64,000 nt of DNA from Candidatus Woesearchaeota archaeon (GCA_016187465.1 JACPJQ010000003.1:344139-408138), one strand, 5' to 3'. Positions 1 through 64,000 are shown, numbered from the stretch's first letter. Program-made: numbers and translations. The notes: generated by a model from the sequence alone, not told the origin.

Positions 1-171
<171 letters not shown>

Positions 172-219
172 TTAGGGTATTAACAAGAAATAGTGCTTAT
201 TTAAAGATTTCGGATTAAG

Positions 220-1020
220 CTAGCCTATGTACTCAATATCCCTGCCAATCTTTTTCTGCAGCTTCTTAAGCGCAATCGCTTTTGTAACTTCACTTAGCTG
301 CTCTGTCTTTTTCATAAGCTCGTCTTCAATGTCTTTGATTTCCTTGTCGAGCTTGTTTATGTCCAGGCGCAAATTCAACTGCTTGTCAAGAATCTTCAAA
401 ATCTCCTTGGCCCCCTTGATACCTAAGTACATTGGATGCCCATAAGTTTCGGCCAAAAATGAGATGGCTTCCATGTGCCTTCTTGACGCCAATCCAAGCA
501 ACAAGCCGGATACGCCAACTATAGGGCCGACTACCCCATAAAGGTTGTTGCTGACCAAATCGCTCTTATACCTGTCTATTATTTTTTTTGAATTGCCTGT
601 GCAGTAAACTTTTGGTTTTCTTGGGATGTCCGGAAGCCCTATGCCCCCTAAGGTTATTATTTCTCTGCAATGAAACTTCTGCACCATATCAAGAATATTT
701 TCCGAAAATTCATAAGAGCTTATCTCATCTATTGGCTGCACATCCCCGCCCAGCAGCAAAAGATCACGCTTCCCATTGCCTTTTTTATAAAACATCTCGA
801 CAATTGGCAGTTCAACTAAATTGTCCTCATTAACAAATACAGAGTGCGGGAAAGTATACGAACTGATTTCATATAATTTTTTTGCATTCAGCTCGTCTAT
901 AAGAAAATCAACAGCTACTTTTCCCACATTGCCTATGCCGGGCAGTCCTTCTATAAAAATCGGATTCTTGAGCTTCGGAGATTTTCCAAATGGGGTCATG
1001 CTCCAGCGGTTATCCCTCAT
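220..1020 (-). CDS. PAC2 family protein (proteasome assembly chaperone-like / COG2047 type)
   Basis: ORF 266 aa; PNPIFIEGLPGIGNVGKVAVDFLI N-terminus and GGIGLP / GVSGLLLGLA motifs typical of archaeal PAC2 proteins. Confidence 0.75.
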   Translation of the reverse strand: MRDNRWSMTPFGKSPKLKNPIFIEGLPGIGNVGKVAVDFLIDELNAKKLYEISSYTFPHSVFVNEDNLVELPIVEMFYKKGNGKRDLLLLGGDVQPIDEISSYEFSENILDMVQKFHCREIITLGGIGLPDIPRKPKVYCTGNSKKIIDRYKSDLVSNNLYGVVGPIVGVSGLLLGLASRRHMEAISFLAETYGHPMYLGIKGAKEILKILDKQLNLRLDINKLDKEIKDIEDELMKKTEQLSEVTKAIALKKLQKKIGRDIEYIG

Positions 1021-1190
1021 ATCAAGCCTCTTCTCCCATATTCTTCAAGTTTTGCTTTTCTTCTATAAGCGCCAAGATTATCATTCGGGCTGTACTTCAA
1101 AGGCTTTGAGGTATTTGTTTTAGCGCCGCAATCGCAAACTTCGCCCATAGTGTATTTATCGCATTTATTGCATCTGTGGATATGCTTCAT
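1017..1190 (-). CDS. nop10: H/ACA ribonucleoprotein component Nop10
   Basis: Manual translation MKHIHRCNKCDKYTMGEVCDCGAKTNTSKPLKYSPNDNLGAYRRKAKLEEYGRRGLI: zinc-ribbon CxxC..CxC and KPxKYSPxDxxxxYR of Nop10. Not in the supplied ORF list (57 aa). Confidence 0.9.
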   Translation of the reverse strand: MKHIHRCNKCDKYTMGEVCDCGAKTNTSKPLKYSPNDNLGAYRRKAKLEEYGRRGLI

Positions 1191-1966
1191 TAGGAGTCAC
1201 GATTAAATTCGGCAGTTCCCGCATGCTTCGCAACGTGGCTTATTGCAGTTTCTGTCGCAGATTTCATAGACTTTTCAGCTAATTTGTAATCAGAAGCTTT
1301 AACCAAAAACCTGTAAAGCCCTGAGCCAAGATAATTTATGCTGATTTTGCCTTTGGCAGCATCTTCGGCCTTTTTTAATGATTCCTTGATTACGTCTATG
1401 CCATCCGGGGCATATGTGGTTATCTTGAGTTTTCCGGTGATATTCACTTCTGATGGCTTGATTCTCTGGTTTATTGTTTCTTCTATGATTTTCAAGTGCT
1501 TTTTATCTATCCCCAAGTTTTCAAGCGCGCTGGGGTTTTTGATAGTTTCTTCAAAAAATTCATGTAAAGACGCATAGCTCATTATTTTTTTGGATATTTC
1601 ACCATACAAGTCCTCTGTTTTTATTCCGATTTTGCCAGCTGCAATCTCCACTATTTTTTCTGCGTTCTGCTCTTTTTTGGTGTCGTCAATTTTCCTTCTT
1701 TTCTCTGATTCGTTAACCCTCCTTAAAGACAGGTCAATATATCCTTTCTCCTGGTTTATTCTTAAAACCTTGCAGACAATCTTCTTGCCTTCCTTGACAA
1801 AATCCCTGATATTTCTGATTCTGCCCGGTGAAACTTCAGAAATGTGTATCATTCCGCCCTTAGAGTATTCATCTAGGTTTACAAATACCGAATGGAATTG
1901 AACGCTGGTAACTGTACAAAGAACTAATTCGCCTTCTTCCGGAAATCCCTGTTTTTTAAAGAGCAT
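1190..1966 (-). CDS. Translation initiation factor aIF2 subunit alpha
   Basis: N-terminal S1 domain (EGELVLCTVTSVQFHSVFVNLDEYSKGGMIHISEVSPGRIRNIRDFVKEGKKIVCKVL); length and neighbours (S27e, Nop10) match the usual archaeal cluster. Confidence 0.92.
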   Translation of the reverse strand: MLFKKQGFPEEGELVLCTVTSVQFHSVFVNLDEYSKGGMIHISEVSPGRIRNIRDFVKEGKKIVCKVLRINQEKGYIDLSLRRVNESEKRRKIDDTKKEQNAEKIVEIAAGKIGIKTEDLYGEISKKIMSYASLHEFFEETIKNPSALENLGIDKKHLKIIEETINQRIKPSEVNITGKLKITTYAPDGIDVIKESLKKAEDAAKGKISINYLGSGLYRFLVKASDYKLAEKSMKSATETAISHVAKHAGTAEFNRDS

Positions 1967-1975
1967 TTTAGAAGT

Positions 1976-2161
1976 TTATTCCAGCACTTCCAAAACTCTC
2001 GCCTTCACCCTGCTTTTCCCACCGGTTGGCTCCGCAAGAGTCTTGCCGCAAACCAAGCAGTCAACCTTTGTGGCTGTCTTTCCAAAAGTTATCTGCTCAT
2101 TCTTGCACTTAGGGCATCTAATCTTGATGAATTTGCTTGTTGGGTCTTTTATTTTTGGCAT
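1976..2161 (-). CDS. rps27e: 30S ribosomal protein S27e
   Basis: 61 aa, zinc ribbon [42 protein letters not shown]. Confidence 0.93.
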
Positions 2162-2238
2162 TTTTGACTCTTTAAATAGGCTTCAAGTAATTTATGTTGG
2201 TTTATATACCTTTGCCTTTGCAGAATAATAAATATTAT

Positions 2239-2388
2239 ATAGAGAACTTTGAATAATCCATTATTTTCACGTTTTCATTCAAAGTTCTCTTAGAGAATTT
2301 TGACATAGAGAAAACCTATAAGGTTTTCGAAATTTAAAAATTAATAATTTTTAAATAAATAAATTAATATATTTCAAAATTCTCTATA
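2239..2388. repeat. Multi-dyad intergenic element with at least four perfect inverted repeats
   Basis: AGAGAACTTTGAAT(2241-2254)/ATTCAAAGTTCTCT(2277-2290); TAGAGAATTTTGA(2291-2303)/TCAAAATTCTCTA(2374-2386); GAAAACCT(2310-2317)/AGGTTTTC(2321-2328); ATTTAAAAATTA(2332-2343)/TAATTTTTAAAT(2345-2356). Confidence 0.8.
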
Positions 2389-2401
2389 CAGTTTAATAAA
2401 A

Positions 2402-3793
2402 ATGGAGGTTATGCCGATAAATAAAAATAAACTGGCGTATATTCTGTTATTTTCATTTATAGCTGTATTTGTTTTGATTGTGTTAAAGGGCTTGTTAACG
2501 CCCCAGCCCGGAGATGAAAATATATATTACTATACTGGAAAGCTGATAAGCGATGGAAAAGTTCCTTACGGGGATTTTTTATTTGTGCATCCGCCATTGC
2601 ATGGCTATTTAACAGCACTGGTTTATGGGCTATTTGGCTTCAATATTTTTATTCTTAAGTCTGTACCATTAATTTCAATTTTAATATCGGCATTTTTAAT
2701 TTTTAAGATAGCAAAAGAAAAGTTTGGCAGTTCTGAGGCAGTTATTTCATCATTATTGTTCTTATTTAGCTACAGCATAATGTTCAACTCTGTATTTTCA
2801 TTCGGCATAGAGATTGCAACGCTGTTTATTATTGCCGGGGCTTACCTTTTGCTGAATAAGAACACATTTTTTTCAGCCGGCATATTTTTTGGCCTTGCTG
2901 GAATAACAAGATTGCTGAGCCTGGTGCCCATAGCAGTTATTTTGGCTGCAGCTTTATTGCCGGATAAGAGGAAATTTTTAAGATTATCGTCGGGATTCAT
3001 TATTATTTTTTTGCTTGTCAACGGAATTTTTACTTTATTTTTTGGAAGTGACTACCTAATTCCGGTTTACAAGTTTCATCTGTTAAAAAGCCTTGAAGGC
3101 AGGGAAAATTTCAAAGAATACACTGAGGTTTTAAAATTAAATTGGGTTTTGTTTTTATCGGCATCCTTGTTTATTTTTATAAAACAAAAAAAGCCTATTG
3201 CTGCGCTGGCCAGTGCCTCAATTGTTTATTTGATATTTCTAATGACATTAAAGAAAATTTTTGGATTTTATTTTATCATAATATTCCCGTTTTTAGCCAT
3301 AATCGGCGGCTATTCGATTATAAATTTTTTTAGAAGCCTTAATTTGAAAAAAAGATGGAAGAGGTTCATTTCTGTCATTCTGCTGCTGATTTTTATATGG
3401 AATTTCTCATCAGATGTTTTGTTTTTGGAAAAAGTAGGATTTACGGGTTTTGAAAGGGGCAAAGAGCTGATTGATTTTGTCAATTCTAACTCAAACATGG
3501 AGCATATGCTTTTTGGAGATGATTCTGTTGTTCCGCTGCTCGCTTTGTCAACAAACAAAAGGATAGCGCTTGACTTTGTTGATACAAATAGCGAGGTTTT
3601 TCTTTCAGGAATAAAAAACTTAAACAAGGTTTTAAATGATTTAAAAGGCAAGGATGTTTTGTTTGTAATAAGAAGCAGGCAGGGCATCTCTTACTTTAAA
3701 GAAGTAAGGCAGTTTTTGAATGAAAATTGCGAGTTATTAAGCGTGTTTTACGATAAAAGAGAAGGAAATTATATCGTTTACAGGTGCAGGTAA
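2402..3793 (+). CDS. Multi-pass membrane glycosyltransferase (GT39/ArnT/PMT-like)
   Basis: 463 aa, many TM segments; GDENIYYYTGKLISDGKVPYGDFLFVHPPLHGYLTAL near the N-terminus is typical of GT-C glycosyltransferases. Confidence 0.7.
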   Translation: MEVMPINKNKLAYILLFSFIAVFVLIVLKGLLTPQPGDENIYYYTGKLISDGKVPYGDFLFVHPPLHGYLTALVYGLFGFNIFILKSVPLISILISAFLIFKIAKEKFGSSEAVISSLLFLFSYSIMFNSVFSFGIEIATLFIIAGAYLLLNKNTFFSAGIFFGLAGITRLLSLVPIAVILAAALLPDKRKFLRLSSGFIIIFLLVNGIFTLFFGSDYLIPVYKFHLLKSLEGRENFKEYTEVLKLNWVLFLSASLFIFIKQKKPIAALASASIVYLIFLMTLKKIFGFYFIIIFPFLAIIGGYSIINFFRSLNLKKRWKRFISVILLLIFIWNFSSDVLFLEKVGFTGFERGKELIDFVNSNSNMEHMLFGDDSVVPLLALSTNKRIALDFVDTNSEVFLSGIKNLNKVLNDLKGKDVLFVIRSRQGISYFKEVRQFLNENCELLSVFYDKREGNYIVYRCR

Positions 3794-4147
3794 TCACTTA
3801 AATTCTATTTTCTTTGCCCTGAAGCCCTGCCTTTGAACGTGCATTTTTTTGCAGACTTTGCATTCATATCTCAAATCCGTCTTCTTTGTTGATTTCTTGC
3901 CTGTCATTTTGAATTTGCTTATTGCGGGCTTTGAGTATCTGCCAAGATTGCCCTTTCCTCTTGCCCGGCCTCTTTTTCTGGCCCTTACCTTCGAGCCGTA
4001 AGTAAGGCTTCCCGGGTTTTTCTTTTTTGTGATTGAAACTGTGTGCTCTGTATGCTTCTTGCAGTAAGGGCAGTACCTGTTAATATTTTTTGGGAATTTC
4101 ACAGAAAAAAGAATTTTTGCATGCTTTAAAAAGGTTTTGAAAATCAA
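3794..4147 (-). CDS. rpl44e: 50S ribosomal protein L44e (true start probably internal)
   Basis: VKFPKNINRYCPYCKKHTEHTV...KKTDLRYECKVCKKMHVQRQGFRAKKIEF; L44e zinc-binding signature. Confidence 0.92.
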   Translation of the reverse strand: MIFKTFLKHAKILFSVKFPKNINRYCPYCKKHTEHTVSITKKKNPGSLTYGSKVRARKRGRARGKGNLGRYSKPAISKFKMTGKKSTKKTDLRYECKVCKKMHVQRQGFRAKKIEFK

Positions 4148-4171
4148 AATTATCGTCGATAAAATAGATTT

Positions 4172-4807
4172 TTATTCCTCCTTTATTTCCTCAGCTTTGC
4201 CTTTGGTTATAAGCACATCCGCTATTTCTGCCGGCAGGTTTGCTATGTCCTCTTCGCTAAAAGGGCCGTATTCCTCAAGCTCAGGGCCTACAAATTTTGG
4301 AACATTGTGCATGAACCTTACCAGTTTTGTGGGATTTTTTAAATCAAGGGCTGCAATGAAGTCATCCTTCGGCTTTTTATGCTCAGCAGCCTGCATAAAA
4401 GGCATTTTTTCATTTAGAATGCTGTAGAGTATGGCATCCCTGTAAGTGTCAAGCAGCGAAGTCAATGCGTCAAAAACAACTTTCTCTTCCTTCAGCAGCG
4501 ATGTGGTGTCTATGAGCCCTGATTTCGTCCTGCTTTTGTCCAGCGACATGTGGATTATCTTCTTCTCCCTTCTCTCGTAAAGCTCTTTCAGGATCTTATA
4601 TATATTTTCCAGCTGCCTTTCGGTTTTTTTTCTTTCCTCATGGGCAAACGGCGAGTCGCTCCTGGCTTCAAGTATCTTTTTCTTGTCTTTGACGTAAGTT
4701 ATTATATCGCTGAAAAAAGTCGGCTCCAGTTTCTGCAGATCAGTCCTTTCCTTTTCTCTCTGGAGAATCTCAAACAAGGTCTCATAAGTAATAACAACTT
4801 CCTGCAC
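4172..4807 (-). CDS. DNA replication GINS complex subunit (Gins15/51-like)
   Basis: VITYETLFEILQREKERTDLQKLEPTFFSDIITYVKDKK N-terminus and C-terminal VRFMHNVPKFVGPELEEYGPFSEEDIANLPAEIADVLITKGKAEEI (GINS B-domain pattern). Confidence 0.85.
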   Translation of the reverse strand: MQEVVITYETLFEILQREKERTDLQKLEPTFFSDIITYVKDKKKILEARSDSPFAHEERKKTERQLENIYKILKELYERREKKIIHMSLDKSRTKSGLIDTTSLLKEEKVVFDALTSLLDTYRDAILYSILNEKMPFMQAAEHKKPKDDFIAALDLKNPTKLVRFMHNVPKFVGPELEEYGPFSEEDIANLPAEIADVLITKGKAEEIKEE

Positions 4808-4910
4808 TGTTTCACCCCGATATGGCCAAGTATGGCAGGCTATTTAAATAATTTGCCATATGAAATATGCCACAGATACCTTTTTAAAATTGCATTCCAT
4901 ACTGTGCTGA

Positions 4911-6134
4911 ATGGCGGAGCTTATATTCAAAGACCTGAGTTTTGAGAAAGACAAGGGCAGGATTAAAGTAAATTTCCTGAAGATGTTCTATTTTTATCTT
5001 GATGAGGGCAGGCTGGAAAAAATAGCCCCTTTTGAGGTTAATAAGAATTCAATTGTCTTTGATGGCATACCGGAAAACAATGCAAGAAAAAAGTTTGATT
5101 TTTTGCTGTTCGACTCATTTAAAAATCTGAAAAACAAACTCAATAATAAGACTACCATTTATATTCACCAATCTTCAGGCATTCCGCTTATCGGGACAAA
5201 TTACTTTGGGCTGATTGACAGAGGAACAAACATAATCGAAGTGAAGCCGATAACCAGCTGCAACATAAGCTGCATTTTCTGCTCTGTCGATGAAGGGCCT
5301 GACTCAAGGAGAAAAGTAGATTTTGTCATCGAGAAAGACTACTTGGTTAATGAATTCAGGAAAATTGTTGAGTTTAAGGGCAGCAGCAATATTGACGCCC
5401 ATATAAACGCGCAGGGCGAGCCTACACTGTATGCTGATATGGTTGAATTAGTCAGAGATATAATGTCAACTGATGGTGTGAAGACAAGCTCTATCGACAC
5501 AAATGGGACTTTGCTGAGCAAGCAGCTTGTGGATGGGCTTGCTGATGCAGGCTTGACAAGGATTAACTTGTCCCTTAATGCCCTAGACCCTGAAAAAGCT
5601 CAGAAATTGGCAGGCTATCCATATAACTTAAACAAAGTACTGGAGATAGCAAGGTATATTCCAACAAAAATGGACTTGATAATCGCGCCTGTTTGGGTGC
5701 CCGGCTACAATGATGATGAGCTGCCTAAGCTCGCTAAGTTTGCAAATGAAATAGGAGCTGGCAAGAACTGCCCGCCCATAGGCATACAGAATCTGCTTAA
5801 CTACCGGTTTGGGAGGAATCCTGCTAAAGGGGCATCTATGGAAGAGTTTTACAGGAAAATGAAAGAGATTGAGCAGAAGCACAATATTAAGCTTGTTTTT
5901 GACAAAGCAGCCTTTAATGTGCAAAACCTTCCTGAACTGCCAAAACCATTCAAAAAGGGCCAGATTATAAAAGCCAAGATAGTATTGCCAGGGAGGATTG
6001 GTAATGAAAAGCTAGCAGTTGCCAACAATAGGCTTATTTCTGTACCAAATTGTGATAAAGATGAAGGCTCTATTGTAAATTTAAGGATTCAAAGAACAAA
6101 GCATAACATCTTCTTGGGTGAATTGTTGAACTAA
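4911..6134 (+). CDS. Radical SAM protein with C-terminal TRAM-like segment
   Basis: CNISCIFCSVDEG (CxxxCxxC), DTNGTLLS, and C-terminal ..KAKIVLPGRIGNEKLAVANNRLISVPNC.. Confidence 0.8.
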   Translation: MAELIFKDLSFEKDKGRIKVNFLKMFYFYLDEGRLEKIAPFEVNKNSIVFDGIPENNARKKFDFLLFDSFKNLKNKLNNKTTIYIHQSSGIPLIGTNYFGLIDRGTNIIEVKPITSCNISCIFCSVDEGPDSRRKVDFVIEKDYLVNEFRKIVEFKGSSNIDAHINAQGEPTLYADMVELVRDIMSTDGVKTSSIDTNGTLLSKQLVDGLADAGLTRINLSLNALDPEKAQKLAGYPYNLNKVLEIARYIPTKMDLIIAPVWVPGYNDDELPKLAKFANEIGAGKNCPPIGIQNLLNYRFGRNPAKGASMEEFYRKMKEIEQKHNIKLVFDKAAFNVQNLPELPKPFKKGQIIKAKIVLPGRIGNEKLAVANNRLISVPNCDKDEGSIVNLRIQRTKHNIFLGELLN

Positions 6135-6234
6135 CTCCCTAAACGAAAAGAATTCAACATTTAATTCTCTATTTAACTATAAATTAAATTAAATTAAATT
6201 AATAAAAAGAAAGAAAATAAAGGGAATTGCTCCC

Positions 6235-8820
6235 TTAAGCTGTTGCTGTAGCAACTGTCAACTGGTTGTTAACCTTTTTGACTGTTACTTTGGTGCCTTT
6301 CAAGCTTGACTTGTAGTCTTTATAGTTTGCAACAACTGCTGCTGCATTTCTTGTGTCTACAGCTCCGTAGCCTGCCACTAGCATTGCAACATTGCCGTTT
6401 GAGTGCTCAAACAGCTCAATCCTACCAACGCCTGGCTCAAATCCTGCTGTACAATCAGCCGGGTTGCCCATGACTGTTGCAGCTGCTGCGTTAGCACATG
6501 GCCCGCCTACTAAGATGGTGTTCTGTGCCATCACATTAGACACTTCTGATGCCAGCTTTGCAGCTCCAACTTCAATCCTTTGGACGGTAACTGCTTCAGT
6601 TGTCGTAGCTCCTACCTCGGCGAACGAAGCTCCTTTGGCTGTTATGTAAACCAATGGGTTCATTTGCGATTCGGGATACACTATATCAAACGTTGCAGGC
6701 TCACTTGATGGTGTCTCTCTTGTTATAAAGGCGCCATAGCTTGTGTAACCATACGCAATATTTGTTTCGCCATCCGGTGTTCTTGTAGCCAGTGTTGTTC
6801 CATCCTGCGCGCTTGTATACCCAGATACCACTGCATGAGCCACTTTTGAGCTGGAATCAACAGTTATGTTGACTACCCAATCAATTGCCCTTAAATTTTC
6901 AACATTGTCTTTTGCATTTCCATCGTACAATGCGTCAGGTGTTCTTACCGACAAAATCAAGGCATTTATGTTATCTTCTGTTAAGTTAGTTAATCCAATC
7001 TCTGCACCATATTTTGTGGTTATGTTAACAGTGGCATTTGCTCCGCCATTTTGTAGAGCCCCACTTGCATCTAGGTCCACCCTTACTGGAAAGTCATTTG
7101 CGTTCATATCGCTGGCAGCACCTGTGGCGTTATAGACTTTAAAGTCAGCACCGCCAATTTTCAATGTTGCTATTGACGTTCCTTCACCGGCAGCAGCGTA
7201 AGTCTGTTCTATTGTAGAACCGGATCCTACGTTCTTAAACTTTAATACTGGATTGTCTGCTGTTACCTTATCAGCGCCTTTGTACTGCAGAACATATGTT
7301 TTTCTTTCTCCCCTCTTCCTTGTCCCATCAGTCACAACAAGGTAGTCATCTTTTGTAATTGACAAGTTTTCCCTGTTGACAAATTCTTTGTCTGTGTCAC
7401 CAAATACCATCCTGCTTGCTGCTGCTGCTTTAGCAATCGGCACATCTACCTTATTGCCGTCACCATCAACAAACTCTAAGTTGTACTGGCTTGAGCCGCT
7501 TGTCTTTAATCTTATTTTTTCTGTGTTTACTTTCTTTAATCCCCTGTATTCAATATCCCAGTTCTCTGTGAATAACACCTGAGGCTCTGCGCTTGAACCG
7601 CCCTCTGCTTTGATAGCCTCACTTAGCTTTCCGCCTGCCGGAACAAAATAGTTGTCGTCAGCAGACATGTTGATGTGAATTCTGTTTATCTTAAAGGTCG
7701 AGTTGTCGTCAGAACCTTCTATAATAACAGCCGCATCATCAATTGTATTGTCATCTACCTTTAGGCTATTGGATGAGGCAACATCATTTATATTCGTGTC
7801 CTTTAGCTCCAATTTATTTGCTCCTATAAAGAAAGTTGCGCTGTGGATACCACCTGCATAGTCCTGGTACAGCACATCTGTTACTCCGACAGTTGTTCCG
7901 TCAGATAGTTTATCAGTGTCCCCATCTTTCATTTTTCTTGATGTTTGTCCATTAATGACAAACTGGGCCTCGTCAGCATCAACGAACTGCAGCGTCACCT
8001 CATAGTCTTTACCGCCAATTGTGTATGTTTTGGTCTGCTTCTCTAATAGGGTGTCTTTTCCTGCTCCGCCCATCAATGTTAATACAACATTGTCTCCGGT
8101 TGTTGTTGTTCTCTTTGCTGTTACTATTGTATATTTCCTTCCAAATAGTGTGAGATCCACATCCTGGAAGTCTGTCAAGAACAAACCTGTTGAGGATGAT
8201 GAGCCAGCTGAGTCATCAACATCACTTTCCAAAGCTGTTGTGAATTCAAACAAATATCTTGCTATTTCCCTTCCTGATTTAAAGTATAGGAAATCTGCTG
8301 TTTTGTCTTCATCATTTTCTGAGTATATGACATAGCCTGTGTCTAATGAACTGTCTGTTCCTGGTCCAAGCAGGTATAGATATTGGTTAAAAGGGGAAGT
8401 TACCTTGTTATTAGTCACTACTCCAGACGCCAATGCTTTTAAATTTGACTTGTCAATGTATGTAGTGATATTCCTTAATGTCTCTTTTCCGTCACCTCCT
8501 GTATTGAGGTCTTGGCTTAACTCCAAGCGATTTGATGTTTGGACTTGCCAGGCATCTCCTTCAACTGTAGTTTCAGCTGCTGATGTGGTTGTCACTTTCT
8601 TTGTTGCTGCGAACTGCAGGCTTGAGATAACATCAGATATTCCGATGACATCTTCTGCAGCTGCTTTGTCTCCTACAATTAGAACTCCGCTGAACTTGCC
8701 GTCCTTTACGAACGGTGCTGGGAAATTAGCCAAATCTGCTGCTCCAAAAACTGACGAGCCCACCATAATGGCTCCTGTACCTAACGCAATCATCCTCTTT
8801 ATAGCTTTTTGAAATCTCAT
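6235..8820 (-). CDS. S-layer-like surface protein
   Basis: 861 aa, signal peptide MRFQKAIKRMIALGTGAIMVGSSVFGAAD, low Cys, Thr/Ser/Asp/Gly-rich, strong SD (GGAGGTG) upstream; N-terminal DKAAAEDVIGISDVISSLQ resembles archaeal S-layer proteins. Confidence 0.75.
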   Translation of the reverse strand: MRFQKAIKRMIALGTGAIMVGSSVFGAADLANFPAPFVKDGKFSGVLIVGDKAAAEDVIGISDVISSLQFAATKKVTTTSAAETTVEGDAWQVQTSNRLELSQDLNTGGDGKETLRNITTYIDKSNLKALASGVVTNNKVTSPFNQYLYLLGPGTDSSLDTGYVIYSENDEDKTADFLYFKSGREIARYLFEFTTALESDVDDSAGSSSSTGLFLTDFQDVDLTLFGRKYTIVTAKRTTTTGDNVVLTLMGGAGKDTLLEKQTKTYTIGGKDYEVTLQFVDADEAQFVINGQTSRKMKDGDTDKLSDGTTVGVTDVLYQDYAGGIHSATFFIGANKLELKDTNINDVASSNSLKVDDNTIDDAAVIIEGSDDNSTFKINRIHINMSADDNYFVPAGGKLSEAIKAEGGSSAEPQVLFTENWDIEYRGLKKVNTEKIRLKTSGSSQYNLEFVDGDGNKVDVPIAKAAAASRMVFGDTDKEFVNRENLSITKDDYLVVTDGTRKRGERKTYVLQYKGADKVTADNPVLKFKNVGSGSTIEQTYAAAGEGTSIATLKIGGADFKVYNATGAASDMNANDFPVRVDLDASGALQNGGANATVNITTKYGAEIGLTNLTEDNINALILSVRTPDALYDGNAKDNVENLRAIDWVVNITVDSSSKVAHAVVSGYTSAQDGTTLATRTPDGETNIAYGYTSYGAFITRETPSSEPATFDIVYPESQMNPLVYITAKGASFAEVGATTTEAVTVQRIEVGAAKLASEVSNVMAQNTILVGGPCANAAAATVMGNPADCTAGFEPGVGRIELFEHSNGNVAMLVAGYGAVDTRNAAAVVANYKDYKSSLKGTKVTVKKVNNQLTVATATA

Positions 8821-9126
8821 CTGTAAACACCTCCAAGTGTTTTTTATTTTATTATTAGCATAATATTGCTTTGAATATTATACTCTGTAGAAACACCTCC
8901 TATGAAGCGTTCTTGAACAACTAAACTATTGTTAGCCATATTTAAAGCTTTTGGTATTATTACATACTAAAAAATATATATTTTAGTATATATCAGCTTG
9001 TTTTACGTATGAAAAGAATAAGGTAAATTTTGTGATTGATATATCTTTTTAATTTTCAATATAGCAATTTGGGGCAATTCCTAGAGAAAACAATATTTAA
9101 ATACAAACGCAACAAATCCAGAAGGT

Positions 9127-10365
9127 ATGGCAAAGCCCACAATTTCATTATGCACGATAACAAAGAATGAAAAAAGGAATTTACGCAGTTGCCTGGGTTC
9201 GGTTAAAGATATTGTAGATGAAATGGTAGTAGTAGATACGGGAAGCACGGACAAGACAAAAGATATAGCCAAGAAATTCAATGCGGAGGTATTTGATTTT
9301 AAATGGATTGATGACTTCAGCGCTGCCAGAAACGAAAGCATAAAACACGCTACAAAAGACTGGGTACTCGTGCTTGACGCTGATGAAATGTTGGATGAGG
9401 AAGGCGTAAAGGCAATAAAACACCTTGTCGAGGATAAAGAAACAGATGCATTCCTTTTTCTCCAAAAGAATTACACAAACAGCACCTCAATTGCAGGCTT
9501 TGTCAATGAAGAGCATAAAAAGGACGGCAAAGTATATGCCGGCTGGTACGGCTCTCTTATCGTAAGGCTTTTCAGGAATAAAAAAGGATACGAGTTTGAG
9601 GGTGTAGTGCATGAACTAGTTGAGCCGTCAATAGAAAGCAAGGGGGGGAAGATTTCAACAGCAAATGTTGTTGTGCACAACTACGGCAATGCGGACACGG
9701 ATATCGTAAAGAAAAAAAGACAGTATTATTTAGAGCTTTGCAAGAAGAAAGCAAGCCAGAACCAAACTGATTCCTCTTATTACGAACTTGGAGTTTTATA
9801 TAAAGAAAATGATGATATCGAGGATGCAGTAAAATCCCTTAAAAAAGCAATCGAGTTAAATCCAAAGCATAATATGGCTTGGTACGAGCTGGGAGTTTTA
9901 TGCGAGCAAAAAAAGGAGTATGACGAGGCTGTAAAGAATTATACTGAATCATTAAGGCTCAAGGAAAGCAGTGAAGCTTTTCAAAACCTTGGGGTTTGCT
10001 ATCTTAAAAAGGGAATGCTCAAAGAATCTTATAGAAACCTTGTGAAGGCAATGCTGCTGAACCCGAATAAATATACTACTTATAATAATCTTGGAGCTGT
10101 GCTTGAAAAAGCCGGGAAGTATGATACTGCTGTCCAAATGCTGGAAATCGGCATTAAGTTAAATCCAAAGAATGTGATTGGATTCTACAACCTCGGCATC
10201 GCTCTTGACAAGAAAGGTGAATTTGGGAAAGCGCTTCAGGCTTATGAAAAAGCTGTTGAGTTGGGGCACAGCAAAAGCGAAGATATAAAGAAGAGAATTA
10301 AGCAGATTAAAACAATAATCATAAATATGCCTAATTATAAGTACGGGTTTAAGGTTGGTGGTTAA
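9127..10365 (+). CDS. GT2-family glycosyltransferase fused to TPR repeats
   Basis: PTISLCTITKNEKRNLRSCLGSVKDIVDEMVVVDTGSTDKTKDIAKKFNAEV (GT2); C-terminal repeats ..AIELNPKHNMAWYELGVLCEQKKEYDEAVKNY.. (TPR). Confidence 0.9.
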   Translation: MAKPTISLCTITKNEKRNLRSCLGSVKDIVDEMVVVDTGSTDKTKDIAKKFNAEVFDFKWIDDFSAARNESIKHATKDWVLVLDADEMLDEEGVKAIKHLVEDKETDAFLFLQKNYTNSTSIAGFVNEEHKKDGKVYAGWYGSLIVRLFRNKKGYEFEGVVHELVEPSIESKGGKISTANVVVHNYGNADTDIVKKKRQYYLELCKKKASQNQTDSSYYELGVLYKENDDIEDAVKSLKKAIELNPKHNMAWYELGVLCEQKKEYDEAVKNYTESLRLKESSEAFQNLGVCYLKKGMLKESYRNLVKAMLLNPNKYTTYNNLGAVLEKAGKYDTAVQMLEIGIKLNPKNVIGFYNLGIALDKKGEFGKALQAYEKAVELGHSKSEDIKKRIKQIKTIIINMPNYKYGFKVGG

Positions 10366-11414
10366 GGAAGATTGTATCTTAGTTTCATATACCCATGTGC
10401 AAGAACAGATAATTCACGAATTACATCGGCACGACTTCTTGCCCATTTATGGTACGCTTCTTCTCCGTTCACTCTGTTCTTTTTTTCTATTATTGCAATT
10501 AGGCTGTAAGGGTATATATTATCATCCTTATCCCTAGCTTCAACTATGCTTATGTCACCACACACTCTGGCAGTTGTTCCGGTCTTGTTATATAAAATAG
10601 TTTTTTTAGGCTTACCAAGTATACGGGATAAAACCCGATTCCATCGTGCTTCAGACATTAACTCTTTTAATTTGTCAGAGTGAGGTAGGTGGTTGTGCCA
10701 AAGAGCATCAAGAAACCCTTGATAATCGTTTACAGAAGATAGATTACTATAATAGGACTCCCCTTCAGAAACCGTTAATCCTTGTTCCTTTGCACTCTCT
10801 TTTTCTTTAGGGGTCAGTGGGATATAATCGATGATGCTGGCTTGTTTTAATGTATCCTTGTAGTTATTTAGCAATATCGACTGAATTGCCTCCGGACCTT
10901 TAATTCCGTCTACCTCAACCTTGTCCATAATAAAGTTAGTTGAGACATTGTCGCTCTCTTGCAGCATCTTTCTTAAATGTCCCATGATAAAAGGGTCTAT
11001 ATTTTTTTCTTGCGCAACTGTATGGAGATAAGCCAATGCTACATAAGGCTTTATCATACTGGCTGCCTGCATTTGAGCATCAGTGTATAATGAAACCAAT
11101 CTTTCGTTTGCTTTGAAGTCATAAACTAAAAATCCCACATTTTCGTCGTAAGCAATTTTTCCGCTTTTCTTTAGATCTGCAACATGCCTCACAATTTTTT
11201 CTTCTAGAGTATCTCCTGAAACATTTGGTGCTCTGATATATGCAACTTTATTTTTAAGATTTTGGTATTTTACATTTTCAGCTTTAGTTTTAGATGAAGA
11301 TTGCTCAATGCGGGCACTAGGTTTAGAATATTGCTCATGGGCATAAGCCGGATAGTTCCATAGTAAGGTACTTGCTAACAGCCCTCCTGATAATTGCCGT
11401 CTAGTTAAAGCCAT
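10362..11414 (-). CDS. Tat-exported serine hydrolase of class A beta-lactamase / PBP fold
   Basis: Tat signal ALTRRQLSGGLLASTLLWNYPAYAHE; SxxK in ASMIKPYVALAYL; SDN in QESDNVSTNFIMDKV; KTG in ILYNKTGTTARVCGDISIV. Confidence 0.8.
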   Translation of the reverse strand: MALTRRQLSGGLLASTLLWNYPAYAHEQYSKPSARIEQSSSKTKAENVKYQNLKNKVAYIRAPNVSGDTLEEKIVRHVADLKKSGKIAYDENVGFLVYDFKANERLVSLYTDAQMQAASMIKPYVALAYLHTVAQEKNIDPFIMGHLRKMLQESDNVSTNFIMDKVEVDGIKGPEAIQSILLNNYKDTLKQASIIDYIPLTPKEKESAKEQGLTVSEGESYYSNLSSVNDYQGFLDALWHNHLPHSDKLKELMSEARWNRVLSRILGKPKKTILYNKTGTTARVCGDISIVEARDKDDNIYPYSLIAIIEKKNRVNGEEAYHKWARSRADVIRELSVLAHGYMKLRYNLP

Positions 11415-11518
11415 ATCCTGCTGGTTTGGGAAGCAGTTTATAAATCTTTTTATTGTTACTACTTTTAAAGAACAACAATAGAAAGATTTAAATACAATTA
11501 ATTGGTACCCTACACTTT

Positions 11519-12427
11519 ATGAGTTCAATTGATGAGATTGTGGGTTCAAATAACTTAGCACAAGCCAAAATATCCAGAAGGGATTTTCTTAATTCTCTGT
11601 GGCAGTTAGGCGGAGCTATATTGCTTACCGTCAATCTTCCTTCTGAAGCCTACGCACAAAGAAGACGAAAAAGATTTCAGGAGCCCCAGCATAAACACAT
11701 TGACTACTCAAAGGTTCCTGTTCCAAATGTTGGCTACAAAGAGCTAGTAAAAGAGCCAAAACTTTCAGGTATTAGCTTACATGATAGAGATACTGATGTA
11801 GGCAAAATTCAAAGAGTTATGAGGTGGAGTAACCTAACAGCAACTGTAGAGAGCAGATATGGAATACCCAAAAATTATCTTCTAGGAATGATCGGCATTG
11901 AGTCATACGGAGATCCTACGCTGCCAAATCTGCTTGGCGATGGTGGAGCAGGTTTAAGTCATATGCAACCTTTATTAGCTTCAAAATATGGGTTGCAGTT
12001 AATTACTGACTCTAGAAGATTAAGGGATTTTGAACAGGGAAGAAAACTTAAGCAAGCTATAAACGAAGTTCATGGCGACTTAAAAGAATTAATCAACTAT
12101 GATGATAGGTTTCACCCAATTAAAAATGTGGATGCTGCTGCAAGGATGTTGTGTGATCTTTATCAAAAAACACATTCTTGGGACTCTGCTCTCGAAAGAT
12201 ATGCTGGAAGACGAAATTATGATTCTAGGGTTAGGCATCTAGCTGAGGCAATTTCAAGCGGTAGAGTTATGAGGATAGTAAGATTTAATTTTAATAACAG
12301 TAATATAAATGCCAAAGCATATAGCAAAAGTATTGATTTTGACGGGTATGTAAAGTTGTTCCACAATTTAAACAGAAACTATGGACTTGATGAATACAAA
12401 AAGTTAAAGAGGCATCCTGTAAGATAA
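11519..12427 (+). CDS. Tat-exported lytic transglycosylase-like (SLT fold) protein
   Basis: Tat signal KISRRDFLNSLWQLGGAILLTVNLPSEAYA; SLT-like YGIPKNYLLGMIGIESYGDPTLPNLLGDGGAGLSHMQPLLASKYGL with candidate catalytic Glu (IES). Confidence 0.75.
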   Translation: MSSIDEIVGSNNLAQAKISRRDFLNSLWQLGGAILLTVNLPSEAYAQRRRKRFQEPQHKHIDYSKVPVPNVGYKELVKEPKLSGISLHDRDTDVGKIQRVMRWSNLTATVESRYGIPKNYLLGMIGIESYGDPTLPNLLGDGGAGLSHMQPLLASKYGLQLITDSRRLRDFEQGRKLKQAINEVHGDLKELINYDDRFHPIKNVDAAARMLCDLYQKTHSWDSALERYAGRRNYDSRVRHLAEAISSGRVMRIVRFNFNNSNINAKAYSKSIDFDGYVKLFHNLNRNYGLDEYKKLKRHPVR

Positions 12428-12521
12428 TTCTAGTTTCCTTCCAATAGTTTATAAAAAGTATATTCACTATCGTTCGTGACTTTCTACAAAATTAAAAGTG
12501 TTCCTCGAAGTAAGCAACATC

Positions 12522-13373
12522 TCACCCTTCCAGTATCTTATAAAAGGTGTCAAATATCGGCGTATCGGTAATTGCAAGGTCGTAGTCGATATTCAGCCTG
12601 TTGCACACTTCCTCTATCTTGGCGCAGTGGCTGTCAAGCTGCTGCTGGTATTCCATCCTCATTCTCGGGCTTATGAACGTTCTTACCATTCCCTTTGTCT
12701 CGCTGTCTATAAGCTTCATGTCGCCTTCCATTTTGAGTTCTTTTTCGACCCTGTCAAGCACCTGGATTATTTTTATGTGATGGTCCCCTAACATATAGAA
12801 TGCCTCCCTTATTTCATCTATATTAACCAGGAAGTCCGATACCAGCACAAGCATGGACTTGCTTCCGATCACCTTCTTGTACTGCCTTACTGTATCCAGA
12901 ATTTTTGAGTTGCCTTTCGGCTTTATTGAATTAAGATGCTGCACCATTGCCGCAAGGTGGCTCATTCCCCTTCTGGGCTGGAAGATCTCAAGAGAATCAG
13001 CAAATGTGGAAAACTGGAATTTTTCATTATCTCTCATGGCAAGGTATGCAAACCCCACTCCGATCATTGAAGCATAATCAAACTTGCTCAGAGGCTTGCC
13101 AAAGCCCATTGATGCGCTGCCGTCTATTATTATATGGACTGTAAGGTTCCTTTCCTCCTCATGAACTTTGATGTATAAATTGTCTGTCCTTGCATAAACT
13201 CTCCAGTCTATAAGCCTTATATCGTCTCCCGGCGCGTATATCCTGTAGTCCTTGAAAGTCATGCCCTGCCCGCCTGCAACCGACTTCCTCGGCCCCGTTA
13301 AATTGGAAGTTACTCTTTTCTTTACCACAAGGTTAAACCTTGACAACTGGTCGAGGAATGAAGTGTCTATCAT
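12522..13373 (-). CDS. DUF58 domain protein
   Basis: GMTFKDYRIYAPGDDIRLIDWRVYARTDNLYIKVHEEERNLTVHIIIDGSASMGFG. Confidence 0.9.
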   Translation of the reverse strand: MIDTSFLDQLSRFNLVVKKRVTSNLTGPRKSVAGGQGMTFKDYRIYAPGDDIRLIDWRVYARTDNLYIKVHEEERNLTVHIIIDGSASMGFGKPLSKFDYASMIGVGFAYLAMRDNEKFQFSTFADSLEIFQPRRGMSHLAAMVQHLNSIKPKGNSKILDTVRQYKKVIGSKSMLVLVSDFLVNIDEIREAFYMLGDHHIKIIQVLDRVEKELKMEGDMKLIDSETKGMVRTFISPRMRMEYQQQLDSHCAKIEEVCNRLNIDYDLAITDTPIFDTFYKILEG

Positions 13374-13411
13374 TTTATTTGGTTATTCTAATGTAATCTT
13401 TAAATTTTTTA

Positions 13412-13561
13412 AATCCGTCTTCGACATATCTTGTGCTCGGCTTTCGCTCTTTTTACATTGCGCTCAAGCCTCCCTGTTTATTCATTGAATTTATCCGAGG
13501 CGAAATTCAATGGCAGAAGAATTTCGCCGAGTCAAGATTTTGTCGCCAAAGGCGACGGATT
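13412..13561. repeat. Structured intergenic element (nested hairpins), copy 1
   Basis: Outer AATCCGTC(13412-13419)/GACGGATT(13554-13561); hairpin GGCGAAATTC(13499-13508)/GAATTTCGCC(13519-13528); hairpin GTCGCC(13542-13547)/GGCGAC(13551-13556). Confidence 0.7.
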
Positions 13562-13583
13562 AAATTATTTTAATTCAATCAGA

Positions 13584-14519
13584 CTACTTTATTTTGTCCA
13601 AAATCTGCTTTATCGCATCGTCCTTGGACATTCCTTTTCTCTCTGCCTCGAAATTCAGGATTATCCTGTGCCTCAAAATTGGGTAGGCGAGTATGTTTAA
13701 GTCGTCATTGCTCACATGGTTCCTGCCTTGTATCAAGGCCCTTGCTTTCGACGCCAGAATCAGCCCGATGGAAGCCCTTGGCGATGCGCCGTATTGTATA
13801 ACCTCCTTGTTCTGCCTTGTTGCTAAAATGATTTTTACCGCCCTCTGCTTGATGTCGTTTGCAATCGGCACCTGCCTCACAAGCCCCTGCAGAGTAAGGA
13901 GGTGGTTTTTATTCAGCATGACTTTCAATTTCGTGTCTTTTGACTCAGCCGCAAACCTGTCAACAATCTGGAGCTCCTGATCGTAGCTTGGGTAATTCAC
14001 GCTTATCTTAAGCAGGAACCTGTCAGCCTGGGCTTCTGGAAGAGGGTACGTCCCTTCTTGCTCAATGGGGTTCATCGTTGCGAGCACAAAAAAAGGCAGA
14101 TCAAGCTTGAATGTGTTTGTGCCCACTGTAACCTGCTTTTCCTGCATTGCCTCCAATAAAGCAGATTGTGTCTTTGGAGTGGCCCTGTTGATTTCGTCTG
14201 CAAGCACGACATTTGCAAAAATAGGGCCGGGCTGGAACTTGAACTGGCGCTTTCCGGAAGATTCCTCTATGATGTAAGTGCCTGTGATGTCCGACGGCAT
14301 TAAGTCAGGGGTGTTCTGTATCCTGCTGAACTTCAAATCCATAAGCTGCGCAAGTGTCCTTACCGTGAGAGTCTTTGCCAATCCAGGATAGCCCTCAAGC
14401 AATGCGTTGCCGTCGCACAAAATCGCCACCAGAATCTGCTCGATAATGCTTTCCTGCCCTACGATAACCTTGCCCATCTCCTTCTGAAGCTCGTCGAAAA
14501 TCTGCTTGTAATTTTTCAT
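13584..14519 (-). CDS. MoxR-family AAA+ ATPase
   Basis: [66 protein letters not shown]. Confidence 0.95.
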
Positions 14520-14526
14520 TTAAAGT

Positions 14527-14895
14527 TCACCTCAAAGATTTTTTGTTAATTTTTTTAGATAACGTTTTAAGAATTATTTTAATTTTTTTCTTTAAGTCTG
14601 GTAAGTCGTTACTAACAACACCCCAAGTTATATTCAGGTCGACGCCAAAATATCCATGGATAAGTTTATCTCTCATTCTTGCAATTTCATTCCACGGCAC
14701 ATTAGTATGTTTTTCTTTAAAGTTTGCAGATAGATTCTTAGTTGCTTCACCAATTATTTCTAACCTTCTTATAACTGCATCTTGTGTCTTAACCGATTTG
14801 ATAAATTCCACTTTAGAAATGCCTTTTGTGAATTTTTCTATTTTGTCTATACTTTCAAGAATATGTTTAAGGAAGATATTATCGTCTTTTTTCAT
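14527..14895 (-). CDS. hepT: HepT-like HEPN domain toxin (DUF86)
   Basis: IGEATKNLSANFKEKHTNVPWNEIARMRDKLIHGYFGVDLNITW with Rx4-6H RNase-type motif (RDKLIHGY); overlaps the MNT gene. Confidence 0.88.
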   Translation of the reverse strand: MKKDDNIFLKHILESIDKIEKFTKGISKVEFIKSVKTQDAVIRRLEIIGEATKNLSANFKEKHTNVPWNEIARMRDKLIHGYFGVDLNITWGVVSNDLPDLKKKIKIILKTLSKKINKKSLR

Positions 14896-15194
14896 AAAAT
14901 TTTAACCTCTTCATCTAAAATTCTTTTTTTTAATAATGGGTGTATCGAGTCATAAGTTAAAATATCCACTTTTCTCTTTAATTTTTTTTCCAGTTCAATT
15001 TCTAAACCTGCAAGGTCGAGAAGACTCTTTGTTCCTCTAAACTTTATTAAAATATCAACATCACTATTTCTTTTGGCTTCCCCCCTCACAAAAGACCCAA
15101 ATAATCCAGCTTTTATTACATCATTCCTCCTCAGCGATGGAACAATTTGCCTTTGGAGCTTCTGTAGTTGAGCTTTGGCTCGTTTATTATTCAT
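14892..15194 (-). CDS. mntA: MntA-like nucleotidyltransferase antitoxin
   Basis: AGLFGSFVRGEAKRNSDVDILIKF: GSxxxG...DxD MNT signature. Confidence 0.88.
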   Translation of the reverse strand: MNNKRAKAQLQKLQRQIVPSLRRNDVIKAGLFGSFVRGEAKRNSDVDILIKFRGTKSLLDLAGLEIELEKKLKRKVDILTYDSIHPLLKKRILDEEVKIL

Positions 15195-15304
15195 TTTAGT
15201 TTATTTCGAATATTTTTTGAATGATTTATATTTTTTAGTATACTCTTCTAATCTTAATTAACTGATGTCTCTACATTAAATTTTCAATTATTACATTTAT
15301 TTTT

Positions 15305-15700
15305 TTAATCTTTATTTGTTCCATTTGAATCGCTTTTGAATCCTCCATAAGGTGCGTACTTATCTATTGCCGATTTTATTCCGTCAACTTGTTTCGGATT
15401 TCTCCAATCTGAATCTTGGGCTCTTCTTAATAAGTCGCTTAGGAAACTTTCGTCTTCGGGCTTGAGATGGTAATTTTTTTTATGCGCAAATTCAACTGGG
15501 TTTTGTTTCATTGCCTTACAGCATTCTAATAATTTATTTTTTGCATTATCAATTGTAGTAGCGTAAGTTTTGCCTTCCACGAAGTTGTCATTGATAGTTT
15601 CTCCACTATGCTGCATTTGTGCATGTGCATTTCTAGCAATAGTTACCTCTCCCATAAGATAATGCCTCACCGCTCCTAATAAAGATTTGTCTATTGTCAT
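15305..15700 (-). CDS. Hypothetical protein (131 aa)
   Basis: Full-length ORF; no family recognised. Confidence 0.5.
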   Translation of the reverse strand: MTIDKSLLGAVRHYLMGEVTIARNAHAQMQHSGETINDNFVEGKTYATTIDNAKNKLLECCKAMKQNPVEFAHKKNYHLKPEDESFLSDLLRRAQDSDWRNPKQVDGIKSAIDKYAPYGGFKSDSNGTNKD

Positions 15701-15776
15701 TTTTTTCTAAATATCATTTGTTTATTTTTGTATTTATTGATTACAATGTGATATCGATTCGTTATTTAATATAAGA

Positions 15777-16550
15777 TTACCCTTCCGCCAATTTCTTGAA
15801 ATAATTTCTCACCAGTTCCTGCTGCTCCTGCGGAATGTTTTCCTCAAAAGCCGCTGTTTCCCTGACAGTCAGGTCTTTGGGAAAGACGCTCTCGAATTTT
15901 TGCTGCTCAGCCTCTCCTTCTTCCCTGACATTAACCTTGAAGTCAACGGGCTTTATCCTGATGTTGAGCTCCTTGTCGCCGAGCTTTGCGACGTCCTTGT
16001 TGCCGAAAATGTCGTCGCTTGTGTTCAGTTTTACTGCCACAAAATTTCCGACTCCCTTGGGCCCTTCGAATATGTCCGGAACTTTCTGCTTTGCAAACTC
16101 CACAATTTTCAAGTTTAAAGTTGTTGCGAATATTATCATAAATGAGAGCAGCATGACTGCAAATATCTTATAGGACAATGTCCTTGGGTTTATAAACATT
16201 GACAAGCCGACATTCTTCATTTCCGTTGTGACTTCGTATTCAAGCTCTTCCACAATAGGGCTTTCCATGCCGACATTGTCAGCCGCCGTCCTGAGTTTCT
16301 CCCTTAGAGGAGCGTATTTGCTTTCTACCATAAGGGGCTTTGATGACCTAAATCCCATGTAAGAATAGAATCCCAGGTAAACAAATGCAGGTATCAGCGC
16401 AAACAGCGGATTGGAATCAAAGATTGACAATATCAAATAGAATGCCAAGAATACAAGAGTTGTGTTTACTATGTTCTCAAATAATGTCAGCTGTGTCAAA
16501 GTCCTGTTGATTTCCCTGACAACATTTGAAAATTGTTTCATTTTTAGCAA
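15777..16550 (-). CDS. Hypothetical membrane protein of the MoxR/VWA cluster
   Basis: 257 aa, two hydrophobic segments near the N-terminus plus a third at about 125-150; overlaps the next gene and lies in the same direction as the cluster. Confidence 0.65.
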   Translation of the reverse strand: MLKMKQFSNVVREINRTLTQLTLFENIVNTTLVFLAFYLILSIFDSNPLFALIPAFVYLGFYSYMGFRSSKPLMVESKYAPLREKLRTAADNVGMESPIVEELEYEVTTEMKNVGLSMFINPRTLSYKIFAVMLLSFMIIFATTLNLKIVEFAKQKVPDIFEGPKGVGNFVAVKLNTSDDIFGNKDVAKLGDKELNIRIKPVDFKVNVREEGEAEQQKFESVFPKDLTVRETAAFEENIPQEQQELVRNYFKKLAEG

Positions 16551-17065
16551 GTTTCTGACTGTCCACTAGTTGAGTGCAGGCACGCTATTCTCTTCTCCAA
16601 ATCGTCAATCTTATCATCTAATCTCTTTACATCTGACTTAAGATTTAAAACCTGCTGATTTAAGTCCTGTGCAAGTTGGATTTGCGCAGCCAATTGGCTT
16701 TGGGTTTCTGTTAATTTTGCTGCAGTGCTGGCCAAGTTTGATTTTGTGCTTGCCAGTTCGTCCTGGAGTTTTTTCTTGTCGGTTTCAAGCTGCTCTTTTT
16801 CAGACCTTACATCAGTGAATTTTTTGCTTATGTCTGCCTCTTTCTGCTTGTTCAGCTGAAGCTGCACGCTGGTTTCATTAAGCTGGCCTCGCTTTGACTC
16901 CAGCTCTTTGCTTATGGATTCAAGCTCCTTGAGTTTTGTCTCGTAGCTTTTTGACACGTTCTTGAAAGTGGTTTGGTAATAGACTGTAAAGCCGCTGAAC
17001 ATCAGCAATGCCGCCACTATCAAAATCAGCAATCCGATATTGACGTCTCTTTTCATAACTGCCAT
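16544..17065 (-). CDS. Membrane-anchored coiled-coil protein
   Basis: 173 aa: N-terminal TM IGLLILIVAALLMFSGFTVYY then a long heptad-rich region. Confidence 0.7.
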   Translation of the reverse strand: MAVMKRDVNIGLLILIVAALLMFSGFTVYYQTTFKNVSKSYETKLKELESISKELESKRGQLNETSVQLQLNKQKEADISKKFTDVRSEKEQLETDKKKLQDELASTKSNLASTAAKLTETQSQLAAQIQLAQDLNQQVLNLKSDVKRLDDKIDDLEKRIACLHSTSGQSETC

Positions 17066-17066
17066 T

Positions 17067-19529
17067 TTATTTCTGAAGGTTTTCCCTGTACCTTCTTATG
17101 CCTATCTCTGCCAAAAACAACATCAAAGCGGTAATGGCGAAAGGCCACCTGTAATCTGTGCTTTCAATTTTTATTCTTTTCGATTTGGCCTTGACAAATT
17201 CTATGATTCCCTTTATATCAGACGGCTCAAAAATCTTTCCACCTGTCTTGTCCACCAAAGTGGTGAATTCATTGTTAACGCCGAGGTTTGCGTACTCGTC
17301 ATTGTAATTTACGGCAAATGTTGCTCCTAAAATCTCTTTATAGCCGGTGTCTTTTGGAGTGTAAACTGATGAATATAAGTTTGTGTCTATTTTGGCAAAT
17401 GACTGCCCTGCTGCCTGAGGCATATCCTTTGACACTACATTAACGCTTGTGGATTTGCCTAACACAGCGTCTCTTATTGTGACATCATATGCCTGCTTCC
17501 TTCCCAAATCTCCTATCACCCAGTTTATGCTTTTCGTAATTAATTTTGAATTCTGCTTGTTAAGCAAATCTCCAGCCCACTTCAGGCCGTCATCAGTTGT
17601 AAGGCTGACAACCCTGCCAAGCCCAAAGCGCCATACAACAAGCACAGGAATATTTTTATGTGTAGTGACAAGCATCCTTGCTGCAGGCTTCGGAACGCCA
17701 TAGTTGTAGCCCGAGATAGTTGCATGCAGGTCATCCAGTCCAAGCGTTATGAAATGAGTTGTGTCAATTGGCACAAGCGTGTTGTAGAACTCCTCGCCTT
17801 TTGTTTCATCCTGCTCGCCGAACTGCACTTTCAGCTTATTGGACACATCAGCTTTGTAATAAACACCGCTGCCCAGTGCGGCCATATTTGCCAAGAAAAG
17901 GTTGTTGTCTGTTGCCATGCTGTCAGTTTCAGTGCCGACTCCAACAACAAATACCTTTGCGCCAAGCGTATTGATGCGCCTGACAGACTCAAGAGTGTCC
18001 TCCCTCAGTTTTTGGTATGTTGTTTTGCCGTCGCTGATGAAAATGATGTTTTTGCTCCCTCCAACTTTGCTGAGCATCTGGAATCCGCCCTGAATGCCGA
18101 CATCAAAGCATGACTGCCCGTCAAATTTTAATCGCGAGATTTTTTCTTTCAGCTCTTTTTTTATTTCCTTCAGTGTCCTTATTTCCGATATTACAAATGC
18201 CTGGCATGGGCTGTAGCCAAAAGCGACTGCGCCTACATTATTTTTCTCGCTCAGGCTGTCAACAACGCTTAATGCCAATGCCTTCTCTACTGCAATATAG
18301 TCTTCAGTGCCCTGGGAGATATCAATTACAATGACGATATTTATGTCGCTTTTGTTCTGCTCTTCTCCGGCCCCTATCTTAACCGGAAGCAGGGTCTCAA
18401 GAAGGGTGCCTTTGTAGCCTCCCCTGTCGAAAGAGCTCTCCCCGCCGACAAATACCAGCCCGTTTCCGTCGGAAACATAGTCGCTTAGCTGGTTTACAGA
18501 AGATGTTAATTTTGAAGCCGGCATATCATCAATTATAACCGCCATGTAACCCGATAAATCAGATGGGACGTTGTTGTTCACATCAAGGGCATAAATTTTG
18601 TTCAGCTCCTGCGCCAAAGGAGAATTTTTTTGAGTGGCGTAGAGGACTTTCGGCCTGGGGACTATCTTTACACTCTTATAGAAAACATTGTTATTCTGGA
18701 AGTAGTCATCATTTCCGACGCCAAGGAGCTTGGCTGTAAGCTTGTGGTACTCGCCTTCCGGAAATTTTTTTGAGAAAGTGAATGTTTTTGATGAGCTGCC
18801 TTCCTCCTCCAGTACCAGGTTAGTGTCATCGTATGTGACTTGCAGCGTGTAAGGTATGCTGCCCCCAACCACAGAAACCCTCACAACAAAATCGCCTTCA
18901 GTGTCCTTGATAAGTTCCGGCGGACCGTCGATTGTGACTCCAACGTCGTTCTTTACATGCCCCATCTTAAGCGTGCTTACGGATGAGTTTATATTGGATG
19001 CGAAAAGCATTATGTCGCCAAGCAGCTTGCCATCATTGTTTACTCCATCAGTTATCACCATAACATTGTCGTCTCCCTCAATGTTGTTTAGTATGCCGTT
19101 GCCGATGGCTGATTGCTCTCCGCTGGCAATTGTTCTCAGTTCAACAGGTATTGCGCCTTCCAGCTTTTTGTAAAGTTCATACGCGATATTCGGGCTATAC
19201 AGCGCCATTGAGCTTGAATTGTCGGCAAGTATTTTAAGATGGGGGTTGCCCGGCACTGTTTTGCTTTCCAGCATGAAAGGCGATGCAATTGCAGCCATCA
19301 AAAAAACCACGGCAATGCTTCTCAAAAGTAAGACGATTCTTCTGTCTGTTTTTTTTGATTTAAGGTAAGCCTCAAGCTCGAACCTGTTGTTGAACTTCAC
19401 AAATGTTTTTCTGGTAAACCAGAAGAGAAGCAGAAGAACCGGAATGATAGCTATGATAACGTAAGAGTATTTTACGCAATACTTTGACATGCAGTAAATT
19501 TTTGAGTAATCCGGGATTATGAATGCCAT
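17067..19529 (-). CDS. VWA-domain membrane protein (Bat-like, GATase1-like insert)
   Basis: 820 aa; INIVIVIDISQGTEDY..., IFISDGKTTYQKLREDTLESVRRINTLGAKVFVVGVGTETDS; N- and C-terminal TM segments. Confidence 0.85.
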   Translation of the reverse strand: MAFIIPDYSKIYCMSKYCVKYSYVIIAIIPVLLLLFWFTRKTFVKFNNRFELEAYLKSKKTDRRIVLLLRSIAVVFLMAAIASPFMLESKTVPGNPHLKILADNSSSMALYSPNIAYELYKKLEGAIPVELRTIASGEQSAIGNGILNNIEGDDNVMVITDGVNNDGKLLGDIMLFASNINSSVSTLKMGHVKNDVGVTIDGPPELIKDTEGDFVVRVSVVGGSIPYTLQVTYDDTNLVLEEEGSSSKTFTFSKKFPEGEYHKLTAKLLGVGNDDYFQNNNVFYKSVKIVPRPKVLYATQKNSPLAQELNKIYALDVNNNVPSDLSGYMAVIIDDMPASKLTSSVNQLSDYVSDGNGLVFVGGESSFDRGGYKGTLLETLLPVKIGAGEEQNKSDINIVIVIDISQGTEDYIAVEKALALSVVDSLSEKNNVGAVAFGYSPCQAFVISEIRTLKEIKKELKEKISRLKFDGQSCFDVGIQGGFQMLSKVGGSKNIIFISDGKTTYQKLREDTLESVRRINTLGAKVFVVGVGTETDSMATDNNLFLANMAALGSGVYYKADVSNKLKVQFGEQDETKGEEFYNTLVPIDTTHFITLGLDDLHATISGYNYGVPKPAARMLVTTHKNIPVLVVWRFGLGRVVSLTTDDGLKWAGDLLNKQNSKLITKSINWVIGDLGRKQAYDVTIRDAVLGKSTSVNVVSKDMPQAAGQSFAKIDTNLYSSVYTPKDTGYKEILGATFAVNYNDEYANLGVNNEFTTLVDKTGGKIFEPSDIKGIIEFVKAKSKRIKIESTDYRWPFAITALMLFLAEIGIRRYRENLQK

Positions 19530-19607
19530 TTTATTATTTTGATTTTTTAATGCTGTTTTATTGGTTTTACCTGAAGTTTATTTAATGTGTTTTTATTGTT
19601 CATTGCC

Positions 19608-21470
19608 TCATATGTCGCCCCTCCTCTTTATGTAAAAAAACTCTGCCAGCATGAATAAAAACACAAACAAAAGAATTGTCAGCTCCAGATTGAAATCATG
19701 CTCTTTGCTTTCCCTGCTAAGCAGCTTCTCGCGTTCCTTCTGGCTTTCGACCTTTGACGGCAAGCTTATATCTGATTCTTTTTCATCAAGGAGGTTTACT
19801 GCATATTTCTTATTGTCGTATTCATAAATTCCAGCTTCGTCCATCAAAAGCTTTGAGGTAGTCAAGCTTGAAGAGGGGGTTTTGACCTTCTGCTCCCCGA
19901 TGGTTGCAATCTTTCCTGTCTTGTAGTTGAAATCCTTTATGTCCTCTGTGCCTATCATGAAGTTTATCAGGGAATTCCAAAAGATGGGATAAGAAGGCAG
20001 CGTCTTAAAGTCGCTCGTTTCATCCAAAATTCCGTAATAAACATTCTTGCCTTTTTTTCTCTCCCCATAGACTATAAGCGGAGTTTTGTCATCTGCAGAA
20101 GCGAATATTATAGAGCCTTTTTTTGCCTCGGCGCCGAAATAAGACGATGCTGTTGTAAAGCATTTCTCATTCTCAAATTGCTTTGTTATCTGGTTTATTG
20201 TTTCTATGCACGCCTTAGTAGGCCTGTTAATTTTATTTTTTAATTCAACTATTGGGAGATCGCCCATATTCAGCTCATTTAAGTCTCCTTGTGCAGCTAT
20301 TACAAGATTGCCGCCGTCATTCACGTAATCTTCAATATCCTCAAATGTTCCAGGCACAAGCTCGCTCTTTTTGATGTTGTACAGGATTATTATGTCCTGC
20401 TTGTATGGGTCTATCTTCTCTTTCTTTGTGTTTATGGTAAGCACGGGGGGATTTACAACGCTCAGCTCCACGTCCTTGGCCGCCCCAAGCGCGAGCTCAA
20501 GGTTGCTTGATTTGACATTTGTCACAAGCAACACCGAATTCATTATCTTGGGAGGGGTTGCGACGTAAGCTATATCATCGACACTTAAGTCGTCTTTTGG
20601 CTCAAGCTCCACTCTTGAGATCCCTGCAGGAGTGTCAAAAATAAAGTTCTCGACTGACTTTGGGGCTATGGTGACTTTTGCATCTGTGATTGTTTTTTCG
20701 TCCTTGACAATTTTTATTGTTCTCTGCACGGCCTCATTATTGAAATTTTTCACGTAAATTTTTGTATTGTACTTTGTTGCCTCGAGCTTTATGATGCCGA
20801 CATTTTTTGCATCGTTTGAAACATCAACAAAATCTATCAGCTTGTCCTCCGAAGACAGTGCAGTCCTAACAACTTCTATGTCGGGCCCTTCTGTGGAAAG
20901 AAAATCGCTGAAGACAACAATCCTTCCAGGTTTATCACCCAGAAGGTCTTTTGCAAGAAGCAAAGCGTCTCCCAAGTTTGTGGTTGTCGCCCTTGGCTTT
21001 ATTTTTGAAATCACATCGAGTGCTAGCTGGTCATTCTCGTTCTCAAGCACAATCAAGGGGATGTTCTCAGCCATTATTATGCTGTTCCTTCCGCTTACAA
21101 CCTTTTTTGCCTGTCCTAACGCAGCATCGAACCTCGAAACACCCTTTTCTTTTGCCTGCATGGACGCGCTCACATCCAAGATAACGACAGTGTTTTCAAG
21201 CGTCACATCATATTTTAATTTTACAAATGGTGCTGCTGCCACAACAGCCAATCCCAAAATGGAAAGCAGCTGGAGCAGAAAAAGCAGGTTTGTCATGAGC
21301 TTCTGCAAAAAAGAGTACTGCTTGGATCTCTTCTTGTCCTGCATTATAAACATCAAAGATGGAATTACTTTATCTTGGGGCTTTGGCCTCCTCATATAAA
21401 GAACAATAAATGCGATTACTGCTATCAGCGCCCACAATCCGAAAGGCCTTTGAAAAGGTAAGCTCACCAT
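19608..21470 (-). CDS. BatA-like VWA-domain membrane protein
   Basis: 620 aa; VSLPFQRPFGLWALIAVIAFIVLYMRRPKPQ..., ENTVVILDVSASMQAKEKGVSRFDAALGQAKKVV. Confidence 0.88.
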   Translation of the reverse strand: MVSLPFQRPFGLWALIAVIAFIVLYMRRPKPQDKVIPSLMFIMQDKKRSKQYSFLQKLMTNLLFLLQLLSILGLAVVAAAPFVKLKYDVTLENTVVILDVSASMQAKEKGVSRFDAALGQAKKVVSGRNSIIMAENIPLIVLENENDQLALDVISKIKPRATTTNLGDALLLAKDLLGDKPGRIVVFSDFLSTEGPDIEVVRTALSSEDKLIDFVDVSNDAKNVGIIKLEATKYNTKIYVKNFNNEAVQRTIKIVKDEKTITDAKVTIAPKSVENFIFDTPAGISRVELEPKDDLSVDDIAYVATPPKIMNSVLLVTNVKSSNLELALGAAKDVELSVVNPPVLTINTKKEKIDPYKQDIIILYNIKKSELVPGTFEDIEDYVNDGGNLVIAAQGDLNELNMGDLPIVELKNKINRPTKACIETINQITKQFENEKCFTTASSYFGAEAKKGSIIFASADDKTPLIVYGERKKGKNVYYGILDETSDFKTLPSYPIFWNSLINFMIGTEDIKDFNYKTGKIATIGEQKVKTPSSSLTTSKLLMDEAGIYEYDNKKYAVNLLDEKESDISLPSKVESQKEREKLLSRESKEHDFNLELTILLFVFLFMLAEFFYIKRRGDI

Positions 21471-21688
21471 TTTTTATCTTATAATTTTTGATTTTTCAAT
21501 TTTGATTTCGTTAATATTTTATTGAATGTAAATTTACTGTTATTTTTTATTTGAAAGTCTCTCACATGACGCATTATTTTTATTCTGCATAAACCTATCC
21601 AAAAATATAAAAATCCATTTTAATTTTTTTATTGAAATTCTCTCGTCTAATGTTCAACCGTTAATGATTTTTTTAATGTTTTTTATGA

Positions 21689-21889
21689 TTATCTTTTCTT
21701 TTTTTTGAATACAATGCCTATCAATTCCTTTGGATTCGCCAAATCCTTGACCAAGACCAGGACATTGTTGAATTCGTACCAGTACACCTCTGATTCTGCA
21801 TCTATTTTTAAGTCTTTTCTCGCTTCCTGCGGCAGAGTCAGCTGCCCCTGCTTTGTCAGCTTCGCCTTTCCTATAAATTTCGGTTCCAT
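21689..21889 (-). CDS. AbrB/SpoVT-type DNA-binding protein
   Basis: FIGKAKLTKQGQLTLPQEARKDLKIDAESEVYWYEFNNVLVLVKD. Confidence 0.75.
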   Translation of the reverse strand: MEPKFIGKAKLTKQGQLTLPQEARKDLKIDAESEVYWYEFNNVLVLVKDLANPKELIGIVFKKKKR

Positions 21890-22275
21890 TATTAAAAGTA
21901 ATAAAAATAGGTTTATTATTATAATTATTAAAAGTAATAGTTTATAAATGTTGCGGTTTTTATCAAATTAAACAGAAAGTTTAAATATATCCTTACTTTT
22001 CTTTGTTCTATGAAAAATGGGCTTTTCCGGTCAATAAATGGAATTTTTGAGATAGTTTCAGCTACTTCTACAACTATAGGTACAGCGTAAGGCTGCTCAT
22101 TGTTTCTTAACACCAAAAGCTTAGTTTTTCAAATTCTTCTTTGGTCTTGTAAACCTACAGGAAGCTTCTGATTCTAAGGCTTTGTTGAGAAACTAGGTTA
22201 TTTGCGAATTGTTTAATTTTAGATTTTAAATAAAATGAGGGCTATAGAAATAAAATTAAATGGAGGAATGAAAAA

Positions 22276-22818
22276 ATGTTACCATACCAAGAATATGTAA
22301 AAGCATACGTGCAGTGGCAATTCGTTGACCCCAAAAAACATGGCGGGTTAATCTTATTAGCCGCACTTGCGGATGAAGTAGTTCAAAGAAAAAGCATACA
22401 ACCGGTGGATGGGAGCTTTGAAAAAGCCGTTAAGCTGATTCAGTTAGGGCAAGTTGGCAAGGAACACGGAGTTATAGGAAATATTGCCATGATAGACTTA
22501 GTGATAGGCGGACCTAATAATCCGTTGGTTAACTGGTCGTCAGAGTATTATGGCGGTATAGCCAGAGCTGAAGAGCAAATGTACCAGCAACCTGTTTCGG
22601 TTGAAGAGTGTGTTCGTAAATTCTACAGGGAAAATCCCTTGGAGTTTATCATTCGAAGCAGAAGTGAAAGGGATGTTGCAGAGAAGATTTGGAAAGAACC
22701 AAGACTTGCTATGCATAGAAAGGCTAAGCCAGCTGATGTGATTATGGCTTATGTGCTCGGAATTATAAGCAGCAGCGAAAATGCATCAAGGCTATTGGAA
22801 AGCCAAAGAATAAACTGA
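22276..22818 (+). CDS. Hypothetical protein (180 aa)
   Basis: ORF with upstream GGAGG; no family recognised. Confidence 0.55.
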   Translation: MLPYQEYVKAYVQWQFVDPKKHGGLILLAALADEVVQRKSIQPVDGSFEKAVKLIQLGQVGKEHGVIGNIAMIDLVIGGPNNPLVNWSSEYYGGIARAEEQMYQQPVSVEECVRKFYRENPLEFIIRSRSERDVAEKIWKEPRLAMHRKAKPADVIMAYVLGIISSSENASRLLESQRIN

Positions 22819-22881
22819 AACCCTGCGAAGATTTGAATTGTTACCAAAAACTATATAAAAAAACCTAAAACCAATCAAACA

Positions 22882-24807
22882 GTGTCAAAAATTAAAATAA
22901 CACTGCCTGACGGAAGCGTACGTGAATACCCAAAAGGAATAACTGCAGGAGAGATAGCTTTTGAAATAGGCAAAAGGCTCGGGGAAGACGCTTTAATAGC
23001 CAAAATAAACGGCAGGCTGAAAGACTTGTTTGTTCCGGTAAACGAAGATGCGGCATTGCAGATTATAACTTTCAGGGACAAAGAAGGATTGGAAGTTTTC
23101 AGGCACAGCACAGCCCATCTTCTGGCTCATGCAGTTATTGAACTGTTTCCAGACGCAAGGCTGACAATAGGGCCTGTGGTTGAGGAAGGCTTCTACTATG
23201 ATTTTGACATTGGGCACCATTTCACCCCGGAAGATCTGGCAAAAATTGAACAGAGAATGCATGAGATTGTAAAAAATAATTACAAAGTTGAAAGGGTAGA
23301 GCAGACAGAAAGCGAAGCAAAGCACATGTTCAAAAACAACCCATACAAGATTGAATTAATAGAGGAGTTTCACAAAGAGAAGCAATCCATCAGCTCGTAT
23401 AAGCAGGGTGACTTTATTGACTTGTGCAGGGGACCCCATATACCAAACACAGGAAAGATAAAGGCATTCAAGCTGACAAAAATTGCAGCAGCCTACTGGA
23501 GAGGCGACCAAAAAAAACAGCAGCTGCAGAGGATATACGGCATAAGCTTTCCTGAAAAAAGCATGCTTGAGCAGCATCTTAAGCTGCTGGAAGAAGCTGA
23601 AAAAAGAGACCACAGAAAGCTTGGAAAAGAGCTTGAATGGTTTACTTTCTTTGAGGAAAGTCCCGGGGCGCCATTTTTTTATCCAAAAGGCGCAATTATC
23701 TATAGCACTCTTATAAGTTTTATCAGGGAGGAATACAAAAAAAGAGGGTACAATGAGGTAATCACCCCTTTGCTGTATGAAAAGTCGTTGTGGGTTGCTT
23801 CAGGCCATTGGGAGCATTTCAAAGAGCATATGTTTACATTGCAGTCAGAAGGCAAAGATTACGGACTGAAGCCTATGAACTGCCCGTCGCATATCCTCAT
23901 CTACAAGTCAAAATCAAGAAGCTACAAGGATTTGCCTCTCAGGATTGCTGATTTTGCGCCTTTGCACAGAAACGAATTGTCAGGAACTCTGGCAGGCTTG
24001 ACAAGGGTCAGGAAAATGTCGCAGGATGATGCGCATATCTTTATTGCTCCTAAGCAAATAGAAGAGGAAATATCCAGAGTTCTGGAATTTATGAATTTCA
24101 TCTACAAGAAAACTTTTGATTTTGAATACAAGGTTGAGCTGAGCACAAGGCCTGAGAAGTTTATGGGCAGGCTTGAGGACTGGGAGAAGGCAGAGGATGC
24201 TCTGAAAAAAGCGCTTGATGTGAACAAAATAAAATATGAGATTAAAGCAGGGGAAGGCGCTTTTTACGGCCCAAAGATAGACTTTCACATTAAAGACGCC
24301 TTAGGAAGAAGCTGGCAGCTTGCAACTGTTCAGCTTGATTTCCAGCTGCCTGAAAGGTTTGACGCGACTTACATAGGAGCTGACAACACAAAGCACCGCG
24401 TTATCATGATACACCGGGCTCTGCTCGGAAGCATTGAAAGGTTCATTGGAATCTTAGTTGAGCATTACGCTGGCAAATTGCCTTTATGGCTTTCTCCTCT
24501 GCAAGTCAGGATTCTTACTGTGGCTGACAGGTTTGAAAAGTACGCCAGCAGGATAAAGGAAGAGTTTGAAAAAAACAATATAAGGGTTGAGGTTGACGCA
24601 AGGACTGAAAGCGTAGGCTACAAGGTCAGGGAAGCGCAATTCAATAAAATTCCATTAATACTGACAGTTGGAGAAAAAGAAGAGAAAAACGGAGTTGTTG
24701 CAGTTCGCACTTTGGACAACAAGGTTTATTTTGATGTTAAGGTTAATGAATTAATAAATAATATTTTGGGTAACATAGAAAATAAAAAGATTAAGTTTGA
24801 GATGTAA
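22882..24807 (+). CDS. thrS: Threonyl-tRNA synthetase, bacterial-type architecture (TGS + HxxxH/C editing domain)
   Basis: TGS SKIKITLPDGSVREYPKGITAGEIA; FRHSTAHLLAHAV; DLCRGPHIPNTG; class II motifs GLKPMNCPSHILIY, LHRNELSGTLAGLTRVRKMSQDDAHIF. Confidence 0.95.
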   Translation: MSKIKITLPDGSVREYPKGITAGEIAFEIGKRLGEDALIAKINGRLKDLFVPVNEDAALQIITFRDKEGLEVFRHSTAHLLAHAVIELFPDARLTIGPVVEEGFYYDFDIGHHFTPEDLAKIEQRMHEIVKNNYKVERVEQTESEAKHMFKNNPYKIELIEEFHKEKQSISSYKQGDFIDLCRGPHIPNTGKIKAFKLTKIAAAYWRGDQKKQQLQRIYGISFPEKSMLEQHLKLLEEAEKRDHRKLGKELEWFTFFEESPGAPFFYPKGAIIYSTLISFIREEYKKRGYNEVITPLLYEKSLWVASGHWEHFKEHMFTLQSEGKDYGLKPMNCPSHILIYKSKSRSYKDLPLRIADFAPLHRNELSGTLAGLTRVRKMSQDDAHIFIAPKQIEEEISRVLEFMNFIYKKTFDFEYKVELSTRPEKFMGRLEDWEKAEDALKKALDVNKIKYEIKAGEGAFYGPKIDFHIKDALGRSWQLATVQLDFQLPERFDATYIGADNTKHRVIMIHRALLGSIERFIGILVEHYAGKLPLWLSPLQVRILTVADRFEKYASRIKEEFEKNNIRVEVDARTESVGYKVREAQFNKIPLILTVGEKEEKNGVVAVRTLDNKVYFDVKVNELINNILGNIENKKIKFEM

Positions 24808-24810
24808 AAC

Positions 24811-25218
24811 TTATTTTGGGGGATGCTTGCTTCTGTCAAATCTATTTTTTAGTGGTTCATATTTTCCAGAGAGTACCTCTTTTTTCCAATGGAGAATTCC
24901 AGTCCGTATATAATCAGGAGCCAACCCCAATCCATCACAAACGTTGTTAAATGAGAATAACCAGTCGCTGTCTTCTCCTAAAATCCAGTCCTCTGTTTTA
25001 CTGAATAATTCTTCTCCCTTTTTGCTTCTTGCCCTTATGTATTTTTGATAAATATGTACTGCATCTTCTAAAAGCGCCAACATTAATTTTTTTTCCGGTT
25101 CGAGATGCTCTTGTCTATATATATCAAAATATTGATCTCGCGCTAGTGTATCAAGTCCAAATGATCTCTCTTTCATTAATCTATCATCAAGTACTGTAGA
25201 CATTTTAACCTCAAACAA
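24811..25218 (-). CDS. Hypothetical protein (135 aa)
   Basis: Full-length ORF, no family recognised. Confidence 0.5.
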   Translation of the reverse strand: MFEVKMSTVLDDRLMKERSFGLDTLARDQYFDIYRQEHLEPEKKLMLALLEDAVHIYQKYIRARSKKGEELFSKTEDWILGEDSDWLFSFNNVCDGLGLAPDYIRTGILHWKKEVLSGKYEPLKNRFDRSKHPPK

Positions 25219-25306
25219 GATGAGTAAAAAACATTTTATTTATAAATCTTTAGTTTTTTGACTACTATAAAGTTAGCATAAAAAATAAGAAACATGGAAG
25301 TATTGG

Positions 25307-27613
25307 TTAATAAATCGGATAATCATAATATTTTGGCTGCTCGAATGGCAATTTTATTTCTTTTATTTCCTTGTTGATGTTGTTCAAGTCATTTGCTTTT
25401 ATCTTGCCTGCTGAAACCGTGTAAAGCACGTCGTCCATGTACATACCCCTCCTCACAGCGTTTGGCGAGCCGTAATAGTAATAGTCTCTCTGCTCGTCGC
25501 CTTCATTGTGGGTTATTTTTCCTTTTACCTTGAATCCATCTTCCAGCGTAAGGCTGAAAACATAAGCGCCCTGCCATAGCCTTTGGGTGCGGTACCCGAG
25601 CTTTGGGTCATAATACTGCTTGCCTTTAACCTCTGTGACTGGAATGACAAGCAGGTTCTTTTTCCTGTCAAACAAAAACGCCTTGTGATCCCTTAAAGCC
25701 TCTGAATCAGTTCCCGCTTCTCCTATTTCATATTTGTCAAGCTGTTTCGGGTTTTTAACATCTGAAACGTCAAACAGGGCAAGCTTTACTCCTTTTGTCG
25801 AGACTCCGCCCCATTCATTGCTTTCAGTTTCCTTGCCTATGCCGATAATATGGTTCTCATCATAAGGGTGCAAATAGTCTGAAAATCCTGGTATTTTTAA
25901 TTCGCCTAATATTTCAGGATTGCTTGGATTTGACAAATCTATGACAAACAGCGGGTCAATCCTTTTGAAAGTTACCATGTAGAGCCTGTCGCCAATAAAT
26001 CTGGTAGAATAGATTCTTTCATCAGGAGCTATTTCTTCAAGCTTGCCAATAGTTTCCATATCATCGTCAAGGACATACACATTGTTGTACATCATGTATT
26101 TGCCTTCCCTTGGAATTGGCGGCCTGATTATCAAAGATTTTGAAACTGCAGCCTCTGAAGATACTGCCTTGCCCGTGACTTCCTGGGCAGAAACAGCTAC
26201 ACCTGCAGAAGGCTGTGAGCCCTCTGCACCTCTGACAGCCATCGGAATGATGCCGTAAAACTCCATTGTGGTTGCGACTCTCAGATTGTTGTTGAAATCG
26301 TCTAATGAAAACTGATTCGATAGATATCCAGAAACTTCCCCTTTAGCGCCATATTCGATATCGCCTTTGTCTATCTTTATTTTATGTACGACTGTCTTTC
26401 TTCTTTCCTGCTCGAGCTTTGCTTCATAGTCAGCAATAGTGTCTTCTATTTTTTGGATAAGCTCGTCTCTTTTATCCTCGTCCATGCTGTTGTACATGTC
26501 TTCAAGCAATGAAGATATCCTTTCCCACCTCTCATTCGAATTCAGGGAGCCGTCATCTTTTATTTCATTTATTTTTGACCGGATATCTGAAGGCAGCAAA
26601 GGCACCACAACTTCATAGAATCTTTCCTCATTGTGTTTTTCGTAGTATGTGTAAGGGGGATTTTTCTGGTATGCGATGTAAATATTATCCTGTGAAACGT
26701 ACAATGTGTTCGAGTAGCCCATCATAAACGTCTTTGCATTTACCTCGTCTTTTTCCTCAAAAATATTGAAAGACGCGACTGTGTGAAAAACATAATTCTG
26801 CTCGGGATTGTCAAAATAATAAATATCAGGCCTTGCAATAATTCTTGCAGACGATTTTATCTGGGGCAGTGCAATGATTGGGCCGCTGTAGTAGACATCA
26901 TCTTTTACAATGAAGTATGCATAATCACCTATCATTCTTGATTCAAAGTAATAGCCGTCTAGATTGTAATCCTTAACAAGTTCGGGCTCGCTTCTGTCGG
27001 ATATGTCATAAATAAAAACGTGCGTCTTGCTGGTATGCCTCGGCCTAGGCACGAAATCGTATTGCTCAAAGTAAGGGACTTCTGCATTATCCTCTGAGAA
27101 AACCGCCATCCTGTCCTTGTTCACAAGCATGTTCCTGGGCCTTCCAACAAGCTTTGTCTCGGAAATTATTTTTCCGTCTTCTGCCGGGAACGCGTCAACA
27201 ATCACAAGCTTGTCCTGCACAATAGTATAAATGTACTTGCCGTCGTTTTTGACAAAATCGGCTTCGTCTACTCCTTCTACCTGCACATTTGTCTGTGAGT
27301 AGTCACTTGCTGCGCCTGAATCGGCTTTGGCTGCGCTTGGGGCTGCGGCAGATTCCTGCGCCATCATCACATCACCGGCAAACGCTCGTTTAATGCCGCC
27401 CGTAAATCCGCTTGCATAGCCTGAGCTTATTGCAGCCTTCTCAAGAAAATCGCGCACTTCCTGCGCAGACGAAAATTTCTTCAATTCTTGGGTTGTCTGA
27501 AACTCTGTATTTTTTATTTCTCCTGGAACTTGCGGCTTGCAGCTTACCAACAGAATGCTGGTTAGCAGAATCATTGAAAGCAAAAGTCTTGAATTTGTTT
27601 TTTGTTTTTCCAT
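25307..27613 (-). CDS. Secreted beta-propeller domain lipoprotein (COG4880-like)
   Basis: Lipobox-like LLTSILLVSCKPQ; YSQTNVQVEGVDEADFVKNDGKYIYTI...LVIVDAFP and FIGDRLYMVTFKRIDPLFVIDLSNPSNPEILGELKIPGFSDYLHPYDENHIIGIGKE. Confidence 0.9.
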   Translation of the reverse strand: MEKQKTNSRLLLSMILLTSILLVSCKPQVPGEIKNTEFQTTQELKKFSSAQEVRDFLEKAAISSGYASGFTGGIKRAFAGDVMMAQESAAAPSAAKADSGAASDYSQTNVQVEGVDEADFVKNDGKYIYTIVQDKLVIVDAFPAEDGKIISETKLVGRPRNMLVNKDRMAVFSEDNAEVPYFEQYDFVPRPRHTSKTHVFIYDISDRSEPELVKDYNLDGYYFESRMIGDYAYFIVKDDVYYSGPIIALPQIKSSARIIARPDIYYFDNPEQNYVFHTVASFNIFEEKDEVNAKTFMMGYSNTLYVSQDNIYIAYQKNPPYTYYEKHNEERFYEVVVPLLPSDIRSKINEIKDDGSLNSNERWERISSLLEDMYNSMDEDKRDELIQKIEDTIADYEAKLEQERRKTVVHKIKIDKGDIEYGAKGEVSGYLSNQFSLDDFNNNLRVATTMEFYGIIPMAVRGAEGSQPSAGVAVSAQEVTGKAVSSEAAVSKSLIIRPPIPREGKYMMYNNVYVLDDDMETIGKLEEIAPDERIYSTRFIGDRLYMVTFKRIDPLFVIDLSNPSNPEILGELKIPGFSDYLHPYDENHIIGIGKETESNEWGGVSTKGVKLALFDVSDVKNPKQLDKYEIGEAGTDSEALRDHKAFLFDRKKNLLVIPVTEVKGKQYYDPKLGYRTQRLWQGAYVFSLTLEDGFKVKGKITHNEGDEQRDYYYYGSPNAVRRGMYMDDVLYTVSAGKIKANDLNNINKEIKEIKLPFEQPKYYDYPIY

Positions 27614-27676
27614 CTTATCTTTTAGTTAAGTTGCCCTTGTATAAATACTTGCCCATAGCTTTGAATCTGTTTGAAG

Positions 27677-28282
27677 TTATTTAATGTCTTTTCTGAACAA
27701 ACCAACTACCAGATAGATTGCCAATGTGAATAATGCCCCAGCCAAAAACCACAAAGCAATGTTCTGCGGGATCGATGTTACTTGCTCGACAGGAGCTGCC
27801 TGGCTTAACGCCATAGGCGCTGATTCAAGCCCCCTGTCAGCTATTGCAGATTTAGCAGCCGCCATTTCCTGAGTCGCAATTCGTCCTGAAAGATATTTTG
27901 AAACAAGCTGAATAACTCCGGCTGCTGCGCTGACAATCAAAGCAACCGGCAGAATGCTCTTGAGCTTTTCCTTTATGCCGAAAGTCTTTTTTGGCGCTAT
28001 TATTATATATTTGTTTGCCAGCCTGTAATGGCTTACTTCCTTGCCTTTCTGGCTGTAATGGAACTCCTTTGAATCTATTAATCCTGTTTGCATCAACTGT
28101 TGTAGATTATAATGAACTGTAGATATTGGAAGATTTAATTTCGAGGCAAGCTCTGATTCAGTTGCTTCCCGGCTAGATAAATAATCCAGTATTTTCCTGC
28201 AGGACTCGTTGCTGATTACGTTTGATATTTTCTTGATTTTATCGTCTTCCATGGACAATAAAAGGAAATTCTTGTTCGCCAT
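27677..28282 (-). CDS. Winged-helix (ArsR-like) regulator with C-terminal TM segments
   Basis: ISNESCRKILDYLSSREATESELASKLNLPISTVHYNLQQLMQTGLIDSKEF; two hydrophobic segments downstream. Confidence 0.85.
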   Translation of the reverse strand: MANKNFLLLSMEDDKIKKISNVISNESCRKILDYLSSREATESELASKLNLPISTVHYNLQQLMQTGLIDSKEFHYSQKGKEVSHYRLANKYIIIAPKKTFGIKEKLKSILPVALIVSAAAGVIQLVSKYLSGRIATQEMAAAKSAIADRGLESAPMALSQAAPVEQVTSIPQNIALWFLAGALFTLAIYLVVGLFRKDIK

Positions 28283-28410
28283 AGTAAAAGTAATAGATTT
28301 CTGCTTTTTAAATAGGTTTTGATAGGTTTGAACTGGTTGGAAGTTAAGGATGGTACTTTAACTTGTATGCAACGAATAACTTTATAAATAAAAATTCTTA
28401 ACCATTCGCT

Positions 28411-29763
28411 ATGGTCCTTGACAAGCTGTCTGACTCTTTGAAAAACACTTTGCAGAAGATAGCAAAATCTCTTTTTGTAGATGAAAAACTCATAAATGAA
28501 TTGATAAAAGACATTCAGAGGGCTCTGCTTCAGGCAGACGTGAATGTAAAGCTTGTATTTGACTTAACAGAAAAGATAAAGAAGAGGGCATTGAATGAGG
28601 AATCCCCAAAAGGGCTGACAAAAAAAGAGCAGCTGATAAATATTGTCTACGATGAATTGGTGAATTTCCTGGGCAAAGAGCAGCACAGGATAGAAGTAAA
28701 GCAAAAGCCGTTCAAGATAATGCTTGTCGGGTTGTTCGGCTCCGGAAAAACAACAACAGCGGGAAAGCTTGCAAAATTCTACACAAAAAGGGGCTTCAAG
28801 GTCGCATTGGTTGGATTGGATGTCCATAGGCATGCTGCGATGGAGCAGATTGAGCAGGTTGGAAAGCACGCAAATGTCAAGGTATTTTCAGACAGGAAAA
28901 CAAAAGACCCTTTAGAGATATGGGAAAAATTCAAAGAGGATTTCAACGAGTTTGATATTTTGATAATAGACACTTCCGGAAGGGACGCTTTAAGCCATGA
29001 CCTGATCGCCGAAATAGAGGAAGTCAATAGAAAAATCCAGCCAAATGAGAATTTGCTTGTCATTTCCGCTGACATAGGCCAGGCTGCCCAGAAACAGGCC
29101 GAGCAATTCCATAAAAGCTGCGGCATAACCGGAGTTGTTGTTTCAAAAATGGACGGCACTGCAAAAGGAGGAGGGGCACTGACTGCGTGCTCTGTTTCCG
29201 GCGCGCCTATAAAATTTATAGGAAGTGGAGAAAAGATAGACGATCTTGAGCAGTTCAACCCGCAGGGCTTTGTCGGCAGGATTTTGGGCATGGGCGACTT
29301 GGAAGCATTGCTTGAGAAGGCAAAAGAAGTGATAAAGGAAGAAGACGCAGAGGATCTGGGCAAGAGATTCCTGAAAGGTGAGTTCAATCTGATTGACCTT
29401 TACGAGCAGATGGAAGCTATGTCTAAGATGGGCCCTTTGAGCAGCATTGTCGAGATGATTCCGGGATTCGGGCAGCTGAAATTGCCAAAAGAGATGCTTC
29501 AAACCCAGGAGGGAAAATTAAAAAAATGGAAATATGTAATTCAAAGTATGACTAAAGAAGAACTTGAAAGACCAGATGAACTTATGGACTCTGCAAGAGT
29601 AGATAGAGTTGCTAAAGGATCTGGAACCTCTACTCAAGAAGTACGCGAGCTAATTAAACAATATCGTCAGAGTAAAAAGATGATAAAATTATTTAAAGGT
29701 AATAAGGGAGACATAAGTAAGATGATGAAAAAATTCAGCGGCAGGCTGCCGATGGGCGGTTGA
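28411..29763 (+). CDS. ffh: Signal recognition particle SRP54
   Basis: MLVGLFGSGKTTTAGKLAKFY, DTSGRDALSHDLIAEIEEV, SKMDGTAKGGGALTA, M domain ..MGPLSSIVEMIPGFGQLKLPKEML. Confidence 0.96.
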   Translation: MVLDKLSDSLKNTLQKIAKSLFVDEKLINELIKDIQRALLQADVNVKLVFDLTEKIKKRALNEESPKGLTKKEQLINIVYDELVNFLGKEQHRIEVKQKPFKIMLVGLFGSGKTTTAGKLAKFYTKRGFKVALVGLDVHRHAAMEQIEQVGKHANVKVFSDRKTKDPLEIWEKFKEDFNEFDILIIDTSGRDALSHDLIAEIEEVNRKIQPNENLLVISADIGQAAQKQAEQFHKSCGITGVVVSKMDGTAKGGGALTACSVSGAPIKFIGSGEKIDDLEQFNPQGFVGRILGMGDLEALLEKAKEVIKEEDAEDLGKRFLKGEFNLIDLYEQMEAMSKMGPLSSIVEMIPGFGQLKLPKEMLQTQEGKLKKWKYVIQSMTKEELERPDELMDSARVDRVAKGSGTSTQEVRELIKQYRQSKKMIKLFKGNKGDISKMMKKFSGRLPMGG

Positions 29764-29803
29764 TTATTGTATTCAATTCTGTTGAATAATCAAAAAAAGA
29801 TTA

Positions 29804-30106
29804 TTAATCGGAGAAATTTCTTGCAATCTCCTCTAATAAGTTAATGGCATTTGTAAGAGCCTCTCTACTTTTAGTATTTCTTAAATATAGTTCTGCACTT
29901 GTAACAATACCTCGCAAACCCCTTATTTCATCTTTGGTAAAATAGACAATGTCTCTTTTTAAGGATTCATCTGTCAATTGAGGAGAATATTTACTTACCC
30001 ATTCATGATATTGTTTAAGAGAATTAAAATCCGCTGGATATACTTTTTTTTGAATTGCGGGTATCAACTCCCCAAATCGTTCAATAGGGGATTTTGTTTG
30101 ATTCAT
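29804..30106 (-). CDS. Hypothetical protein (100 aa)
   Basis: Compact ORF, no family recognised. Confidence 0.45.
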   Translation of the reverse strand: MNQTKSPIERFGELIPAIQKKVYPADFNSLKQYHEWVSKYSPQLTDESLKRDIVYFTKDEIRGLRGIVTSAELYLRNTKSREALTNAINLLEEIARNFSD

Positions 30107-30174
30107 TCTTATATTAGTGACTATAAACTACTATTTAAAGCTTTCTATTTTTACTATTTAATCGTAGTTATAAA

Positions 30175-30840
30175 TCACTCCAAAAACCTTGTGTCAAACT
30201 TATCGTACCATTCTCTTTTTTCTATCTCGTTTAGCAAATTAGAAAATCCAAAGGTTGATGCGCTCCCGTAGATTTCTATTTTCCTGTCGTAACCTTGATT
30301 TAATGCATAAAAGGCGCATATTTTGAATCCTGCAGAGTTCTCGTTCATAAGCTCGGCAGGGCTATAGACTAATTCAACCATTTTTTGAGTCCTGTCGAAA
30401 ACAGCTGCGATTGTGCTTGTGCCGCTGTCCTGATCCAAATAAGAGATGTAAACCTTGTCCAGCAGGGAATCGAGAAATGCCGAGAATTTTTCCGCATCGC
30501 TTATCTCAATTTGATTAAAGTTAGTCCTTCCTGCAGACTTTAAGCCTGAAATTCTCGATGCAGAGTTTGCAAAAAAATCATGTATGCCTCTTTCTTTCAG
30601 GAAAAGCCTTGTTTTATAATATTCTATCGACTTTCTAGTCCTTATCCTTATTCCTTTGTATTTTTTGTTGAACTGCTCTGTTAATTTTTCAAACTTTGGA
30701 ATCAAAGTATCCAAATCATGCCGCGCCTCCCCGTAATACCTGTCAATTTCCGCTCCAACCTTTATCATCTGCATAAAGTCCTTCTTGAACTGGCTTATGT
30801 CTGAAGGGTTTAATCCTGAGAGAATACCATGGTTTGCCAT
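30175..30840 (-). CDS. Hypothetical protein (221 aa)
   Basis: Full-length ORF divergent from EndoQ; no family recognised. Confidence 0.55.
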   Translation of the reverse strand: MANHGILSGLNPSDISQFKKDFMQMIKVGAEIDRYYGEARHDLDTLIPKFEKLTEQFNKKYKGIRIRTRKSIEYYKTRLFLKERGIHDFFANSASRISGLKSAGRTNFNQIEISDAEKFSAFLDSLLDKVYISYLDQDSGTSTIAAVFDRTQKMVELVYSPAELMNENSAGFKICAFYALNQGYDRKIEIYGSASTFGFSNLLNEIEKREWYDKFDTRFLE

Positions 30841-30913
30841 GGTTTAATCATTTTGAAAGTGCTATTTAAATGTTATGAAAAGTTTATATAATTAATTAGA
30901 TTCCAATTGTTTT

Positions 30914-32182
30914 ATGAAAGTTATCGCAGACCTGCAGATTCATTCAAGGTTCAGCAGAGCCACAAGCATAAATTTGAATCTTCCAAATCTTGAGAAATAC
31001 GCAAAGCTAAAAGGCTTAAATTTGCTCGGCACAGGAGATTTTACCCATCCGAAATGGCTTGCTGAACTGAAAGATGAGTTGAAAGAAGACGGCTCCGGAG
31101 TCTTAACATCTAAGTCAGGATTTCATTTTGTCCTGCAGGGGGAAATTTCAAATATGTATACGCAGGACGGCAAGGGAAGAAGAATCCACAACCTGCTTCT
31201 TGCAAAAGATTTTGAGATTGTTGAGCAGATAAATAAAGCCTTGTCAAAGAAAGGGAGGCTGGATTATGACGGCAGGCCGATTTTTGGTTTTTCCTGCATT
31301 GAATTAGTGGAGATGATGAAAGAGATTGATGATTCAATCGAGATAGTGCCGGCGCATGCCTGGACTCCGTGGTTTGGGTTGTTCGGCTCAATGACCGGGT
31401 TTGACTCTGTGGAGGAATGCTTTAAAGACCAGGCAAAGCATATTTACGCCATTGAAACAGGATTAAGCTCTGATCCAGCAATGAACTGGCGAATTTCTTC
31501 GCTCGACAAGTACACCTTGCTCAGCAGCTCCGATGCCCACTCATTCTGGCCATGGCGCCTTGGAAGAGAGTGCAACATATTTGACATTGACTGGAACTAT
31601 GATGACTTACTGAATGCTATAAGAAAAAGAAAAGGCTTTGTTGAAACGATTGAAATGTGGCCGCATGAAGGCAAGTATCACTATTCCGGGCACAGGGCAT
31701 GCAATGTCTGCCTGTCCCCGAAGGAATCATTAAAATTAAAGGATATATGCCCCGTCTGCAGGAGAAAACTGACCGTGGGAGTGGCGCAAAGGGTTGAAAT
31801 GCTGGCCGACCGGCCTGAAGGATTTGTGCCCAAGCACGCCATTCCATTCAAGAATATCATACCACTTTCTGAGGTGATTGCCGGCACAATTGGCGAAAAG
31901 GTTGAATCAAAAAAAGTATGGGAAGAGTATTACAAATTAATAAGGGCTTTTGGCAATGAGTTAAATGTTATCCTTGATTCGGAAGAATCAAAATTGAAAA
32001 AAATAACATCAGAGAAAATCGCTGAAAACATTATAAGAAACAGAAACCAGAAGATTCCTTTCAAGCCAGGATATGACGGAGTTTACGGAGTGCCGATGTT
32101 TGATGGTGAAGAATCCGCAAAATACAAAGAGGATGTTTACGAAGCAAAAGTTGAGCAGAAGGGATTAAACGAGTTTATGTGA
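30914..32182 (+). CDS. Endonuclease Q family (PHP-domain) protein
   Basis: VIADLQIHSRFSRATSINLNLPNLEKYAKLKGLNLLGTGDFTHPKW; VPAHAWTPWFGLFGSMTGFDSVEECFKD; zinc-binding CNVCLSPKES..CPVCRRKL. Confidence 0.88.
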   Translation: MKVIADLQIHSRFSRATSINLNLPNLEKYAKLKGLNLLGTGDFTHPKWLAELKDELKEDGSGVLTSKSGFHFVLQGEISNMYTQDGKGRRIHNLLLAKDFEIVEQINKALSKKGRLDYDGRPIFGFSCIELVEMMKEIDDSIEIVPAHAWTPWFGLFGSMTGFDSVEECFKDQAKHIYAIETGLSSDPAMNWRISSLDKYTLLSSSDAHSFWPWRLGRECNIFDIDWNYDDLLNAIRKRKGFVETIEMWPHEGKYHYSGHRACNVCLSPKESLKLKDICPVCRRKLTVGVAQRVEMLADRPEGFVPKHAIPFKNIIPLSEVIAGTIGEKVESKKVWEEYYKLIRAFGNELNVILDSEESKLKKITSEKIAENIIRNRNQKIPFKPGYDGVYGVPMFDGEESAKYKEDVYEAKVEQKGLNEFM

Positions 32183-32240
32183 TTTTCTCCACAAAGTTTA
32201 TATACAACAATCTAAATTGTAAGTTCCAATACATAAAGAG

Positions 32241-32477
32241 GTGATTATTTTGGAGAAAAAAACTGCGCACAAGCTGACTGGGCTTGTTATCCTGGTGTTG
32301 GGCATATTGTTTTTTCTGCGGGATATAGATCCTGTGAGGCTTAATTTTATAGGCAACACAAGCGGATGGACGATTATCATAGTTTTGGTTGGAGCTAGCC
32401 TATTGGCCGGCGGTGTTGAGATTTCAAAGATGGGAGAAGCCAAGTCAGGCAAATCAAGGATCAAGACTGGAATGTAA
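32241..32477 (+). CDS. Small membrane protein
   Basis: Two hydrophobic segments (LTGLVILVLGILFFLRD; TIIIVLVGASLLAGGVE); true start may be a few codons in. Confidence 0.6.
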   Translation: MIILEKKTAHKLTGLVILVLGILFFLRDIDPVRLNFIGNTSGWTIIIVLVGASLLAGGVEISKMGEAKSGKSRIKTGM

Positions 32478-32488
32478 ATTTCCGTAAA

Positions 32489-32926
32489 TTACAAATCCTT
32501 TTTCTTTCTTATTTTGGATTCGATTTCTGGTACCCCTATATCAAGTTTACCCTGCCTTAGGTTACTTCGCGCTGTTGCGGCAATTTTCTCGTAATTTTTC
32601 CTTATCTTAACCAGCTCCTCCTCAGAAAGCTCTTCTATGTCGAGCAGCGCATTGTGGGCTTTTTCCGTAGCCCTTATCAATTCGTCAAGCTTTAACTGGA
32701 TTGCTACTGTATCCCTGTTTTGTGTACTTTGTATCAAAAATACCATCAAGAATGTGACGATTGTGGTGGTTGTGTTAATCACCAGCTGCCAACTATCGCT
32801 GAAGCCAAAAAATGGGCCGGTGATCACCCAGACCAGTATGAAAAACGCTGCTAATGTGAAAGTCGCAGGCTGGCCGGTTATGTGGGCGATATAGCTGGAG
32901 AATTTAACGAAGAGGTTTCGCTTCAT
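32489..32926 (-). CDS. Low-affinity iron permease family protein
   Basis: HITGQPATFTLAAFFILVWVITGPFFGFSDSWQLVINTTTTIVTFLMVFLIQSTQNRDTVAIQLKLDELI. Confidence 0.88.
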   Translation of the reverse strand: MKRNLFVKFSSYIAHITGQPATFTLAAFFILVWVITGPFFGFSDSWQLVINTTTTIVTFLMVFLIQSTQNRDTVAIQLKLDELIRATEKAHNALLDIEELSEEELVKIRKNYEKIAATARSNLRQGKLDIGVPEIESKIRKKKDL

Positions 32927-32984
32927 GAACTATCCAGATTTTGCTAGGAATAAATATTTTTCTATTTATGCTGAATCATGATAT

Positions 32985-33106
32985 CCCCATCCCCGGATTC
33001 GAACCAGGATCCTTTCGGGATCAGCTGAGTGTTTTTCATCCATAGCAAGAATTGCTTTGTCAAACACTTTCTACAGCCGAACGCTCCGCCGTTGAGCTAG
33101 ATGGGG
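32985..33106 (-). tRNA. tRNA-Tyr (GTA) with anticodon-loop intron
   Basis: CCCCATC/GATGGGG acceptor (C1-G72, as in archaeal tRNA-Tyr), D stem GCTC/GAGC, anticodon stem TTCGG...CCGAA with CTGTAG before an intron of about 50 nt, T arm CCTGG-TTCGAAT-CCGGG. Confidence 0.9.
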
Positions 33107-33160
33107 GATAATAAAGAAATTTGTTTTTGGTTTATAAATTTATTTAATGTTTTTGATTTA

Positions 33161-33253
33161 TATAGCAAATGACACAATTATTTATACATAAATAAGTCAT
33201 TTGCTTATTACGAACGGACAACTATTGTATAACTATTTTTGTCCGTGAGTATA
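33161..33253 (+). repeat. 93-bp direct repeat, copy 1
   Basis: TATAGCAAATGACACAATTATTTATACATAAATAAGTCATTTGC...TTTTTGTCCGTGAGTATA; one mismatch versus 36516-36608. Confidence 0.95.
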
Positions 33254-33304
33254 GTTTGATATTTTATCAATTAATATTGAATGGGTTTGTAATTAAAAAA
33301 TACC

Positions 33305-34750
33305 TTAACCGCCCATGCTTACCCTGTTGGAATTGCTTATAACAACCCTATCCCCTATCTTGCATCTTGCGTTTGCGGCAGGAAGGTTGAATTCTCCCAA
33401 TATTGGAAGCCTTGACTTCATTTTGTATGAAAGGACTCTCTCATCACCGGGCTCCAATGCCTCTATTGTCCATTTTATCAGCATGCCTTTTTTCGGGTGC
33501 TGCAGCACAGAATGGGGCTGCACAGAGCCTATTGAAATCTCTTTTTCGACATGGGCAATGTGTGAAAGATTGTCAAGCACTTCTATGTTGGTTATCTGGT
33601 TTGCGCTCCTGTTCTTTACCCTTACGACAATTTTTGCTTCTGAAATGCCGCCTTCGGTAGTTCCTACATTTGCTATGCTTTTCCTCACAATGATTGGGCT
33701 TCTAAAGACGAAATAAAGGACAAGGGCAATGATTACAAGCACGGCAGCAACAACAATCGGCCGATAATTTTCAGTTGTGTAGGCTTCCATTTTTCTTTCG
33801 TTGTCAAGCTCAACCTGCCACACTAGGTACATCTTGTCATTCTCTTTTACTGTATCTGCTTTGGGATTTGCAGACAAGAACAGGTTTTTAAGCTGGCTTG
33901 TCTCAACCTTGATGGTTCCCTTATAATTGGGATTATTTGATATTACTTTTGTGCCTTTCCTTATTTTCAAAAAGGATTCATCTTTTGGAAGCTCCTCTTG
34001 TGTTGAGTATTCTGTTATCTCGTACCCAGTTACAATGGGGTTTACTATCAGCCTCTCGTCTTTAAATACCGCGACCACAATTTGGTCCAGCTGCGGAGGA
34101 GTCATATCATCAAGCTTTTTCTTTATCTCGACTGATTTTTCTTCCCTTGGCCCGAGAGGGATATAGATTTGGTCCTTGAAAAGATTGCTTTCTATCTTGA
34201 TTGTTATGTTAGGGTAGTTTAACACGTTTTGGTTGTTGAGGTCAATTTTTATCGTGAATTCTTTCCTTGGATCAATTTTCTCCGGAAAAATGAAAGTGCT
34301 TGTCAAAACAGTAGGGATATAGCCGCCAATCAACGGCTCTGTTGACTTGATGCCTATGGTTATAGGAACCTTTTGCTCTTGGCCCGTAGACTCAAGAATT
34401 ATTCCCACAGCAAGCGTGTAAGTGTCAACTGAGGTGATGTACAGCGGATGAACAAAAATTCTTATCGAGGCAGAGCTTTGGGCTGGCACATTCAATGTTA
34501 TGGGGTTTTGCAAAGGCTCCGTGTACATGTCCCAAAAGGGATATCCTGCCTTTTTTATTATGTATTCCTGATCAGTATCAAGGTTGTTTTCAATGGTAAT
34601 ATCAAATTCAGCAGTTTCATCTACCACTATCTTGTCCTTTATCGGAGTAACCTTCGCATCAAAAGACGCAGCATGGGCAAGACTAATCAATAGAAGGAAC
34701 ACGCCTAAACTGATTATTAAGAATTTGCTTATTTTCGCCATTAATTGCAC
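33305..34750 (-). CDS. Secreted/membrane protein with Ig-like (NEW3/CARDB-like) domains
   Basis: 481 aa, signal peptide LIISLGVFLLLISLAHAA, beta-rich ectodomain, TM VVAAVLVIIALVLYFVF, then a further beta-rich domain. Confidence 0.65.
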   Translation of the reverse strand: MQLMAKISKFLIISLGVFLLLISLAHAASFDAKVTPIKDKIVVDETAEFDITIENNLDTDQEYIIKKAGYPFWDMYTEPLQNPITLNVPAQSSASIRIFVHPLYITSVDTYTLAVGIILESTGQEQKVPITIGIKSTEPLIGGYIPTVLTSTFIFPEKIDPRKEFTIKIDLNNQNVLNYPNITIKIESNLFKDQIYIPLGPREEKSVEIKKKLDDMTPPQLDQIVVAVFKDERLIVNPIVTGYEITEYSTQEELPKDESFLKIRKGTKVISNNPNYKGTIKVETSQLKNLFLSANPKADTVKENDKMYLVWQVELDNERKMEAYTTENYRPIVVAAVLVIIALVLYFVFRSPIIVRKSIANVGTTEGGISEAKIVVRVKNRSANQITNIEVLDNLSHIAHVEKEISIGSVQPHSVLQHPKKGMLIKWTIEALEPGDERVLSYKMKSRLPILGEFNLPAANARCKIGDRVVISNSNRVSMGG

Positions 34751-34852
34751 CTTTTTTCGCAGACTTTTAGCTGGATTACTTATATATAAATCTTTCCTAT
34801 CAGAAAACGAGCATAGAAACCTTTATATATTATTGAAGTCAGAAAAATTTTC

Positions 34853-35416
34853 ATGAATCCTAATGATTTTATCCACAATGCAGATGCCCCGACTCCCATT
34901 GTTTACATCCAATACAAGGGTATTTTGGACATGCAGGACATTTACGAAACTATTGCGGATTTCTTCAGGCGGAAAAAATTCAAACTTTATGAAAAGCAGC
35001 AGAGGCTCAGGAGGCCAAGCGCTTTTGGTGCGGAGCTTATGTATTCTTTTGAGGCAAGAAGAAAAATAGAGGATTATTATGAATGGGTTGTCAATATAAA
35101 CATTGAGACATTTGACTTTAAGGAAATAGATGTTGTCCTAAAAGACGGAACCAAGAAGAAGATGATTAAGGGCAGGGTTTGGGTGCAGCTTTACGGCACC
35201 TGCGTAACAGATTACGAAAAGATATGGGAGAAGAGCGCCTTTTTAGCACATCTAAAGAGCTTTTACAATAAGTATGTAATAAGGAAGAGGTTTGAAGGAG
35301 TCTGGTGGGACGAGCTTTACTACAAGATAGTTTTAAGGCTGCATGCTCTTCTAAAAGAAAGGCTGAAGATGATATCCGAAGGCTATGAGCACAGGCATTT
35401 TTCCGGCGTGCACTAA
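34853..35416 (+). CDS. Uncharacterized paralog family member A
   Basis: 187 aa; pattern IQYKGILDMQDIYETIADFFRRKKFKLYEKQ...YEWVVNINIETFD. Confidence 0.7.
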   Translation: MNPNDFIHNADAPTPIVYIQYKGILDMQDIYETIADFFRRKKFKLYEKQQRLRRPSAFGAELMYSFEARRKIEDYYEWVVNINIETFDFKEIDVVLKDGTKKKMIKGRVWVQLYGTCVTDYEKIWEKSAFLAHLKSFYNKYVIRKRFEGVWWDELYYKIVLRLHALLKERLKMISEGYEHRHFSGVH

Positions 35417-35428
35417 AAAAAGAGGTTA

Positions 35429-35962
35429 TTGTTCAGAATGGGCCATTTAAAAATAGTTGTAGACCATGAAAAGATAGACTACAATGGACCTGTAAATGTG
35501 AGCGATTTGCTCAGGATGATTGAGAATTTTCTTTTTGAGCGCGGCTTTGACAAGAGGCAGGATAAGGATTTCGAGCAGCACACCAGTCATGGAAAATTTA
35601 TAGAATGGCAGATAGCTCCATGGAAGAAGGTAACTGACTACATAAGGTACATAGTGAAAGTCAGGGTTCTTGGCTACGACATACTAAAGACAGATGTTGT
35701 GAGCAACGGCAAAAAATCCAGGATTGACACCGCGAGAATCATAATTGTAATTGACGGGTTCATGGAGTATGATTATGACAACTACTGGGATGACAAGCCG
35801 ATTTTATTTTTTTTGAGGACTATTTACGACTATTTTATATTCAAGGCATATACTGAAAGGTTTGAGCATAGGCTTGTCCATGACATAAATCATCTCCATC
35901 ATAATATTGAAAAATTTTTGAACCTATACGGACATTACACAGTTATTTCAAAGCCGGCTTAG
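35429..35962 (+). CDS. Uncharacterized paralog family member B
   Basis: 177 aa; HEKIDYNGPVNVSDLLRMIENFLFERGFDKRQDKDFEQHTSHGKFIEWQIAPWKKVTDYIRYIVKVRVLGYD. Confidence 0.7.
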   Translation: MFRMGHLKIVVDHEKIDYNGPVNVSDLLRMIENFLFERGFDKRQDKDFEQHTSHGKFIEWQIAPWKKVTDYIRYIVKVRVLGYDILKTDVVSNGKKSRIDTARIIIVIDGFMEYDYDNYWDDKPILFFLRTIYDYFIFKAYTERFEHRLVHDINHLHHNIEKFLNLYGHYTVISKPA

Positions 35963-36483
35963 TGGTCTTTATGGCAGAAAAGAAACAGGTGCTTTACGAT
36001 TTAAGGACAACGTATAACGGCCCTTTCATAGTTGAAGATTTCTATGCCGAGGTTGACGGCTGGATAAAGGAAAACGGCTTTGAAAAAGAGCCTAAAAAGA
36101 AGAGCGAGCATGTGACAAAAAACGGCAAGAAGATAGAGTGGGTTATTGAAGCCCACAGGCATCTGGACGAGCTGCATCACGGCATCATTGTTTTAAGGGC
36201 GCTGCTTGACAACATCAAGGAAGTCAGCATAAAAAAGGACGGCAAAAAAATAAGGATAAATAACGGCGATGTGCTGATAAACATTGACGGCTGGATCAAT
36301 TCCCACATACACGGCAGCTTTTACCAGGTCAAGCCGGTTTATTATTTTGTAAGGACTTTGATTGATAAGTTTGTGTACAATTTCTGGTCAGATAAGTATG
36401 ACGGAACTGTTGCATCTGAGTGCCATTCATTGTTCAAAAGGATAAGGGCTTTTTTCAAAGTGCAGAAATTCAAGTATGAATGA
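35962..36483 (+). CDS. Uncharacterized paralog family member C
   Basis: 173 aa; RTTYNGPFIVEDFYAEVDGWIKENGFEKEPKKKSEHVTKNGKKIEWVIEAHRHLDELHHGIIVLRAL; same layout as member B. Confidence 0.7.
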   Translation: MVFMAEKKQVLYDLRTTYNGPFIVEDFYAEVDGWIKENGFEKEPKKKSEHVTKNGKKIEWVIEAHRHLDELHHGIIVLRALLDNIKEVSIKKDGKKIRINNGDVLINIDGWINSHIHGSFYQVKPVYYFVRTLIDKFVYNFWSDKYDGTVASECHSLFKRIRAFFKVQKFKYE

Positions 36484-36515
36484 ATGAAAGATAACATTAA
36501 ACTTCCAATTATAAT

Positions 36516-36608
36516 TATAGCAAATGACACAATTATTTATACATAAATAAGTCATTTGCTTATTACGAACGGACAACTATTGTATAATTATTTTTGTCCG
36601 TGAGTATA
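36516..36608 (+). repeat. 93-bp direct repeat, copy 2
   Basis: Identical to 33161-33253 except AATTATTTTT versus AACTATTTTT. Confidence 0.95.
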
Positions 36609-36705
36609 AATACCCAATAATCAAAAAATTTCAACAAAAAACTAAAAAAAGACAATCATAACATTTAAATATAATTCTCTTAACCAAAAGACTGCCAGGC
36701 AATTT

Positions 36706-36870
36706 GCGGGGGTAATTCCTAAGCATTTGCTTCGGAATCCTTAGAGCGAAGCCTGGTCAAACGCGCAGGACTCAGAAGTGCGAAACTTAAGACCAGCCTG
36801 AGAAGGCTCACGCTGTAGATGGGATATCCTGTCCCTTAGTGGGTCCGAGGGTTCAAATCCCTTCCCCCGC
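36706..36870 (+). tRNA. tRNA-Leu (CAG) with two introns (D-arm boundary and anticodon loop)
   Basis: Acceptor GCGGGGG/CCCCCGC; D arm GCG-AAGCCTGGTCAAA-CGC; anticodon stem CAGGA/TCCTG with CTCAGA before the intron; T arm GAGGG-TTCAAAT-CCCTT. Removing about 31 nt (approx. 36715-36745) and 49 nt (36777-36825) leaves 85 nt. Confidence 0.88.
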
Positions 36871-36904
36871 ATTATTTACATTTGATTTATTTTCTTTTTT
36901 GAAT

Positions 36905-36975
36905 TTTAATCCGTTCGCTACGCTCACAATATATTGTGCTCGGCAAAAATTGTCTGCCATTAATTTTTGCCTCAC
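36905..36975. repeat. Structured intergenic element, copy 2 (hairpin homologous to copy 1)
   Basis: GGCAAAAATT(36942-36951)-GTCTGCCATT-AATTTTTGCC(36962-36971); upstream palindrome CACAATATATTGTG (36925-36938). Confidence 0.65.
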
Positions 36976-37130
36976 CTATTATTGCAATAAACAATTTAAA
37001 GCGATTCACTTTCATCTTGCTAACTTATCAAAGCCGCTCTCGTATTTTTTATTTAATTTTATTCGTTATTGTATTTTATATTGATTTTTTCCACAAACTT
37101 TTAAATACAAACATTCTTTCTAAAAGATAT

Positions 37131-37255
37131 GCCTCTGTAGCATAGCAGCTATTGCGTTGCCTTGGTATAATTTAGAATCAACAAATAGGCAAAGGTCGTG
37201 GGTGCAAATTGTGGAAAGCGAGCAACGCTTTCGCATTGCATGTCCCATCAGAGGC
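37131..37255 (+). tRNA. tRNA-Thr (GGT) with introns in the anticodon loop and the T-loop
   Basis: Acceptor GCCTCTG/CAGAGGC; anticodon stem TTGCC/GGCAA with TTGGTA before the intron; T stem GTGGG/CCCAT interrupted by about 34 nt after TGCAAA. Excising 37168-37186 and 37209-37242 leaves 72 nt. Confidence 0.82.
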
Positions 37256-37311
37256 TTATTTATATATAGCTTTTAAGCAAAGTTTTTATAGGATTTGAAG
37301 ATTTTAGATAT

Positions 37312-37569
37312 ATGACACCTAAACAATTTTGGAAGCTATTAAAAGACAACAACAAACAGATTAATACTATCATTCAACTGATAATTTTAATAATCGCAAT
37401 TCTAGCCTACCTTAAGGTCCAAGCCATTAATATAGATTTAGATCAGGTTAAAGGTAGATTAGCTGATTTCGACAAAGTTATAGCAGGTAACATATCGTTG
37501 AAATCTGGAAACGAAACTATTACTGCAATGTCTACTAATGGAAGTCATATTTGTATGCCTAGTTGCTGA
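37312..37569 (+). CDS. Small single-TM protein
   Basis: 85 aa with TM TIIQLIILIIAILAYLKVQAINI. Confidence 0.5.
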   Translation: MTPKQFWKLLKDNNKQINTIIQLIILIIAILAYLKVQAINIDLDQVKGRLADFDKVIAGNISLKSGNETITAMSTNGSHICMPSC

Positions 37570-37639
37570 TTTAATCCCTTCGTAAGTTTGATACTTTGAT
37601 ACTAATACCCCAGAGGCTTTATTACTTAAAGAATAAAGA

Positions 37640-38029
37640 TCATTCACTCTTCTTAACCTTTTCAACTTTCTTCCACAAGAGATAAGACGAAAACATCACT
37701 ACAAAGAATGGTATTACCGATAGTGCTTTTAAGATTCCGTCTCCGGCAAAATATATAGAAGCGCCTGCTCCGATAAAGTCAATTGTAAAGCCAGCATAAG
37801 CCCATTCCTTAATGGTTCGGAATTTCCACTGCAATATTGCAATTGCGCCTAGAATTTTTGCAACTCCGATGATTGTATTGACATAAATAGGATATCCAAG
37901 ATGCTTCATGATTTCCGCTGCTTGTTTGGTCTGCATTACTTCAGAAACTCCCGAAAACAGCATAAATAATGAGAACAGAATGGTCACTGCCCAATAAATG
38001 ACTTTAATGGTTTTTTGCTTCATTTTCAA
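37640..38029 (-). CDS. DoxX-like membrane protein
   Basis: YWAVTILFSLFMLFSGVSEVMQTKQAAEIMKHLGYPIYVNTIIGVAKILGAIAIL...KEWAYAGFTIDFIGA. Confidence 0.85.
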   Translation of the reverse strand: MKMKQKTIKVIYWAVTILFSLFMLFSGVSEVMQTKQAAEIMKHLGYPIYVNTIIGVAKILGAIAILQWKFRTIKEWAYAGFTIDFIGAGASIYFAGDGILKALSVIPFFVVMFSSYLLWKKVEKVKKSE

Positions 38030-38080
38030 CAGATTGATAAGAGTTGTGTTTATTTCTATTGATTGTATAGGATTTCATTT

Positions 38081-38761
38081 TTAAGAATGCGTCACATCGC
38101 TGTCCTGCACGCTGTTGACTGAAATCTTGGTGAACCTGTAGATGTTGCCGTTAGACTCAGCCTGCAATGGAATGCCGTAAAAAGTGTCAACCCACAAAAA
38201 GCCCTTGTTTGTCTCAATCTTCCATGTGCTTCTGCTGTCAATGACTTCCTCGCCGACTTTCTTGGCGCTAGTTAAGCCGCTAGTCCAGTCAAAAGGCGTT
38301 GATATGTAAGCATCTTCATAATTCAAATCCTGCTTTTTGCCTTTGTATACACAAGATGCATGCACACAATAAGACTGGGATGTTTGAGCTGTTTTGTCTA
38401 TGAAAATAGAATCATATGACTCCGGATTATCTAAGGATTTTATTGCCAATGAAGGCTTGTACATTATCTTAGCGCCTTTGACATAAAAGGCATAAAAATT
38501 GTCGCCCGTCTCATGCCCTTTGTACAAATAGTAGATATTCTGGACTCTTGTTTTGGATTTTGCCAGCAAATCGCTGACATCGGCTGTGATTTCTGACATT
38601 GGCTGCGGCTGCTCAACTGGGGGAGCCGGGACAGGGACTGGAGGAGGCTGCTTATCCTCAGCTTTAGGCGGGGTGACCGCTGGCTGCTGCGGAACAGTAC
38701 ACGATGCGATGTAGAACAATGCTACTACAAGAGATAAAAAGGTGATATACTTATTTTTCAT
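38081..38761 (-). CDS. Lipoprotein, function unknown
   Basis: Lipobox LFYIASCTVPQQ, Pro-rich linker, 226 aa. Confidence 0.7.
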   Translation of the reverse strand: MKNKYITFLSLVVALFYIASCTVPQQPAVTPPKAEDKQPPPVPVPAPPVEQPQPMSEITADVSDLLAKSKTRVQNIYYLYKGHETGDNFYAFYVKGAKIMYKPSLAIKSLDNPESYDSIFIDKTAQTSQSYCVHASCVYKGKKQDLNYEDAYISTPFDWTSGLTSAKKVGEEVIDSRSTWKIETNKGFLWVDTFYGIPLQAESNGNIYRFTKISVNSVQDSDVTHS

Positions 38762-38867
38762 GTGCCATCGCCGAAAAGAGTTATTGCTCAGATTTAAAAA
38801 TTTTTCTAAGCATTCACTTACCCCTATTAGAAAACTTTTTATATAACCAAACTAACAAAAACCAGAG

Positions 38868-39353
38868 ATGGCAAGGGTTAAGAGCATAATGTTGGCGAAC
38901 CCGCCCACATTAAAAAAAGAGGCAAGCATTGCGGAAGCGGCAAAACTGCTGGCGCAAACGCAGCACGGATGTATTGTCATAACTGAGAATAGCAATCCGA
39001 TTGGCATTGTTACAGAGCTGGATTTTGTCAGGAATGTTGTTTCTATGAATAAGAATTTAAAAGAGAAGGTAAACAAGATAATGAGTTCTCCGGTTACATT
39101 TATGGACCCGGACATGAAGCTGGACGAAGCCTTGAAAATCATTGACACAAAGAAGTTCAGGAAGTATCCCGTTATGGACAATGGGCAATTGGTCGGCGTT
39201 GTCACAAAAAGGGACATTGTCAATGCTATAAGCGACAACTTGAGATTCCATAGAAACGTGCAGAACGCAGTGCTCGTGCTTTTTGTTTTGTTTGAGTTTT
39301 TTGTTTTTGTGCTGTACAAATATTTATACCAATATCTGTCTAAAGGAGTTTGA
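38868..39353 (+). CDS. CBS-pair protein with C-terminal TM segment (1)
   Basis: Two CBS motifs (VTELDFVRNVV; VVTKRDIVNAI) followed by VLVLFVLFEFFVFVLYKYLY. Confidence 0.88.
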   Translation: MARVKSIMLANPPTLKKEASIAEAAKLLAQTQHGCIVITENSNPIGIVTELDFVRNVVSMNKNLKEKVNKIMSSPVTFMDPDMKLDEALKIIDTKKFRKYPVMDNGQLVGVVTKRDIVNAISDNLRFHRNVQNAVLVLFVLFEFFVFVLYKYLYQYLSKGV

Positions 39354-39354
39354 A

Positions 39355-39822
39355 ATGATAAAAATAGGAAGCATGATGACAAAGGATGTAATTACAATAC
39401 AGGCAGGTTCAGGCATACTTGAAGCTGCAAGGCTTATTGCATCCAAATCCGTCAGCAGCTTGGTGGTTATTGACGGCAGCAAGCCTATCGCTATTGTGAG
39501 CGAAAATGATATTATAAGAGGCGTTGTCTCAAAAAAATCCAAAGTCAGGGAAATTATGAGCACGGAATTTAATATCGTATTGCCATCAACAAAATTTTCT
39601 GAGATTATCAAAACGCTGAAAGAAAAAGGTATCAAGAGGTTTCCGGTTGTTGAAAATGAAAAATTGGTTGGGTTGGTAACTGAAACAGATGTGATAGAGG
39701 CTACAAGGGATTTTACCAGATTCCACCAGATAGTGCAGGAAATCATACTGGCCATTTTCGGACTTGCGACAGCATTCTTTTTGTTTTACTTCAGCCCTCT
39801 AAGAGCATCAATTTTTGGGTGA
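39355..39822 (+). CDS. CBS-pair protein with C-terminal TM segment (2)
   Basis: ATG 39355 (MIKIGSMMTKDVITIQAGSGILEAARLIASKSVSSLVVID...); CBS pair then IILAIFGLATAFFLFYFS. The track ORF starts earlier at 39283. Confidence 0.88.
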   Translation: MIKIGSMMTKDVITIQAGSGILEAARLIASKSVSSLVVIDGSKPIAIVSENDIIRGVVSKKSKVREIMSTEFNIVLPSTKFSEIIKTLKEKGIKRFPVVENEKLVGLVTETDVIEATRDFTRFHQIVQEIILAIFGLATAFFLFYFSPLRASIFG

Positions 39823-39871
39823 CTGCTGATTAGAAAAATATAAATACCATGCACAAATATTGAATGCCCGA

Positions 39872-40009
39872 GGGCCTGTGGTCTAGCGGCTATGACATCG
39901 CCTCGACAACAACTGCAAAATCAGTTGACACTTTGTGGGGCATAAAGCGCCACTCGAAGCGGCGAAGGTCACCAGTTCAAATTTAACTGATGAAAATCTG
40001 GTCAGGCCC
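39872..40009 (+). tRNA. tRNA-Val (GAC) with two or three introns
   Basis: Acceptor GGGCCTG/CAGGCCC; D arm GTC-TAGCGGCTAT-GAC; anticodon stem TCGCC/GGCGA; T stem ACCAG/CTGGT with TTCAAA + 15 nt + T. Removing 66 nt leaves 72 nt. Confidence 0.85.
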
Positions 40010-40080
40010 ATCCTATATTTAATATAAAAAGCGGTGAGAGCATTAAATCGAAGCTTTATCCTAGGATATTTTTTTCCGCA

Positions 40081-41124
40081 TTGTTTCTGGCAATTCTCCT
40101 TCTTGGATTTTTCATAACAAAGCCTTTCCTGCCGGCGCTTTTTACAGGCGCAATAATAGCCTATTTGTCTTATCCCTTGTACAAAAAACTCCTGGCGCAT
40201 ATCAAAAATAAGAATTTTGCGTCATTCATAATTGCATTCTTCATAGTCCTGATTTTTGCTATACCTTTTATTGTGGTGCTCGGCCTTGTCTCAAAAGAAG
40301 CTTATCTGACTTACACTACATTAAATCAACAGGACCTCGGAACAAATTTTCTCAGGGTGGTGTGCAAAGACGAAAGCTGGATGTCGTGCAAAGCCGTAAA
40401 GTCGCTTGTCGATTTCCTGCCGAGAAAAGACCTGGATTATTATTTGCAGGTCACAATCGGTAAAATAACAATATTTATCATAGAGAATGTTTCAAGATTC
40501 CTTTCCTCAATTCCATTGATACTTCTGAATTTTTTTGTGATGATATTTGTAGTTTATTATTTACTTAAAGACGGAGAAATTATGGCTGAAAGGCTAAAAA
40601 AGATACTGCCCCTCAAGGAATCGCACAAGCAGCATGTTTTGCAGACGTTTCACAACACCACATACGCTGTATTTTACGGCAATATACTGACAGCAGTCCT
40701 GCAGGGCATTTTAGGAGTTATAGGGTTCTTGGCTCTTGGTATTCAATCCGCCATCCTCTGGGGCTTTGTGATGATGGTATTTGCACTGATTCCGTATTTT
40801 GGCACTGCTATAATATGGCTGCCGGCTGCCTTAAACCTAATTTTTATAGGGTATCTGCAGAATGATAATTCATCAACCATCAGGGGAGTCATCCTTATCG
40901 TCTACGGTATCTTTGTTGTGAGCAGCATAGACAATTTCCTGAAGCCGAAGATGATAAGCGCAAAAGCAAAAGTTCATCCCATTCTGGCATTGATTGGCGT
41001 GCTGGGCGGCCTAAGCCTTTTCGGGTTTCTGGGCCTTATTTTGGGTCCGGTCATGCTTGCATTGCTCATGACATTTGTTGACATATATGAAGACGAAAAA
41101 ACTGAAATTGAAAAATATTTTTGA
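40081..41124 (+). CDS. AI-2E family transporter-like membrane protein
   Basis: 347 aa polytopic; ITKPFLPALFTGAIIAYLSYPLYKKL, GILGVIGFLALGIQSAILWGFVMMVFALIPYFGTAIIWLPAAL, PKMISAKAKVHPILALIGVLGGLSLFGFLGLILGPV. Confidence 0.9.
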   Translation: MFLAILLLGFFITKPFLPALFTGAIIAYLSYPLYKKLLAHIKNKNFASFIIAFFIVLIFAIPFIVVLGLVSKEAYLTYTTLNQQDLGTNFLRVVCKDESWMSCKAVKSLVDFLPRKDLDYYLQVTIGKITIFIIENVSRFLSSIPLILLNFFVMIFVVYYLLKDGEIMAERLKKILPLKESHKQHVLQTFHNTTYAVFYGNILTAVLQGILGVIGFLALGIQSAILWGFVMMVFALIPYFGTAIIWLPAALNLIFIGYLQNDNSSTIRGVILIVYGIFVVSSIDNFLKPKMISAKAKVHPILALIGVLGGLSLFGFLGLILGPVMLALLMTFVDIYEDEKTEIEKYF

Positions 41125-42613
41125 CAAGATGAAACTCAAAGTCAAGGACATGGACATCTCCAGCGGCGGCCCATTAGTTGCAGTCATAAACCGCAAAGAC
41201 GCATCGATGCTGGACTTGCACGTGATGGACAGGATAAAGATAAAAAAAGGCAGCAAGTTCGAAACTGTTGTTGTGGATATAGCGCAGAGCAGCAAAGTGG
41301 TGCCTAAGGGCACAATTGGCGTTTTTGAGGAGGTCCTTAATTCTTTGAAATTAAAAAATAACGATAAAGTCGAAATTACAATTGCGCGCAAGCCATTATC
41401 CATCGACTACATAAAGAAAAAATTAGACGGGCAAAGGCTGAACAAGAATGAGATTGACCAGATAGTCTGGGACATTGTCCATAATAAGCTGAGCGCAGTG
41501 GAGCTGACTTATTTTGTTGCCGCATGCTACACTAATGTCATGTCAATAGAAGAGACAATTCTGCTTACAAAGGCAATGGTAAAGCACGGCAGTGTATTAA
41601 GTTTAAACAAGTATCCTGTCATTGACAAGCACTCTATTGGCGGGATTCCCGGCAACAGGACAACAATGGTGGTTGTGCCAATAATAGCAGCTGCAGGCTA
41701 TATTATGCCAAAGACCAGCTCACGCTCTATAACCAGCCCTGCGGGAACAGCAGACACTATGGAAGTTCTTGCAAACGTAATTTTTCCCATAAGCAAAATG
41801 AAAGAGATTGTGCTCAAGGCAAACGGCTGCATTGTATGGGGCGGCTCGCTGAATCTCGCGCCTGCAGATGACAAGATAATTGCTGTTGAAAGGCCTCTGG
41901 AGATAGACGCTGAAAGCCAGCTTCTTGCCTCGATAATGGCCAAGAAACATTCTGTTTCAAGCACGCACATTCTGATTGATGTTCCGATGGGCAAATACGC
42001 AAAAGTAAAGAATAGAGTTGAGGCGCTAAAGCTTAAGAGTGAGTTTGAAAAAATAGGCAGAAGATTAAGGAAGCATATCAAGGTTATTATAACCGACGGC
42101 AGGCAGCCGATTGGAAACGGCATTGGGCCGTGCCTTGAAGCAAGAGATGTTTTATGGCTGCTCAAAAGGGATCCAAGAAGGCCTCTTGACCTTGAGAAGA
42201 AATGCCTGATGATGTGCGCCAATATTTTCAGCATGGTGGGCATTAAAAACGGCTACAAAAAAGCATTGGGGATTTTGGATTCAGGAAAAGCATACCAAAA
42301 GATGGTTGAGATTATAAAAGCCCAAAATGGAAAGGAGATTGCAGCAGAAGACATCAGGATTGGCAGATTTTCTTATGACGTTGTGTCTGCAAAAGGCGGC
42401 GAAGTAGTTGAAATAGACAACAAGTTTATTTCCAGGATTGCAAGGATTGCAGGCGCTCCGCACGACAAAGGCTCCGGATTGTACATTTACAAGCACATAG
42501 GCGACAGAGTAAAAAGAGGCGAGAAATTGTTTACTATTTACTCGGAAAGCAAGCATGAATTTGAATACGCGAAAGATGTCGCAAAGAGTGAGAAGGTGTT
42601 TGTAGTGAGATAA
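41075..42613 (+). CDS. AMP phosphorylase / thymidine phosphorylase family (true start probably about 41129)
   Basis: KHSIGGIPGNRTTMVVVPIIAAAGYIMPKTSSRSITSPAGTADTMEVLANV; N-terminal extension as in archaeal AMP phosphorylase. Confidence 0.92.
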   Translation: MLTYMKTKKLKLKNIFDKMKLKVKDMDISSGGPLVAVINRKDASMLDLHVMDRIKIKKGSKFETVVVDIAQSSKVVPKGTIGVFEEVLNSLKLKNNDKVEITIARKPLSIDYIKKKLDGQRLNKNEIDQIVWDIVHNKLSAVELTYFVAACYTNVMSIEETILLTKAMVKHGSVLSLNKYPVIDKHSIGGIPGNRTTMVVVPIIAAAGYIMPKTSSRSITSPAGTADTMEVLANVIFPISKMKEIVLKANGCIVWGGSLNLAPADDKIIAVERPLEIDAESQLLASIMAKKHSVSSTHILIDVPMGKYAKVKNRVEALKLKSEFEKIGRRLRKHIKVIITDGRQPIGNGIGPCLEARDVLWLLKRDPRRPLDLEKKCLMMCANIFSMVGIKNGYKKALGILDSGKAYQKMVEIIKAQNGKEIAAEDIRIGRFSYDVVSAKGGEVVEIDNKFISRIARIAGAPHDKGSGLYIYKHIGDRVKRGEKLFTIYSESKHEFEYAKDVAKSEKVFVVR

Positions 42614-42617
42614 AAAC

Positions 42618-42726
42618 GCCGACGCCCGGACTTCCACATATGTTTTGAACCGGGATACCCTTGCGGGAACCAGCTTTCTAGTCCTTAGCTCAAGGCTAGC
42701 GCAATGCCGGATTATGCGACGTCGGC
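42618..42726 (-). tRNA. tRNA-Ser (TGA) with introns in the anticodon loop and the T-loop
   Basis: Acceptor GCCGACG/CGTCGGC; D arm GCA-TAATCCGGCAT-TGC; CTAGC/GCTGG anticodon stem with CTTGAG + 13-nt intron; long variable arm TTCCCGCAAGGGTA; T stem CCCGG/CCGGG with TTCAAA + 13 nt + T. Exons 83 nt. Confidence 0.85.
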
Positions 42727-42828
42727 ATCAGAAAAAAGTTTTAATTGTTTAATATAAATTTATGGATTTGGGATATGTGCCATTGCTAAAAAGAAATCTT
42801 TAAATTCATAAGCTTCTGGTTTAAAGTT

Positions 42829-43608
42829 ATGGACTACCCAAAACTGGAGTATTTTACACAGATATTCGGAAGAGAAGATTTTAATTATGTTTCTAATTTA
42901 AAAAATATACGGAAAATTAGTGATATAATGATCTATAGCATCGCGTATCCAGATGGAGTGGAAGAAACAATCCATATTCCGTTACTTAATGATTATTATG
43001 TTAATTTGGCATCATTTTGCAATTGGATTTGTGCTGAAAGCGTGCCGGACATAAGCCACGGTTATTTAATCTGTGTTAGGGGATTAATGAGGGCCATTGA
43101 GCTTCTAAGGCAGGTACGCGACAAAAGAGTTGCTTTGCAAAGTGGAGGCTACCTGAATAAGTTCAATAAAGAATTTTTGTATGGATTAAATGTCCTGTAT
43201 GAAGGAGTTAAGACTGCTTTTGACCCAAAAGCCAAGGCAAAAGTAAACATTAATGAAGAGCAGTTAAAAAGGTTCTTTTTAGATAAAAGGGTAGGATTTG
43301 GACGAAAATTCATATTTAATAGCAATGGACAACATTCCTTTGTAACTAAATTGGAAGAACTGTCAAGGGAACAATTATCTTTGGTTTCGCGCCTTTTAGT
43401 TGATATGCCAATAAACAAAACAAGAAGTGCCAAAGGGTGGACAGATATTGGACAAGAACGAAGCCCAGTCCGAATATTAATAACAAATAGATTTTTTGGA
43501 TTTGGAAAAGATGCAGTATCCTTTTTGTTTTTGGTAAAAAGGGAGCATAATGCTTACACCACTATTTTGAATACACCGCCAAATAAGTTTCGATTTGTAC
43601 CAGCTTGA
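42829..43608 (+). CDS. Hypothetical protein (259 aa)
   Basis: Full-length ORF, no family recognised. Confidence 0.55.
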   Translation: MDYPKLEYFTQIFGREDFNYVSNLKNIRKISDIMIYSIAYPDGVEETIHIPLLNDYYVNLASFCNWICAESVPDISHGYLICVRGLMRAIELLRQVRDKRVALQSGGYLNKFNKEFLYGLNVLYEGVKTAFDPKAKAKVNINEEQLKRFFLDKRVGFGRKFIFNSNGQHSFVTKLEELSREQLSLVSRLLVDMPINKTRSAKGWTDIGQERSPVRILITNRFFGFGKDAVSFLFLVKREHNAYTTILNTPPNKFRFVPA

Positions 43609-43663
43609 GTTCCTTGAGACTGAAAGGAATGGGGCATCATCAGATACTGCATGGTCATTTCCT

Positions 43664-43855
43664 TTACTTCGGCGGTAGCAATATCGGAATGCCGTTATCA
43701 ATCGGGTATTTTGCGCCGCAGTTTGAGCAGACAAGCTTTTTCTTGTCTTTTGTGTACTCCAAATCAGCCTTGCATAGCGGACACGCCAGAATCTCAAATA
43801 AGTCTTTAGGTATCGGGTCTTCGGTGCTTTTTTGCTTATTTTTAGCCATTTTCAC
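43664..43855 (-). CDS. Trm112-family zinc-binding protein
   Basis: IPKDLFEILACPLCKADLEYTKDKKKLVCSNCGAKYPIDNGIPILLP. Confidence 0.9.
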   Translation of the reverse strand: MKMAKNKQKSTEDPIPKDLFEILACPLCKADLEYTKDKKKLVCSNCGAKYPIDNGIPILLPPK

Positions 43856-44018
43856 TCATTTAAAACCGAAAGCTTTATATATAACCTCTTTCTACTTCTT
43901 TATAAATCTTACCACATTTATCGACATTAACAGTTAATTCATATTTAAAATTTTTCATTTGGGGGTGAAGGGGTTAATAAATATTTTGATAATAAACTAA
44001 TCTACAAGGTGAGCCAAA

Positions 44019-44945
44019 ATGCCAGAACTAGTAAAAAAATGCCCGGAATGCGGCGGAATAAATCTTTCTTGGAATCGCGATAGAGGCGAGATTATTTGCC
44101 GAGACTGTGGGCTTGTCATTGAGGAAAAAATGGTTGACTTCTCGCAGGAATGGAGGGAATTTGACAGCGAGGAGGGCGAAAAGAGAAGGAGAAGCGGAGC
44201 TCCAATGACTTATACCCAGTATGACCAAGGACTTGGAACTGAAGTCGGCCAGAAAGCTGATTTATTCAAGCTGGGCGGAAAAGACAGGAACAAGTTCTTC
44301 AGGCTAAGAAAATGGCAGTACAGGATATCAACTGCGATTGAAAGGAATCTTAAATTGGCATTGGCCGAACTGAAAAGAGTAAGCTCCTATTTGAAATTGC
44401 CTAAATCAGTCGAAGAGGAAAGCGCAAGGATTTACACTTTGGCTGTCCAGAGGGGTCTTGTCAGGGGAAGAAGCATGGAATCTGTAGTTGCAGGCGCTTT
44501 GTATGCGGCATGCAGACGGCATGACGTGCCCAGAACTCTTGACGAGCTAAGTGAGGCATCTGGAATTGAGAAAAAGGAAGTCGGAAGGACTTATCGCTTC
44601 GTTACAAGAGAGCTTGGAATTACAATTTTGCCTTCAAATCCGGCTGATTACATTGCAAGGTTTGCAAGTGCTTTGAAATTGAGCGCTGAAACCCAAAGCA
44701 AGTCGATTGAGATTCTGGAGCAGGCCCAAAAAGCAGAATTGACATCAGGAAGAGGCCCGACTGGAATAGCGGCTGCTGCTTTGTACGTCAGTGCTTTGAT
44801 ACATGGCGAGAAAAGAACCCAAAGGGAAGTCGCTGATGTAGCTGGAGTTACAGAGGTAACAATAAGGAACAGGTACAAAGAACTTTTGGACGAGCTTGAC
44901 TTGGAAGACGAAATCAAGAAGACAAAGAAAAAGAAGAAGAGATAA
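44019..44945 (+). CDS. tfb: Transcription initiation factor B (TFB/TFIIB)
   Basis: Zn ribbon CPECGGINLSWNRDRGEIICRDCGLVIEEKMVDFSQEWREFD; cyclin repeats; RNRYKELLDELDLE. Confidence 0.97.
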   Translation: MPELVKKCPECGGINLSWNRDRGEIICRDCGLVIEEKMVDFSQEWREFDSEEGEKRRRSGAPMTYTQYDQGLGTEVGQKADLFKLGGKDRNKFFRLRKWQYRISTAIERNLKLALAELKRVSSYLKLPKSVEEESARIYTLAVQRGLVRGRSMESVVAGALYAACRRHDVPRTLDELSEASGIEKKEVGRTYRFVTRELGITILPSNPADYIARFASALKLSAETQSKSIEILEQAQKAELTSGRGPTGIAAAALYVSALIHGEKRTQREVADVAGVTEVTIRNRYKELLDELDLEDEIKKTKKKKKR

Positions 44946-44973
44946 ATTTTATTTTTTTAATTGAACTACTAAA

Positions 44974-45312
44974 ATGATAAAATATCAAGAATTATTCTTA
45001 CTATCGGTTGATTTGCCACTAAACTATAATAGAGGAGGTTGGGTAGCAGAGTTTGCAAGACCAAATCCTAAATACGAACCAGTGAAATATAATAGTAAAC
45101 CATTTATAATCGAGAGAGTTTCTGTTGATGAAATTTATCGAGATTCAAGGGAAATGATGGATATAATTAGAGAAGCTAAGATAACTGGAAAGGGATTACC
45201 CGGAGATGTCATAAAAAATTTTGATAGCATTACTAATATAGTAAGACAAATACCCGGTAAAGTTCAAAAGTATTCTGAAAGAATTTTGCCAAGATTAAAT
45301 ATTTCATTTTAA
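44974..45312 (+). CDS. Hypothetical protein (112 aa)
   Basis: Stand-alone ORF, AT-rich codon usage. Confidence 0.45.
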   Translation: MIKYQELFLLSVDLPLNYNRGGWVAEFARPNPKYEPVKYNSKPFIIERVSVDEIYRDSREMMDIIREAKITGKGLPGDVIKNFDSITNIVRQIPGKVQKYSERILPRLNISF

Positions 45313-45356
45313 ACAAAAGCACCACTTCCTCAAAAAAGCGGTGATTGTATAGTTAA

Positions 45357-45596
45357 TTGATAAACAATAAAATGCCACTTTACCAAAATTTAATGCGAAT
45401 TCTTGGAAATTCTGCAACTCCGCGCATCAGTGTTGCCGATTTGTATCCAAACAGGCGTAAGCAGCCGAAAGAGCCAACTCTGATAAAAAGAGACCCTTTG
45501 TTTGTTATTGTAGCGCTTTATGGAGGATTAACCATAGAGCAGGCTTCACTAATACATGACTATATGCCACAAAAAAATCATGCACAATACAAATAA
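45357..45596 (+). CDS. Hypothetical small protein
   Basis: 79 aa ORF; start uncertain. Confidence 0.4.
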   Translation: MINNKMPLYQNLMRILGNSATPRISVADLYPNRRKQPKEPTLIKRDPLFVIVALYGGLTIEQASLIHDYMPQKNHAQYK

Positions 45597-45615
45597 AAGT
45601 TTTAATATCCCTTTA

Positions 45616-45960
45616 TCAAAACCTAAACAACACTTTCTCAAAATCAACAATTTTATTATTTTTTATCTTTATCCCCTCTTTTCTCAATAATTCAGCTTTC
45701 TTTTTCAGTCCATGCGCGAACCCATGCAGATACCCTTTGCTGTCAACAACTCGATGGCATGGAACAACAGGCGCATAAGGGTTTTTGTTTAATGCCTGGC
45801 CGACTGCCCTATAAGCTTTAGTGCCGGCAGCCTCAGCAAGCAGTTTGTAAGTCGTGACTTTGCCTTTCGGAATCTTTTTAGTCAAATTCCAGGTTGTTCT
45901 GTTAAAATTATTCATTTTATCATATCCCAAAAACATGCCTAAGCGTTCCTTTCTTTTCAA
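45616..45960 (-). CDS. Alkylguanine-DNA alkyltransferase family protein (MGMT, C-terminal domain)
   Basis: [54 protein letters not shown] with PCHRV active site; true start probably near 45915. Confidence 0.92.
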
Positions 45961-46402
45961 AATACTTTTGATGGTATTCCTCTGCTTTGTAGAAATCAGA
46001 CACTGGAACCATCTGGGTCATGATGGGCTTTTTGTATTTGCCCGACTTTTCCAGTTTCTCTTTTGAAGCGATTGCCGCTCTCTTCTGTTTTTCATTGTGG
46101 TAGAAGATTGTAGACCTGTATTGTGTTCCAACGTCGGGACCCTGCCTGTTCAGCTGGGTTGGATCGTGAATGCTCCAGAACACATCCAAAAGCTCGTCAT
46201 AAGAGACTTTTGAAGGATCATATTCGACATCGACTGCCTCTGCATGCCCTGTTGCGTCTGTGCAGACCATTTCATAGGTTGGATTTTTTGTTTTTCCGCC
46301 AGTGTAGCCGACTTTTGCATCCACCACGCCTTTGACTTTTCTGAACGCATCTTCAACTCCCCAGAAACAGCCTGCTGCAAAAGTCGCTTTTTCTGTTTTC
46401 AT
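45920..46402 (-). CDS. msrA: Peptide methionine sulfoxide reductase MsrA
   Basis: [31 protein letters not shown]...[39 protein letters not shown]. Confidence 0.96.
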
Positions 46403-46635
46403 ATAATAAATTAAGAATATGTTATATTAATACTTTTTCCCAAATTTGCCATAAAGATGTAATGCTCCCCCCGCTTAATTAACTTATCGTCGACAAATGA
46501 AAATTATGCTCCCGCCGAGCATCTATCCTTAGTCGCAATGCCCACCCTTTTCAAGCTTAGTTTTCTTTTACGATAAGCCTTCAAGTATTTATTTTTTGCG
46601 GATTTTCGACCGATTTTTGTTTAAACGAAAATGGC

Positions 46636-46974
46636 TTATCCAACATTCTGCTCTTTCAGAAAATCGTCAATTTCCTCATCAATTTTTGAAAGGTTGACTT
46701 TATAACCTTTATCAACTCTCTTTTGCAGTTCTGCTTTAACTTTTAATAGTATATTCTCTTTAATTTCCTTGGAATCCCTTTGAGGAAGCATCCTATTTAC
46801 AGGATTAATCTTATTCCTGTACTTAAGCGCAATATCAATATCCCTCTCCATCTCCTTGGTGTAATAATTTCTTAAATCTTTTTCAAGCTCCGTTTTAATT
46901 AGAACTTTATGGGTTATAATATTGCTGGCAACGCCAATAAATCTCTTTATTATATCAGGCCTGTTTTGGGACAT
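46636..46974 (-). CDS. Hypothetical protein, partner of the adjacent nucleotidyltransferase
   Basis: 112 aa, overlaps the downstream end of the NTase gene; charged helical composition. Confidence 0.55.
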   Translation of the reverse strand: MSQNRPDIIKRFIGVASNIITHKVLIKTELEKDLRNYYTKEMERDIDIALKYRNKINPVNRMLPQRDSKEIKENILLKVKAELQKRVDKGYKVNLSKIDEEIDDFLKEQNVG

Positions 46975-47755
46975 TTTCTAGTATATACTTCTCAAGCTTA
47001 TCAAATTCCTTTTTTAACTTTGCTATAAACTTATGTTTTTCTTCGTTATTTCCATAATAAAACAAGCTTTCAATTATATCTTTTCCAAAAAGCCTGTTTA
47101 TTTCTTTTTCAATGTTCTTTATTGTAACTTCCCTATTTTCAGAAAAAAGCTTTATACTTATAAAATCCCTTAATAATTTCTTTCTTTGCTTTATGCTGAA
47201 AAGGTCGTAACCCTCAATCAGATTCTTATTTTTCAATAAATAAATATCCAATAGTTTATAATTAATTTCTCTGTCTTTCCTGAATATTGCCCTCTTAATT
47301 GAGACGTACTTATCCACCATCAATCTGAATAATGGGTCTCTTTTAATCCCTCTATTAAAGCTTTCAGAATCTATCGGGATAATATGCGGATTTATGCCTA
47401 TATTTTCCTCAATAGAGTTTTTTAACTTATCTTCTTCCATACTAACTGGGTTAATCACTATTATATCGATGTCTTCAAAATTAAAACCCTCATCAAGAAA
47501 AGAGCCGGTTATTATTATATTATCATAATGGCCGCAGCTATCCACAATTTTAAATACCAATTTTACAATTTCCTTCTTCAGGCTTTCAAGCTTAACATTA
47601 TATTCAAAAACTGAAGGCTCTTTAACTATAATATTCTCTAACGGGCTTATTACAACGTTTTTGCCTGGCTCAAACCCAATCCCCTCATTTTTCTGGAGAT
47701 AAATCTGGTTAAACCTAGCACCTTTGCTTATTTTTTTTATTATTTGTTTTACCAT
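46955..47755 (-). CDS. Nucleotidyltransferase-domain protein
   Basis: NIIITGSFLDEGFNFEDIDIIVINP: GS...DxD nucleotidyltransferase signature; helical C-terminal half. Confidence 0.65.
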   Translation of the reverse strand: MVKQIIKKISKGARFNQIYLQKNEGIGFEPGKNVVISPLENIIVKEPSVFEYNVKLESLKKEIVKLVFKIVDSCGHYDNIIITGSFLDEGFNFEDIDIIVINPVSMEEDKLKNSIEENIGINPHIIPIDSESFNRGIKRDPLFRLMVDKYVSIKRAIFRKDREINYKLLDIYLLKNKNLIEGYDLFSIKQRKKLLRDFISIKLFSENREVTIKNIEKEINRLFGKDIIESLFYYGNNEEKHKFIAKLKKEFDKLEKYILENVPKQA

Positions 47756-47883
47756 AGTACGTATTAATAAGTACTTATATATAAATGTTGCGTTTGCGAA
47801 GTTACATTATCTCTTTTTTAGATACTACTATCTATTTTTAAGATAGTTGATAAAAAAACTTCAAAATGTATAATATGTCTTGA

Positions 47884-48010
47884 TTTACCGTTTGGTAAAT
47901 TATGGGTTTTTGGTAAATTTACCGAAAAATCTAAAATTATTTGAGTAAATAGCTCAAATAAATAGAAAGAAAACAAAACCTTTATATACTAAGGGTATAT
48001 AATTATATAC
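47884..48010. promoter_or_regulatory. Array of perfect palindromes upstream of the HTH-MNT gene
   Basis: TTTACC-GTTT-GGTAAA (47884-47899), GGTAAATTTACC (47912-47923), TTATTTGAG...CTCAAATAA (47937-47961), GTATATAATTATATAC (47995-48010). Confidence 0.65.
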
Positions 48011-48032
48011 TTCAGGTTTATAAGGTGAAAAT

Positions 48033-48629
48033 GTGCAGAATTTGACAGTTAATGAGGCAAGGGTAATGGACTTTTTAGTGAGGAACTTCAAGGAAAGAAA
48101 CAGCATAAATCAGATAGCTAAGAGACTAAAGCTAAGCCCAATGGGGGCTTACAAGATACTAAAGAAGCTTGAGAAGGCAAATGCAATAAAAGCAGAGAAA
48201 ATAGGAAATGCCGTTTATTACAGGGCAAATTTGGATGAGGAAATAGGCAGGAAGCTGGCAGAGTTTGTTTTAGTGCAGAGTGAATTTAACAATACTTTTG
48301 CCAAGGTTTACGCTGATGATTTAAGGAAACTGAAATATGTTGCCTTAAGCTGCATTTTGTATGGCTCTATATTGAAGGCTGGCAAAGAAGCAAAGGATGT
48401 TGATGCCTTGATTATTATAGAAAAGAAGGATTATAAGAAAGTTTCTAATAAACTAGCCGACATACAGCAGATAGCAACAAAAAGGATACATGACATTAGG
48501 ATGACTAAAGAGGATTTGGCAAAAAACCTTAAGAAAGGAAATGAAGCCATGATTGACATGCTGAAATATGGCCAGGTTTTATGGGGAGCGGGTATAATTG
48601 TGGAGGCGATTAAAAATGGGGCATCTTGA
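48033..48629 (+). CDS. Winged-HTH fused to nucleotidyltransferase (antitoxin-like)
   Basis: NSINQIAKRLKLSPMGAYKILKKLEKANAIKAEKIGNAVYYRAN (wHTH) and SCILYGSILKAGKEAKDVDALIIIEKKD (NTase). Confidence 0.85.
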   Translation: MQNLTVNEARVMDFLVRNFKERNSINQIAKRLKLSPMGAYKILKKLEKANAIKAEKIGNAVYYRANLDEEIGRKLAEFVLVQSEFNNTFAKVYADDLRKLKYVALSCILYGSILKAGKEAKDVDALIIIEKKDYKKVSNKLADIQQIATKRIHDIRMTKEDLAKNLKKGNEAMIDMLKYGQVLWGAGIIVEAIKNGAS

Positions 48630-49110
48630 AAACAAGCTTGAGTGGTGTGTTAAGAAAGGGAAAGAGGGCAAAAAGCACAGGGGTCTTAAGGAGATTAATC
48701 CTGATGTTGAAAAATCCAATAAGCACATAGAGAAAGCCAATCATAATTTTAAGGCAATGATTTACCTGATTAAAGGAAATTTTCCAGACTGGGCTGTAAG
48801 CGCCTCTTTCTATTCAATGTACCACTGCCTGTTGGCTATCCTGGCAAAACATGGATACGAAAGCAGAAATCAGGAATGCACTTTTGCAGCTGTTGAGCAT
48901 CTGATAAAGAATAAGAAAGTTGATTTGGACATTCAATTGCTCAGGAAAATAGCTTCATTTGAAGAGAATCTTGAGGCGGAAGACATTGTAACTTTAAGGG
49001 AAGAATTCCAGTATGGAACAGAAGCAGTTGTTGATGACGCCAAAATGAAAGAATTGCAAAATAATACAAGAGAGTTTATTGAGATTGTAAAAGCGGCTTT
49101 GAAAAAATGA
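48616..49110 (+). CDS. HEPN domain protein
   Basis: KHIEKANHNFKAMIYLIKGNFPDWAVSASFYSMYHCLLAILAKHGYESRNQECTFAAVEHLI; start ATG 48616 proposed; overlaps the HTH-MNT gene. Confidence 0.85.
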   Translation: MGHLENKLEWCVKKGKEGKKHRGLKEINPDVEKSNKHIEKANHNFKAMIYLIKGNFPDWAVSASFYSMYHCLLAILAKHGYESRNQECTFAAVEHLIKNKKVDLDIQLLRKIASFEENLEAEDIVTLREEFQYGTEAVVDDAKMKELQNNTREFIEIVKAALKK

Positions 49111-49119
49111 GTGTGAAAA

Positions 49120-49623
49120 ATGCCAATACTAAGCAAAATCTTCAAAAACGTGACCAATTCTGTAAGCATGAGAGAAGAATTCAACAAAGATTTTGTCACT
49201 TTCGTTCCAAAGCCCTCTTGGCGAGGAATAGAAAAGAATCTGAAATTTATGACTAAAGCTGGTCATGGAGTGCAGTCAGAAGGTGAGAGAATCATTGCAG
49301 ACAGATTGTATGAATGTGAAATAGACTACATATACGATTCCTTGATTGAAGTAAACGGTGAATGGATTAGGCCTGATTTCATATTGCCAGGACTGAACGA
49401 CTTAATCATCGAATACAAAGGAATGGATGATTTTGAATACAATGAGAAATTTGAGAGAAAATTAATGATATTGGCAGTTGCTGGGATGCGGGTGATGATT
49501 TTAAGGGAGAGGGATTTGGGGAGGATGAAGGAAGTAATTATAGAGGGGGAGCATAACTTTAGCAATATTTATAAAAATATCAAATATTCTATTCTTAGAA
49601 TAGGTATGGGGAACAGAAAATAA
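49120..49623 (+). CDS. PD-(D/E)XK-like nuclease domain protein
   Basis: QSEGERIIADRLYECEIDYIYDSLIEVNGEWIRPDFILPGLNDLIIEYKGMDD: E..., PDF, and ExK core. Confidence 0.65.
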   Translation: MPILSKIFKNVTNSVSMREEFNKDFVTFVPKPSWRGIEKNLKFMTKAGHGVQSEGERIIADRLYECEIDYIYDSLIEVNGEWIRPDFILPGLNDLIIEYKGMDDFEYNEKFERKLMILAVAGMRVMILRERDLGRMKEVIIEGEHNFSNIYKNIKYSILRIGMGNRK

Positions 49624-49624
49624 A

Positions 49625-50038
49625 ATGGTTGACGTTCTTACAAAAAAACAAAGAAGTTTTAATATGTCCAGAATTAAAGGAAAGAATACACAACCGGAAA
49701 TTAAATTAAGAAAAGCACTTTTCAAAAATGGATGCAGGGGATTTAGAGTTTCTTCAAAAATTACAGGAAAACCTGATATAGTTTTTACTAAAAAAAAGAT
49801 AGCGGTTTTTATAGACGGTTGTTATTGGCACAAATGTACCAAATGTTTTATAAAGCCTAAGACTAAAACAAAGTGGTGGATGGAAAAGATAAACAGAAAT
49901 GTTACACATGATAATGAAGTGGATACGCAATTAAAGTCATACGGATGGAAAGTGCTTAGATTCTGGGAACATGATATTAATAAAAGCATAGATAAAGTTC
50001 TTAATAGGATGATAACCCAATTAAAAAAAGGAGACTAA
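49625..50038 (+). CDS. vsr: Very short patch repair (Vsr) endonuclease
   Basis: RSFNMSRIKGKNTQPEIKLRKALFKNGCRGFRVSSKITGKPDIVFTKKKIAVFIDGCYWHKC...WKVLRFWEHDI. Confidence 0.95.
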   Translation: MVDVLTKKQRSFNMSRIKGKNTQPEIKLRKALFKNGCRGFRVSSKITGKPDIVFTKKKIAVFIDGCYWHKCTKCFIKPKTKTKWWMEKINRNVTHDNEVDTQLKSYGWKVLRFWEHDINKSIDKVLNRMITQLKKGD

Positions 50039-50039
50039 A

Positions 50040-51317
50040 GTGGTATACAAGATACTCGATTTATTTGCAGGAGCTGGAGGATTTAGTTTGGGCTTTGAAA
50101 ATATAAGGGACAAAAAGAATGTTCCTACCTTTGAGATGTTCAAGGCAGTAGAGATAGATAAATACGCATGCGATACTTTAAGAACAAACTTTGGTTATGA
50201 TAAAGTTATAGAAGGGGACATAACAAATAAAAAAATTCATGACAGGATTATAAATGAATGTAATGGAAAAATTGATTTAATCATAGGAGGTATTCCTTGT
50301 CAATCCTTCTCTCTGATTGGAACCAGAACAGGAAAAAAGAAGAAAAATGAAGATAAACGGGATATACTATATATGGAATATTTTGAGATAGTTAAGAATT
50401 TAAAACCAAAAATAATTGTGATAGAAAATGTAAAGGGTATTCTTTCAAAAAAAGATAAACATGGTAATTTAATTTTTGAAAATATAATAAAAGATTTTGA
50501 AAGGTTAGGATACTCATTTGAAACAGAAGAAGATAAAAAGTACATGTTACTAAATGCAGCTGATTTTGGTGTTCCACAGAAAAGGGAAAGAATTTTTGTA
50601 GTTGGTTTGAGGAATGATATTTTTCCAAATATAAAAGTACCAGTTCCAAAAAAAACCCATGGAAAAAACAAAAATTTGTTTCCTTATGTTACATTACTAG
50701 ACTCGATTGGAGATTTACCAAAAGTATATCCTAAAGTAACAGGAACAGGATTAACTACCCTAATAAGAAGCAGACTAATGAAAAAAAATAGAAGGATATA
50801 CAATGGAGAGGAAGCAAAGCCCTACGATAGAACGGATTTGATAAAACATATATCCAATAATGTTATAAGAAAGAATTTTTTTCAGTTTGTCAGACCAAAT
50901 GGATGTGCATTGTACCACCATATTGCTAGAAGTCAGCAGTTATCCGATATAATGTTGTATAAAGGTATGAAACAGGGATGGACTGCAAAAGATGTTATGG
51001 AGAAAGGGGGCATGCTAAAACAATATATAAAATACGATATGGGAAGTTTTAAAGATAAATATAGAAAACAGAAATGGTTAGAACCAAGTACAACAATTTT
51101 TGCACATTTAGAGAAAGATGGAAACAGATTTATACATCCAACCCAAGCTAGAACTTTTACGCCAAGGGAAGCTGCAAGGGTACAATCATTTCCAGATGAT
51201 TTTTTATTTGAAGGTCCGTTAAGTAAAAAGTTTAAACAGATTGGCAATGCTGTCCCGCCCATTTTGGCTTTCCATACAGGATTAGTCATTAAAACCATCT
51301 TTGAGGAGACAAAATGA
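50040..51317 (+). CDS. dcm: DNA (cytosine-5-)-methyltransferase
   Basis: ILDLFAGAGGFSLGFEN, IIGGIPCQSFSLIG (PCQ), VIENVKG, RTFTPREAARVQSFPDDF, KQIGNAVPP. Confidence 0.96.
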   Translation: MVYKILDLFAGAGGFSLGFENIRDKKNVPTFEMFKAVEIDKYACDTLRTNFGYDKVIEGDITNKKIHDRIINECNGKIDLIIGGIPCQSFSLIGTRTGKKKKNEDKRDILYMEYFEIVKNLKPKIIVIENVKGILSKKDKHGNLIFENIIKDFERLGYSFETEEDKKYMLLNAADFGVPQKRERIFVVGLRNDIFPNIKVPVPKKTHGKNKNLFPYVTLLDSIGDLPKVYPKVTGTGLTTLIRSRLMKKNRRIYNGEEAKPYDRTDLIKHISNNVIRKNFFQFVRPNGCALYHHIARSQQLSDIMLYKGMKQGWTAKDVMEKGGMLKQYIKYDMGSFKDKYRKQKWLEPSTTIFAHLEKDGNRFIHPTQARTFTPREAARVQSFPDDFLFEGPLSKKFKQIGNAVPPILAFHTGLVIKTIFEETK

Positions 51318-52405
51318 GTAATACAGAAAGAACCATAACATTTAAAGACCTGTTGGAACAGAAAACTTGGACTGATTACGGGGATTTTGTAAGTGAGGCA
51401 AATGAACTGCTTTCAAAAGAAGTAGAAAACCATATTAAAGAAGAAAAAGAACTTATTCACGAGCTTAAGCAAAATCCTCTTTTTAAAAAATTGCGGATTA
51501 AGTCAGTGAATGAAAGACTTCCAGAGGCAGAAAAACTGCTTTTAGGGGGAAATGTTGTAGGGGTTGATGGCACAAGAGCAGATTATAGACTAATATCCGG
51601 TCTTAGAGCACAGATAGGGGTTGTTGCTGTAAACTATATGGGGGATAAAATAAGGAAATCTTTTTTTATTTCTGAAGCGAATCTAAAAAACAAAAGTTTG
51701 GATGTAATTGAAAGAATTTCCGGACGAGCACTTCATGATGAAACTCTCTCAGATATGGCAGTCAGAGGACTTATGTTATACAGGGAAAGAGAAGCCGGTC
51801 TTGATCCAAAATTTAATGGTAAGTATGTTATGTTCCATGGACCATTATTACCGTTTGAACTTATGTCCGGATTAGGACGATTAAGGGCATTGGATTTCAC
51901 ACTCGATATTTTAAGAAAAATAATCAGAGAAAAAAGATTTTTCTCCGTGATATCTTCTACATCATTTCAGGATTATTTAACATTTGGTAGAGCAATAGAA
52001 CCAATGCAGTATCTTACAGCACAAGAGTACACATTTGGGCACTATTTAGAGAATGAAAGTAATTTTTTAACATGGAAGGATAAATGGAGGGATGACGAAA
52101 GAAAAAAAGTTGAAGAGTTTATAAGAGACTATGCTGAAAAAATATATATTGGCGTTATAAGAATAGGAGACAGACCTTATGTATTCCATGCTCATGAAGA
52201 CACTTTTGATCTTGCCGCTTCAATAATTGCAAGAGATTCGCTATTCCAAAAACAAAAAGGATTCCCTTTACTTATTGATTACGCTGATGCATTATGTTCA
52301 CAATATTTTCGAGCAGGTGACTTTAGAGGAATTATGGAGTGGGAACTAGCAAAGAAAGGAGCTTATTTGGCTGAAGCTCCAGAAAGGGATTTAAGATTAA
52401 AGTAG
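51314..52405 (+). CDS. NurA-domain nuclease-like protein
   Basis: NVVGVDGTRADYRLISGLRAQIGVVAVNYMGDK plus position directly upstream of a HerA-like ATPase. Confidence 0.75.
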   Translation: MSNTERTITFKDLLEQKTWTDYGDFVSEANELLSKEVENHIKEEKELIHELKQNPLFKKLRIKSVNERLPEAEKLLLGGNVVGVDGTRADYRLISGLRAQIGVVAVNYMGDKIRKSFFISEANLKNKSLDVIERISGRALHDETLSDMAVRGLMLYREREAGLDPKFNGKYVMFHGPLLPFELMSGLGRLRALDFTLDILRKIIREKRFFSVISSTSFQDYLTFGRAIEPMQYLTAQEYTFGHYLENESNFLTWKDKWRDDERKKVEEFIRDYAEKIYIGVIRIGDRPYVFHAHEDTFDLAASIIARDSLFQKQKGFPLLIDYADALCSQYFRAGDFRGIMEWELAKKGAYLAEAPERDLRLK

Positions 52406-54070
52406 ATGGAGGTCAAAATGTCAAACGAAAAAGAACCTATAGGTTTTATTAATTTTGATGGAACTACAGGTCAAAATAATGAGGTTGAAGTTAGGATACC
52501 CTACAAGAGGATCAATGATGTAAAAAGAGGACAATATGTAATTCTTGAATCTGACAGCACGAATAATGATAGGGTGTACTTGGCAAGAATTGTCAAAGGA
52601 CCTTTTTTCGAACCTGATGCTGTCGGTAAGGATTCTGCTTTTGCCAGAGCCGCTATTCTGGAAGCAGATACAGTAAAATTCAGGCCAGACTATCATGCTA
52701 TCTGCAGGGCAGAGATATTAGGAGAAATCATAGATCGGGAATCACTGATTCTTACCGGAAGTTCAAATAGACCCATACCACAAACAGCAGTTTTACCTAT
52801 GACTGGGAAAGAGATAGAAAAACTTCTTGGTCTGGACGGGGACGTTTATTTTGGAGAATTATCTGGTTATCACGAAGTCAGGGTGCATTTTAAGCAGGAA
52901 GATAAAAAAGTATTCCCAAGAAATTTAGGCATTTTTGGAACTGTTGGTTCTGGAAAAACCAACTCAAGTCAGGTTTTAATAGAAGAATTATCAAAATCCG
53001 GGTGGGCAATAGTGGTTTTGGATGTGGAAGGGGAATATGTACTGATGGACCAACCATCAAAGGAAGCAGAAACTAAAAAGTTTATTAAAAAACTTATGGA
53101 ACGTTTTGGAATAAGCCCGGAAGGGTTAAAGAATGGCCTAAATATTTATCATCCCATTGGTTTTGAGTGTGCAAGACCGGAAAAATCGAAAGAATTCGGA
53201 ATAAGATTTGATAATGTAGAACATCATATTCTTGGAGAGATACTTGATCTTAATCCGGCTCAGATGGATAGGTTTATGGAAGCATATTACGAACTTGAAA
53301 GTGAGTATGAAACAAAATCCGAATCAAAAAAGAAAGCAAGACTTACAATGATTGAGGCAGTTGCCGATGATACCGAAGAAGAAGCAATCACGGGAAAAAC
53401 TCTGAAAGAATTTATTGAAAAGGTAAAACAAAAGATGAAAGATGGAAAATCTATAGGAGATAAGTCATCTTACGCTGTCGTATTAAGAAAATTAAATAAA
53501 TTAAAGAGGTCGGGGGTATTTGATACTCAAAATCACTTGGGTGATTACTCTGAACTTCTAAAGGTTGGAAATGTCAGTATATTTGATCTCAGCAACTCAC
53601 AAAATCTCTATGTGAATAATATAGTTATTAGTACGTTGCTCAATAAATTGTTTGCACTTAAAGTCAGGGATAAAGATAATAGACTGCCTCCCCTTATGAT
53701 TGTTATAGAAGAAGCCCATAGTTTTATCAGTAGAGATAGGGCTGGTAGCATGGAGGAAACATTAGACATTCTAAGGGATATTAGCCGCAGAGGAAGAAAA
53801 AGATGGTTAAGTCTGTGCTTTATCAGCCAACAGCCTTCACATCTCCCTCCTGAGATTTATGAACTCTGTAATACAAAGATTGTTCATCAAATAACCGGTG
53901 GAAAGAACTTAGATTCAATTAAAGGTTCTGCAGGAGGAGTAAATCCGGCTTTATGGGATGAAATACCAATTATGGGACAGGGAAGGTGCCTTATTATTTC
54001 ACCACAATTCAGGCATGCTATTTTAGCTGATGTAAGACCATGTTCAAGCAGGAGGGGGATGACAGAGTGA
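52406..54070 (+). CDS. HerA-like ATPase (HAS-barrel, FtsK-HerA superfamily)
   Basis: GIFGTVGSGKTNSSQVLIEELSKSGWAIVVLDVEGEYV; MIVIEEAHSFISRD; ISRRGRKRWLSLCFISQQPSHLPPEIYELCNTKIVHQ. Confidence 0.93.
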   Translation: MEVKMSNEKEPIGFINFDGTTGQNNEVEVRIPYKRINDVKRGQYVILESDSTNNDRVYLARIVKGPFFEPDAVGKDSAFARAAILEADTVKFRPDYHAICRAEILGEIIDRESLILTGSSNRPIPQTAVLPMTGKEIEKLLGLDGDVYFGELSGYHEVRVHFKQEDKKVFPRNLGIFGTVGSGKTNSSQVLIEELSKSGWAIVVLDVEGEYVLMDQPSKEAETKKFIKKLMERFGISPEGLKNGLNIYHPIGFECARPEKSKEFGIRFDNVEHHILGEILDLNPAQMDRFMEAYYELESEYETKSESKKKARLTMIEAVADDTEEEAITGKTLKEFIEKVKQKMKDGKSIGDKSSYAVVLRKLNKLKRSGVFDTQNHLGDYSELLKVGNVSIFDLSNSQNLYVNNIVISTLLNKLFALKVRDKDNRLPPLMIVIEEAHSFISRDRAGSMEETLDILRDISRRGRKRWLSLCFISQQPSHLPPEIYELCNTKIVHQITGGKNLDSIKGSAGGVNPALWDEIPIMGQGRCLIISPQFRHAILADVRPCSSRRGMTE

Positions 54071-56244
54071 GCCAGCACAAGGCTGTTTTCAAGCCTAGGG
54101 CAAGATTAATCAAAATTCTGGGAGAACATCTTATAAGAGATAATACAGTAGGAGTTCTTGAATTAATAAAAAATTCCTACGATGCAGATGCGGAAAATGT
54201 ATCATTACTGATTGAAGACACGAAAGATCCATCTACAACACAGATTGTCATTCGGGACGATGGTACAGGTATGGATTCTGAAATTGTTGAAGGTAGATGG
54301 TTTGAACCTGCCCATGGTGCAAAAGATGATTCAAAAAGAAAATTAATTAAATCAAAAATGGGCAGGACTCCTTTAGGTGAAAAAGGTGTCGGCAGATTTG
54401 CTGCGCAGAAGCTCGGAAAAATACTTGAATTAATAACAAGACCCGAAGGTCAGGATTACGAAATATACATGAAGATTGATTGGGATCAATTTGAAGATTC
54501 TTCAAAATTTATTAGTGAGATAGTAGTACCATACGAAAAAGGTGAACCCCAGAAATTCAAAGGACAGGGTAATAAAGGCACTATAATCCGAATTATTAAT
54601 TCTAGGGAAAAGTGGACAAGAAATGATTTAGTAAGGCTACAAGCTGCATTGATGAGACTTAGAAGTCCTGGTGTTGTTACTTCGGATTTCAATATTGATT
54701 TTATATGCCCTGATTACCCAGATCTACAAAATTTAGATAAGGGGGATATCCTAGACAGGTTTCAGTACAAAATTGAGTGTAATATTGATAACAAGGGATT
54801 TCTAAACTACTCCTTTACCGAATCAGCTGGAAACGGTGAACAAGAAATAAGAAAAAGTTCCTGTGATCTCTGGTCAGAAGTTTCTAAATCAGAGAAAGAA
54901 TACCCTGTCTGCGGACCATTCAAAGTAAATATTTATGCATGGATGAGGGAGGTACAAAATCTGAAAAACTATGGACTTACAAGAGAGCATCTTCTTGAAT
55001 TAGCAGGAATAAGCATATTCAGAGATGGATTCAGAATTTTACCATATGGCGATCCTGGTGATGATTGGCTTCAGTTAGACCAAAGAAGAATTAATGTTCC
55101 AGCATCAAGAGTCGGGAACAGGCAGGTAATAGGCTTGGTAGAATTAGATCAGGAAAAAAATTCAAATCTCATAGATAAAACAAATCGTGAAGGTTTACAG
55201 GAAAACAAAGCATTTTTTGATATGAAAGAGTTGGTTCTTGGTTGTATTACAAAACTAGAACAGGAAATGCAACCTTCAAGGAAAAAGATGAGCAGTACCA
55301 CCAAATCTAAAAAAGTTCAACTTGAGAATGCTATAGAGGTAATGAAAAAGGAGATAGAAATTCTCCGTGAAGAAGCAGAAAAGAACCGACAAAAAGAAGA
55401 AGGGCAAAAAGATATTGAAAATTTAACTGAAACAAAAACACAATCAGTAACTTCTGAAAATGTGATAACATTTCCAAAAGAGAAATTTGAGGAATTTCAG
55501 GAAAAATATTCTGCTGTTTGTAATTCCATTCAAGAGTATGCAGAAGCAGAAGATGAAAATAGGCAGGTTTTCTTACATTTGATGGGTATTGGTCTTTCTT
55601 CAGAAAGGTTTTCACATGAATTTAACCGAATGGTTACTTCCATATCACAAGCATTGGACAATTTAAATAAAAAATATGGTTCCGATTTGGATATAAATAA
55701 AATAGGTATGTGTACAGATGCACTTAGGAATGAACTTCGCTTAATGAGTGTGATGCAATACACAAAAGGTACACCCAAGGAAAGAAAAACATCTCTGTCT
55801 GAAACTCTGAATCTGATTTTAATGATACATAAGGAGGACCTAGCACGAGAAAATATAGAAATAGTAAAAAATGTGGATGAAGATATAATAACACGAATTC
55901 CTAGTTTCTCAGTAGCACAAATTTTAGATAATTTCTTGGATAATGCTTTTTACTGGTTAGCAACAAAAACACAAAAACAAGGTAGAAAGATAGGCATTTT
56001 CTTCGATAAAGAGAAAAATTCATTGTTGATAACTAATAACGGTCCAGGGCTTGCAGCCAACGTCAGGTCAAATATGTTCCACTTACCTTTTGTAACTTCA
56101 AAGCCTCATGGCAGGGGTTTAGGAATGTATATATGTTCTGAGATTTTAAGTTTGTACGGAGGAAATATAAAGGTGATAGGCAATGACGAAGATCCGAGAG
56201 TAATGGGTATAGGATTCATCATATATTTCCCACCGAAAATCTAA
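54067..56244 (+). CDS. Large protein with an N-terminal GHKL ATPase (Hsp90/MORC-like) and a C-terminal histidine-kinase-like ATPase domain
   Basis: N: DNTVGVLELIKNSYDADAENVSLLIED...IVIRDDGTGMD...GEKGVGRFAAQKLG; C: QILDNFLDNAFYWLATKTQ...LLITNNGPGL...GRGLGMYICSEILSLYGG. GTG start overlaps the herA stop (track ORF starts at 54040). Confidence 0.85.
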   Translation: MSQHKAVFKPRARLIKILGEHLIRDNTVGVLELIKNSYDADAENVSLLIEDTKDPSTTQIVIRDDGTGMDSEIVEGRWFEPAHGAKDDSKRKLIKSKMGRTPLGEKGVGRFAAQKLGKILELITRPEGQDYEIYMKIDWDQFEDSSKFISEIVVPYEKGEPQKFKGQGNKGTIIRIINSREKWTRNDLVRLQAALMRLRSPGVVTSDFNIDFICPDYPDLQNLDKGDILDRFQYKIECNIDNKGFLNYSFTESAGNGEQEIRKSSCDLWSEVSKSEKEYPVCGPFKVNIYAWMREVQNLKNYGLTREHLLELAGISIFRDGFRILPYGDPGDDWLQLDQRRINVPASRVGNRQVIGLVELDQEKNSNLIDKTNREGLQENKAFFDMKELVLGCITKLEQEMQPSRKKMSSTTKSKKVQLENAIEVMKKEIEILREEAEKNRQKEEGQKDIENLTETKTQSVTSENVITFPKEKFEEFQEKYSAVCNSIQEYAEAEDENRQVFLHLMGIGLSSERFSHEFNRMVTSISQALDNLNKKYGSDLDINKIGMCTDALRNELRLMSVMQYTKGTPKERKTSLSETLNLILMIHKEDLARENIEIVKNVDEDIITRIPSFSVAQILDNFLDNAFYWLATKTQKQGRKIGIFFDKEKNSLLITNNGPGLAANVRSNMFHLPFVTSKPHGRGLGMYICSEILSLYGGNIKVIGNDEDPRVMGIGFIIYFPPKI

Positions 56245-56256
56245 AGGGGGTTTAAG

Positions 56257-59200
56257 ATGACCAATATTCATAAATTAAAAGAGTTTATAAAAAATAATTA
56301 TAAACTGATATTTTCTAACGCAGATTTAATATCGTCTATTAAAGACCTTAAAAAAAGAAAATTTGTTCTTGAATGGAATAAACAATTTGGAGTACCTTCA
56401 GAAAAAGAGATTGCAGACGAAGCAACTATTTCTCTGATAGAAATGAAACGAATTGAAAATGAAGAACAATTAAATGAACAGATCAAAAACATCCCTTTTC
56501 TTCGAGCTTTCGTTACAGATATCAATAAATTTAAAGGTTATTTAGTAAGAAAAGATGTATCGATCTTAATAAGTAAGGAGGATATAGTAAAGCACAAAGA
56601 TGAAGAATTTGTGAGACAAAGAATAGGAAAAGTCCTTGAAGAAGAGAAGAAGAAATATCGGCAAGAAATTGAGGAAGGAAAAAGAGAGTTGGAAGAAGAA
56701 AAGATAAAAACAAAAGCAGAAATTGAAAGAGAAAAAAAGCAACTAGAAGAACTGAAGACGGAATTAGAATCTTACAAAGTAAAAGAAGAGGAAATTAATG
56801 CTAAATTAGATATCTTTCTTGAAGAAGATTCTAAAAAAACAAGTTCTATTTGGTGGGAAAAATTAGGCTTGATTGCAGACCCGTTTCCAGGCGAAAATAG
56901 GGGGCTTTGGCAGGCTGTAGAAAGTAGATTTTTCAATAAGGATGTGGATCTTCAAGAGAAATATGATTTCTTTAGTAATCTATTGATAAGAAACCCCATA
57001 TTTGATGATTTTGAAAAAAAGATAGTCACATATCCTATGAGTTTTCTAAATAATACGTTTATTCTACTCGGTGCTTTTGGTTCTGGAAAAACAGTATTAT
57101 TCGAATTTATTGCAGAAGAGTCAACCAAAAATAATATGTTGGTGATTGAAGTTTTGCTAGATGTTTACAAGGAAACCACTGACATGTTCAGAGATTTTTA
57201 TCGAGGAATTCTAAGTTCAAAAACAATAAAAAGGCACTATGAAGAATTGTTCAACACCAAAATTGGTTCAGTAGTACAAAATTATGACAAAGAGGAAGTA
57301 TGCGAAATTCTAAATGAGATCAAACATATAAGGAATTATATGGGTGTTGTTATAATAATTGATGGTTTACATAAGGGCCAGTCGCCCAAGTCGGCTTTGA
57401 ATTTTATCGTTTCTCTTCAAAATTTTTCTGATCGCTTAGTAAAAGATGGAATAGGAACATCAATGATAATTGCCGGGGGTCTTGATTGGAGAATTGCATT
57501 GAAAGAAGATCCTTCACTATCTGGTTCGATAAGTAAGAATAATGTTATTGAACTTCCAGAAGTAGATGTGCCTGTAGCTTACAATATGTTAAATAAAAGA
57601 TTTTTATCTTTTGCGAATGACACTCAAAAAGCGATTACGGTTCAGAAGGCTAACATAGAAAGGCTATATATGGCTCTTAAAAAAAGAATTAGCAGACCTC
57701 TTGCTTTTAGAGATTACATTGATGAATTAATACCCTCTCTAAAAGAGGGGGATATAAAAAATATTCATATACATCCTTTGTATTCCAAAGAAATAATTAG
57801 CAATATTTTTGATGAATTAAATACAAATCACTATGGATTACTAACTAAATTAATTAAAATTAAGGAATTTTTTTCGAAGAAACCGGGAAATGCGATTAAA
57901 TTAATAAGATTTTTATCATCCGTATCTTTCTTTGTTTCCAAAGAAGATGAATTATACATGGAGAATCCCTCATTCTTTAGCATGTTATTACATTTTGGTC
58001 TTCTTGAGCCAGGGTATTCAAAAGAAAGAACTGGGTTAAAACTTTCTGAAGAAATAAGGAAATTTTCATTAAGCATAAAAGAAAAGTACGGTTATGGTTT
58101 TAACGAATTTATTGTTGAACTTATGAAATCTAAAATATTGGAATTAGACAATGAGAAAATTGAAAAAGATACTATCAGAGAAGAAATCAGGATTCTTGAA
58201 AACATATTATATAATAATCCAAATATAAAAGAAAAATACCATTCAGAGTTTCAAAAGATGATGGAAATCCATAACCAAATATTAAGAACCTCTTTAATAG
58301 ATGAACATATTGTAGAAAAAACAAAGGAATCCATTAAGGAATTGCTGAACATTCTATTTATCATTGTCGGGCTACCTTCTAGTAACATTTCTTATCAGAA
58401 ACTTAATAACAAATTGTTGAGTCATTCCTATAAATGGTTATTTGAATACGTTAAAGAATATTTAGAATTTTCAGGTAAGATTTATCATCTTGAAAAAACT
58501 TTTCACACACATGAAGTTAGAGAATACCAAGAGTTGTATAGCGACTATAACAGATCATTTCTGTCTATTGTAAGATTAATTCATGACCTAATTAGATCAA
58601 ATTCTATACTTTCATTAAATCGCCATTATTTGCTTTTGAGTGACATTGATAATCTACATAAAATAAGAAAATATTTCCTAGATGAAGAATATAAAAAAAG
58701 TGTGGACTTTCTAAATGAATTCTATGAACATAAAATGCGCTGTAATCTCTATAATATACTTAACATTAAATATGGAGATAAATATAAATCTAGATTAGGA
58801 GCAATAGTGAATCAAGTAATAATGATTAATAGACAGAAAAGTAGAAAATCTTTGATAATTTCCTCGGATAAAGATAATATATTGTTTGATTGTGATAGAA
58901 CTAATTATGTATTAATAATCCTAGGAGAGTACCAAAATCAAAACAATAAAAGAGAGAATTGGGAGCAGATTTTTACTTATATCTTTGAGAATTTTCCCTT
59001 GAAGTCTAGACTAGAAAATCACTTTACGGTGATTCATCCATTTATAACTGGGTCTGCTCATAATTGGAATAAACGAGACTGGGAACAAAATTCTGATAAA
59101 TTAAAGGAAGCTATTGTTGATTTAGCAGATTTATCCCAATCTTTAAATAAATCATATTCTTTGTTACTCGAACCAAAAAATATACATATAGAAGATGAGA

Positions 59201-59517
59201 AAATTTATTTCTCATTTTATGAGGGATTAAATGACAAACAGCATCTAAGTCCTTTAAACATAAACAAAGAAATTTTTGAGAGTATTGCAGACTTGATACG
59301 TAATAACATTAAAAATAAAAAATACCTTATTTTAATGCTTGAAGATTATGAAGAGATTGAATTTAAATATCGATGCAAGTATAGGGAGTTTATAGGAGTA
59401 TTAGCAATGTATATAAAAAAAGGAGAATTACAACTTAAATTTTCAAAAGGAAATTATCTTTTAATCAGGAAACCCCAAAATGGTGGAGTGGGGAGTGATT
59501 TGAACGGTCAAGATTGA
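56257..59517 (+). CDS. Large P-loop (AAA/STAND-like) protein with N-terminal coiled coil
   Basis: 1086 aa; EEEKKKYRQEIEEGKRELEEEKIKTKAEIEREKKQLEELKTELES coiled coil, WWEKLGLIADPFPGENRGLW, Walker A LLGAFGSGKTVLFEFIAEES, Walker B-like VVIIIDGLHKGQ. Confidence 0.7.
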   Translation: MTNIHKLKEFIKNNYKLIFSNADLISSIKDLKKRKFVLEWNKQFGVPSEKEIADEATISLIEMKRIENEEQLNEQIKNIPFLRAFVTDINKFKGYLVRKDVSILISKEDIVKHKDEEFVRQRIGKVLEEEKKKYRQEIEEGKRELEEEKIKTKAEIEREKKQLEELKTELESYKVKEEEINAKLDIFLEEDSKKTSSIWWEKLGLIADPFPGENRGLWQAVESRFFNKDVDLQEKYDFFSNLLIRNPIFDDFEKKIVTYPMSFLNNTFILLGAFGSGKTVLFEFIAEESTKNNMLVIEVLLDVYKETTDMFRDFYRGILSSKTIKRHYEELFNTKIGSVVQNYDKEEVCEILNEIKHIRNYMGVVIIIDGLHKGQSPKSALNFIVSLQNFSDRLVKDGIGTSMIIAGGLDWRIALKEDPSLSGSISKNNVIELPEVDVPVAYNMLNKRFLSFANDTQKAITVQKANIERLYMALKKRISRPLAFRDYIDELIPSLKEGDIKNIHIHPLYSKEIISNIFDELNTNHYGLLTKLIKIKEFFSKKPGNAIKLIRFLSSVSFFVSKEDELYMENPSFFSMLLHFGLLEPGYSKERTGLKLSEEIRKFSLSIKEKYGYGFNEFIVELMKSKILELDNEKIEKDTIREEIRILENILYNNPNIKEKYHSEFQKMMEIHNQILRTSLIDEHIVEKTKESIKELLNILFIIVGLPSSNISYQKLNNKLLSHSYKWLFEYVKEYLEFSGKIYHLEKTFHTHEVREYQELYSDYNRSFLSIVRLIHDLIRSNSILSLNRHYLLLSDIDNLHKIRKYFLDEEYKKSVDFLNEFYEHKMRCNLYNILNIKYGDKYKSRLGAIVNQVIMINRQKSRKSLIISSDKDNILFDCDRTNYVLIILGEYQNQNNKRENWEQIFTYIFENFPLKSRLENHFTVIHPFITGSAHNWNKRDWEQNSDKLKEAIVDLADLSQSLNKSYSLLLEPKNIHIEDEKIYFSFYEGLNDKQHLSPLNINKEIFESIADLIRNNIKNKKYLILMLEDYEEIEFKYRCKYREFIGVLAMYIKKGELQLKFSKGNYLLIRKPQNGGVGSDLNGQD

Positions 59518-59574
59518 AATAACTAATACAGGGTTTGTTTGACTTGGCAAGTATGATAAATAGGGCAAATTAAA

Positions 59575-59688
59575 ATGAAATCAAACTTTAAGCTAAAAAA
59601 AGAGAAATCCATAATGTATTATTCCGGCTGGGGCAAAGGAAAACCAGTCAATGAAGAAAAATCAGAAAAACAGACAAAGCTTAAATGA
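59575..59688 (+). CDS. Small basic protein (37 aa)
   Basis: MKSNFKLKKEKSIMYYSGWGKGKPVNEEKSEKQTKLK; ATG/TGA overlap with the next ORF. Confidence 0.35.
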   Translation: MKSNFKLKKEKSIMYYSGWGKGKPVNEEKSEKQTKLK

Positions 59689-59792
59689 AGGAAATCAAAT
59701 GCAAAGAATGCGGAAAACCAATTCCAGGCGTGGACTATAATGATAAGTATGTCCAATGCCCGCATTGTGGCGCTGTCTTTTCTAATGAGTAA
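59685..59792 (+). CDS. Zinc-ribbon microprotein (35 aa)
   Basis: MKEIKCKECGKPIPGVDYNDKYVQCPHCGAVFSNE (two CxxC); overlaps the preceding ORF by ATGA. Confidence 0.55.
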   Translation: MKEIKCKECGKPIPGVDYNDKYVQCPHCGAVFSNE

Positions 59793-59840
59793 AGCTTATT
59801 TTTAAAATAAAACTTATTTCTAGCCAAAGGGGGTGATAGA

Positions 59841-59969
59841 ATGAGCTTCATAGAACTATACGATAGAATAGACGCAAGGATTAAAGAATTAATTGATGAA
59901 GGCAAGAATGAGCAAGAAGCCAGAACATTGGCTTGGGAAGAGTATCATAAAGAAATTTATGAGGAGTAG
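59841..59969 (+). CDS. Small acidic helical protein (42 aa)
   Basis: MSFIELYDRIDARIKELIDEGKNEQEARTLAWEEYHKEIYEE with upstream GGGGGTGA. Confidence 0.45.
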   Translation: MSFIELYDRIDARIKELIDEGKNEQEARTLAWEEYHKEIYEE

Positions 59970-60038
59970 ATTTCCTTAGGTTGCCAGTCTCGAGGTTTAT
60001 TCAGTTTGGAGCCTCATTTAGCTGGCAGCCTAAGAATT

Positions 60039-60695
60039 TCAAACAGCAAAGCATGCTTCAGGATTGCCTTTCATGTCCAAAAACTCCAAGTCCCAAGCAA
60101 GAGCAAATCTGACTAAAGAAACATCACCGTAAGGGTCTTCGCTTGTGCCAAGGGACTTAATTAGCCTGATATATTCCCTTTTTGTAATCTCGATAGCTTC
60201 TCTGGCATTACTTCCAGTCAATAGGGATTCTATCAGCTTAGTGCATGCCATTTTAAAAGGAAGTGCATTATTGTCTTTGCCTGGTGATGCGTGCCTTGTG
60301 GGGTCAGCCACAAGCATAAAATTTTCTTGGTAGCCAATGTACGCTTGAGTACCTTGCCTGACTGCTATGTCACCTAGCCCTGCCAAAGAGTCGCAAGCCA
60401 GCGAATATACAATTTTGTCTTTGGCAAGATTTATATTTTTACTATCAAGAATTACCTCATCTTTGTGCCCCCATATGGCCATTTTGTCTCCGTGTCCATT
60501 CAAAAATACTAGCCCTGGGTTTTCATGGGTCATGCTTTTCTCCAAATTTGGTCTAGTAACCTTATTGCCTTCAATATCAGAAACATGAAGTCCTTTGAGT
60601 TGCTTAGCTATTACTATTGCTTCTCTAGCGAAATAGTGCAAATAAGAGGTCGCAGGGTCATAATTTGGCCTGGTCAGCAGAAAACATTTGGTCAT
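60039..60695 (-). CDS. Caspase-like / CHAT-type predicted cysteine protease
   Basis: His motif PGLVFLNGHGDKMAIWGHKDE and Cys motif KIVYSLACDSLAGLGDIAVRQGTQAYIGYQENFM, the caspase/CHAT HG...C dyad arrangement. Confidence 0.7.
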   Translation of the reverse strand: MTKCFLLTRPNYDPATSYLHYFAREAIVIAKQLKGLHVSDIEGNKVTRPNLEKSMTHENPGLVFLNGHGDKMAIWGHKDEVILDSKNINLAKDKIVYSLACDSLAGLGDIAVRQGTQAYIGYQENFMLVADPTRHASPGKDNNALPFKMACTKLIESLLTGSNAREAIEITKREYIRLIKSLGTSEDPYGDVSLVRFALAWDLEFLDMKGNPEACFAV

Positions 60696-60697
60696 TT

Positions 60698-60913
60698 TTA
60701 CACATTGCTCGTTAATACTTTAAGCATCCTTATTTGTGTTTGCACTATTTTCCGTCCGAACTCGTCCCCTTTCTCAACATGGCTTATTAAGTCCTTAACA
60801 GTCAGCTCTTTGTCGCCGCCAAGCATTATCTTAGATTCCGGGCTTATAGCATTAAATCTTGCTAGAACCAGCTCTTTCTGTTCCTCATATATATCCACTT
60901 TGTCGCTTGTCAT
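60698..60913 (-). CDS. Small protein associated with the caspase-like gene (71 aa)
   Basis: YEEQKELVLARFNAISPESKIMLGGDKELTVKDLISHVEKGDEFGRKIVQTQIRMLKVL. Confidence 0.6.
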   Translation of the reverse strand: MTSDKVDIYEEQKELVLARFNAISPESKIMLGGDKELTVKDLISHVEKGDEFGRKIVQTQIRMLKVLTSNV

Positions 60914-61089
60914 AGTATGCCTAAAACCTCCATTTTTTCCAGCATTTTCTTTCCCAATGCTGTGTTATTTAAAATCTCATTGTAGGCAGCATTCCATGAA
61001 TATGGTTTATTGTCCATCACTACTATGACTTGTGACCTTTCCGGCTCAGGAAGATTAGCGTACGCTTTTAAAAATTTCTCTTTGCTCAT
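60910..61089 (-). CDS. Small protein associated with the caspase-like gene (59 aa)
   Basis: Manual translation MSKEKFLKAYANLPEPERSQVIVVMDNKPYSWNAAYNEILNNTALGKKMLEKMEVLGIL; stop overlaps the start of the 71-aa gene; absent from the ORF list. Confidence 0.6.
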   Translation of the reverse strand: MSKEKFLKAYANLPEPERSQVIVVMDNKPYSWNAAYNEILNNTALGKKMLEKMEVLGIL

Positions 61090-61196
61090 TGTAATACCTC
61101 ACCTGCAGCCTTCAACTAATCCAGTAGCCTAACAATTTAAATGTATATAAATCTATCTATTGCCTTTTTCAATATACGGACATCTTTTATTTTATC

Positions 61197-61547
61197 TCAT
61201 CTCAATCTTTTACATTCAGTTTTTTTTATTCTATGGATTATTCCATACTTAAGGTATTTGGTATTCCTCACAATCCCAATTTCATCAACATGGTATTCCG
61301 GGTCAAAAATAAAGTTGCATACAATATAACCTTTCTGCCTTAAAATGTTTATAATTCTGCGATAAGCGTCATCCTTATAAACTGCTTCTTTTTCTTTTAT
61401 CTCATCAAATTCAATTGAAGTTGCAGCTTCCTTGAGGTCTTCTTCAATCTTATCTTGCTCTTTTGGAGTTGCCAGAATAGTGCTTTGATGCTCATGCTCG
61501 TACCATGTATAGTGCAATTCAAAAAGATTTAATCTTTCGTTTTCCAT
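61197..61547 (-). CDS. Hypothetical protein (116 aa)
   Basis: ORF in an apparent operon with the next two. Confidence 0.5.
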   Translation of the reverse strand: MENERLNLFELHYTWYEHEHQSTILATPKEQDKIEEDLKEAATSIEFDEIKEKEAVYKDDAYRRIINILRQKGYIVCNFIFDPEYHVDEIGIVRNTKYLKYGIIHRIKKTECKRLR

Positions 61548-61554
61548 TTGACTT

Positions 61555-61845
61555 TTATTCTTCCAAATCCCACTTTAAAATATAAGGCGTTTCATGCGGC
61601 CCATTGTCTATCTTCTCAGGATCCTTGCAGGAAAGATTTTTAACCATCTTCTGATACATTTCCTTATGCCACTCATCTTTGTCAGACTTGTATCTTTTCA
61701 AAGTATTCTTTGCATCTTTGAGCAAATCAATCCTTAGCTTATTCCATGCCTTTAATGCACACTCATAGGTTTTGTGAATGCTTTTAAGCATATTATGGTC
61801 AACTCCTTTTTGCCCAACCACATAAACTTCAATTTTTTCGCTCAT
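61555..61845 (-). CDS. Hypothetical protein (96 aa)
   Basis: MSEKIEVYVVGQKGVDHNMLKSIHKTYECALKAWNKLRIDLLKDAKNTL...; overlaps the AbrB-like gene. Confidence 0.5.
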   Translation of the reverse strand: MSEKIEVYVVGQKGVDHNMLKSIHKTYECALKAWNKLRIDLLKDAKNTLKRYKSDKDEWHKEMYQKMVKNLSCKDPEKIDNGPHETPYILKWDLEE

Positions 61846-62171
61846 TTTCTTTTACCTTTCTTTTTAGCCCTAACTTCCTCAACAACTTTGTTTTTAAGCC
61901 CAATTGAAGGCTTATATTTTGCGCTGCGTATTCTTTTCAAAACTTTAAAAACGTCCTCTTTGCCCAATTTTTTAAATCTTTTTTTGGCTTTTCTCAGTCT
62001 CTTTGTAGCTTCATGAAAATTCTTATTGACTTTTATCATTAACAACACATTATTCAGAGGATAAACCAAAAGATGGGAGCCCTTTCTTAAACCCATATAT
62101 TTTCTTAATTCCTTAGGCAGAGTTATCCTCCATTTTGAGTCAATTTGTAAGATGTAATATTTTATTGCCAT
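61842..62171 (-). CDS. AbrB/SpoVT-type DNA-binding protein with basic C-terminus
   Basis: QIDSKWRITLPKELRKYMGLRKGSHLLVYPLNNVLLMIKVNKNFHEATKRL. Confidence 0.7.
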   Translation of the reverse strand: MAIKYYILQIDSKWRITLPKELRKYMGLRKGSHLLVYPLNNVLLMIKVNKNFHEATKRLRKAKKRFKKLGKEDVFKVLKRIRSAKYKPSIGLKNKVVEEVRAKKKGKRK

Positions 62172-62226
62172 TTTGATGAATGAGGAATTTTTACAAGATA
62201 ATAAAAATTCCGAATTTTAAGCAGAT

Positions 62227-62991
62227 TTAGTCTTTGATATAGCTATTTAATGTGTGATGCTTGCTTATAATACCTTCTCTTGAAATTACTACTTTTCCAG
62301 GCTCAAGAACATTGAAATTATTCAAATAATAGGGGTTTCTATACGAAAATCTTATGCTCCAAAACCCGAAAATAATCAAAAATATGAAAGGTACGCAAAA
62401 TAACCCAGCCAGAGCCCTAATGAACACATTTTCCATAAGAGAGATGCTTTTTGGAATATGATAAGTGACAAAATATAGGGCAGCAGCTATTACAAGAAAT
62501 CCCATGATTACAGCAAAAGCACCAGCGCCAAACCATCTTGCCGGCTTTCTTCCTATGCGAAACCATCTTGCTGAAACCTGCTTGCCTGATGCTTTCCATT
62601 CTTCATGCTTTATTCTGTTAAACATAATGAAAAGCCATATTATTGCTGGAATGTAAAGGTACAGCATTGCAAATGGGCTGAAGAACATCAGGATAAATAA
62701 TATTGAGATGTACCATTTAATGTCTTCTTTTGATTTGGTAATAAGCTTGACTTTGAGCAGTAATTTAGCTAAAAAGCTATTTTCATTGTACAATTTCTTC
62801 TCTTTTGTTGCTCTTGAAAAGATAAAAATGCCTACAAGTAATAAAGGCAAGCCTACAATTAAGCCGACTACAGGAACAAAAAGCAGTAATATGCCTAGCA
62901 AAATCAGCAAAAATCCTTGTGTTCTGAAGATTGCTCTTAAAAGGCCCATAGTGAAACAGCATAGTTGTCTGGCTATATAAAGGTTACGCAT
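62227..62991 (-). CDS. Polytopic membrane protein
   Basis: 254 aa, several hydrophobic segments (LLILLGILLLFVPVVGLIVGLPLLLVGIFIF etc.). Confidence 0.65.
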   Translation of the reverse strand: MRNLYIARQLCCFTMGLLRAIFRTQGFLLILLGILLLFVPVVGLIVGLPLLLVGIFIFSRATKEKKLYNENSFLAKLLLKVKLITKSKEDIKWYISILFILMFFSPFAMLYLYIPAIIWLFIMFNRIKHEEWKASGKQVSARWFRIGRKPARWFGAGAFAVIMGFLVIAAALYFVTYHIPKSISLMENVFIRALAGLFCVPFIFLIIFGFWSIRFSYRNPYYLNNFNVLEPGKVVISREGIISKHHTLNSYIKD

Positions 62992-63034
62992 AGATTACTT
63001 ATATATTTATTTAAGATTACTCAAAAACTATCTT

Positions 63035-63292
63035 ATGATTAGCGATGTTGCTTATTTAACCAGAAGCGAAAAGAAAAAGCAAATACTTCAGATACTGGAA
63101 AAGCCTAAAACACCTACACAGATAAGCAAGCTGCTGAAAATGCACAGGTCAAGCGCAAGCAAGATATTATTGCAGATGGAAAAGAAACAATTTGTAAAGT
63201 GTTTGAATCCTGACGACAAGATGGCTAGGTATTATCAAGCTACAGAGAAAGGGTTGAAGGTTTTGAAAGAGTTGGAGGAGATTGAGAAATAG
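63035..63292 (+). CDS. Winged-helix DNA-binding protein (MarR/ArsR-like)
   Basis: SEKKKQILQILEKPKTPTQISKLLKMHRSSASKILLQMEKKQFVKCLNPDDKMARYYQATEKGLKVLKEL. Confidence 0.8.
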   Translation: MISDVAYLTRSEKKKQILQILEKPKTPTQISKLLKMHRSSASKILLQMEKKQFVKCLNPDDKMARYYQATEKGLKVLKELEEIEK

Positions 63293-63310
63293 AAAAAATT
63301 AAAGAAAAAA

Positions 63311-63789
63311 GCCACTCTGGCGTTTGAAAGAGGATTGTAATGAAATAAAGGAGAGTGGGTTATATATAATAAGTAGGGAATTTTCGAAGGAAAAGAGCCT
63401 ACCAAAGCCTACCAAAAGGTTAAAAATTGCTTATTTATGAATTTGGAAGGGGAAAATTGCCTTTAAATGACTAAATGGAGTTAAATAGAGATTATTTCTG
63501 AAAATGGTAGGCTTTATTATTTTTTCTTGCTCGACGATAAAATTTTAATATTTGCAAAAAAGCATAAACAAAAAGAGCCTCTCTTGGCGATTGATAGAGG
63601 AATGTAATGAAATAAAGAAGGTCTGTTATATATAATAAGTCGGGAATTTTAAAGGAAAATTCGCCTGTCTTTCACCTACCATCTGTCATAAAATTACTTA
63701 TTCCAGTATTTGATAGGCGAAAATTAGTTCTAAATTGAAAAAGAAGGTAGAATTATGCTTATTTAGGCATTTGATAGGCGAACATAGAC
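63311..63789. repeat. Two diverged copies of a repeat with 267-bp period
   Basis: TGGCGTTTGAAAGAGGATTGTAATGAAATAAAGGAGAGTGGGTTATATATAATAAGTAGGGAATTTT (from about 63318) versus TGGCGATTGATAGAGGAATGTAATGAAATAAAGAAGGTCTGTTATATATAATAAGTCGGGAATTTT (from about 63585). Confidence 0.8.
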
Positions 63790-64000
63790 TTATTTTAATC
63801 TAGTTAGAAATCTTTTGATTTCCTCTGGGTTGTCAGAAATAAACAATTTAATTGGCTTGTAATCAGTATGTGCATCATAATTTGTTGTGTGTATATTTAA
63901 ATAACGCTGTGACTTTTTGCTGGCCCTTACAGCATGAAAATTCTGATTACTCAAAGATTGTTTAGAATATATCAAACAATCAATCTTAAGCCCCGTCTTT
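63790..64000 (-). CDS. C-terminal part of a CDS truncated by the window edge
   Basis: Frame stays open past the track ATG to the edge: KTGLKIDCLIYSKQSLSNQNFHAVRASKKSQRYLNIHTTNYDAHTDYKPIKLFISDNPEEIKRFLTRLK. Confidence 0.55.
   Translation of the reverse strand, partial: KTGLKIDCLIYSKQSLSNQNFHAVRASKKSQRYLNIHTTNYDAHTDYKPIKLFISDNPEEIKRFLTRLK

Follow-up and report, generated by a model that had tools for sequence, protein, structure and literature searches.

How archaeal tRNA introns arise is a long-standing question, and the locus described here raises it in a concrete form: are five densely interrupted tRNA loci, most of them invisible to standard tools, real genes, what would remove their introns, and where do these introns come from? 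The window, a stretch of 64,000 nucleotides, lies on C3, a contig of an archaeal genome that measures 1.62 Mb and is 93% complete. The EndA of this genome has its closest named relatives in Candidatus Woesearchaeota MAGs, mostly from groundwater (up to 88% identity). This agrees with the DPANN-type archaeon supposed in the original prediction, which was made from the sequence alone.

Neither ARAGORN with default settings nor Rfam at the gathering score returned a tRNA in the whole window, and the Tyr gene was the only one to surface with the ARAGORN intron option or a more permissive scan. An ARAGORN tRNA-Asp call at 45293 was rejected as AU-rich noise, as the structured cloverleaf search did not recover it. 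This intron-aware search, performed with our own script on 914 tiles of both strands and permitting introns in arms and linkers, identified five tRNAs in the window and no others, with scores ranging from 45.0 to 51.0, against 28.4 for the best other tile. The five interrupted genes of the original prediction were thus recovered, with the following features (mature lengths include base 73).

32984..33106, minus strand: tRNA-Tyr(GTA), mature length 72 nt, one intron
33020..33070, minus strand: Tyr intron, 51 nt, at 37/38, with 3 of 4 central helix pairs
36706..36871, plus strand: tRNA-Leu(CAG), mature length 86 nt, two introns
36714..36744, plus strand: Leu intron 1, 31 nt, at 8/9, with hairpin ATTCC/GGAAT and central helix GGGG/CCTT
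36777..36825, plus strand: Leu intron 2, 49 nt, at 37/38, with central helix CTCA/TGGG, including CTTAAG
37131..37256, plus strand: tRNA-Thr(GGT), mature length 73 nt, G at position 55, two introns
37168..37186, plus strand: Thr intron 1, 19 nt, at 37/38, orthologues of 10-48 nt or none
37209..37242, plus strand: Thr intron 2, 34 nt, at 59/60, with central helix TGCA/TGCA
39872..40010, plus strand: tRNA-Val(GAC), mature length 73 nt, C at position 33, two introns
39909..39959, plus strand: Val intron 1, 51 nt, at 37/38, with central helix TCGA/TCGA
39982..39996, plus strand: Val intron 2, 15 nt, at 59/60, with central helix TTCA/TGAA, without inner helix
42617..42726, minus strand: tRNA-Ser(TGA), mature length 84 nt, two introns
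42676..42688, minus strand: Ser intron 1, 13 nt, at 37/38, with 3 of 4 central helix pairs
42631..42643, minus strand: Ser intron 2, 13 nt, at 59/60, with central helix TTCA/TGGA, including one G-U pair

The nine introns measure 13-51 nt; five of them lie at 37/38, three at 59/60 and one at 8/9, and their removal restored a cloverleaf with the right anticodon in all five genes. Hand folding had suggested about ten introns, half of them at non-canonical positions; the presence of multiple introns held, with an exact count of nine, four of which are non-canonical (8/9 in Leu; 59/60 in Thr, Val and Ser). The counts of one for Tyr and two for Leu, Thr and Ser were correct, as was the lower of the two values given for Val (2 or 3), a third Val intron being unneeded for a good tRNA. 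The predicted mature cloverleaves were also sound, their lengths (72 nt for Thr and Val, 83 for Ser, 85 for Leu) becoming 73, 73, 84 and 86 nt once base 73 is included.

Several features of these genes deserve mention in their own right. In tRNA-Thr of the window (37131-37256), as in this family and in the distant relative G058, G55 replaces a near-universal U, and C33 replaces U in tRNA-Val-GAC (39872-40010) and in relatives within the clade. The 37/38 intron of Leu-CAG (36777-36825) contains CTTAAG, which is the Leu-TAA loop sequence, followed by Leu-TAA intron remnants, and looks, from its sequence, as if an old anticodon had become intronic. Alternative splicing to Leu-TAA through this intronic CTTAAG was considered and rejected, no bulge-helix-bulge (BHB) motif being found for the second path. 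Moreover, the segments 33164-33255 and 36519-36610 are nearly identical copies of a repeat, about 90 nt long and forming two hairpins, that was absent from the loci compared in relatives.

Loci that standard tools overlook, with insertions differing in length among species, might be decayed tRNA pseudogenes carrying random insertions. The exons, however, are conserved and agree with intron-free relatives, whose tRNAs matched the spliced exons of Leu (93%, G054), Val (88%, G007) and Ser-TGA (84%, G040); with Thr, which is intron-free in G026 and G051, these relatives fix most exons of the window. The insertions, moreover, lie at exact BHB sites with compensatory pairing. Uninterrupted copies elsewhere in the genome, which the original prediction had named as the observation that would turn these loci into pseudogenes, were looked for, and no intact copy of the five isoacceptors was found in this 93%-complete MAG. 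Since the loci are conserved across the genus, both decay and contamination were discarded, and we give the pseudogene reading practically no weight. Taken together, the five loci are very probably functional tRNA genes, belonging to a Woesearchaeota archaeon, and their transcripts would be spliced in the cell.

The window is not an isolated case. Among the 32 tRNA genes located in this genome, 30 were interrupted, by one to three introns each and at least 43 in total (with ambiguous boundaries at C5:1714, C5:7497, C5:175685, C2:29464 and Gln-TTG), Val-CAC and Glu-CTC being the only uninterrupted genes. As this list, drawn up from searches and selected stretches of the genome, is incomplete and biased toward the easier genes, the true interrupted share is unlikely to be much lower, and the density is indeed as striking for a DPANN archaeon as had been anticipated. 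Further introns were located at 53/54 and at several D-loop sites; Gly-TCC, for example, carries three introns (82 nt in the D-loop, 11 nt at 37/38 and 16 nt at 59/60). Per genome, a standard tRNA model recovered 6-22 tRNAs among members of this genus and family and 9-42 in the other families of the order, and the distant relative G058 has 44 tRNAs, mostly without an intron or with one near 37/38. Because so few tRNAs are recovered in this family, its MAGs may be wrongly described as tRNA-poor. Intron content also varied between close relatives. At the Val locus, the 59/60 intron (15 nt in the window) was either absent from sister species or measured 70, 98 (with the element described below in reverse orientation) or about 340 nt; 37/38 introns of Thr ranged from 10 to 48 nt and were absent in two relatives; and 8/9 introns of 30-32 nt were found at the site of Leu intron 1 in many members of the genus. 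Introns in this family are gained and lost rapidly.

The break that Thr, Val and Ser had been said to share in the T-loop, at about 59/60, was found in each of the three as one intron at exactly 59/60. We attribute the repeated use of this site to the T-arm presenting the same substrate as the anticodon arm: in both, a 5-bp stem carries a 7-nt loop and the cut follows the sixth nucleotide of that loop. In the 59/60 BHB, intron bases -6 to -3 pair with positions 54-57 (loop bases 1-4, that is, exon bases -6 to -3), so that the 5-bp stem of the T-arm would act as the outer helix and the loop-intron pairing as the central one. Among 21 introns at 59/60 from nine genomes, all four pairs were present in 15 and three of four in the remaining 6, whereas no intron (0 of 21) had four pairs in the frames one base to either side; at 37/38, 52 of 53 introns had at least three of the four pairs. 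As our search rewards BHB pairing, it was rerun with this scoring off: 14 introns were still placed at 59/60, none of which had fewer than three pairs (10 had four), and 23 of 24 introns at 37/38 had at least three. The 59/60 pairs covary (TTCA-TGAA, TTCG-CGAA and, in Thr with its G55, TGCA-TGCA).

The six 59/60 introns with one mismatch form a single family, found in Leu and Ser and ending in TGCAAG, an ending that fits Thr perfectly. Thr intron 2 of the window belongs to this family, which is also present in Leu and Ser of sister species and which, judging by this fit, appears to have moved from Thr to the two other tRNAs.

Judged by a central helix of at least three of four pairs between 3-nt bulges (21 of 21 at 59/60, 52 of 53 at 37/38), these introns have the BHB architecture, and many, including those at 59/60, retain the standard BHB spacing while lying at a site unusual for a tRNA. 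The inner helix of the strict form (hBHBh') was seen by inspection in examples such as Thr 59/60 and Leu 8/9. Introns of 10-16 nt lack it, there being no room for an inner helix, and are of the relaxed type (hBH).

The original prediction had taken this density of introns to imply a broad-specificity enzyme, and had proposed a search for the endonuclease genes and their subunit type. This search yielded one EndA gene, encoding a one-unit protein of 200 aa closest to the alpha subunit of M. jannaschii. No second homologue, beta-like or other, was detected in this genome with a profile built from 24 relatives (E up to 1). With the family profile at the same threshold, no second full EndA was found in 25 genomes, except in G013 and for a contig-end fragment in G002, and Pfam revealed none in 59 genomes. 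The catalytic residues Y136, H146 and K177 were invariant in 24 sequences. The predicted model (mean pLDDT 78.6) had its best fold match in 1a79, the M. jannaschii alpha subunit (TM 0.91, 39% identity), and lacked the crenarchaeal alpha loop, a 9-12-residue insert in 2zyz_B and 3p1z_B. A single gene, a length within about 170-200 aa and the Tyr-His-Lys triad place this EndA with the alpha4 type, while the three-unit fusion and ARMAN-specific loop of epsilon2 enzymes were absent from the 200-aa, one-unit protein. From the single gene and the closest structure, we infer a putative homotetramer; an unrecognised partner, or one encoded outside the 93%-complete assembly, is conceivable.

As this single alpha4-like EndA has none of the loops held to broaden specificity, a known broad-specificity enzyme was not supported. 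Alpha4-type enzymes are held to cut full BHB motifs only (PMC4033280, PMC12397907), relaxed introns being said to be beyond them (PMC4033280), and intron-rich, non-canonical tRNA genes have been associated with endonucleases that possess additional subunits or loops (PMC4033280, PMC12397907). Because several introns (13-16 nt, without inner helix) are of the relaxed type, a relaxed activity of the alpha-only EndA is probably needed: either this enzyme has a broader range than has been assumed, or it has a partner that was missed. Cleavage of relaxed motifs by an alpha-only enzyme would, if true, be new, and the combination of a plain enzyme with 30 of 32 located tRNA genes interrupted offers a direct test of the model of intron-endonuclease coevolution.

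A tRNA-splicing ligase, RtcB, is also encoded in the genome, and its gene is itself interrupted. The rtcB gene (G000:C4:157792-159170, plus strand) contains two insertions of 33 and 32 nt bearing stops, whose removal restores MPDGH-WGYGF and GFDI-NCGMR; by inspection, the second forms a full BHB with central TGAC/GTCA. Taking the genus and family together, BHB-type insertions occupy four alternative positions in rtcB, and none was present in 6 of the 14 genomes compared. As the insertions bear stops, the ligase seems to require splicing for its own expression, which, if true, may feed back on the splicing pathway. In rtcB of two other genomes (G019:C18:40122-42944 and G025:C23:14066-16891), an in-frame insert of about 1.4-1.5 kb was observed, which is probably an intein.

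As to the origin of the introns, the long ones have blocks in common with sequences dispersed in the genomes. Among these is a structured element, AACC-hairpin-GCTTGACCAAAA, whose inner hairpin varies in sequence with its pairing kept. The pattern AACCTTTT-N-AAAAGCTTGAYNAAAA was matched exactly about 75 times, in 21 of the 59 genomes, and a control pattern had no match. Among 70 distinct copies, 28 lay inside resolved tRNA introns (24 forward and 4 reverse), located in the D-loop or at 37/38, 53/54 or 59/60 of no fewer than eight isoacceptors; a few others were in tRNA introns too long for parsing. Two copies were located in a 16S rRNA insertion after GGATTAGATAC, the first 40 nt of which (G000:C3:113816-113855) recur without a difference in the tRNA-Pro-GGG intron of that genome. 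The remaining copies were intergenic, many of them reversed and directly 5' of a start codon. Rfam gave no match for the element itself, the sole strong hit being the 16S gene around one copy.

The conserved unpaired AACC and GCTTGACCAAAA around a hairpin that varies yet still pairs, together with the reversed position of many non-tRNA copies just before start codons, could denote a regulatory RNA motif that is not mobile and resides in introns and 5' leaders by chance. We consider this unlikely, although not negligibly so: within tRNA introns the element occurs in both orientations and at differing tRNA positions, and the orthologous counterpart of one intergenic site, located in the window at 16541 (minus strand), lacks the element. 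Furthermore, direct repeats of the tRNA 3' end were found when the flanks of copies beside Arg and Gln tRNAs were examined. At six loci (Arg-TCT and Gln-TTG), the tRNA has a complete 3' end, after which come the element and then the last 14 nt of the tRNA (bases 60-73) once more; in G004, the unit of element and 3'-end repeat occurs twice in tandem. Copies dispersed in both orientations, with sites occupied in some genomes and empty in others, are what is expected of a mobile element.

Two further arrangements were noted. A palindromic repeat, ATGCGAG...CTCGCTCAC, is dispersed in G000, G003, G006 and G008 (e.g., G000:C3:114398 and C3:291974) and also occurs within tRNA introns. In G018:C19 (around 301-333), the element lies between two similar gene starts, MSREDETISC and MTREDETIFALRT, possibly owing to duplication at insertion. 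An IS200/IS605 origin was considered for the long Val insert of G009, whose hairpins were suggestive, yet reading this larger insert revealed no transposase ORF inside it, and no integrase either.

From these arrangements, we infer that mobile elements seed some introns. The element followed by a repeated 3' end at Arg and Gln tRNAs looks like an insertion at the tRNA 3' end, which would proceed at 59/60 as follows: the element inserts at the 3' end, bases 60-73 are duplicated, and the near copy decays or is lost, leaving the insert as a 59/60 intron. Small dispersed elements would supply part of the intron gain, their ends forming a BHB at tolerated sites; both their mobility and the order of these steps are putative. 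It could also be that the element entered pre-existing mini-introns without creating new ones, which fits some cases, as several element introns end in the same GTGAAAG tail as mini-introns do.

The introns might otherwise have been passed among tRNA genes by intron transposition, via RNA or gene conversion, as in Thermoproteales, and be removed by a heteromeric broad-specificity endonuclease whose second subunit was missed, the intronic repeats being passengers. Homologous 59/60 introns in the non-orthologous Thr, Leu and Ser do resemble the transposition described for that order in work cited in PMC4033280; N. equitans, also a small archaeon, has alpha and beta subunits (PMC4033280); and the assembly is only 93% complete. 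We nevertheless judge this scenario rather improbable. The surveys of 25 and 59 genomes described above revealed no second full EndA beyond the two exceptions given, the EndA present has no crenarchaeal loop, and copies that are reversed, intergenic or flanked by tRNA 3'-end repeats are not expected from transfer at the RNA level. A bolder reading goes further: in Woesearchaeota, a small structured mobile element would repeatedly make tRNA and rRNA introns by completing a BHB, those at 59/60 through 3'-end integration, with removal by a relaxed, alpha-only EndA and a ligase that itself needs splicing. In this complete form it is advanced tentatively, with somewhat less than an even chance of being right. 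As the genus offers occupied and empty sites, both orientations of the element and likely intermediates, it would allow a stepwise study of how archaeal tRNA introns originate.

No report of such tRNA introns in Woesearchaeota was found in the open-licence papers searched. The Thermoproteales, to which the original prediction had pointed, are the right comparison (PMC4033280): according to the account given there of earlier work (Fujishima 2010, Sugahara 2008), their tRNA genes have multiple introns and undergo intron transposition. As far as that account describes them, the likeness comprises BHB introns that lie at 37/38 as well as at non-canonical positions and number up to three in a single tRNA, and similar introns across tRNAs. 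The genome described here differs, within the limits of the same account, in belonging to a DPANN groundwater lineage, in having 30 of 32 located tRNA genes interrupted, in its one alpha-type EndA versus their alpha-beta enzyme, and in intron blocks that also occur outside RNA genes and in reverse. ARMAN-2, with its epsilon2 endonuclease (PMC12397907), is likewise a small archaeon of the DPANN group whose tRNA genes have non-canonical introns and relaxed motifs, but the EndA of about 200 aa found here is not a three-unit fusion and has no ARMAN-type loop. BHB introns in protein genes are known from crenarchaeal cbf5, with gain and loss between relatives as in rtcB (PMC2738675); unlike cbf5, rtcB encodes the ligase of the same splicing pathway and is interrupted at four alternative positions. 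A mobile-element origin of tRNA disruption has been proposed once, for Caldiarchaeum (PMC4033280, PMC3293823). The model for tRNA-Thr of Caldiarchaeum subterraneum (PMC3293823) shares with ours a mobile element at a tRNA gene, a duplicated tRNA fragment and a route to intron gain; it involves a 1.8-kb element, one tRNA and a duplicated 5' fragment, whereas here elements of about 100 nt are found at several tRNAs, with the 3' end duplicated from position 60. Overall, multi-intron tRNAs are already known, and the Woesearchaeota case could be more than a variant of them, provided that both the alpha-only enzyme and the route through the element hold.
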